A stretch of 34,251 bases of DNA, from assembly GCA_009380075.1 (NCBI GenBank), contig WHSO01000003.1:68724-102974 (forward strand), in the 5' to 3' direction. Each line of letters opens with the position of its first letter. Within the stretch, counting starts at the first letter, position 1. Below are positions 1-34,251 of this stretch, one piece after another. The translations under genes and the position numbers were made by a program. This DNA is from Alphaproteobacteria bacterium (GTDB lineage: Bacteria; Pseudomonadota; Alphaproteobacteria; SMXQ01). Under the pieces are notes generated by a model that was not told the origin of the DNA, ran no database searches, and was given only the letters and a program-made list of their open reading frames with translations.

Positions 1-135
1 ATGGAGCAGCTCTGCCTCAGCCCCCAGTGCGGGTTTTCGTCCGGCGTCGGTCGCAAGGCGCTCGATATCGACGACGAGAAGCGCAAGCTCGCGCTGGTGG
101 TGGAGACGGCGATGGACGTCTGGGGCGGGCTCTAA
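1..135 (+). CDS. 3' end of a MetE-like (cobalamin-independent) methionine synthase family protein
   Basis: Only the last 44 codons are present, read in frame 1 from the first base to TAA at 133-135. The tail has the form LCLSPQCGF followed by KLALVVETAMDVWG. This matches the C-terminus of the cobalamin-independent methionine synthase/UROD-like family, where the cysteine of the CG motif is a zinc ligand and the final helix ends in a VW pair. The family transfers a methyl group from a folate or another donor to a thiol. The ATG at base 1 is probably an internal methionine. Full-length MetE and the shorter MetE-C paralogues that are common in Alphaproteobacteria cannot be told apart from this fragment. 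Confidence 0.65.
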   Translation: MEQLCLSPQCGFSSGVGRKALDIDDEKRKLALVVETAMDVWGGL

Positions 136-207
136 GCATCCGCCGCCGTGGAAAAAAGAGAGGCGGGGCGCCGGCCCCCCTCTGTCATTCGGCTTATGTG
201 TTCCGGG

Positions 208-1410
208 TCAGATCGCCGGGCCAATGGAACGGGGCTGCTGGATCACGCCGGTCAGCTTCGACTTGTCGAGTTTCATGATCGCGTCCTCGTCGAAGAAGTC
301 GCCCATCTGCGATGTGACGCCCGTTTCCTTGATGGCTTCCAGCCATTTGCGGTGGATGCGGGGATCCTGGTCCTCGAGCTCGATCTGGCGTCCGCCGTTC
401 TGGATCGAAATGGACCCGCCGCCCTCGGCGCTCTTGCGCCGCAGCGAAATGAACGGGTAACGCCGGCTTCCCAGCGAGCAGGCGAGATACCGCGCCGGCC
501 GGTCGCACGTGTTGAAGTGCTGGTGGAACATCCAGAACGGCGGCGCGTACATGACGCCGTGCCGCCACGGGATTTCGACGAACCTGGAATCGCCGTCGTA
601 CCACAAGAGCGAATAGCCGGATCCGGTGACCGCATGCACGTGGGTGCCGGCGGCGTGGCGGTGGGCTTTTTTGTAGCGCCCGGTCGGGATCTCCGAGCAG
701 TGCGCGTGCATGGTCCCGTCGGCCAGCACGAACGAGATGTTGAGCGAACCCTTGCCGCGCTCGTTCAGCTCGTACAGCTTGAAGTTGGTCAGGTCGCTGA
801 CGAAGTTGGTTTCCCAGATATTGACGGGCGCCACGTTCTTGCCGCGGTTGACGGGGACGAGGTCGCCTTCGCCGTCGAAGTGATTATTGCTGCCCAACCG
901 TTCCGGAAACTTGTAGGGGTTGTTAAAGACGAAATCCTCGTTGTGGTAGAGGTTGACCGTCAGCGGCGCGTCGTTGGTGCAGTCGAGCCGCGCCGGTTCG
1001 CTGCCGGAGCCGTTGAATATCTGGTATTCGCAGTTGAGCGGAATGGCGAAGACCGCCTTTGGACCCCATTCGAAGGTGCGCTTGTCGCCGTCAGGCGACC
1101 ACACGGTGGTCGAGCCGTGGCCGGCAAGGACGAAGAAGAACGCCTCGTACAAGTGATGGATCGGCCGCGTCTTCGATCCCACAGGCACTTCGAGGACGTA
1201 GTTGGCCATGAAATCGCCGCGCCCGTGGCAATGGGCGAAGCAGCCGCGCGCCTCGTACAGGTCCCAGGGCCTGGTTTCCAGCGCCAGCAGGTCATGCCCG
1301 AAATCAAGGTGGATGGGGATGTCCTGTCTTTCGGCCCAGCGCTGGTACGGATCGACCAGGAATTTGTCGGTCAGGTCAACTGTGGACGTGGGATTGATGC
1401 CGTCGGCCAT
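208..1410 (-). CDS. Double-cupin domain protein
   Basis: The protein is 400 residues with two cupin domains. The first has an IHHLYEAFFFVLAGHG signature and the second has HRHAAGTHVHAVTGSG followed by a QHFN segment. The second domain keeps an HxH plus a later histidine, which is a plausible mononuclear metal site. The layout resembles bicupins such as gentisate 1,2-dioxygenase-like proteins. Close relatives are sometimes annotated as 'ethanolamine ammonia-lyase activating protein', a name with little functional support. The ATG at 1410 was chosen because GAGGGAG lies a few bases upstream; an in-frame extension to 1497 is rich in Arg and Ala and looks non-coding. It diverges from the VOC gene at 1835, so both may share the intervening regulatory region. 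The reaction is unknown; oxidation of a small organic acid or aromatic is a guess. Confidence 0.75.
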   Translation of the reverse strand: MADGINPTSTVDLTDKFLVDPYQRWAERQDIPIHLDFGHDLLALETRPWDLYEARGCFAHCHGRGDFMANYVLEVPVGSKTRPIHHLYEAFFFVLAGHGSTTVWSPDGDKRTFEWGPKAVFAIPLNCEYQIFNGSGSEPARLDCTNDAPLTVNLYHNEDFVFNNPYKFPERLGSNNHFDGEGDLVPVNRGKNVAPVNIWETNFVSDLTNFKLYELNERGKGSLNISFVLADGTMHAHCSEIPTGRYKKAHRHAAGTHVHAVTGSGYSLLWYDGDSRFVEIPWRHGVMYAPPFWMFHQHFNTCDRPARYLACSLGSRRYPFISLRRKSAEGGGSISIQNGGRQIELEDQDPRIHRKWLEAIKETGVTSQMGDFFDEDAIMKLDKSKLTGVIQQPRSIGPAI

Positions 1411-1834
1411 TGGGACTCCCTCTTCGCGGATGGTCTTGTGGTGGGGACGGCGTGCCGCTGCGGCCCGCCGCCGTTCGCTTGGGCGACAAAATACCAAGCA
1501 CCGGGGCGGAGATTAAGCCCAATCTGCGCCGCGGGCGGGACGGTTAGCGATTGCGGACGACGTCGGCAACCATAAAGCGGTCGACGATGCGGCGGAGCCC
1601 TGCCGCCCCGCCGATTCGTTCATAGGGTGTAGCGTCGGTGGCGGATGTCATCGGGTCGGTTGCGGAAAGCGCGGTCACAGGCATAAATCCACAAAAAATT
1701 TAAGGACTTATGCATCCTGGCGGTTTCCCCTTATCTGTCAAATCGCGCCGCTGGCCCTGCCGACAAAAGCGACCGTGGCATTTCAACGCTTTGGCGTTAG
1801 AATGCACGGAAATATTCGCCAATGGAGGGTAGCC
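1411..1834. other. Intergenic region between divergent cupin and VOC genes
   Basis: This is about 420 bp with no convincing gene. It must hold promoters for both divergent genes. An AT-rich patch at about 1681-1720 carries an imperfect inverted repeat, listed separately. A possible -10-like TAGAAT sits at 1798-1803, about 30 bases before the VOC start, but no good -35 element accompanies it. Nothing else was recognised. Confidence 0.5.
1681..1713. promoter_or_regulatory. Imperfect inverted repeat, possible operator
   Basis: GCATAAATCC at 1681-1690 and GGACTTATGC at 1704-1713 are inverted copies matching at 9 of 10 positions. They are separated by a 13-base AT-rich spacer. The site lies in the divergent promoter region between the cupin and VOC genes, as expected for a dimeric regulator site, but no regulator gene is adjacent. 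It could also be chance within an AT-rich patch. Confidence 0.35.
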
Positions 1835-2407
1835 ATGGACGGTTATGACGACACCGAATTGAAGCGCCGGAAGGCCGCGGAGCGGGAGCAGTTCCATCCC
1901 GAGACCTACACGGGCACCTCGCCGGTCAGCGTCAACAAGCTCGGCCATTTCGTCTACGAAGTGACCGATGTCGAGCGGACGGTCCGGTTCTGGACCCAGG
2001 TCATGGGCTTCAAGGAAACCGACCGCAATGAGCACGGCATGGTGTTCTTCCGCTGCGGCAAGGACCATCACGCCATCGGCCTCAAGCCGGTAAAGGACAA
2101 GACCCGGCGCGACCTGAAGGCCGGCCTGCAGATGGAACACCTGGCGATGGAGGTCGACAACATCGACATGCTGTTCAAGGCGCGCGACTTCCTGAAGGCC
2201 AACAACATCCCGATCACCTTCGAAGGCCGCAAGGGCGCGGGCTGCAACATCAGCATCAATTTCCTCGATCCCGACGGGTTCGAGTTCGAAATCTACTGCC
2301 AGATGGACCAGGTCGACGAATCGGGACGCTTGCGTCCGCCGGAGCAGTTCCGCCGCGTCAAGTCGCTCGAGGAAGCGCGCGACAATCCTGTTCCCGAGAA
2401 GTGGTAG
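1835..2407 (+). CDS. VOC family (glyoxalase/extradiol dioxygenase-like) protein
   Basis: The protein is 190 residues with a vicinal-oxygen-chelate fold: LGHFVYEVTDVERTVRFW, then MEHLAMEVDNID, then FLDPDGFEFEIYC. The expected metal triad is visible as His38, His102 and Glu152. Together with the DPDG turn, this suggests an active metal-dependent enzyme of the extradiol dioxygenase/glyoxalase superfamily. The ATG at 1835 is preceded by GGAGGG at good spacing; an in-frame ATG at 1775 lacks a ribosome-binding site. The Asp/Glu-racemase-like gene lies downstream beyond a hairpin, so it may be transcribed separately. The context of a cupin and a racemase-fold protein fits a small catabolic set, but the substrate is unknown. 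Confidence 0.8.
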   Translation: MDGYDDTELKRRKAAEREQFHPETYTGTSPVSVNKLGHFVYEVTDVERTVRFWTQVMGFKETDRNEHGMVFFRCGKDHHAIGLKPVKDKTRRDLKAGLQMEHLAMEVDNIDMLFKARDFLKANNIPITFEGRKGAGCNISINFLDPDGFEFEIYCQMDQVDESGRLRPPEQFRRVKSLEEARDNPVPEKW

Positions 2408-2442
2408 GCGCCGCCTGTCGCACGGGCGTGTGATCAGCCTCG

Positions 2443-2473
2443 ACGCCGTGGCCCTCGGGTCACGGCGTTTGCT
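2443..2473 (+). terminator. Probable intrinsic terminator after the VOC gene
   Basis: An 8-bp perfect stem pairs ACGCCGTG (2443-2450) with CACGGCGT (2461-2468). The 10-base loop can itself pair CCC with GGG. A short T-rich run, TTTGCTT, follows. It starts 35 bases after the VOC stop codon. The T-run is interrupted, so termination may be partial. Confidence 0.55.
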
Positions 2474-2497
2474 TGAGAGAACGACGGACCGCCACCG

Positions 2498-3214
2498 ATG
2501 ATTCGTGTCGCCTTCGCCATCGGCGATTATCCGCCCGAGGAACGCAAGCTGCGCGAAGGCGTGGCGCTCGGTTACTCGTCGGCCGAGGTCGAGGTCGGCA
2601 TCGTCTCCGTGCGGGCGAGCCCCTACGGCGGCCTCACCCCGGCGGAGATCCAGCTCGTCGCGCCGTACTACCACGAAGCCTTCATCAGGGCCGAAGCCGA
2701 CGGTTTCGACGCCGTGGTGCCGCTCGGCACCCTCGACCTCGGTGTCGACGGCGCCCGGTCGCTGGTGGATATTCCTGTGATCGCGCCGTGCGAAGCCATG
2801 TTCCACGTCGCCGCCCAGCTCGGCGACCGGTTCGGAGTCATGTGCTACAACGACGGCGTGATCCCGCGCCAGCGCACCCAGACCCGATTCTACGGTATGG
2901 AAAGCTGGATCGCGGGACGGCGCAGCGTGGGCTTGCGGCTTTCGGAAATGGCCGCCAACAAGGACCGAATGGTGGAAACGTTCCTCCGCCAGGCCCGCGC
3001 GCTGATCAAGGAAGACGGCGCCGATGTCATCATCGTTCACGGCGTCACCCAGTGCCCGATCCATATCAAGCCGGACTGGCTGATGAACGAGTTGGGAGTC
3101 CCCGTGGTTGAGGGCATCGGCGCGCCGATCCGCATGGCGGCGCTGCTGGTCGGCCTCGGCCTCACGCACAGCCGCATCCGCTGGCCCAAGTCGAAGGCGC
3201 GCCCCGCCTTTTGA
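2498..3214 (+). CDS. Asp/Glu/hydantoin racemase superfamily protein, first catalytic Cys absent
   Basis: The protein is 238 residues with the two-lobed Asp/Glu racemase pattern. Residues 71-87 (DAVVPLGTLDLGVDGAR) align with the hydantoin-racemase segment that normally reads 'ACF.D.GLDAAR'. Residues 172-203, from EDGADVIIVHGV to LGVPVVEG, align with the second 'GADAIVLGCAGM...GVPVIDG' segment. The first catalytic cysteine is replaced in VPLGT. Near the second site the only cysteine is Cys186 (TQCPI), shifted relative to the usual position. Related one-cysteine enzymes include arylmalonate decarboxylase, so decarboxylase, isomerase or lyase chemistry is as likely as racemisation. The ATG at 2498 gives the usual family start with a beta strand (IRVAFAIG). 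No close operon partner is visible. Confidence 0.65.
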   Translation: MIRVAFAIGDYPPEERKLREGVALGYSSAEVEVGIVSVRASPYGGLTPAEIQLVAPYYHEAFIRAEADGFDAVVPLGTLDLGVDGARSLVDIPVIAPCEAMFHVAAQLGDRFGVMCYNDGVIPRQRTQTRFYGMESWIAGRRSVGLRLSEMAANKDRMVETFLRQARALIKEDGADVIIVHGVTQCPIHIKPDWLMNELGVPVVEGIGAPIRMAALLVGLGLTHSRIRWPKSKARPAF

Positions 3215-3355
3215 AGGTTTCCTTGTCGGATACCGTCCGGGGCGATGCGCGCGACGCGAATTTCGTATAGAACGTCTTGTGCCGAGAGTTCCAGGCCTGT
3301 CGTGACGTGCCGCTGAGCTTCCGGATGTCCTGAGGTCAGCCAGTATAAGCCCGTC

Positions 3356-3934
3356 ATGAGCGCAGCCCCCGAATCCGTCTCCGAGCCGCTGCGCGTTTCA
3401 CTGGTGGCGATATTTTCGCTGTTCCTGCAGATCGGGCTGTTCAGCTTCGGCGGCGGCGTGCTCGGCTGGCTCTACCGCGAAGTGGTGGAGAAACGCGGCT
3501 GGCTGCGGGACACGGATTTCCTTGGCGGCCTCACCGTCGCCCAGGTGATGCCCGGCATCAACGTCACCAATATGGCGGTCTATATCGGCCAGCGGCTGCG
3601 CGGCGTGATCGGTTCGACTGTCGCCGTCGTGGGGGTTCTGACCGGGCCGTTCTTCTTCGTCATCGGGCTCCTGATGATCTATGGCCAGATCCAGCAGATT
3701 TCCTGGGCGCCGAATTTCATGCAGGGCGTCGCCACGGCGGCGGTCGGGCTGTTCCTGTCCGTCGGCATCAAGTCGATCCGCAAGAACATCCGCGGCATCG
3801 GCCATTACGCGGTCATGATCGCCATCGTTGTCGCCGTCGGCGTCCTGCGCTGGCCGATGGTGCCGGTGGTTCTGTGCCTGGCGCCCCTGAGCGTCGCCCT
3901 GGCCTGGTTCATGCGGGAGAAAGCGCGTGCGTGA
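3356..3934 (+). CDS. chrA: Chromate transporter, short-chain CHR protein (first half)
   Basis: The protein is 192 residues of mostly membrane segments with the CHR-domain signature FSFGGGVLGWLYREVV, then FLGGLTVAQVMPGINVTNMAVYIG. The FGGG and PG..N motifs are typical of chromate ion transporters, which export chromate in some bacteria. This is a half-size protein that normally works with a second, oppositely oriented half encoded next to it. Its TGA overlaps the GTG start of the next gene by 8 bp, indicating translational coupling. The real substrate may be another oxyanion. Confidence 0.85.
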   Translation: MSAAPESVSEPLRVSLVAIFSLFLQIGLFSFGGGVLGWLYREVVEKRGWLRDTDFLGGLTVAQVMPGINVTNMAVYIGQRLRGVIGSTVAVVGVLTGPFFFVIGLLMIYGQIQQISWAPNFMQGVATAAVGLFLSVGIKSIRKNIRGIGHYAVMIAIVVAVGVLRWPMVPVVLCLAPLSVALAWFMREKARA

Positions 3935-4472
3935 CGACAACATCCTGTGGACGCTGGTCCTTCTGTTCGCGCCCCTGTCGCTGCTGTCGGTGGGTGGCGC
4001 GGCCAGCATCCTCGCCCCGATCCACAACCAGACCGTCAACGTGCACGGCTGGCTGACGCCGCTCGAATTCGTCGAGTATTTCGCCATCTCCCGCGCCGCG
4101 CCCGGCCCGGGCGCCATGCTGGTGACGCTGATCGGCTTCAAAGTCGCCGGCTGGTGGGGCGCGGTGGTGGCGACGCTGGCGCTTCTCGTGCCGTCCTCGA
4201 TCCTGCTCTACGGCATGGCCCGGGTGTGGAACCGCTACCGCGGCACCGCCTTTCACAGTGCCCTGGAGCGGGGCTTGGCGCCGGTCGGTACCGGGCTGAT
4301 CCTGGCGGGGTCCCTCGCCATCATGCGGGCGGCGGACGCGGGCTGGATCGGTTGGGCGCTGGCGGTGGCCGCGACGGCGGTGCTGGTGTGGCGCTCCATC
4401 CATCCACTCCTGATCCTGGCGGCGGGCGGCGCGATCTACGCCGGCGTCAACGTGGCGCTGACGCTGGTCTGA
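3927..4472 (+). CDS. chrA: Chromate transporter, short-chain CHR protein (second half)
   Basis: The protein is 181 residues starting at a GTG that overlaps the end of the preceding CHR gene by 8 bp. It carries a second CHR domain: LSVGGAASILAPIHNQTV near the start, then FVEYFAISRAAPGPGAMLV. That pattern parallels the first half's FGGG...AQVMPG pattern. The two proteins are expected to form one heteromeric inner-membrane transporter. The stop lies only 5 bp from the convergent stop of the protease gene, leaving no room for a separate terminator. Confidence 0.85.
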   Translation: MRDDNILWTLVLLFAPLSLLSVGGAASILAPIHNQTVNVHGWLTPLEFVEYFAISRAAPGPGAMLVTLIGFKVAGWWGAVVATLALLVPSSILLYGMARVWNRYRGTAFHSALERGLAPVGTGLILAGSLAIMRAADAGWIGWALAVAATAVLVWRSIHPLLILAAGGAIYAGVNVALTLV

Positions 4473-4477
4473 ACGAA

Positions 4478-5701
4478 CTAATAGACCCAGCACTCCAGTT
4501 GCGCGACGAACGGCGGCCGAGCGGGCAAGAGTACCGGCTCATCGTAGTCGTCGGCGTAGGTGAATTCGACCTGGGCGCGGGTCAGCAGCGCGAGAACCGT
4601 GTCGATTCCGGCGGCGATGGCCGGTCCGCCTTCGATGTCGCCTGTCGCGGCCTTCTCCTTGTCCACCGCGACGGCACGGACCACCCCGACGACGCGGCCG
4701 GCACTGTCGAGCAGGGCGGAGCCGCTCTGTCCGCTGTACGCCCGCGCCGATGTCTGCATCCAGGCGGAAATGCCTTCATGCTGGTCCGGGTCGACGATCA
4801 CGCCGTCGGAGCGCAGCGGCGTTCGCGAGCGCGAGCGTTGCGGCGCAAAGCCGAAGAAGGTTACGGCGGTGTCCTTGGGCGGCCGCGGACCTTTCAGAAT
4901 CCTGGCAACTCCGGCCGGTTCGAGGTCGCTGCGGACAACCGCGATATCGGCGAGAAAATCCACCGTCTCGACCGTACCGCGGCCGGTTCGGCCGTCTTGT
5001 CGCACGACGATCCGGTCGCAGCCCGAGATCACGTGCTCGTTGGTCAGCAGCGCGCCCGCGGGCGACACGAAGAACCCCGTCCCGAAACGGATCAGTTTTT
5101 CCGGCTCGCCGAACTGTTCCTTCGGCCGTCTCAGAGCCGGCTGCCAGCTCGCGATGCGCGCCTCGGTCTCCGAGCGGCGTTGGGAGCCGATGGCGCGGCC
5201 GAGGGAGGCGGACATCTGCGCCGCCGCGTCCCCTTGCCGTCCCGTCAACTGGCGTCGCGCCAGCCGGGACCAGAAATAGGCTTCCCTGAGGTTTTTCTCG
5301 ACGCCCTCCCCGCGGGCGAACAGGATCGCGAGGTTGATCTGGGAAATGGCATGGCCCTGGTCCGCCGCCTTGCGAAACCACTCGGCGGCGATCGCCGGAT
5401 CCTCGGCCACGTACTGGCCCCTCAGGTACATCACGCCCAGGATGTACTGCGCCTGGGCCTCGCCGTCCTCGGCGAGTGGTTCGATTTCCTCGAACGCCTT
5501 GTCGTATTCCTTGGCGACGTAGTATTGACGCCCTTGCTTCAGGCTTGCGGCCGTCGCCGCCGCCGTTCCGGCCAGAACGAGCGCGGCGATCAGGGCAACC
5601 GCGAGGAGCGGACGGGAGCGCCAGCCGGCGGTCGCGAAGGCCTCCGGGAAGGGAGGGCGTATTCCAATACGGGCGCCGGTCGGCGGCGGGCTCTTACGCA
5701 T
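4478..5701 (-). CDS. Membrane-anchored trypsin-like serine protease with Sel1-type repeats
   Basis: The protein is 407 residues. A basic N-terminus is followed by one hydrophobic segment (about 31-52), acting as a signal anchor or signal peptide. Sel1-like helical repeats span about 77-150 (AQYILGVMYLRG, AAEWFRKAADQGHA, NLAILFARGEG). A chymotrypsin-fold protease domain covers about 205-375. The catalytic triad is visible as His223 (TNEHV), Asp252 (ADIAVVRSD) and Ser326 in SGQSGSA. The last motif departs slightly from the usual GNSGGP. No PDZ domain is present, so it is not a standard DegP/DegQ. It likely acts in the periplasm, with the repeats binding partners or peptidoglycan. The start at 5701 (MRKSPP) fits the signal segment; an in-frame TTG at 5773 would add 24 residues. 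Confidence 0.8.
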   Translation of the reverse strand: MRKSPPPTGARIGIRPPFPEAFATAGWRSRPLLAVALIAALVLAGTAAATAASLKQGRQYYVAKEYDKAFEEIEPLAEDGEAQAQYILGVMYLRGQYVAEDPAIAAEWFRKAADQGHAISQINLAILFARGEGVEKNLREAYFWSRLARRQLTGRQGDAAAQMSASLGRAIGSQRRSETEARIASWQPALRRPKEQFGEPEKLIRFGTGFFVSPAGALLTNEHVISGCDRIVVRQDGRTGRGTVETVDFLADIAVVRSDLEPAGVARILKGPRPPKDTAVTFFGFAPQRSRSRTPLRSDGVIVDPDQHEGISAWMQTSARAYSGQSGSALLDSAGRVVGVVRAVAVDKEKAATGDIEGGPAIAAGIDTVLALLTRAQVEFTYADDYDEPVLLPARPPFVAQLECWVY

Positions 5702-5843
5702 GTGCGGGGTCTCGTTTCGGTACGCCTTGGCCGGCAAAGTCCCCGCACGAACCCGCAGGGAAGGCGGTACCAATCCTGAGACGAAAAGTTCAAAATGCCG
5801 TTAACGGCCTTGCCGGGTGGCAGGCTGGGGGGCAAATCAGTGG

Positions 5844-5873
5844 TTGGGCGGATGCCGCGGGCATGGTTAGAAT
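5844..5873 (+). promoter_or_regulatory. Candidate sigma-70-type promoter for the LVIVD-aldolase operon
   Basis: TTGGGC at 5844-5849 and TAGAAT at 5868-5873 are separated by 18 bases. They sit about 50 bases upstream of the LVIVD gene start, with an otherwise AT-rich leader. The match to consensus is only moderate. Confidence 0.35.
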
Positions 5874-5921
5874 ACGTCTAAATTCCTGTGTGAATGCGTA
5901 TATCGGGAACGGGAGAACGGT

Positions 5922-7094
5922 ATGTCCGAAACCTTGAACCAGGCGGCGACGCCGGGCGTCTATCATTCGCCGAACGTCCGGCACTTCAGCCGCATGGACC
6001 TGGGCGGCGCCGGCCAGGTGACGATCAAGGGCAACCATGCCTATCTCGGCTACATGTACGGGCCCGAGGGGACCTCGATTCTCGACATTTCCGATCCGCG
6101 CAAACCCAAGGTTCTGTCCACCCTCACGCTGACGGCGCCGGGCTCGCATTCCCACAAGGTCCGCGTCGTCCAGGACGACATCATGATCGTCAACAGCGAG
6201 TTGCGCGGCCCCGTCTCCGGCCCCTACGAGGACGGCGGCTTCCGCATCTACGACGTGAAGGACAAGACGAATCCGAAGCTGATCCACTTCGAAAAGACCT
6301 ACGGGAAGGGCGTGCACCGCTTCGACTGCGACGACACCTACGCCTACATCTCGACCGAGATGGAGGGCTTCGTCGGCAATATCCTGGTGATCTACGACAT
6401 CCGCAATCCGGCCAAACCGGTCGAAGTCTCACGCTGGTGGATGCCGGGCCAGAACGTCGCCGCCGGCGAGACGCCGAACCCCAAGAAGGCCCAGCACCGG
6501 CTGCATCATGCGCTGCGTGCCGGTGACAAGATGTACGCGGGCTGCTGGATGTCGGGCTTCGCCATCGTCGACATCAGCGACATTCGCCACCCGAAGACCC
6601 TGTGCCTCTACGACGTGCATCCCCCGGCGCTGGAGCCGAGCCACACGCTCCTCAAGGTGCCGTTCCCGGTCAAGGGGCGGGAAATCGCGCTCGGCACCGA
6701 CGAGGAACGTACCAACCGCGGCGGCGACGAAGGCAAGCCCCATGCGCCGCTCTACGTCTTCGACGTGACCGATCCGACGGCGATGAAGCTGCTTAAGGAA
6801 TACCACGTGCCGGAAAGCGCCTCGCCCTACAACGCCAAGGGTATGCGCTTCGGCGCGCACCAGTTCCGCGAGGAAATGACCGACACCCGGACCTTCGTCA
6901 CCTGGTTCGCGGCCGGGCTTCGGATCCTCGATATTGCCGACCCCGCAAATCCGCAGGAGGTCGGCTACTTCATTCCCGAGCCGGGGCGGGGCCAGAAGGC
7001 GCCGCAGACCAACGACGTCGAAATGGACGGTCGGGGACTCCTGTTCATCACAGACAAGGCACGCGGCTTCGACGTCATCGAATTCGACGGCTGA
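5922..7094 (+). CDS. LVIVD-repeat (beta-propeller-like) protein
   Basis: The protein is 390 residues with at least six copies of the LVIVD-type strand motif: ILDISDPRKPKVLS, IYDVKDKTNPKLI, IYDIRNPAKPVEVS, IVDISDIRHPKTL, VFDVTDPTAMKLL and ILDIADPANPQEVG. The family is predicted to form a beta-propeller and its function is mostly unknown. No signal peptide is evident, so it is probably cytoplasmic. Conserved histidines between repeats (SHSHK, HRLHHAL, FGAHQF) could bind metal or substrate at the propeller centre. The ATG at 5922 follows GGGAGAA. The class II aldolase gene starts 46 bp downstream with its own ribosome-binding site, so the two are probably co-transcribed and functionally linked. 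Confidence 0.8.
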   Translation: MSETLNQAATPGVYHSPNVRHFSRMDLGGAGQVTIKGNHAYLGYMYGPEGTSILDISDPRKPKVLSTLTLTAPGSHSHKVRVVQDDIMIVNSELRGPVSGPYEDGGFRIYDVKDKTNPKLIHFEKTYGKGVHRFDCDDTYAYISTEMEGFVGNILVIYDIRNPAKPVEVSRWWMPGQNVAAGETPNPKKAQHRLHHALRAGDKMYAGCWMSGFAIVDISDIRHPKTLCLYDVHPPALEPSHTLLKVPFPVKGREIALGTDEERTNRGGDEGKPHAPLYVFDVTDPTAMKLLKEYHVPESASPYNAKGMRFGAHQFREEMTDTRTFVTWFAAGLRILDIADPANPQEVGYFIPEPGRGQKAPQTNDVEMDGRGLLFITDKARGFDVIEFDG

Positions 7095-7140
7095 TCGCCC
7101 GGCCGTCCCGAAACATGAAGAAATCATCAGGGAGAACATC

Positions 7141-7932
7141 ATGACTGCACTGGCGACCGAGGGCCGCAAGCACAATTCCCTCAAGGGACAGGTGAGCGAG
7201 GCCGAGTGGGACACCCGCGTGGCGCTGGCGGCGGGCTGCCGCATCTGCCATCACTTCGGCTGGAACAATTCGATCCGCAACCATTTCACCGCCCGCGTGC
7301 CGGACGAACCGGACAAGTTCCTGATGAACCCGCGCGGCCTGACGTGGAGCGAGATCACCGCGTCGGATTTCCTCAAAGTCGATTTCAACGGCAAGTGCTA
7401 CACCGAATCGCCCTATATCCCGGGGCCCGCCGGCCTGAGTTTCCACGGCGCCGTGCTCGAGGCCAATCCGGACCGGCACTGCTCGATCCACCTGCACGAG
7501 ACCGACAGCGTGGTGGTGTCGTCCCTCAAGGACGGGCTGATGTTCACCAGCCAGGACGCGCTCATCCTCTACAACCAGATCGGTTATCACGATTTCGAGG
7601 GCCTGGCCGAGGAGGCCGAGGAAGGTCCGCGCATCGCCCGTGAGCTCGGCAAGAACATGGCCATGATCATGTGGAATCACGGCATCCTCGTTGCCGGCCA
7701 CAGCATCTACGAAGGGTTCTACTACCTGCACCGGCTGATCGAGGCGTGCCAACTCCAGGTCAAGTTCCTGTCGACGGGCCGCGAGGTGCGCGAGGTCCCC
7801 AGGGAGGTGTGCGAGCACACCTACAACCAGTTCCAGAAGCGCTATTCGAGCGGCAAGCTCAAGCTGGGCAAGGACGACTGGGACGCCTATGTGCGCATGG
7901 TGGACCGGATCGACCCTTCCTATCGCCTCTAA
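7141..7932 (+). CDS. Class II aldolase/adducin family protein
   Basis: The protein is 263 residues. Zinc-binding histidines of the class II aldolase fold are visible as His117 and His119 (SIHLHETDS) and His180 (MWNHGILVAG). The N-terminus (AAGCRICHHFGWNNSIRNHFTARVP) matches the adducin-like subgroup rather than fuculose-phosphate aldolase. The aldolase catalytic glutamate region reads PGPAGLSFH, as in adducin-like bacterial members. A C-C bond lyase, decarboxylase or epimerase role on an oxo- or hydroxy-acid is possible. The ATG at 7141 has AGGGAGA upstream; the longer in-frame reading from 6934 overlaps the LVIVD gene and is not real. It probably forms an operon with that gene. Confidence 0.85.
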   Translation: MTALATEGRKHNSLKGQVSEAEWDTRVALAAGCRICHHFGWNNSIRNHFTARVPDEPDKFLMNPRGLTWSEITASDFLKVDFNGKCYTESPYIPGPAGLSFHGAVLEANPDRHCSIHLHETDSVVVSSLKDGLMFTSQDALILYNQIGYHDFEGLAEEAEEGPRIARELGKNMAMIMWNHGILVAGHSIYEGFYYLHRLIEACQLQVKFLSTGREVREVPREVCEHTYNQFQKRYSSGKLKLGKDDWDAYVRMVDRIDPSYRL

Positions 7933-7949
7933 CCCGTAGGCCCGGGATC

Positions 7950-7975
7950 CCCGCGCCGGACCCTTCCGGCGTGGG
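7950..7975 (+). terminator. Hairpin after the aldolase gene, possible terminator
   Basis: An 11-bp stem (one G-U pair) with a CCCT loop pairs 7950-7960 with 7965-7975. It starts 18 bases past the aldolase stop. No T-tract follows, so it may stabilise the mRNA 3' end or require Rho. Confidence 0.4.
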
Positions 7976-8236
7976 CCGCCGCGCCCGGCACCGAATTTAC
8001 TTGCTTTTAATGCCATTCGTGGCCATATGGCCCCGTGACGGTCGCCAAAGACCGCACGCCGCCCCGTCGGGACGGCTCATCCGGGTCCGAAACCCGCTCA
8101 TGCTTCACCGTTGAAGCCCTTCGTTTTCGGACCACCGAAACACCGACTTCTTCCAAAAGAGCGTGGAACAAGTATATAGCGCCGGCTTTCGCGCGCCCCC
8201 GAGGCGCCGCGCGAGTCCGGGCAGAAAGATTTTGTA
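7976..8236. other. Intergenic leader of the DEAD-box helicase gene
   Basis: About 260 bases with no credible gene, just downstream of the hairpin. The last 80 bases are AT-richer (around 8140-8180, including TATATA at 8173-8178) and probably hold the helicase promoter. A long 5' leader is common in DEAD-box helicase genes induced by cold, but no cold-box motif was recognised here. Confidence 0.4.
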
Positions 8237-9463
8237 TTGAATACCCATAACGCCTTCGGCGAGCTCGGCATCAACGATAAACTGTGCCAGGCCCTCGATC
8301 AGAAGAATTTCATTACCCCGACGCCGATCCAGGCGCGGGCCATCCCCATCGTGCTTTCCGGGCAGGACGTTCTCGGCGTCGCCCAGACCGGTACCGGCAA
8401 GACCGCCGCCTTCGGCCTGCCGCTTCTGCAAAACCTCGAAAGCGGCCGCAAGTCCGGACCGCGGGCGCTGATCCTCGCGCCGACGCGCGAGCTCGCCATC
8501 CAGATCGGTGCCGACTTGGCCGATTTCGGGCGTCACACCGGTCTTCGCCACGCGCTCATCTTCGGCGGCGTGTCGCAGCATGCGCAGGTCAATACCCTGC
8601 GCCGCGGCGTCGATATCATTGTCGCGACGCCCGGCCGCCTGATCGATTTGATGGAACAGGGTCACGTCCGCCTCGGTGCCGTGTCGTGCCTGGTTCTCGA
8701 CGAAGCCGACCGCATGCTCGACATGGGCTTCATCCGCGATATTCGCCGCATCCTCGCCAAGGTGCCGGCGCAGCGCCAGACGCTCCTGTTCTCGGCCACC
8801 ATGCAGGGCGAGGTGTCGAAACTCGCCCAGGACATCCTGCGCGCGCCGGTGCGCGTCGACATCACGCCGGAGTCGCCCGCGGTCGAACGCATCGAGCAGA
8901 AGGTCTATTTCGTCGAATCGACGGCGAAGCCTGGCCTGCTCGCCAAGCTTCTCGCCGACCGTGCGCTCAGCCGGGTGATCCTCTTTACGCGTACCAAGCA
9001 CCGGGCTAACCACGTCGCTGCCACTCTTGCCAAGAACGGCATCGTGGCGGAAGCCATCCACGGCAACAAGTCCCAGGGTGCCCGCCAGCGGGCGCTCGAG
9101 AACTTCCGCAAGGGCAAGGCCCGGGTACTGGTCGCGACCGACATCGCGGCACGTGGCCTCGATGTCGTCGGCATCAGTCACGTCATCAATTACGACATCC
9201 CGGTCGAGCCTGAAAGCTACGTGCACCGCATCGGCCGCACGGCGCGCAACCAGGCGGAAGGTATCGCCCTGTCGTTCTGCGACGCGTCCGAATACGGCGC
9301 CTTGCGCGATATCGAAAAGCTGACCCGGCGCGCGATCGACGTCGCCGCAGGTTCGCCCCCGGTGGGTGGCGGCAAGGTCGTGCCGGCCAGGAGTGGCAAC
9401 CGGGGCCGGCCGCCCAGGAAGTCGCGCGGCTGGAGTTCCGGCCGCCCGCGCCGGGCCGCCTGA
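8237..9463 (+). CDS. rhlE: DEAD-box ATP-dependent RNA helicase (RhlE-like)
   Basis: The protein is 408 residues with all helicase motifs in order: Q motif PTPIQARAIP, Walker A AQTGTGKT (49-56), PTRELAIQ, TPGRLIDL, DEAD (155-158), SAT (186-188), VLVATDIAARGLDV and HRIGRTAR. A basic Gly/Arg/Pro-rich tail ends the protein, as in RhlE-type helicases that act in ribosome assembly and RNA turnover. The start is a TTG at 8237 in TTGAATACCCAT. No in-frame ATG precedes the conserved N-terminus and the ribosome-binding site is weak, so translation may be regulated. The gene ends at a strong bidirectional terminator. Confidence 0.92.
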   Translation: MNTHNAFGELGINDKLCQALDQKNFITPTPIQARAIPIVLSGQDVLGVAQTGTGKTAAFGLPLLQNLESGRKSGPRALILAPTRELAIQIGADLADFGRHTGLRHALIFGGVSQHAQVNTLRRGVDIIVATPGRLIDLMEQGHVRLGAVSCLVLDEADRMLDMGFIRDIRRILAKVPAQRQTLLFSATMQGEVSKLAQDILRAPVRVDITPESPAVERIEQKVYFVESTAKPGLLAKLLADRALSRVILFTRTKHRANHVAATLAKNGIVAEAIHGNKSQGARQRALENFRKGKARVLVATDIAARGLDVVGISHVINYDIPVEPESYVHRIGRTARNQAEGIALSFCDASEYGALRDIEKLTRRAIDVAAGSPPVGGGKVVPARSGNRGRPPRKSRGWSSGRPRRAA

Positions 9464-9476
9464 GGACGCGAACGAC

Positions 9477-9516
9477 AAAAAAAGCGGGGCCGGGAATTTT
9501 CCGGCCCCATTTTTTT
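9477..9516. terminator. Strong bidirectional intrinsic terminator
   Basis: A perfect 8-bp GC stem pairs GGGGCCGG (9486-9493) with CCGGCCCC (9501-9508) around a 7-base loop. It has seven T on the right (9510-9516) and seven A on the left (9477-9483), so it can work on both strands. It separates the helicase gene from the convergent oxidoreductase gene that ends at 9610. Confidence 0.9.
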
Positions 9517-9609
9517 CGGTTCCGGCCCGGCCGGAGGCCTTCGGCCGGACCTCTCGACCTTGCCCCGAAGGCGCGCCGCCGGAGCGATTCAATCCTAGGG
9601 AAATAGGCT

Positions 9610-10821
9610 CTACAGGCGGTGCCCCGGCGTCTTGCCGTAAAGCGCCTGGCCGGCGAACTCGAAATTGGTCGCGTGGGCCTGGCCCTGCTGGGTGACGGTG
9701 TGGATGTCGCGGAAGCGGCGCTCGAACGGGTTCTTTTCGAAGATCGCGTTGGTGCCGGCGGCGTGATAGCAGAAATCCACCACGTCCTTCGCCTGCTGCA
9801 TGCTCCAGGTGATGGAGATACGCAGCTTCGCCCGGAGGTCGAGCGGGAACTCCCCGCCGGCGACGGAGGCGCCGTAGAATTCCTTGATCATCTGGACCAG
9901 GAAGGCGCGGCCCGACTGCAGACGGGCGACGGCCTGGGCGGTCTGGGACTGGATCACCGCGTTCTCGCACAAGGGCTTGCTCATGCCGCGCGCGGTTTTC
10001 CCCTCGGCCACCTTCATGAATTCCTCCAGCACCGTCCGCGCGATGCCGAGCGCCACGCCGGAGAATCCCATGCCGTACATGGTGAGGATGGGAATGCTGT
10101 AGAGCGGCCCGAACTCGCGCCGGTCGGGCTGGTGGTCCCGCCACATGGTATAGGCCTCGGGCACGAACAGGTCCTTGACGGCGTAGTCGTCGCTGCCGGT
10201 GCCGCGCAGGCCGATGACGTCCCACACATTGATGATCTCGGCGCTGGCGGCGGGGAACAGCATGATGCGCGAGATCGAGCGCCCCTTGTCGTCCTTGGCG
10301 GGAGTGCCGTCGGCCTCACACACTTCGCTCTGGCCGCCGAACCAGGTGCAGTTGGGACTCCCGCTGGCAAAGCGCCAGTGCCCGGTGACTCGATAACCGC
10401 CGTCGACCTTGATCGCCTTGGCGGTCGTGGGTGGGCCCCAGGCGAGCACGCCGTCGGGGGTGTCGAAGATTTCGGCGGCGATGGCGTGGTCAAGATAGGC
10501 GGCGGCGATCGAGCAGCCGAGCCCCTGGCCCAGGCACCAGCCGGTCGAGGCGTCCGCCGCCGAGATTTCCTCGAGCACCTGCATGTAGGATAGGGGGTCG
10601 GCCTCGCAGCCGTTGAGGGAACGCGGCATCAGCAGGCGGAACAACTGCGCCTCGTGCAGCGCCTGCATCACGTCCTTGGGCACCTTGCGCTCGCGCTCGG
10701 TGCGTTCGCCCGCGGCCTCGATCATCGGGGCGAGGCCTCGTGCGACTCCGGCCCAGTGGTGGGCCTGCTTCTGGATGTCGAGGCCGCCCGGTCCGGAAAA
10801 ATCAGTGTCCATGTTTGGCAT
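9610..10821 (-). CDS. Flavin-dependent monooxygenase, acyl-CoA dehydrogenase fold (HpaH/HsaA-like)
   Basis: The protein is 403 residues with the acyl-CoA dehydrogenase fold. An N-terminal helical domain contains LLMPRSLNG and DASTGWCLGQG. The middle beta domain has VTGHWRFASGSPNCTWFGG and GLRGTGSDDYAVKDLFVPE. The C-terminal helical domain ends with CYHAAGTNAIFEKNPFERRFRDIHTV and FEFAGQALYG. This pattern is typical of the two-component oxygenase branch, which uses reduced flavin to hydroxylate phenols, steroids or similar rings, rather than of true acyl-CoA dehydrogenases. The flavin reductase partner is not next to it. The start at 10821 has a GGAA just upstream; 10812 is an alternative. It lies downstream of znuA on the same strand but 117 bp away, and is probably unrelated. 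Confidence 0.78.
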   Translation of the reverse strand: MPNMDTDFSGPGGLDIQKQAHHWAGVARGLAPMIEAAGERTERERKVPKDVMQALHEAQLFRLLMPRSLNGCEADPLSYMQVLEEISAADASTGWCLGQGLGCSIAAAYLDHAIAAEIFDTPDGVLAWGPPTTAKAIKVDGGYRVTGHWRFASGSPNCTWFGGQSEVCEADGTPAKDDKGRSISRIMLFPAASAEIINVWDVIGLRGTGSDDYAVKDLFVPEAYTMWRDHQPDRREFGPLYSIPILTMYGMGFSGVALGIARTVLEEFMKVAEGKTARGMSKPLCENAVIQSQTAQAVARLQSGRAFLVQMIKEFYGASVAGGEFPLDLRAKLRISITWSMQQAKDVVDFCYHAAGTNAIFEKNPFERRFRDIHTVTQQGQAHATNFEFAGQALYGKTPGHRL

Positions 10822-10938
10822 CCGTTTCCGTTATGGCACGGGTTTGCCGCGTGCCTGATTTGCCCCTGTTAAGGTTGATTTAACAACGCCGGAAGCCGCC
10901 TGCCAAGGATTCCCGGCTTGGAGCATGGATCGGGCGGC

Positions 10939-11916
10939 TCAGCGTGCGGCGAGGCAGCGGACCAGGGCGGAGGCGAGCCCCTCCATCAGGGCAAAATAGG
11001 CCTCCTTGCCGGGTGCGAGGGCGGCGCCGAGGGGATCGAGCACAGCGATCCGCGCCCCGGTACCATCGACGACGGTCTCTGCGATCCGCGGTTCGAACTG
11101 CGGTTCGATGAACACGCAGGCGGCCTTGGCGGCGCGGATTTGCGTGCGGATCTCGATCAGCCGTCGGGCGCCCGGGCTACGGCCGGGGCTGACGGTCACG
11201 GCGCCGGCCGCACCCAGTCCGTAGCGCCACTCGAGATACTGGTAGGCATCGTGGAAAACGATATATGTCTTGTTTGCAACAGGTTGAAGCATGTTCTTGA
11301 GACGGGTATCGAGGGACCGGAGCCGCGCATCCATTGCGTTGGCGTTACTGGCGTAGCGGGCCGCATTGGCGGGATCGACCTCGGCCAGTGCCGCCGCCGC
11401 GGCGACGACGATGGTGCGCGCGTTCGCCGGGTCGAGCCAGACATGGGCGTCGACCCCCTTGTGGTAATGGTCATCCTTGTGGTGATGGTCGTCCGGCTCG
11501 TTCCCCTTGCGGCCCGCGGAATCCTCCGCATGGGAGTCCCACACGCCGCCGGAACGGAGGGGGAGGCGGACGAGTCCCTTGGCCTCCAGCAGCTCGACCA
11601 CCCGCGCCTTGCGGGCGAGTGCCGCGAGGGGGCGCTCGAGGAAGGTTTCCAGTGCCTCGCCAACCCAGAACACGATCCGCGCGTCGGAAAGCTGGCGCGC
11701 GTCCGAAGGCCTGAGCGCATAGGCATGGGGCGACGCACCCCCCGGCAGCAGCAGGTGCGGGGTGCCGACCCCGTCCATGACACCCGCCACCAGGGAATGG
11801 ACCGGAAGGATCGATGCCACCACCGCGGGCGCCTCGGCGGCGCGAATGGCTCCGGATAACAACGGGGGAAGGGACAAGGCGATCAGAACGGCGATTGCGA
11901 GGCACTTCGGGTGCAT
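10939..11916 (-). CDS. znuA: ZnuA-type zinc ABC transporter substrate-binding protein
   Basis: The protein is 325 residues with a signal peptide (about 1-27, ending AIRAAEA) and the cluster A-I metal-binding fold. Zinc ligands are recognisable as His64 (SPHAYAL), His158 (DAHVWLD), His222 (VFHDAYQY) and Asp294. A His/Asp-rich loop at 142-152 (DDHHHKDDHYH) is typical of zinc-specific ZnuA. It captures periplasmic Zn(II). The ATG at 11916 is preceded by GGGAGCG. No znuB permease or znuC ATPase gene is present in the window. Instead it diverges from a ZevA/ZevB-like pair across a Zur-box-like palindrome, so all three are probably induced by zinc limitation. Confidence 0.9.
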   Translation of the reverse strand: MHPKCLAIAVLIALSLPPLLSGAIRAAEAPAVVASILPVHSLVAGVMDGVGTPHLLLPGGASPHAYALRPSDARQLSDARIVFWVGEALETFLERPLAALARKARVVELLEAKGLVRLPLRSGGVWDSHAEDSAGRKGNEPDDHHHKDDHYHKGVDAHVWLDPANARTIVVAAAAALAEVDPANAARYASNANAMDARLRSLDTRLKNMLQPVANKTYIVFHDAYQYLEWRYGLGAAGAVTVSPGRSPGARRLIEIRTQIRAAKAACVFIEPQFEPRIAETVVDGTGARIAVLDPLGAALAPGKEAYFALMEGLASALVRCLAAR

Positions 11917-11963
11917 CGAAGGGGCGCTCCCTGGCTGGAAACGCGCGGTATCCCGCGCGGAAA

Positions 11964-11986
11964 GTTTTGTTATAATATAACGTTTC
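11964..11986. promoter_or_regulatory. Zur box between znuA and the zevAB-like genes
   Basis: The core GTTATAATATAAC (11969-11981) is a perfect palindrome about one central base. The outer arms GTTTT and GTTTC extend it to 23 bp. This closely matches the established alphaproteobacterial/gammaproteobacterial Zur operator with its GTTATAnTATAAC core. It lies 48 bp upstream of znuA and about 100 bp upstream of the DUF1007 gene, and contains -10-like TATAAT/TATATT sequences in both directions. Zinc-bound Zur would repress both transcripts. A 7-bp GC hairpin (11942-11959) lies in the znuA leader. Confidence 0.85.
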
Positions 11987-12087
11987 TGTGCGTGCGGTCC
12001 ACAATTGCTTTTGCGATGAGACCGGCGTTTCGATCGCTTGGCCTGCGGACGGTCACGTGGCACCCTCGCCGAATGGTTGGACTGTGC

Positions 12088-12768
12088 ATGCGCCTGAAGT
12101 GGTTGATCGTCCTGGGGCTGGCCCTCCTGCAACTGGCGGCGCCTCCGCCCGCCGCCGCGCATCCGCATGTCTGGATCGACCTGCGCAGTAAGCTGGTGTT
12201 CGATGGCGCGGGCCGCATCGCCGCGCTGCGGATCGACTGGTTGTTCGACGAGTTCTATTCGGCCTATGCCATGGAAACCGTGCCGAGGACGAAGGGCCCG
12301 AAGCAGGATGCGGCGCTGGCCACGCTCGCGCGCGGCAATCTGGAAAGCCTTGCCGAATACGGGTATTTCGTCGATCTGCGGGTCGACGGCGCCCGTGTGC
12401 CGACGCTGCCGGCCAAGGACGGCCGCAACGTCTGGGATGGCCGCCGACTGACCATGAGCTTCACCCTTCCGCTCAAGGAACCGGTCGATCCACGCACCGC
12501 CCGGGTCGAATTCGCCGTTTACGATCCGAGCTATTACATCGAGATCCTGTATCTCAAGGGTGATCCCGTCGGGCTGGTGAATTCCGCGGGCACGGGGTGT
12601 GCGGCGCGGGTGGTCCAGCCCGATCTGAATGCCGAAGCCACGAATCTGGCGGGGACCCTGGGCCGCGACGAAACCGCGACGGCGACGCTCGGCAAGTTGT
12701 TTTCGTCCGATCCGGGCAAGTCTTTCGGCGCGTTGTTCGCGGAAACAACCATCGTCGAATGCCGCTGA
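12088..12768 (+). CDS. zevA: DUF1007 periplasmic metal-binding protein (ZevA-like)
   Basis: The protein is 226 residues. A signal peptide (about 1-24, ending PAAA) is followed at once by HPHVWID, the hallmark start of mature DUF1007/ZevA proteins and a likely metal-binding N-terminus. The family accompanies NicO-type permeases. In Haemophilus influenzae ZevA/ZevB form a zinc-acquisition system. The ATG at 12088 fits the signal peptide; ATG 12073 would add five residues, and upstream in-frame readings cross the Zur box. It overlaps the next gene by 10 bp. The divergent znuA and shared Zur box point to zinc rather than nickel. Confidence 0.85.
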   Translation: MRLKWLIVLGLALLQLAAPPPAAAHPHVWIDLRSKLVFDGAGRIAALRIDWLFDEFYSAYAMETVPRTKGPKQDAALATLARGNLESLAEYGYFVDLRVDGARVPTLPAKDGRNVWDGRRLTMSFTLPLKEPVDPRTARVEFAVYDPSYYIEILYLKGDPVGLVNSAGTGCAARVVQPDLNAEATNLAGTLGRDETATATLGKLFSSDPGKSFGALFAETTIVECR

Positions 12769-13724
12769 AGGGCCGGGGATGGTTGTGGCTTGCAGGGGCG
12801 ACCCTCGCGGTCGTGCTCGCGGGACTGGTCTGGCATGTCGCGGGTGCGGGGTGGTGGGCGGATATGATCGGCGCGGTGCAGTCTGCCCAGCGCGCGCTGC
12901 ACGGGCGTCTCGCCCAGGCGATGCGCGCGGTGCAGTCGAACCAGGCGCTGGCGATGTGGAATCTCGTCGCCCTCGGTTTTCTCTATGGCGTGTTCCACGC
13001 GGCCGGGCCGGGACACGGGAAGTTCGTCATCGCCACCTACCTCGCCACCACGGAAAGCGGCGCGCGGCGTGGAATCGCGCTGACGCTCGCGTCGTCCTTC
13101 GCCCAGGGGCTAACCGCGATCCTCGTTGTCGAGGTGACTGTGCGCCTGCTCGGACTGGCGCTGCGCGATGCGCGAACGGGCGCATCCGCCGTGGAGACGG
13201 CGAGTTATGCCCTGCTGGCTCTCGTCGGCGCCGGGCTGGCGGTGTCCGCGCTTCGGCGATCCTGGCGCCGTTTCAACACGTCGGCTGATACATCGACGCC
13301 GTCTTCGGCCGCCCACGTCCGTGATCAGGGGCACGATCATGACCACGGGCCCGACGCGGAGAGCCTGGAGGCGCCGATGAAGGTTTCCCATGCGCTCGCC
13401 ATCGTGTGTTCCGTCGGTTTGCGTCCCTGCAGCGGCGCGGTGCTCGTCCTGCTGTTCTCCAAGGTCCTTGGCCTGACGGCGGCGGGCATCGTCGCGGTTC
13501 TTGCCATCTCGGCAGGAACGGCGCTCACCGTTTCCGCCCTGGCGCTGATGGCGGTCCATATGCGCCGGGCCACCCTGTATCTGAGCCGCCGCGGCGGCGC
13601 CACGTCGTCGGGGCTTGCGACCGGCCTCGATCTTGCCGCCCTGATCGGGGGCTTAATTATTGTAATTATTGGGATTTCTCTCCTGTCGGCGTCGCTCGGT
13701 CAGATCCGCCATCCGCTTGTCTGA
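12759..13724 (+). CDS. zevB: NicO-family metal permease (ZevB-like)
   Basis: The protein is 321 residues with about six or seven membrane segments. The conserved metal motif HAAGPGHGKFVI (His80, His86) follows the first segments. A His/Asp-rich cytoplasmic loop (HVRDQGHDHDHG, 186-197) and CSVGLRPCSGAVLVLL come later. This is the nickel/cobalt efflux-transporter (NicO/RcnA) superfamily, but the pairing with DUF1007 and the Zur box upstream support zinc transport. It starts at ATG 12759 inside the end of zevA, indicating translational coupling. Direction of transport cannot be read from sequence; Zur control implies import. Confidence 0.82.
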   Translation: MPLKGRGWLWLAGATLAVVLAGLVWHVAGAGWWADMIGAVQSAQRALHGRLAQAMRAVQSNQALAMWNLVALGFLYGVFHAAGPGHGKFVIATYLATTESGARRGIALTLASSFAQGLTAILVVEVTVRLLGLALRDARTGASAVETASYALLALVGAGLAVSALRRSWRRFNTSADTSTPSSAAHVRDQGHDHDHGPDAESLEAPMKVSHALAIVCSVGLRPCSGAVLVLLFSKVLGLTAAGIVAVLAISAGTALTVSALALMAVHMRRATLYLSRRGGATSSGLATGLDLAALIGGLIIVIIGISLLSASLGQIRHPLV

Positions 13725-13802
13725 GGGCGGCGCTGGGACATTGAGCCCGACACGCAATTGCATTAGATTGGAGCCCGATTTGGTCCATCAAGGATGACGC
13801 TT

Positions 13803-14405
13803 ATGACCGTTTCCGACGTTCCCGCTGGCGCGCAAGCCCCTTCGCTCGAGACCCTGCTCACCCGTTCCTCCAACAACATGCTGACCGAGCCGGTTCCCTC
13901 CGATCGCGATCTCGAGACGATTTTCCAGGCGGCGACCCGCGCGCCGGATCACGGCCGCCTGCGTCCGTGGCGCTTCGTCGTCATCAAGGGCGAGGCGCGG
14001 CAGGAGTTCGTGAAGGTGCTCCAGGCGGCGACCAAGGCCCGCAAGCCCGAGGCGACCGAAAGCGATCTCAAGCTGCTCGCCAACAAGTTCCTGATGCAGC
14101 CGATGATCATCGCCGTGGGCGCCAAGGTGACCGAAGGCAAGATTCCGGAGATCGAGCAGGTGCTCTCCGCCGGCGCCGCCGCCATGAACATCCTGAACGC
14201 CATCCACGCCCTCGGTTTCGCCGGCAAGTGGGTGACCGGCGACAACTGCTACGACCCGAACGTCAACGCGGCGCTCGGCTTCACCAGGCCCGACCGGCTG
14301 ATCGGGTTCATCTACGTCGGCACCGAAAAGATGAAGTTGCCGGCGATGGAACGGCCCAACCCGACCGATTTCGTCACCGAATGGAAAGGTCCCGCCGCCG
14401 GCTGA
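13803..14405 (+). CDS. Nitroreductase family protein (YdjA-like)
   Basis: The protein is 200 residues with the short nitroreductase fold. The FMN-binding region reads TRSSNNMLTEPVP, then ATRAPDHGRLRPWRFVVIKGEAR, and SAGAAAMNILNAIHALGFAGKWVTG. The proline-rich APDHGRLRPWRF motif matches the YdjA/minimal nitroreductase subgroup. The enzyme probably uses NAD(P)H and FMN to reduce nitro compounds or quinones; the natural substrate is unknown. AAGGA lies eight bases before ATG 13803, whereas ATG 13794 would have no spacing, so the downstream start is preferred. A strong hairpin follows, so this is probably a single-gene unit. Confidence 0.85.
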   Translation: MTVSDVPAGAQAPSLETLLTRSSNNMLTEPVPSDRDLETIFQAATRAPDHGRLRPWRFVVIKGEARQEFVKVLQAATKARKPEATESDLKLLANKFLMQPMIIAVGAKVTEGKIPEIEQVLSAGAAAMNILNAIHALGFAGKWVTGDNCYDPNVNAALGFTRPDRLIGFIYVGTEKMKLPAMERPNPTDFVTEWKGPAAG

Positions 14406-14436
14406 CCGGCCCGCGCGACACCGACCCGCGACATGC

Positions 14437-14473
14437 ATGCCCCGTCCGGCGCCCCGGGCGGGGCATTTGCCTT
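14437..14473 (+). terminator. Intrinsic terminator after the nitroreductase gene
   Basis: A 13-bp stem (one G-U) pairs 14437-14449 with 14454-14466 around a CGCC loop. It is followed by a short T-rich TTGCCTT. It begins 31 bases after the nitroreductase stop and separates it from the convergent DUF1194 gene. Confidence 0.7.
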
Positions 14474-14513
14474 GTGTCCAGGTCGCGACGGAATGGGGCG
14501 GGGTGCGTCTGCC

Positions 14514-15335
14514 TCAGGGCACGTCGCCCCAGGCGCCGTAGCGCATGCGTTCACCGATGTCGCAGCCCCTGGCGTAGCCGGCGCCGCCCGGTGCCTGTGC
14601 CTTCATGATCCGGGCCGGGGCCGGCGGCGTGAGGCCGGCGATCTCCAGCACCAGCTTCTTCTTGATGGCGCGGGCGAAGTCCTTGAAGTCGGTGGCCGGC
14701 ACTACGAAGGAGCCGGGCCCGCCGGTGACGCAGCCCTCGAAATAGCGGTCGAGGTCGGGCAGGTAGTAGCGGCTCCGCCAGCTGTCGGCTTCGTTCATGA
14801 TCGGCAGCCCGTTGATGACGATCTGCTGCGCCAGCACCGCGTCGCGGACGTGGTCCACCCGGTTTTCGTAATTGTTGGGCCCGTCGCCCGAGACATCGAT
14901 GACGCGGCGCGTGCCCTGGAAGGCATTGCGGTCGATCAGGTCGGCGCCCATGACCAGCCCGCTCGAGATCGAGGTGTGCTGGCCGCGGTTGATCGGTGCC
15001 TTGAGGAGATCCTGGGCGAAGGCGGCGGCGGTCACCTGGTCGCGGATAACCCGCCAGTCTAGGACGAGGACGTTGAACGGCGTCGAGGCAAAGTCGATGT
15101 AGGCGACGGCGATCTTGCCGTGGGTGCCGGTGCGGATCGCCTCGATAACTTCACGCGACAGGAAGGCGTTGGCGACGCCTTCGCGCTGGAGCCGGGCTTC
15201 CTCCCGGTCGATGCTGTAGGATACGTCGGTGGCGATGACCAACTCGAGGTCCACCGCCTCCGCCGCCAGGCACGGCAGCGGCGCGGCCACGAGGACGGCG
15301 GCAAGCAGGCGGCGAAGCGCGGCGGCAAGGCGCAT
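14514..15335 (-). CDS. DUF1194 secreted VWA-like protein
   Basis: The protein is 273 residues with a signal peptide (about 1-25, ending CLAAEA) and a von Willebrand A-like domain. The MIDAS motif DVSYS (Asp37, Ser39, Ser41) comes first, followed by HTSISSGLVMGADLI and VIDVSGDGPNN, as expected for a metal-dependent adhesion site. DUF1194 is largely alphaproteobacterial and its function is not established. The protein is probably periplasmic or secreted and binds a protein partner through Mg(II). The ATG at 15335 starts the signal peptide; the 24-residue upstream extension is not convincing. It is convergent with the nitroreductase gene. Confidence 0.85.
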   Translation of the reverse strand: MRLAAALRRLLAAVLVAAPLPCLAAEAVDLELVIATDVSYSIDREEARLQREGVANAFLSREVIEAIRTGTHGKIAVAYIDFASTPFNVLVLDWRVIRDQVTAAAFAQDLLKAPINRGQHTSISSGLVMGADLIDRNAFQGTRRVIDVSGDGPNNYENRVDHVRDAVLAQQIVINGLPIMNEADSWRSRYYLPDLDRYFEGCVTGGPGSFVVPATDFKDFARAIKKKLVLEIAGLTPPAPARIMKAQAPGGAGYARGCDIGERMRYGAWGDVP

Positions 15336-15536
15336 GTGGGGGCCCGTGCGGGAAGTTGTGGCGACAACAATACGGCGAAGCCCGCTACCCCGGCAATGGG
15401 CGGTCATTCACCCGCTTCGGTCACTTGAGTTTTCGGCAAATAGGCGGTTCCCGGTGGCTGTTCCGGCGCATTATCCTCCCCATAACAGAACAAGCCGCCG
15501 GTCGCTCCAGCGGCAGGGGGGCCGGGAGGACCATCC

Positions 15537-16490
15537 ATGAACGTCATCAGCGCATCCGCGATTTCCCATGTCGCGGTCGAAACCGCCGATCTCGACCGTG
15601 CGCGGGACTTCTACGTCCGAATCCTCGGCACGCCTGCGGCATTCGCTCCGGCCTGGGGCGACGCGGGCGCGGAGGCCTGTCGCCTGGTCTCGGGTCAGCA
15701 CCTCATCCTCGTGCCGGCGGCGAAGCCGCGGACCTTCGCCGACACCGGCGTTCATGTCGCCTACCGCGCTGCACCCGGGGCGATCGCGGACATAACCGCG
15801 CAGGCCGCGGCCGCGGGTATGGCCATGCATCGCTATGTCGAGGACCGCCCGGCCGAGGTAACGGACAACGTCTATCTCGCCGATCCCGACGGAAACCGCA
15901 TCCAGCTCGTCGCCGACGCGACATCGGCGAGTGGGTCCGACGGCGGCATCGGCGGCATCGACCATACGGCGGTGCTGGTCTCCGACATTGAGTGGGCGGA
16001 CGACTTCTGGGTCGATTCCCTGGGCCTCACGGCGGTGCACCGCGTCGGCTGGAACACCGGCGACTTCGCCCGCGCCCGCGCCTGGGCCGAGGGCAAGGAG
16101 GACATGGCTCCGGGCACGCGGCGCTGGGACCAGCGCTACCGCGACATCCCCGGCGGCAAGCCGGGGCAGGGGCGCAAGGTGGCGCGCCCCAACCCGCAAC
16201 TGTTCGTCGATTTCGGCGGTGGCAAGGGCGGCAACGGCGGCGGGCCGGTGGTCGCGATCTTTCTCGCCCAGGCGCACGTCCAGGAACCACCGCCGGACCT
16301 CGCCCGCGGCACGCCGCGCACGGCGCTCCAGGTCGCCGACGAATCGTTGGATACCATCGCCGCCGCCCTCGCCAAGGCGGGCGGGCGGGTCGAGGGTCCC
16401 GTCGTTCACGGCACCGGCGCCCCAGTCCGGCGTTCTCTTTATTTACGAGACGTTTGTGGCGTTTTTTTCGAGTTCTGCAGTAACGCTTGA
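15537..16490 (+). CDS. Two-domain VOC family protein
   Basis: The protein is 317 residues with two tandem VOC modules. The first begins SHVAVETADLDRARDFYVRILG and ends YLADPDGNRIQLVA. The second begins DHTAVLVSDIEWADDFWVDSLG and ends with a DVCGVFFEF strand. The insert around 190-225 is Gly/Lys/Arg rich and unusual. The first module has Gln where the metal-binding Glu of VOC enzymes is expected (RIQLV), while the second keeps Glu in FFEF. Only one half may therefore be catalytic, as in many extradiol dioxygenases. ATG 15537 follows GGGAGGACC. The last 60 bases are AT-richer than the rest. The substrate is unknown. Confidence 0.75.
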   Translation: MNVISASAISHVAVETADLDRARDFYVRILGTPAAFAPAWGDAGAEACRLVSGQHLILVPAAKPRTFADTGVHVAYRAAPGAIADITAQAAAAGMAMHRYVEDRPAEVTDNVYLADPDGNRIQLVADATSASGSDGGIGGIDHTAVLVSDIEWADDFWVDSLGLTAVHRVGWNTGDFARARAWAEGKEDMAPGTRRWDQRYRDIPGGKPGQGRKVARPNPQLFVDFGGGKGGNGGGPVVAIFLAQAHVQEPPPDLARGTPRTALQVADESLDTIAAALAKAGGRVEGPVVHGTGAPVRRSLYLRDVCGVFFEFCSNA

Positions 16491-16554
16491 TTAGCCCTCT
16501 CGAGCCCGTGGTGTTGTGTCGGGCAGAGCGATCTCTCCTTGATCCGCGGCCCAT

Positions 16555-18336
16555 ATGCGCTACCACCTAGGGATGGCGGCAACGCGTCCATCCGGCGAGG
16601 ATCGCGCGGCGCCCGCGCGCGGGATGGAGCTGACGCCCCGTGCCGTGGGCACGGGCATGATGCTGGGTGCGCTGCTGACCCCGTGCAACGTTTACAGCGG
16701 CCTCAAGATCGGCTGGTCGTTCAACATGTCCATCGCGGCCGGGCTTCTGGCGGCCGGGATCTGGGGCGCCGCGGGGCGCTTCGGCGCGGCACGGCCCTGG
16801 GGGCTTTATGAGAACAACATCAACCAGACCGCAGCGTCGTCATCGGCCTCCATCGTGTCCGCCGGGCTGGTGGCGCCGATCCCGGCGCTGACCCTGCTCA
16901 CGGGCGCGACGTTCTCCTGGCCGGTGCTGGCGGTCTGGGTCTTCGTCATCAGCCTGCTCGGCGTCGTCGTTGCGGCCGGCATCCGCCACCACATGATCGT
17001 CACCGAAGGCCTGCGCTTCCCCGCCGGTGTCGCCACCGCCGAAACCATCACGCAAATCCACGCCCGCGGGACGGAAGCGGCGCGCCGTCTGCGCCTGCTG
17101 CTCTCCGCCGCCGTGGTCTCGGGGGGCGTCAAGGCCGCGGTGGAGCTGGCGGCGGCGGTACCGCGCCTCGCCCTGCCCGGCGCCGTCACCGTCACGGGCG
17201 CGGGGCGGGTGGGGCTCGCCAATCTGGGCTTCGCCTTCGATCCGTCGCTGCTGATGCTGGGCTTCGGTGCCATCATCGGCTGGCGCGCCGGGCTGTCGCT
17301 CCTGATCGGCGCGATCCTCGCCTGGGGAATTATCGCACCCGTTGTCCTCTCTCTGGGCTGGGTAGAGCCGGGGGCCCCAGGCTCGGTCTGGTACGAGCCC
17401 CTGGTCGGTTGGCTCCTGTGGCCGGGGGTGATGCTGCTGGCGGTCTCGGCGCTGGTGTCGCTGGCGTCGTTCCTGTTCGGCTTCCTGCGAAGGAAGAGGG
17501 GGCCGCGCACCCTGCGCTTGCGCGGCGGATACGGCTATCCGCTGGCCATCGCCGCCACGGCGCTGATGGTCACTATCGCCGCGGTCGCGATCTTCGGCCT
17601 GTCGCCGGTGGATGCCATCATCGCCGTCGCCGTCAGCTTCGTCCTCGCCGCCGTTGCCGCGCGGGTCACCGGCGAGACCGGGATCACGCCTATCGGCGCG
17701 CTCGGCAAGATCACGCAGCTCACCTACGCCGGGCTGACGCCGGGCGACGTCACCGCCAACCTGATGACGGCGAACATCACCGGCGGCGCGGCGGGGCAAT
17801 GCGCCGACCTGATGGACGACCTCAAGACCGGCTACCTGATCGGCGCCACCCCGAACCGTCAGATGGTCGCCCAGACTTTCGGCGTGCTCACCGGCAGCCT
17901 GGTGGGCACGCTGGTCTACCTCGTGCTGGTGCCCGACCCGCGCGCGATGCTGCTGACGCCGGAATGGCCGGCCCCGGCGGTGGTGACGTGGAAGGCGGTG
18001 GCGGAGGTGCTGTCCCGTGGCGTCGGCGCCATCCCGCCGGGCGCGCTGCCGGCGATGGCGGTGGCGGCGGTGCTCGGGCTGCTGTCGGGGCTGGCGGAAC
18101 GGTTCCTGCCGCTGGCTATCGCCCGCCGCCTGCCGAGTGCGCCGGCGCTGGGGCTTGCCTTCGTCATTCCCGCCTGGACCTCGATCTCGCTGTTCCTCGG
18201 CGCTCTCGGCGCCCTCGTACTGGCGCGCCTCGTGCCGCTGTGGGCGGAGCGGCGGACCGTGACCCTTGCCGCCGGGCTGGTCGCGGGCGAAAGCCTGGTC
18301 GGGGTCGGCTTCGCCGTCGCCAGCTTGATGCGCTGA
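16555..18336 (+). CDS. OPT family oligopeptide/metal-chelate transporter
   Basis: The protein is 593 residues of mostly membrane helices (roughly 14-16 segments). It has the OPT family hallmarks LLTPCNVYSGLKIGWSFN near the start, LRFPAGVATAETI, and NITGGAAGQCADLMDDLKTG (about 408-427). Family members import oligopeptides or metal chelates by proton symport. The following M24 peptidase-like gene lies 113 bp downstream on the same strand, which fits peptide or modified-peptide uptake and processing. The start is uncertain: ATG 16555 or ATG 16573, neither with a clear ribosome-binding site. Confidence 0.88.
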   Translation: MRYHLGMAATRPSGEDRAAPARGMELTPRAVGTGMMLGALLTPCNVYSGLKIGWSFNMSIAAGLLAAGIWGAAGRFGAARPWGLYENNINQTAASSSASIVSAGLVAPIPALTLLTGATFSWPVLAVWVFVISLLGVVVAAGIRHHMIVTEGLRFPAGVATAETITQIHARGTEAARRLRLLLSAAVVSGGVKAAVELAAAVPRLALPGAVTVTGAGRVGLANLGFAFDPSLLMLGFGAIIGWRAGLSLLIGAILAWGIIAPVVLSLGWVEPGAPGSVWYEPLVGWLLWPGVMLLAVSALVSLASFLFGFLRRKRGPRTLRLRGGYGYPLAIAATALMVTIAAVAIFGLSPVDAIIAVAVSFVLAAVAARVTGETGITPIGALGKITQLTYAGLTPGDVTANLMTANITGGAAGQCADLMDDLKTGYLIGATPNRQMVAQTFGVLTGSLVGTLVYLVLVPDPRAMLLTPEWPAPAVVTWKAVAEVLSRGVGAIPPGALPAMAVAAVLGLLSGLAERFLPLAIARRLPSAPALGLAFVIPAWTSISLFLGALGALVLARLVPLWAERRTVTLAAGLVAGESLVGVGFAVASLMR

Positions 18337-18449
18337 AGCTCCTCGCGTCGCCGCCCGGCACAACTGCGTTTCCGAAAAAGGCGTACCCAGCCCGCTCGCT
18401 CGCGCCATATCCTTCTGCAGCAAGAACACAAGAACGGAGGAGGATCGGC

Positions 18450-19703
18450 ATGGCCGACAAGATGCCCGACGGGGCGCCCTGGAACGACGACGCGCCCTTT
18501 CCCTATCCGCGCTTTTCCCTCGCCGAGCGCGACCGGCGCTGGAAGGCGGTGCGTGCGCTGATGGCGGCGCGTGGGGTGGACGTCATCGTCTGCCCGCAGA
18601 ACACCGGCCATTCGATGGATTTCCAGGCGGATACCCGCTACCTCACCCATTGCGGCGGCGGTGGCGACGCCGACATCGCCGCGGTCTTCCCGATCGAGGG
18701 CGCGGTCACCGCCATCGCCACTTCGGCGAATCCGCGCTGGACGCTGCGGGTGCAGGACTGGACCGCCGACGTGCGCGAGGCGCGGCGCAACTACGGCAAG
18801 GTCATCGTTGAGCGCATCCGGGAAATGGGGCTGAAGAAGCCGCGCATCGGCATCGCCGGGCTGGGGGAGATCGGCGGCACGCGCTCGTTCGAGGGGCTGA
18901 TCATCCACGGCACCTTCAAGCAGATCCGCGAGGCGTTTCCGGACTCCGACATCGTCGACGTCACCGACCTGATGGCCGCCGTGCGCGACGTCAAGAGCGA
19001 CGAGGAGGTGGCCTGCCTGACCAGGGCGGTGGAGATCATCGAGAAGGCCTATGTCGCGGAGACCGAGGCCGCCCGTGCCGGCGCCAACGACTGGGAGGTC
19101 TGGGCGGCGACGCAATACGCGCTGCTGCGCAACGGCTCCGAGGCGCCGATCCACTGCAACTGGATTTCGGGGCGCAATTCCGTGCGCACGCTGACGCGCC
19201 CGACCTTCCGCACGCTCGAGCGCGGCGACCTCATTATCAACGAGCTCGAAGCCTGCTGGATCGGCTATCAGGCCCAGGGCGTGCAGCCGGTCTTCGTCGA
19301 GGAGGCGAGCGAGGTGCACAAGGAGCTGATCAAGGTCCAGCGCGAGGTGTTCAACGCCGTCGCCGAGGTGATCCGTCCCGGCACGACGCTGGCCGAGATC
19401 GACGAGGCGGCCAATGCCGCGGTCGCCCGCGCCGCGCCCAACAGCGGCCCGGCGGCGGGGGCGGTGGCGAAGCTCACCATGCACGGCAAGGGTGCCGGCG
19501 ACGACGGGCCGATCATCACCGGCGCGTCACGCGAAAAGCGCCACATGGACTACGAGCTCAAGGCCAACATGACCTTCATCTTCAAGCCGTCGGCCAATAC
19601 GGCGGACGGCAATTCGCTGTGCACCTGGGGCGACACGGTGGTGATTACCGACAAGGGCGCGAAACGCCTCGGCAAGCGGCCGCACGACCTTTGCGTATCG
19701 TGA
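18450..19703 (+). CDS. M24 family (Xaa-Pro peptidase/creatinase-like) protein with altered metal ligands
   Basis: The protein is 417 residues with an N-terminal creatinase/prolidase N domain (about 25-175) and a C-terminal pita-bread domain (about 185-405). The usual five metal ligands D, D, H, E, E appear changed. The first falls at Glu265 (INELEA), the second at Gln276 (GYQAQG), His345 (TMHGKG) is kept, the fourth falls at Lys379 (FIFKP) and the fifth at Gly394 (WGDTVVIT). A standard two-metal aminopeptidase is therefore unlikely. Creatinase, which is metal-independent, is the known precedent. The ATG at 18450 follows a strong GGAGGAGG. The OPT transporter upstream suggests a role with an imported small amide or peptide-like compound. 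Confidence 0.8.
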   Translation: MADKMPDGAPWNDDAPFPYPRFSLAERDRRWKAVRALMAARGVDVIVCPQNTGHSMDFQADTRYLTHCGGGGDADIAAVFPIEGAVTAIATSANPRWTLRVQDWTADVREARRNYGKVIVERIREMGLKKPRIGIAGLGEIGGTRSFEGLIIHGTFKQIREAFPDSDIVDVTDLMAAVRDVKSDEEVACLTRAVEIIEKAYVAETEAARAGANDWEVWAATQYALLRNGSEAPIHCNWISGRNSVRTLTRPTFRTLERGDLIINELEACWIGYQAQGVQPVFVEEASEVHKELIKVQREVFNAVAEVIRPGTTLAEIDEAANAAVARAAPNSGPAAGAVAKLTMHGKGAGDDGPIITGASREKRHMDYELKANMTFIFKPSANTADGNSLCTWGDTVVITDKGAKRLGKRPHDLCVS

Positions 19704-19719
19704 GGGTGAGGACGAGGTT

Positions 19720-20865
19720 CTAGCGGATAATCGACGTCAGCGGCGTACGGCGTCCCGCGCCGGCGAACAAGGTCCGGGCCACCAACTCCGGTTCGAGCCC
19801 GAACGTCTCCGCCGCCGCGCCGGCGATCACCTGGTCGAGCCCCATGGTCGGTGTGAGATCGCGCCCGTCGAACAGCGCGCTTCGGCCCAGGCCCGGCCAG
19901 TCCGCCAGCACGCGCCCGCCCTTGACCGCGCCGCCGATCAGCATCGCCGCCGAGGCGGTGCCGTGGTCGGTGCCGCCGGTGCCGTTGGCGGCGGCGGTGC
20001 GGCCGAACTCCGTCGCGACGAGCACCACGGTCTCGGCCCATGCAGGTCCCAGACCGTCGCGCAGGGCGGCGAGCATGCGGTCGAGTTGCTTCAGGTGGGC
20101 GGCGAGGCGGCCGTTCTGGTTGCTGTGGGTGTCCCAGCCGCCGGTCTCGATCATGGCGATGCGCGGGCCGGGATCGTTTGCGAGGAACTTCGCCGCGAGC
20201 CTGCCGAGGCTGACCGGATCCCTTTTCGGTCCGCTGCCTTCGGCCATCTCCCGCGCCTCCATCGCCGCGCTCCACAGGCCGTGGAGCTGCGGGTCGTCGG
20301 CGTAGAGCTGCCCGACGCGCATCAGCAGGTCGTCGGTCGCCTCCGGCAGGGCCGAGGGGGCGTAGGACGTGACCGGCGTCGATCCGCGTAGCGCCAGCGG
20401 CACGGTGGGGGCGAAGGCGATGGCTTCGTCCTTGCGCTGCGGCAGCAGGCCGACCAGCCGGTTCAGCCAGCCGTCCTTGACCTGGTAGGGGCGGGCGCCG
20501 CCCGTCTCCAGCACATTCTGTCCGTCGAAATGCGACCGTTCGCGATAGGGTGACGCGACGGCATGCACGAAGAGCGCCTGACCGTTGCGATACATGCCGC
20601 CGACCTCGGCGAGCGACGGATGAAGGACGAAGCTGCCGTTGAGCTTGACCGTGTCGGAGCCGTTGATCGCCAAGGCGCCGCGCAGCTTGGCGTAATTGGG
20701 ATCGGAGGTGGGAATGACCGTATTCAGCCCGTCGGCCGCGCCGCGCTGGATGACGAAGACGAAGCGGCGGTTGGTCGCGACGGTGGCGAAGGCGAGGCCC
20801 GGCGCGACCAGCATCGTGCCGACGCCCAGCGCGGTAACCTGGAGGAACCGGCGGCGATGCAGCAT
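19720..20865 (-). CDS. DUF1501 family Tat-exported protein
   Basis: The protein is 381 residues. The N-terminus HRRRFLQVTALGVGTMLVAPG is a Tat-like signal (RRRFLQ) ending near AFA. The body has the DUF1501 pattern QRGAADGLNTVIP, IETGGWDTHSNQNG, TEFGRTAAANGTGGTDHGTASAAMLIG. This is an alkaline-phosphatase/sulfatase-like fold whose Asp/His residues could bind metal; the function is unknown. It follows a DUF1800 gene whose stop is 5 bp upstream, the usual pairing. The start at 20865 was chosen because AGAGGAG sits nine bases before it; the ATG at 20874 would overlap that site. It is convergent with the M24 gene, 16 bp apart. Confidence 0.88.
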   Translation of the reverse strand: MLHRRRFLQVTALGVGTMLVAPGLAFATVATNRRFVFVIQRGAADGLNTVIPTSDPNYAKLRGALAINGSDTVKLNGSFVLHPSLAEVGGMYRNGQALFVHAVASPYRERSHFDGQNVLETGGARPYQVKDGWLNRLVGLLPQRKDEAIAFAPTVPLALRGSTPVTSYAPSALPEATDDLLMRVGQLYADDPQLHGLWSAAMEAREMAEGSGPKRDPVSLGRLAAKFLANDPGPRIAMIETGGWDTHSNQNGRLAAHLKQLDRMLAALRDGLGPAWAETVVLVATEFGRTAAANGTGGTDHGTASAAMLIGGAVKGGRVLADWPGLGRSALFDGRDLTPTMGLDQVIAGAAAETFGLEPELVARTLFAGAGRRTPLTSIIR

Positions 20866-20870
20866 GGCCC

Positions 20871-22286
20871 TCATCTCCTCTGGAATTCCGGTGACACCAG
20901 CAGCAACGCCAGCCCGCTGGGCGAGTTCTCGGCACGCGCGATCGCACGCTGCGTCTTCTCCGAGACCGCGCCCGGAAGAACCTGGCCCGCGAGCCGGCGC
21001 GCATCGATGCGGTCGCCGATCCGGGCCGCGAGGCGGTCCGCGAATTCGACCCGGCGCATGAGCGCGTCGGGCGCCGCCCACCGCGCGGCCACGTCGTCGA
21101 ATCCCGCGGGCGAGCCGGGGCGCCACACGGGCTGGCCAAGCTGGTTCATGACCGGTGCGACCTTCATACGACCCAGCTCACGCAGGCCGACACCCCGCAA
21201 CGCCGAAATGAACCATTCCCACGGAGTCTTGAATTTTACCGGCTGCGGCGCCCAGGATTCAGGCGCCTCGATGAGCGTGCGATAGACCGAGGGCAGGTCG
21301 CCGCCGCTTCGGGAAAAGGCCGAGGACAGTTTCTGCACCAACCCCGGAGGCGGATCGTCCGCGACGAAGTGGCGCGCCAGCTTCAGCGCGATATGGTCGG
21401 CGGTCGCCTTTGCCGTCGCCAGATCGTGCAGCACGGCGAGCGCCTGCGCTTCGTCCTTCTGCCGGTAGGTCTTGCCCATGATGGTGCGGGCGCCCGGCTC
21501 GTGCAGCGCCGGACGGAAAACGAAGCCGCCGGGCGGGACATCGCTGCCGCGCGCGTTGCGGCCCATGCCACCCACGCTCCAACCGGTGAGCGCTCGCGCG
21601 AATTCGGTGACGTCGGCCTGGGTGTAACCGCCGCGGACACCGATGGTGTGCAGTTCCATGATCTCGCGGGCGAGGTTCTCGTTGAGGCCGGGTTTCCGGT
21701 CGGGGCGGCGCGATTCGACTCGTTTGGCGAACGGGCTGTTGGGGCCGATCGAGCGCGCCTGATCGAGATACACCTGCATCGCAACGTGCCGCTCGACCGC
21801 GAGCAGCAGGTCCTCGAAGCGGCCGAGCACATGCGGGCGTATCGCCTCGGCCTCGAACACGCCGGCCAGCGGGATGACGGCGACCTTGTCGGCGGAAACG
21901 GCGAAGTGATTAGCCCAGAAATGGACCAGCCGTTCGACGAAGGGGGCGGGCGTAACCAGCGCGTTGACCGCGCGGGCATCGACCGACTGCAGATAGATGT
22001 CGCGGAGGTCCTGGCGCATCTCCTTGCGCGCCGCTGCCTTGGCGTCGTCCTTCGCCGAACGCATTTCTTGGCGGCGGTTGAGGAAGTCGCGCACGATCGT
22101 CGCGGTCGTGGGAAGCGCGGCCGATGACGCGAGTTTCGGTGCAGGGCCTTCGATCTGGCGGAGCAACCAGCGCTTCGGGTCTTCCGGCGCGGTCTCGTCC
22201 GGGCGTGCGCCGAGCCCGAAGCGGTTAAGAGCGATCGCCGTGATCACGCTGTCATGCCCCTTTTTCCTGCCGCTGGGCCCTTTCAC
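20871..22286 (-). CDS. DUF1800 family protein
   Basis: The protein is 471 residues with the DUF1800 pattern: ALNRFGLGARP near the N-terminus, FVERLVHFWANHFAVSADK, GLNENLAREIMELHTIGV, YTQADVTEFARALTGWSV and WEWFISALRGVG. Family members are paired with DUF1501 proteins in many bacteria and may form an exported or envelope complex; the activity is unknown. No clear signal peptide precedes the domain. GTG 22286 is the longest start; GTG 22247, just before VITAIALNRFG with an AAAAAGGGG upstream, fits the usual family N-terminus equally well. Confidence 0.85.
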   Translation of the reverse strand: MKGPSGRKKGHDSVITAIALNRFGLGARPDETAPEDPKRWLLRQIEGPAPKLASSAALPTTATIVRDFLNRRQEMRSAKDDAKAAARKEMRQDLRDIYLQSVDARAVNALVTPAPFVERLVHFWANHFAVSADKVAVIPLAGVFEAEAIRPHVLGRFEDLLLAVERHVAMQVYLDQARSIGPNSPFAKRVESRRPDRKPGLNENLAREIMELHTIGVRGGYTQADVTEFARALTGWSVGGMGRNARGSDVPPGGFVFRPALHEPGARTIMGKTYRQKDEAQALAVLHDLATAKATADHIALKLARHFVADDPPPGLVQKLSSAFSRSGGDLPSVYRTLIEAPESWAPQPVKFKTPWEWFISALRGVGLRELGRMKVAPVMNQLGQPVWRPGSPAGFDDVAARWAAPDALMRRVEFADRLAARIGDRIDARRLAGQVLPGAVSEKTQRAIARAENSPSGLALLLVSPEFQRR

Positions 22287-22484
22287 GTTGGGATGTCCGC
22301 GATCCGTCGCGGCGCATTCCTTCTGCGGCCCTAAGGCACGCCTTCGAAAGGTATGGCGTCATATGTTAAAGAATTACCTCCCGCAGGGGCGGGGGGACCA
22401 GTGACCAATTTCGGATGGAGGTGCCGGGACACCCCGCAGCTATGCCAATTCTGCGTTTCGGGAGGGAGGCGCAGGGCCGGTAGG

Positions 22485-22823
22485 CTATTTCTGCCGCCAG
22501 GACCCGTCGGCCGCCTGGAACCAGGTGCCCTTGGGCGCATTGCGCACGATTTCCTGGGCGTAGACCTGGCCGACCTGGGCGGGCGTGACCTTCTGCTGTT
22601 TCGCCCGCTGCTCGTAGATCTTGCGCCGCTGGGCGTTGACCTCGATGGCGACGCTGGCCGCGCCCTCGTCGTTCTTCCGGACGACGACGTAGCCGTCATA
22701 GCGTTCGCCGAGGACGCCCTTGGCCCGCATCTGTTCGAAATAGGATTGGGCCTGGGCGGGAGTGCTATGCACCGTTGCGGAAAACGCCAACAACGCTAGG
22801 CAAAAGGTGAGTGCGCGCATCAT
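22485..22823 (-). CDS. ydbL: YdbL family (DUF1318) periplasmic protein
   Basis: The protein is 112 residues with a signal peptide (about 1-25, ending PAQAQ). The DUF1318/YdbL body follows: QMRAKGVLGERYDGYV, IEVNAQRRKIYEQRAKQQ, VYAQEIVRNAPKGTWFQ and a DGSWRQK end. Its start codon shares one base with the ynbE stop (TGATG), showing translational coupling. In E. coli YdbL acts with YdbH and YnbE, where it is proposed to help control assembly of the YdbH-YnbE bridge. This is the last gene of the three-gene operon. Confidence 0.88.
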   Translation of the reverse strand: MMRALTFCLALLAFSATVHSTPAQAQSYFEQMRAKGVLGERYDGYVVVRKNDEGAASVAIEVNAQRRKIYEQRAKQQKVTPAQVGQVYAQEIVRNAPKGTWFQAADGSWRQK

Positions 22824-23059
22824 CAGAAAACACCCGGATTGGTCTTGATGTCCTGTTTCGCCGTTTCCTCGAGCTTCACACGCACCTCGGCATCGAGCTT
22901 GATGTTGAGGTTGATGGTGATCGGCTCCTTCGGCGGCTCGACCCTCACGGTCGGCTGGCAGCCGGAAAGCGCCACGGCTCCGGCGAGGGCGGATAAAATC
23001 AGCGTCTTTCGCGCATTGCCCCTGCCTGAACCGGCGGCCATTCCGTCATTCTCGATCAC
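22823..23059 (-). CDS. ynbE: YnbE family small lipoprotein
   Basis: The protein is 78 residues from GTG 23059, or 72 from ATG 23041. The N-terminus has a signal ending in the lipobox LSGC. The conserved YnbE core PPKEPITINLNIKLDAEVRVKL and a short tail follow. YnbE is an outer-membrane lipoprotein that, with YdbH, is thought to form a continuous beta groove carrying phospholipids across the periplasm. The GTG start overlaps the ydbH stop by 4 bp (GTGA), supporting that start by coupling, although ATG 23041 gives a more typical length before the lipobox. Confidence 0.88.
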   Translation of the reverse strand: MIENDGMAAGSGRGNARKTLILSALAGAVALSGCQPTVRVEPPKEPITINLNIKLDAEVRVKLEETAKQDIKTNPGVF

Positions 23060-24780
23060 TTCGGCAACATAGAGCGAATGAGGGCGGCGGGCAACTGGAA
23101 CGCCTGGGCCGCCACCACCGCAAGTCGATCGACATTGCCGGTGAGGTTGAGGTTGATCACGAACGGCTGGCCGTCGCGCACGTTGGGGTTCTGCCCCCGG
23201 GTCCTGAGCAGGATGCGCCCTTCGCCGGTCAGTTTCTTTTCGATCTCGAGGGTGAGCATTTCGTAGTGGAAATTCTCGAGCGCGCTCAGCATCAGCACGA
23301 CCTCTTCGCCGCCCTGGGCGAGGGCCTGCTTCGCCGCGTCGGACCGGATACGCAGGGTGCCGGGCCCGGCTGCCTCAAGACGGCCGCCGGCGATGCCGAC
23401 GGCGTTTTTTACAACCTTGATGGGGATCGCACCGTTCAACCGGCCCGTTCCCGACACGCCCTCCAGCCCGGCCAACGCCAGCAACGCGCCGAGGTCGACG
23501 TCCTTCACCGCAATCGTCCCCTCACTCGATTCCGCGGCGGGATCGATGATCGTCGGCGCGATTCCGAACTGGCCGCCGGCGAATGTGGCCTGAAAATCCT
23601 CGATACGTACCGCGGGAAGGACGGGCGCCACGCCTTCCACGAGCGCGAATCGGAGCGAAAGATCCTCGAACGTCACGCCCCCGGCGACCTGCGTGGCCCG
23701 TATCGTCTGCCCGGGAGAGGTGCGGGGTGGGGACAGCCGGTCCAGCCGGATATCGGCGGACAGCCCCTGAACGGTCGTGCCGCCCGCGCCCTGTGAGCCG
23801 CTTCCAAAGGACGCATCTTCTATTTTCACGTCGAGCCGGACCCCTCCGGAGACGGCGCGTTGCAGGGCCGCCGCCAGCGTCGGCGTATCGAGTGGCGTAT
23901 CGAGGCCGATCGCCACCGGCGTCGGCGTTTGAACGGTGACTTCGACCCGGCCGGCGGCGCCCTGCAACCAGGGTGACAGTTTCGCCAGGATCTTTGCGTC
24001 GCGCAGGTCCACCCGCGCAGTCCCACGGATCGTGGTGTTATCGGATGCTAATTCGATCCGCCCTGTCGCCATTCCGTCGACCGTTCCATCCTCCGTCTTC
24101 GCTCTGACGTCGGCGATCGCCACTTCCTCCGAGACTCCTGCCGTGCCGTCGACGACAACTTCGCGCTTTTCTCCCTGGATTTCCCCGGCCAGCCGCAGCG
24201 CGAACCGGACCGCATAGGCGCCGGCGCCGTTCGGACCCGACTCCGCGGACCCGGTAAGGGCGATGCCGGGTCCCGCGGGTGCGTAGCGCAGAGACAGGTT
24301 CTTGACCGTGACCGGCGGGATTCCCTCCGCGCGATCGAGCCAGCCACGGATCGTTGGCGGTGGCGTCACGGCAGGACGACCGTTGCCGGAGAACTGCTGC
24401 AAAGTCTTCATGGCGCCTGCCACGTCGGCTTCGACGCCGTCGATCACCACGCTTGTGACGGGATTTCCGGGCAGGCGCGCGAGATCGAGCCCGGCCTCGG
24501 CGCTTGCAATCGCAATGTCTGCCCCGACACGAACATCGGTCAGGCGTATGCGCGATGGGGAGAGCGCATCGACCGTCAGCGTCACGCCATCGAGTCCCGC
24601 CCGCTCGAGGACGACGCGCAGCACCGCGCCTGCAAGGGGCAATCGCCAATACGCTCCCGCGGCGACGGCGATGGCCAGGACGACGAAGGCACCGACGACC
24701 CACCTCGTCCATCGCCGCCGGCGCGGCGGGTGGGGGAGGATATCGGATGGGGAATCGGCGTTATCGTCGTGCGATGTCAT
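23056..24780 (-). CDS. ydbH: YdbH family intermembrane lipid-transport protein (AsmA/TamB-like)
   Basis: The protein is 574 residues. A basic N-terminus (HPPRRRRWTRW) is followed by one membrane anchor (about 26-44), then a long beta-rich periplasmic region with repeated GTARVDLRDAKIL-type strands typical of AsmA-like proteins. It ends in LTGNVDRLAVVAAQAFQLPAALIRSMLP. YdbH proteins, with TamB and YhdP, are implicated in moving phospholipid to the outer membrane. Operon order ydbH-ynbE-ydbL with overlapping ends matches the known set. The protein is markedly shorter than the E. coli homologue (about 880 residues), so the bridge would need more YnbE or a narrower periplasm. That last point is inference. 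Confidence 0.88.
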   Translation of the reverse strand: MTSHDDNADSPSDILPHPPRRRRWTRWVVGAFVVLAIAVAAGAYWRLPLAGAVLRVVLERAGLDGVTLTVDALSPSRIRLTDVRVGADIAIASAEAGLDLARLPGNPVTSVVIDGVEADVAGAMKTLQQFSGNGRPAVTPPPTIRGWLDRAEGIPPVTVKNLSLRYAPAGPGIALTGSAESGPNGAGAYAVRFALRLAGEIQGEKREVVVDGTAGVSEEVAIADVRAKTEDGTVDGMATGRIELASDNTTIRGTARVDLRDAKILAKLSPWLQGAAGRVEVTVQTPTPVAIGLDTPLDTPTLAAALQRAVSGGVRLDVKIEDASFGSGSQGAGGTTVQGLSADIRLDRLSPPRTSPGQTIRATQVAGGVTFEDLSLRFALVEGVAPVLPAVRIEDFQATFAGGQFGIAPTIIDPAAESSEGTIAVKDVDLGALLALAGLEGVSGTGRLNGAIPIKVVKNAVGIAGGRLEAAGPGTLRIRSDAAKQALAQGGEEVVLMLSALENFHYEMLTLEIEKKLTGEGRILLRTRGQNPNVRDGQPFVINLNLTGNVDRLAVVAAQAFQLPAALIRSMLPK

Positions 24781-25083
24781 GGACGCACTTTAACGCAGGA
24801 TGGTCGTCGTTCCACGCCGCCGCACGGCGCCAAAAGGATCAGGCTGGCGATGATGCGGTCTCGTTGAGACGAATCGGCGAAAAACGGAGCAATATCGTTT
24901 TTTGTCATAATGTCGCGGCAGGGGTAAATTGCAGGCGCCGATGCATACGGAGAGGTGCCGTCAGGCCGCCTGCGCGACCTACCAACCAATGTCTCTCTCC
25001 AATCCGGCCGCCGTGGCGCCGTTCGCGGCGTCCTCGCCGGAAAAGCCGCCTTTCGTCCGTTCCCGACCGGAGACTGTTCCAAG
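24781..25083. other. Intergenic region between divergent ydbH and MFS genes
   Basis: About 300 bases. The stretch near 24880-24930 is AT-rich (a TTTTTTGTCATAATG stretch) and likely holds the promoters. The remaining part up to 25083 is open in the MFS frame and could be an N-terminal extension from GTG 24955, but its composition is not protein-like. No terminator or RNA gene was recognised. Confidence 0.4.
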
Positions 25084-26316
25084 TTGTCCACATCACCTCC
25101 TGTTTCCCCGCCCGGCGCGCCCCCTCCAACGTCCCGCCGCAACCTCCGCGCGTCCTATGCGGTCGGCCTGTTCAGCATGGGGCAGGCGGAACTCCTCACC
25201 ATGGTGGTGCCGCTCTGGGCGCTGCTGCAGGGCGCCGCGCCGACCGAGATCGGAACCCTCGTCGGGGCGCGCTCGCTGCTTACGTTCTTCCTCGCGATCC
25301 ACGGCGGCGCGCTGATGGACCGGCTGGGAACTCGGCGGGTCATGCTGTTCTTCGCCGTGGCGACGGGAATCCTTGCGGCACTCTATCCGCTGCTTCCCTG
25401 GTTTCCGGTGATGGTTGGCCTGCAGATGCTGATCGGGTTCGCCGGGAACATGGCGTGGATCGGCGCCCAGACTCTCATCGCGCAGGTCACCCGCGGCGAT
25501 CCCGGCCAGATCGGAAAGTTCAGCTTCTTCGCCCGGATCGGCAATGTCGTTGCGCCGATCCTCATGGGCCTTCTATGGGATGTCGCCGGTCCGACGATTT
25601 CCTTCCTGGGCGTGACGGTATGGTGCGCCTGCATGTTCGCGGCGGTATCGCGGATCGACAAGCCGCCGCCGGGGTCGGCACTCGTCGGGCGCGTGACCTG
25701 GCGCGATATCCTGCCGAGGCTTCAGGACTACACCGGGTCGCTGAAGCTGATCGTCATTCCGGCGGTCGCCTTCACCCTGGCGATCTCCTTTACCCGCCAC
25801 GCCACCAACGGGGTGGAAAACTCGTTCTTCATCGTCTACCTGCGGGAGGTGGGTTTTGCCGGCACCCTGATCGGGATCCTGTTTTCTATTGCGGAGATCG
25901 CGAACGGCTTCGGCTCCCTTCTATCGGGGCGAGCGGCGAAGCTGATGCCAATCCCCTGGCTCATGGTCGGGTTCACCATGGCATCCATTGTGCTGCTCGC
26001 GATCACGCCGCTGCTCGGCGGCGTGTTTGCCTTTCTCGCGATCGCCCATAGCCTGCGGCGCGGATTCGAGGGCATCGTGCAGCCGCTGATGTTCTCACTT
26101 CAGGCGACGGCGGTGCCGCGCGAGCTGCAGGGTTCCGTGGTCGGCCTGCGGGTGACGAACAACCGGCTGTCGTCGATCATCACCCCCGTAGCCATGGGAC
26201 TCATCGTCGAACATTTCGGGACCCGCGATGGGTTCCTCGTTATGGGGGCGATCCTCGTTGCCGGGTGCGCGATCCTCGCCGTCGTCGTCGCCCGCACCCG
26301 TTCATTGTCGCGGTAG
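25084..26316 (+). CDS. MFS transporter
   Basis: The protein is about 410 residues with some 12 hydrophobic segments and a typical MFS loop motif DRLGTRRVMLFF between helices 2 and 3. It also has GFAGNMAWIGAQTLIAQV and RVTNNRLSSIITPVAMGLI. The family exports or imports small molecules; no substrate can be inferred. The start is uncertain. A TTG at 25084 with GGAG upstream gives a normal-length protein; the frame stays open to GTG 24955. The 3' end overlaps that of the convergent hydrolase gene by 15 bp. Confidence 0.8.
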   Translation: MSTSPPVSPPGAPPPTSRRNLRASYAVGLFSMGQAELLTMVVPLWALLQGAAPTEIGTLVGARSLLTFFLAIHGGALMDRLGTRRVMLFFAVATGILAALYPLLPWFPVMVGLQMLIGFAGNMAWIGAQTLIAQVTRGDPGQIGKFSFFARIGNVVAPILMGLLWDVAGPTISFLGVTVWCACMFAAVSRIDKPPPGSALVGRVTWRDILPRLQDYTGSLKLIVIPAVAFTLAISFTRHATNGVENSFFIVYLREVGFAGTLIGILFSIAEIANGFGSLLSGRAAKLMPIPWLMVGFTMASIVLLAITPLLGGVFAFLAIAHSLRRGFEGIVQPLMFSLQATAVPRELQGSVVGLRVTNNRLSSIITPVAMGLIVEHFGTRDGFLVMGAILVAGCAILAVVVARTRSLSR

Positions 26317-27153
26317 GGGCGGGGCCGACAGCGGGTCGGGCGCGCTTCGCCGCATCCGCGCGAGCGCCTCGACCATCGCCGACCGGAATTCCGGGCGCTG
26401 GAAAATGTCGTTGTGGCCGGCGCCCGCGACGGTCCGGTCGAGCACGAGGTTGCCTATTGCCCGCCGAACCCGTTCGGTCCGCCGCGGCGGGACGATGTCG
26501 TCCCGTTCCCCGGCGATGACCGCCGTCGGAACACTCGTGCCGCGGAGGTCTTCTGCAACTTCCATGCGGTGGCGCAAAAGCCAACGGACAGGCAACCACC
26601 AATAGTGCTCGCGTCCCAGCGCCTCCAGGGAATCGAACGGGCTCACCAGGATCAGGCCGGCAAGCGGCCGTCGCTTCGCCAGATGCGCGGCGACGCCGCT
26701 GCCGATGCTGATGCCGACGGCGATGATCGGCACACTGCCCGGGCGTGTCGCGACGTGATCGTAGATCACGGGCGCATCGGCGAGCAGGGCATCCGCGCTC
26801 GGCCTGCCGCCGCTGGGGCCGTAGCCGCGGTAGTGGAACGCAACCACATCGGCCTTCGGATAGAGCTGGTGGAGATAGGCCGCCAGATCGTTGGCGTTCC
26901 AGGCATTGCCGCTGAACCCGATGACGACGACCCGTTCACCGTCCGGTCCGAGAGTACCGGGAATGCGGATGCCTTTGAGGCGCACGCCGTCGGGGGTGAC
27001 GGTTTCGAGGGCGACCGCTCGTTCGGAGGGGAGCGTTTCGATTGCTGGCACCAGCCACGATGGAAACAGCAATGCCGTCTGCGCGAAATACATCGCGGCG
27101 ACGATACCTGCATACGCCAGGGCCAGGATCAGGGCGAGTTTAGCCAGCCACAT
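26302..27153 (-). CDS. Alpha/beta hydrolase, Bem46-like, membrane-anchored
   Basis: The protein is 283 residues. An N-terminal membrane segment (about 3-24) is followed by an alpha/beta-hydrolase fold with the Bem46-type sequence FHYRGYGPSGGRPSADAL. The catalytic triad is visible as Ser149 in GISIGSG, Asp218 or Asp219 in GERDD, and His247 in GAGHNDI. The enzyme is probably an esterase or thioesterase facing the periplasm or held at the membrane. ATG 27153 opens the membrane segment; the in-frame extension to 27219 is not convincing. Upstream lies the AT-rich cassette, so its original promoter may have been separated from it. Confidence 0.83.
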   Translation of the reverse strand: MWLAKLALILALAYAGIVAAMYFAQTALLFPSWLVPAIETLPSERAVALETVTPDGVRLKGIRIPGTLGPDGERVVVIGFSGNAWNANDLAAYLHQLYPKADVVAFHYRGYGPSGGRPSADALLADAPVIYDHVATRPGSVPIIAVGISIGSGVAAHLAKRRPLAGLILVSPFDSLEALGREHYWWLPVRWLLRHRMEVAEDLRGTSVPTAVIAGERDDIVPPRRTERVRRAIGNLVLDRTVAGAGHNDIFQRPEFRSAMVEALARMRRSAPDPLSAPPLPRQ

Positions 27154-27267
27154 TTTGCTGAATCCACGGCGTTGCGTCCAAGCGCGTGGCAAACGACAGG
27201 AGGAAATCCAGCCTCTCAAACGGTTTGATTTGTTATGCCTCTCTGCAGCGGAAGCTATTTTGAATCG

Positions 27268-28974
27268 TCACTGAATGGGTTCGCCTAAGAACCAGACATC
27301 GCAAAATTTATAGCCAAGATGTCGAATCACTGATGCTGTAAGTCTATGTGGCGCTATTATAACGAACAGCATTAAAAGAAATTTGTCTTCTAATAACGTA
27401 GTAGGAACACTGGGACAGGAAATTACACGCGCATCAGTCTTTAGGGCTTCCCACTCTTTTGTCGGCGAAACTTGAACTGAGACCACTTTTCCTCTCTCGC
27501 TGTTGAGCAAGCAATATTGCCACGGCTCTTCCGGTTGGAATTCCATTAACATGAGGCGTGAGAACTCTGGCCAATTGATCTTGCAAGAGGATTTTAGATT
27601 AGTCCGAACCAATAAATGCAGCAGGCCTTCAGCGACATAGGAAGAATTCGTGAAAGTTTCGCGTTCTAATGCATCCGGCATGCTGGGAAGAAAAGGTCTG
27701 TACACATGTCTTATGACGTCTTCGTAGTCATAGTACGGCGATGGAAAGCCATTGGATCCTTCGCTGGTCGCGTGACTGAGCAGTTGCCTTAGCAGATGGT
27801 CAATCGCACGCTCGGGCCAAAGCGTTGCGTCTTTTTTCCGCCAAAGCCAAAAGTGAACCAATATTTGAGGCAGAGCACCTTCGCCCCAAAATTCGATGCC
27901 CGTCATTGGAACGGGCAAGACGCTTTCAAGGACAGCTTCTGCGTCAAAACTTTCGTTAGAGGGCCAACCTTCCTCCTCGCACCACATCCTCAGTAACGAT
28001 AATAAACTTGCCACCAGAAGCGTTCGACCGGGAAGAAGTAAGAAATCCGTTATCGCCGGTGGTTCAACCTGAGCCATACGAAAAAGCGTAATTTGATCAG
28101 AGGGCGTATGTTTTCGAATTTTATCAATTCGATCATTAATCTCCCTGAGTAATCGAAGCAGAGAAGACAGAATGGCGTCACGAGCTATTTTTATCGCGGG
28201 CTCGCCATTCTTGATGCTAAACCGATATCGACTGCAAGCTGCATGAACATATACTGCGTACAACGTCCAAGCCGATACGATGGCAAAGTGGTTGTCACGC
28301 TTTTCGAAGTTCATCAAAGTCAGTGTAGTCATCACAGCCGCTGCAAATACTCGCTGCCTAAGTATATTCGCCGAGCGAATTGACTTTGTTTCGCCGAGGC
28401 CCAGAAGGCCCATTAGGATGGTATGAAGGTTCTTAAGAGGGAAAGGGTCCGAGCCGTCTTTGACAAGTATTTCAAGGAGCGCATTTAAGGGAGATATTTC
28501 GATTGGCCAAACCGAACTGCCATATTGAATGAGCCAGTCCAAAAACTCGCCGCGTGCGATAATTCTTACGCCTTGGTCGGCGTTGTACCCATGTCTCAGC
28601 AAGCCGCGATTGAAATCATCAATGGCTCTTTGGACCTCTTCCTCCACCATTCCATTCGTTACGAGAAAGCTTCGGTGAGGACGATTCGGAATGCCGGGGA
28701 ATACTATTGGTTGGGTAACTAGTTCACGAAGTTGCTCGGCAATTTCACGAAATTGCGTCAGTGTTAGCCGTGATCCCGGATTGCCTTTGAGCTGAAATGC
28801 ACAGGGTATTCCGTCTTTGTCCAGAGCAATGATGTCTTTGCCAAATTCAATAGACATATGCCGAGTGCTGTGAAGTACACGATACCCCTGAGCTGCAAGA
28901 AGCTGACAAAAGGCGGCTTGGTAAGCGCGTTCGTTGACGCTATCCAACCAGTTTTCGAGCAGCCTCTCTAGCAC
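27268..28974 (-). CDS. PD-(D/E)XK (Mrr-like) nuclease-domain protein with long helical C-terminal region
   Basis: The protein is 568 residues. Residues 1-65 look like an Mrr-type restriction-endonuclease fold: Glu15 in NERAYQAAFCQLLAAQGY, Asp47 in FGKDIIALDKDG, and Gln61-x-Lys63 in AFQLKG. This is the E...D...QxK variant seen in type IV restriction and repair nucleases. About 400 further residues are mostly helical and not recognised; they contain Trp-rich segments (EFWGEGALPQILVHFWLWRKKD). The start is GTG 28974, supported by GGGAGG six bases upstream. It overlaps the preceding gene by 35 bp. A defence or DNA-processing role is inferred; no methylase or helicase is adjacent. Confidence 0.72.
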   Translation of the reverse strand: MLERLLENWLDSVNERAYQAAFCQLLAAQGYRVLHSTRHMSIEFGKDIIALDKDGIPCAFQLKGNPGSRLTLTQFREIAEQLRELVTQPIVFPGIPNRPHRSFLVTNGMVEEEVQRAIDDFNRGLLRHGYNADQGVRIIARGEFLDWLIQYGSSVWPIEISPLNALLEILVKDGSDPFPLKNLHTILMGLLGLGETKSIRSANILRQRVFAAAVMTTLTLMNFEKRDNHFAIVSAWTLYAVYVHAACSRYRFSIKNGEPAIKIARDAILSSLLRLLREINDRIDKIRKHTPSDQITLFRMAQVEPPAITDFLLLPGRTLLVASLLSLLRMWCEEEGWPSNESFDAEAVLESVLPVPMTGIEFWGEGALPQILVHFWLWRKKDATLWPERAIDHLLRQLLSHATSEGSNGFPSPYYDYEDVIRHVYRPFLPSMPDALERETFTNSSYVAEGLLHLLVRTNLKSSCKINWPEFSRLMLMEFQPEEPWQYCLLNSERGKVVSVQVSPTKEWEALKTDARVISCPSVPTTLLEDKFLLMLFVIIAPHRLTASVIRHLGYKFCDVWFLGEPIQ

Positions 28975-29536
28975 GCCATTCCTCCCTCTTTAGTTCAATG
29001 AGATTCTTGTGTTTTTTCTGCAGTTCTCTATTCGTCTCGAGCTCGTGAATGAGTTTTTCAGCGTTCTGCCTTGCAGCAGGAGGAATCACGACAGCCAAAT
29101 TCTTAATTTTTCCGGCTTCATCAAATTCAATCGACATCTTTTCGAGCGTCTCCAAAAAGAGCTTTGCGTTTAGTGGTTGTCCTCGTCCGTCAACGACATT
29201 GCCGCTTTGTTCCGCTGCCTTACCTACAACTTCGAAGAAGTGTTTTGATTTTTTTGAAGCTATGTCCTCTGCAATTTTGTCGATAATTGGGAGGACGTCT
29301 TTCAATGTAAGATTGATCACTTGCTGAAGTTTAATTTCTGTTTCGCCTGAAATTTCTACAATTTCTGTGATATCTTCTTTTCCGTCTGCACGAATTATCG
29401 AATTCTCTTGCCCTTCATGGATGGAATGGGTTGCCACTTCGCCGACAATGCCTTCACGGCTTCTGACTCTAGTTTGGAGAAAGCGATTAACAAAATGCAG
29501 CATTTCCCGCTTGAGTTGTGGGCTATCAGGCAACAT
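28940..29536 (-). CDS. Hypothetical protein coupled to the PD-(D/E)XK nuclease gene
   Basis: The protein is 198 residues and not recognised. It is acidic and basic in alternating patches. A helical N-terminus (LKREMLHFVNRFLQTRVRSREG) is followed by a short Ile/Glu-rich stretch (DITEIVEISGETEIKLQQVI), a central region with NVVDGRGQPLNAKLFLE, and a highly charged helical C-terminus from about 145, possibly coiled coil. There is no signal peptide or membrane segment. It shares the AT-rich codon use of the downstream nuclease gene and overlaps it by 35 bp, so they are probably made together. It could be a sensor, adaptor or regulatory partner of the nuclease; that is inference. The ATG at 29536 has only a weak ribosome-binding site. 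Confidence 0.7.
   Translation of the reverse strand: MLPDSPQLKREMLHFVNRFLQTRVRSREGIVGEVATHSIHEGQENSIIRADGKEDITEIVEISGETEIKLQQVINLTLKDVLPIIDKIAEDIASKKSKHFFEVVGKAAEQSGNVVDGRGQPLNAKLFLETLEKMSIEFDEAGKIKNLAVVIPPAARQNAEKLIHELETNRELQKKHKNLIELKREEWRAREAARKLVG
28981..28986 (-). promoter_or_regulatory. Strong ribosome-binding site deciding the nuclease GTG start
   Basis: On the minus strand GGGAGG lies six bases before GTG 28974, inside the end of the upstream gene. It supports both the unusual GTG start and separate, efficient initiation at the nuclease despite the 35-bp overlap. Confidence 0.75.
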
Positions 29537-29557
29537 TTAAAGTGCTTTCTGGAATAG

Positions 29558-29577
29558 AGTGATCACTAGTGATCACT
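29558..29577. promoter_or_regulatory. Perfect 20-bp palindrome made of two tandem AGTGATCACT units
   Basis: AGTGATCACT is itself palindromic and is repeated head to tail at 29558-29567 and 29568-29577, so the whole 20 bp is also a perfect palindrome. It lies 21 bases upstream of the 198-residue gene start and 33 bases past the DUF4412 stop. It could be a double operator for a cassette regulator or an RNA hairpin (8-bp stem, CTAG loop). A run of T is absent, so simple terminator function is unlikely. Confidence 0.6.
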
Positions 29578-29610
29578 GATGTCTCTTTTCAGTGTTAGTT
29601 ATCCTATGCG

Positions 29611-30567
29611 CTACCGCGCGAACATCGACTTCACCGGATAATCGGGCGGCGAGAAGGTCTTGGTGAAGTCGACCTTCGCGTCCTCGGCGGTCTTCAGCAC
29701 CGTGGTCTCGTAGGGCTTGCCGTTGCGCATCTCGCGGCTCATCACCGTCACATGGTCCTTGCCGTCCACCTTGATGAGGAAGTCGTCCATCGGCGACTGT
29801 CCGTTGCCGAACGACTTGGAGACGAAATCGCTCATCGCGGTGAAACCCGCGATCAGGTCGGCGGAGCTCCGGAAATCACTGGGGTTGGCCGCGCACAGGT
29901 ACCGCTCGCCTTTCTGGAACAGGCGGCATTTCACGTTCGTGCCGCTGATCTTTACCGTTTCGGACTTGCCGGTATCGACCAGTTGCGGCGGCTTCGATCC
30001 CTGCGGAAATCCCATGCCCGGCGCCGGGCCGCCCATCCCCTGATGACGCTCGGCCGCCTGCCGCTGCGCGTTGCGGATCGCCTCCATCGCCTCCGGCGGC
30101 AGTTCCATGCCCGGCGGCAGGCCCGGAATCGCTCCGGCCGTGCCGGGCCCTCCGGGCATGGAGGGCGGCATCGATCCGCCGCCGCCCATGGGCATACCCA
30201 TACCGCCCATGCGGCTGCGGAACTGCGCGGCCTCGGCCTCGGTCATCCTGTCGGTGGCCTTGTCGTCATGGTGGACGAAGTAGAAGGTCTTCGTGTCGCC
30301 GCGGAAGATGACCTCTTCGTTGCCCGAGCCCCCCGTGCCGCGCTTCGGCCCGAAACCCTTGCCACCGGCCGCGCCGATCGCCATGCGCAGCGCCCCGGTC
30401 TTGTTCGGCAGGGCCTTGGCGTAAATCCTGTGCTCCTGGACCTTGGCGGTGACGTGGCTGGTAGTCACGATGGTGCCGACGAAATCGGCGCAGGCCATTT
30501 CAGGCACCAACATCAGCACGCCGCCCGCCAGGGCATAAGCCAGTTTCTTGCCGATGGAACATGTCAT
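29611..30567 (-). CDS. DUF4412-like secreted protein
   Basis: The protein is 318 residues with a signal peptide (about 1-27: KKLAYALAGGVLMLVPEMACAD). Its beta-rich domain has FVGTIVTTSHVTAKVQEHRIYAK near the start, FRGDTKTFYFVHHDDKA, and a C-terminal half with VKISGTNVKCRLFQKGERYLCAA. The middle (about 110-185) is low-complexity Met/Gly/Pro (GGMGMPMGGGGSMPP). The layout resembles DUF4412 proteins, which are exported and of unknown function. The start at 30567 is supported by GAGGGGG nine bases upstream; an in-frame extension of 89 residues is Arg/Pro-rich and unlikely. It lies just upstream of the AT-rich cassette on the same strand. Confidence 0.65.
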   Translation of the reverse strand: MTCSIGKKLAYALAGGVLMLVPEMACADFVGTIVTTSHVTAKVQEHRIYAKALPNKTGALRMAIGAAGGKGFGPKRGTGGSGNEEVIFRGDTKTFYFVHHDDKATDRMTEAEAAQFRSRMGGMGMPMGGGGSMPPSMPGGPGTAGAIPGLPPGMELPPEAMEAIRNAQRQAAERHQGMGGPAPGMGFPQGSKPPQLVDTGKSETVKISGTNVKCRLFQKGERYLCAANPSDFRSSADLIAGFTAMSDFVSKSFGNGQSPMDDFLIKVDGKDHVTVMSREMRNGKPYETTVLKTAEDAKVDFTKTFSPPDYPVKSMFAR

Positions 30568-30934
30568 CTCGGGCGCCCCCTCGCGCTCTGGGTATCGGGA
30601 TTCCCCGCGGCTGAACCCCCCGGGCTGGGCGGGAAGCGCACGATGTCGCCCCGCGAAAGCACCGCCCGGCCGGGAAGCCGCACCCCGGGGCGCGGACCGC
30701 GCCGACGATGCTACGGTTGCGGGAGGCGAAAGGCAATTCGGCAGGAACGGGAGGGCGCGTTTCATTCCGGCGGCAGGTGCGAACGGGCGCATCAGGGGGC
30801 GGGGCGGCCGAAAATTTCGCTTCCGCTCCTTCACGTTACCGGCGGATTGGGGGATTCATCATTAATTCCACTTTACTTTCCGGTCGCAATGACATGATAT
30901 ATATGAATAATCGTTCGATTTCGCGGGTGCAGGA
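30568..30934. other. Intergenic region between divergent DUF4412 and TPR genes
   Basis: About 370 bases. The first 240 are very GC-rich, with spurious open frames on both strands. The last 80 bases (30855-30930) are AT-rich and probably promoter DNA for the TPR gene: TTTACT at 30872-30877 and GATATA at 30896-30901 have 18-base spacing. No RNA gene was recognised. Confidence 0.35.
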
Positions 30935-31492
30935 ATGCGTTGGATTTCACTATGGGCATGTGTGCTTGTCGCCGGGATGACCTCTGTCGCCGCCGCGGGC
31001 GGTGGGGGCGCCCCGCACGATGTGAAGGCTGCCGTGACAGCCTTGCGACAGGACGACTGGTTCAGCGCGATCGCGCTGGCCACGAAAGCCATCGATTCGG
31101 GCGAGTTGAAGGGCTTCACGCTGGTATCGATCTTCAACACCCGCGCCATTGCCTATCATCACGTCAACCGGGATGCCGATGCGCTCGCCGATTTTGCGCA
31201 TTCGCTGGATCTGGCGTCAGCGCCGGGTTACGCCAAGGGAGACGTGGGCGGCATCTATTCGAACCGTGCCGGCGTATATAATTCGATGCGCCGCTACGAT
31301 CTTGCCGTTTCGGACGCGAGCGAAGCGCTCCGGCTCAACCCCAACGATTATGTCGCCTATCACTATCGCGGGGTCGCGCGGGCGAAGCTCGGCAACTTCG
31401 AGGCGGCGATCAACGATTTCCGCGCCGCGCTCCACATCAGGCCGGATTTCGGGTCGGCCCGCGCGGAACTGACCCGCTACGGCATTCACTGA
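30935..31492 (+). CDS. Secreted TPR-repeat protein
   Basis: The protein is 185 residues with a signal peptide (about 1-21, ending SVAAA). Roughly three tetratricopeptide repeats follow at about 61-96, 106-138 (IYSNRAGVYNSMRRYDLAVSDASEALRLNPND) and 139-172. The protein is probably periplasmic and scaffolds other proteins; no catalytic domain is present. The ATG at 30935 is preceded by a close GCAGGA. The downstream dioxygenase gene is about 100 bp away with its own strong ribosome-binding site, so an operon is possible but not shown. Confidence 0.82.
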   Translation: MRWISLWACVLVAGMTSVAAAGGGGAPHDVKAAVTALRQDDWFSAIALATKAIDSGELKGFTLVSIFNTRAIAYHHVNRDADALADFAHSLDLASAPGYAKGDVGGIYSNRAGVYNSMRRYDLAVSDASEALRLNPNDYVAYHYRGVARAKLGNFEAAINDFRAALHIRPDFGSARAELTRYGIH

Positions 31493-31598
31493 CAGCGATC
31501 CGCCGCCTCGGGGGTGCCGTCCGTCGGGGCGGCGTGCGGCGGAGGGCTTGCACCCCCGGGGTCGAGGGGGGATGATGGGCCGACAAAGGAGCCGCTTC

Positions 31599-32480
31599 AT
31601 GTTCGTTGCCGAAGAGACCGCCGCCGGAATCACCGTCACGCCCCTGTCGCCCGCCTGCGGGGCCGAGATTTCGGGCGTCGACCTGGCCACCGACCTCGCC
31701 CCCGCCGTGGTCGAGGCGATCCGGGCGGCGTGGCAGAAGTACCTCGTCCTCGTCATCCGTGGACAGGACCTTTCGCTCGACGACCAGTTGCGCTTTGCCG
31801 CCCGTTTCGGCCCGCTGGGCGAGCGCAAGAAGGCCCCCGAAGGGCTGCGGGAGCGCACCGAAGGCATCTACCAGACCGAGAAACACACGCTCCTGGTCAG
31901 CAATATGAAGGTCGACGGCAAGCCCATCGGCGCCTTCGGCGAGGGCGACATGTGGTTCCACATCGACTCCGGCTACACCGAAAGGCCCTACAAATACACC
32001 TTCCTGTACGGCATGGAGCTGCCGTCAACGGGAGGAAACACACTGTTTTCGAACATGTACATGGCCTATGACGAGCTTCCACAGCCGTTGAAGGACACGA
32101 TCAAGGGCCGCAAGGCGCTGCATATCCACGAATACAAGCGCACCGAAAAGGTCGATACCTCGGGCGATATCTCCCATTCGCCGCACTGGTTCCACCCCGT
32201 CGCCGTCATCCATCCCGAGACCGGGCGTCGTGCACTGTTCGTCGACCGCCTGATGACCGCGCGCATCGAGGGCCTGGAGCCCGCGGAAAGCGAGCGCGTC
32301 CTCAACCAGCTCTGGGACCATGCCGAGAACCCGCGCTTCGTCTACGAGCACGTCTGGAAGCTCAAGGACCTGGTGATGTGGGATAATCGATGCCTGACCC
32401 ACGGGCGAACGTGGTTCCCGCCGTCCGAGAACCGCCTGCTGCGTCGCTGCACCGTCGAGGGCGGGCCGCTCGACGGCTGA
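31599..32480 (+). CDS. TauD/TfdA family Fe(II)/2-oxoglutarate-dependent dioxygenase
   Basis: The protein is 293 residues. It has the family N-terminus CGAEISGVDLATDL, the HxD iron motif His121-Asp123 in WFHIDSGY, the distal iron ligand His268 in CLTHGRTWF, and a 2-oxoglutarate-binding arginine near 281-283 (NRLLRR). These enzymes hydroxylate or cleave substrates such as taurine, alkyl sulfates or aryloxy acids. The ATG at 31599 follows AAGGAG at ideal spacing; upstream in-frame ATGs lack it. A second, distant family member follows after 36 bp and a Rieske oxygenase further on, suggesting a catabolic cluster. The substrate is unknown. Confidence 0.87.
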   Translation: MFVAEETAAGITVTPLSPACGAEISGVDLATDLAPAVVEAIRAAWQKYLVLVIRGQDLSLDDQLRFAARFGPLGERKKAPEGLRERTEGIYQTEKHTLLVSNMKVDGKPIGAFGEGDMWFHIDSGYTERPYKYTFLYGMELPSTGGNTLFSNMYMAYDELPQPLKDTIKGRKALHIHEYKRTEKVDTSGDISHSPHWFHPVAVIHPETGRRALFVDRLMTARIEGLEPAESERVLNQLWDHAENPRFVYEHVWKLKDLVMWDNRCLTHGRTWFPPSENRLLRRCTVEGGPLDG

Positions 32481-32516
32481 TTGCCGCCAATCTTTCCGAA
32501 CCGGAGGGGCTTCCGT

Positions 32517-33596
32517 ATGTCCGCTGCGTCGCCGTCCATCGCCGTGAATGAGTGGGCGCCGTCGCCGCAAAGGCACGTGCCGGCGGTGCTGATGCGGCCC
32601 ATCGACGATCCCGCCGCGTGGACGGCGAAGGACTTCGCCGGGCGCGATATCTGGCTCTACCGCCTGTTGGGGGACGAGATCGACGAGGTCCTTGCTGCCG
32701 TCGCCGCGGTGGAGAGGGCGGGGCTGTCCCTCATGGACGTTGCCCGCGAGAATTTCCCGCTGCCGCGCTTCGGCGAAACCCTGCACACCATCCGCGACGA
32801 GGTCATGCTCGGCCGCGGCTTCGCCGTGCTGCGCGGAATGCCGGTAGAGGGGCGCAAGCGCCTGCAGGTGGCGACGGCGTTCTGGGGCATGGGCGCCTGG
32901 CTTGGCCGCCAAATCAGCCAGAACCGGCGCGGCCATCTGCTGGGCCACGTCAAGGACACCGGCGGCGACTACAGCGTCGGGCGCGGCTACAACACCAGCG
33001 CGGCGCTCGCCTTCCACTCCGACCGCTGCGACATGCTGTCGTTGTGCTGCCTGCAACCGGCGAGGTCCGGCGGGGCGCACCGCATCGCCAGCTCGGTCAC
33101 CATCTACAACACGCTGCTGGCGCGCCGCCCGGACCTGGTCCGGGAACTGACCTGGCCGTTCTACCGCTCGCGCCGGGGCGAAATCCCCGACGGCGAGACC
33201 ACGCCGTGGTTTCGCCTGCCGGTGTTCTCCGTCGCCGACGGCTATTTCGCGGCGCGGCCGCCCGGTTCCGTGGTGATGAAGGCCCAGGGCATGCCCGGCG
33301 TGCCGGAGCTTACGCCCTTGCAGCGCGAGGCGCTCGATGCCTTCGCTGCACTCGCCCGCGAAAACGCGCTCGACATCGACCTGGAGCCGGGGGACGTGTC
33401 GTACCTGCAGAACTTCGTTACCCTGCACGCGCGCACCAGCTACGAGGACCACCCCGAGCCCGAGCGCAAGCGCCATCTGCTGCGCCTGTGGCTCGATACC
33501 GGCGGGGTGCGGCCGCTGGCCGACGATATCCGGCGCGAGGTCACGGGCGTCGCGGTGCCGCCGGAGATGCTGCAGACGCCGCTCGACGCCGCCTAG
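32517..33596 (+). CDS. TauD/TfdA-like Fe(II)/2-oxoglutarate dioxygenase, second copy
   Basis: The protein is 359 residues and only distantly similar to the preceding dioxygenase. The iron ligands are visible as His167-Asp169 in AFHSDRCD and His304 in TLHARTSY, with Arg323 in HLLRLWLD as the likely 2-oxoglutarate anchor. The N-terminal 130 residues (FAVLRGMPV, WGMGAWLG) form a longer lid region than in TauD. The ATG at 32517 has GGAGGGG upstream. The start is 36 bp after the stop of the upstream dioxygenase, so the two are probably co-transcribed, with sequential or paralogous oxidations of one substrate class. A hairpin follows one base past the stop. Confidence 0.82.
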   Translation: MSAASPSIAVNEWAPSPQRHVPAVLMRPIDDPAAWTAKDFAGRDIWLYRLLGDEIDEVLAAVAAVERAGLSLMDVARENFPLPRFGETLHTIRDEVMLGRGFAVLRGMPVEGRKRLQVATAFWGMGAWLGRQISQNRRGHLLGHVKDTGGDYSVGRGYNTSAALAFHSDRCDMLSLCCLQPARSGGAHRIASSVTIYNTLLARRPDLVRELTWPFYRSRRGEIPDGETTPWFRLPVFSVADGYFAARPPGSVVMKAQGMPGVPELTPLQREALDAFAALARENALDIDLEPGDVSYLQNFVTLHARTSYEDHPEPERKRHLLRLWLDTGGVRPLADDIRREVTGVAVPPEMLQTPLDAA

Positions 33597-33622
33597 GCCG
33601 GGACTTGCGCACCTGTCCCGGC
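33597..33622 (+). terminator. Hairpin directly after the second dioxygenase gene
   Basis: An 8-bp perfect stem pairs GCCGGGAC (33597-33604) with GTCCCGGC (33615-33622) around a 10-base loop, starting one base past the stop codon. No T-tract follows, so it is a weak or Rho-assisted terminator candidate. Confidence 0.45.
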
Positions 33623-33864
33623 TCGGTTGGTCGCCGCGGGCTTCGCGCGCTTGATCGACCGCCTTCAACTGATGGGACTGCACCCGCCCGGGCTGGGACG
33701 GCATTCGTGCCGGTGGCTGCACGGCGCCACATAAGCGGTGCGAAGACAGTCGTTCCGCGGCGACGTCAATCCTCCGAACAGGTGCGATTTCCTTGCCAGG
33801 CTCGCGCGGTCGGGTGTCTAATTTTTGCCAACGCTCCGATCAACGGACGCGGGAGGCGATACCC

Positions 33865-34251
33865 ATGGTCATGTCACGCGAACAGAACGAACGTATGACC
33901 CGCGTCGGCGCCGGCACGCCGGGGGGCGAAATGCTGCGCCGCTACTGGTGGCCCATCGCCTTCACCGAGGAAGTCCGGAACAAGCCCTTCCGTGCGCGGC
34001 TGTTGGGCGAGGACCTCGTCCTCTTCCGCGACGGCAGCGGCAAGGTCGGCCTGGTGGCGCGCGCCTGCCCGCACCGCGGCGCCGGGCTCGAGCTCGGTCG
34101 GGTGGAGGAGGACGGCATCCGCTGCTGCTACCACGGCTGGAAATTCGACCGCGCCGGCGCCTGCCTCGACATGCCGGCCGAGCCGGCGGATACGCCGCTC
34201 AGGCGCGAGGTGCGCCAGACCGCCTATGTGACCGAGGAAGGCGCGGGCATC
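33865..34251 (+). CDS. Rieske [2Fe-2S] ring-hydroxylating oxygenase alpha subunit (5' part)
   Basis: The first 129 codons are present; the gene runs off the window. The Rieske cluster ligands are clear: Cys68 and His70 (ACPHRG), then Cys87 and His90 (RCCYHGWKFD). The N-terminus (PGGEMLRRYWWPIAF) matches the phthalate 4,5-dioxygenase/vanillate demethylase group, whose catalytic mononuclear iron domain would follow. Such enzymes hydroxylate or demethylate aromatics using electrons from a reductase. The ATG at 33865 has GGGAGG upstream; ATG 33871 is an alternative. It is separated from the dioxygenases by about 270 bases but points the same way. Confidence 0.88.
   Translation, partial: MVMSREQNERMTRVGAGTPGGEMLRRYWWPIAFTEEVRNKPFRARLLGEDLVLFRDGSGKVGLVARACPHRGAGLELGRVEEDGIRCCYHGWKFDRAGACLDMPAEPADTPLRREVRQTAYVTEEGAGI

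Follow-up and report, generated by a model that had tools for sequence, protein, structure and literature searches.

The window, by which we mean the whole stretch of 34,251 nucleotides that was analysed, carries on its minus strand a cassette of two genes whose coding frames overlap by 35 bp: upstream the gene of a protein of 198 aa, which we call the partner, and downstream that of a nuclease of 568 aa (Table 1). Both ORFs lie where a preliminary description of this DNA had placed them, and the bounds it gave to the cassette, 27220-29605, are its intergenic limits. The foreign base composition remarked on at the time is evident, since the cassette has a G+C content of 0.464, whereas all the other stretches of 2.27 kb in the window average 0.667 (sd 0.022) and never fall below 0.617, and since the GC3 of the cassette is 0.41-0.47 against 0.77-0.91 in the neighbouring genes. 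The cassette is also missing from the 10 other genomes examined of the order to which the source belongs, as befits the horizontal acquisition proposed for it, and the genes that flank it show no joint conservation within the order. The strong internal ribosome-binding site that had been described is aaagagggaggaatggc, a Shine-Dalgarno sequence that lies among the final codons of the partner gene, ahead of the nuclease's GTG.

Between 22 and 41 bp upstream of the partner start lies a perfect palindrome of 20 bp, AGTGATCACTAGTGATCACT, made of a palindromic decamer repeated twice in tandem, which is a possible operator. None was seen upstream of the partner genes at the other loci, and we rejected the palindrome as a conserved operator of the family because it is present in the window member only. 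Elsewhere in the window (31548-33596), two adjacent plus-strand genes have the look, by eye, of TauD-type dioxygenases and may form a tandem pair, unrelated to the cassette.

Table 1. Features of the two-gene cassette, in positions of the window.
Feature	Position	Strand	Remarks
Partner gene, 198 aa	28940..29536	-	ATG start; N-terminal helix, beta-hairpin segment, long helices (model)
OloB-family nuclease gene, 568 aa	27268..28974	-	GTG start; predicted PD-(D/E)XK (Mrr-type) domain ~1-155, predicted alpha-solenoid/TPR-like part ~157-560
Overlap of the two coding frames, 35 bp	28940..28974	-	Phase as in 19 other loci
Nuclease Shine-Dalgarno (agagggagg), within the partner's conserved C-terminal K-R-E-E codons	28978..28991	-	Limits by eye
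Catalytic E15 codon	28930-28932	-	Position calculated from ORF start
Catalytic D47 codon	28834..28836	-	Position calculated from ORF start
Catalytic K63 codon	28786-28788	-	Position calculated from ORF start
20-bp palindrome AGTGATCACTAGTGATCACT	29558..29577	.	Position from partner start, +/- a base or two

The nuclease is related to OloB over its full length

No Pfam or NCBIfam model matches the window nuclease, and Mrr_cat (PF04471) matches 9 of 14 members of its family (best 8.8e-6). An AlphaFold2 model built with 14 sequences (pLDDT 77.5, pTM 0.83) predicts a PD-(D/E)XK domain at residues 1-155, the fold that had been suspected at the N-terminus. This part of the model aligns with FokI (Z 10.5, 140 residues, 3.5 A), AF1548 (Z 10.4) and MspJI (Z 9.4), and also with AspBHI, LlaBIII, Shedu and LmuA; the top Foldseek match for the nuclease model is EndoMS, with a probability of 1.00 but an E-value of 0.15. 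The pattern E15, D47, Q61-x-K63 from which the fold had been suspected is present: all 20 nucleases of the new type and all 14 OloB proteins compared have E15, D47 and K63, and the position of Q61 holds a Q in 19 of the 20 members of the new type. The enzyme presumably cuts DNA. Its C-terminal part (~157-560) is modelled as a helical, TPR-like solenoid, which is a common arrangement and one from which function cannot be read. Sequence searches of the PDB with the profiles of the nuclease, the partner and OloB gave no credible match.

Olokun, made of OloA and OloB, is an anti-phage system. The PADLOC profile of OloB (PDLC03926) matches the window nuclease weakly, over residues 12-123 (E 2.4e-4), and the nucleases of its relatives down to 9.9e-11, in matches that span most of the protein. 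Aligned with OloB by hhalign, the profile of the new nucleases reached a probability of 99.2% and an E-value of 1.9e-19 over 490 columns. The length of this alignment indicates that the whole nuclease is related to OloB, beyond the nuclease domain alone, and the long helical region that had first been called unrecognised can in fact be recognised as the remainder of a protein of the OloB type. Judged by these profile comparisons, the nuclease is a full-length but remote homologue of OloB. A tree of 34 nucleases (unrooted, with long branches) divides 19 proteins of the new type from 15 OloB proteins by one branch with support of 100/100, and this single split suggests that the type of partner changes only once. 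Residues H39, E43, K46 and Q81 are typical of the new type and mostly or wholly absent from OloB.

Some observations concern Olokun itself. Three loci (L012, L040, L041), in part on Klebsiella plasmids, form a divergent clade in which OloA measures just 300 aa and OloB branches deeply (1.96 changes per column); this clade is a candidate subtype of Olokun. On a Tolypothrix plasmid (L042, 2308-3501), fragments of an ISAs1-type transposase are annotated between the upstream gene and OloB. An OloB match at L013 was left out, there being no OloB-like ORF among the ORFs checked.

The partner belongs to no known family

The partner has a length of 190-213 aa in nearly all loci. The preliminary description had called the 198-aa protein unrecognised, and so it stays: neither it nor its relatives have a significant match in Pfam, NCBIfam or PADLOC. 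Its structure was modelled with middling confidence (pLDDT 75, pTM 0.47), and searches of the fold with Foldseek and a second structural aligner gave no match above Z 3.4. The PADLOC profile of OloA finds no match in the window partner up to an E-value of 10, nor in 15 of its relatives up to 1; with true OloA proteins the profile reaches 1e-14 to 1e-74. When the first ~80 residues of the partner were aligned by hhalign with the last 80 of OloA, the score was 27.1, and none of 500 column shuffles exceeded 21.4; the probability, 12% with the full partner and 30% with the N-terminal half alone, is below the usual level for homology. At the level of sequence profiles, these first residues may be related to the C-terminal domain of OloA.

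This last comparison raises the possibility that the pair is an Olokun with a divergent and shortened OloA, one that keeps only the C-terminal domain, has gained a new tail and still works as OloA. Such a reading would agree with the homology of the nucleases at full length, with a score above that of every shuffle and with the existence of OloA variants of 300 aa in the divergent clade. We nevertheless consider it rather doubtful, because the probability of the match between partner and OloA stays under the usual homology level, because the partner has neither a PADLOC OloA match nor the N-terminal part of OloA, of ~500 residues, and because the new nucleases occupy their own fully supported branch, with the four residues typical of it.

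The pair is kept together in at least seven phyla

We found 20 pairs in at least seven phyla, 18 at loci gathered via the nuclease and 2 at Bacteroidota loci gathered via the partner. The partner is directly upstream in all 18 of the former, both of the latter also carry the nuclease, and of the 385 genomes of the class that were searched, the three that carry the partner are also the three that carry the nuclease, so that the two were never apart among the genomes examined. The gene order is kept in 20 of 20 loci, with a frame overlap of 32-53 bp that is always 2 mod 3; the nuclease ORF of one locus (L029) is shortened near a contig end. A pairing kept at every one of the 20 loci is far beyond chance, and the homologues bear out the original view of a pair.

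By record name, the hosts are Alpha- and Gammaproteobacteria, Chloroflexota, Thermodesulfobacteriota, Bacteroidota, Balneolota, Acidobacteriota (Bryobacterales) and Actinomycetota. One record (L030) names Bacillus as its source but is flagged as unverified, and its protein clusters with those of Actinomycetota. A weak nuclease match in genome G081 (L004) was discarded, as it is located in a GTPase resembling mnmE. Chromosomal copies predominate, with a single relative on a plasmid, and no relatives were found in the phages or viral contigs searched. The G+C content of the pair is below that of its surroundings in 19 of the 20 loci. The pair was acquired horizontally in the source genome and has probably spread horizontally.

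Genomic neighbourhood

Homologues were to be looked for near known defence genes, and by raw count genes of this kind adjoin the pair or lie within ~3 kb of it at six loci. The pair adjoins the gene of the Hachiman helicase HamB at L006, a type III R-M system and the gene of a TIR protein at L026, and the gene of a GmrSD_N/HEC-05 protein at L028. It lies near the gene of a KAP NTPase, PifA/QatA-like, at L031, and is flanked by genes of HEPN/nucleotidyltransferase (HEPN/MNT) and DUF4365 proteins at L017. At L030 it lies near genes of SLFN AlbA_2 and caspase proteins and near a TrwC relaxase. The window copy and several relatives stand alone amid housekeeping genes.

Other neighbours, all identified by eye, recur or point to mobile elements. 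Genes of the uvr type directly adjoin both systems: uvrB at L018, and uvrA-like genes at L020 of Sphingomonas arenae, at L021 and, on the side of Olokun proper, at L007. Two Chloroflexota pairs (L025, L028) each adjoin an apparent B12-type ribonucleotide reductase gene. Both kinds of site are possible insertion hotspots. In a Desulforapulum MAG (L023, upstream of 7418), the pair adjoins genes resembling those of the tail and capsid of a Mu-like prophage, which suggests that a prophage carries it there.

Discussion

We read the cassette, with a probability of roughly 70%, as a two-gene anti-phage module that has spread horizontally and that consists of an OloB-type nuclease effector and a dedicated small partner. 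A pair that recurs unsplit in at least seven phyla, and often near defence genes, is probably an undescribed anti-virus system. The preliminary description had proposed a candidate new defence module. This stands for the partner, which is of no known family, but not for the nuclease, which is recognisable as OloB-type and makes of the module a sister of Olokun rather than something wholly new. Whether the pair is a distinct, undescribed system present in at least seven phyla, in which a small protein of new fold, a sensor or an inhibitor, controls an OloB-type nuclease and is locked to it by translation, and in which the trigger is unlike that of Olokun, seems to us an even bet, and our confidence in any particular trigger is low.

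How such a module might protect against phages can be outlined. The Mrr-type PD-(D/E)XK domain of the OloB-type effector, mounted on a scaffold of helical repeats, would cut DNA during phage infection. The 198-aa partner most likely binds the nuclease, and would hold it inactive, or direct it, until infection; it would thereby fill the place that the much larger, HEAT-like OloA has in Olokun. Because the frames overlap and the ribosome-binding site of the nuclease lies in the last codons of the partner gene, translation of the nuclease would be tied to that of the partner, and the nuclease would be made only where its partner has just been translated. Such coupling would fit a complex of fixed proportions or an effector for which restraint is needed first.

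The small size of the upstream partner, the tight overlap and the invariable pairing would also suit a toxin-antitoxin-like or self-restraining pair that serves mainly to stabilise its own DNA, with the partner as antitoxin and perhaps, given the palindrome shortly upstream of its gene in the window, as autorepressor. We find this unlikely, since the palindrome is unconserved in the relatives, most copies are chromosomal, and a large solenoid effector with OloB kinship suggests a regulated effector of defence. No more credit, and no less, is due to a modification-dependent (type IV, Mrr-like) restriction pair, in which the nuclease would cut modified or foreign DNA and the partner would read DNA. 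The domain profile searches found a DNA-reading domain in neither protein, and the fold searches yielded no clear match for the partner; the Mrr_cat domain does favour such a pair, as does the structural likeness to MspJI and AspBHI, both modification-dependent, but fold matches of this kind reflect the shared PD-(D/E)XK core only. Finally, it is very improbable that a +1 ribosomal frameshift in the overlap, whose phase is the same in 20 of 20 loci, yields a fusion of partner and nuclease, because the nuclease start codon follows a stretch rich in purines that often clearly resembles a Shine-Dalgarno sequence, because the nuclease frame usually extends no more than 1-14 codons upstream of that start, and because inspection by eye revealed no slippery sequence common to the loci.

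If the cassette is the anti-phage module that we favour, a sister of Olokun that combines the same effector with a far smaller partner would define the minimal parts of the family and show which part is possibly exchangeable. This reading would account for the isolated pairs of an Mrr-like nuclease plus a hypothetical protein in many phyla, and the profiles produced by our analysis would find them. For Olokun, whose mechanism recent papers describe as unknown or as not thoroughly characterised (PMC12926258, PMC12592470), the pair would be a smaller version suited to study.

Comparison with known systems

The nuclease has its N-terminal catalytic domain in common with the Mrr_cat nucleases, as the matches of the nine family members indicate, and differs from them in that this N-terminal domain is followed by a helical solenoid and accompanied by a separate partner protein. 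With Shedu SduA, Lamassu LmuA and Can2/Card1 it shares the PD-(D/E)XK core (structural Z 7-8), but these systems differ in their sensor domains and the likeness is of the core fold only. The resemblance to Olokun goes further in several respects: both are two-gene operons with the partner first, then the nuclease, in overlapping frames, and their nucleases are homologous end to end, of similar size and with the same catalytic E, D and K. The differences are four. First, an OloA (PDLC03925) of ~570 aa is directly upstream of OloB, whereas the new partner has 198 aa and no OloA match. Second, the overlap is ~4 bp in annotated Olokun loci and 32-53 bp in the new pairs. Third, the motif of the new nucleases is E-[FL]-G-K-D...Q-x-K, that of OloB [QE]-x-G-V-D...x-x-K. 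Fourth, the new nucleases fall outside the OloB proteins in the tree, on their own branch (100/100). In one alphaproteobacterial genome (G620), a single contig bears both a true Olokun (L009) and, ~50 kb away, the new pair (L017), which indicates that the two are not mutually exclusive. Because the partner has no OloA match and the nuclease lies outside the OloB branch, we class the pair apart from Olokun, and it probably works in a way similar to it.
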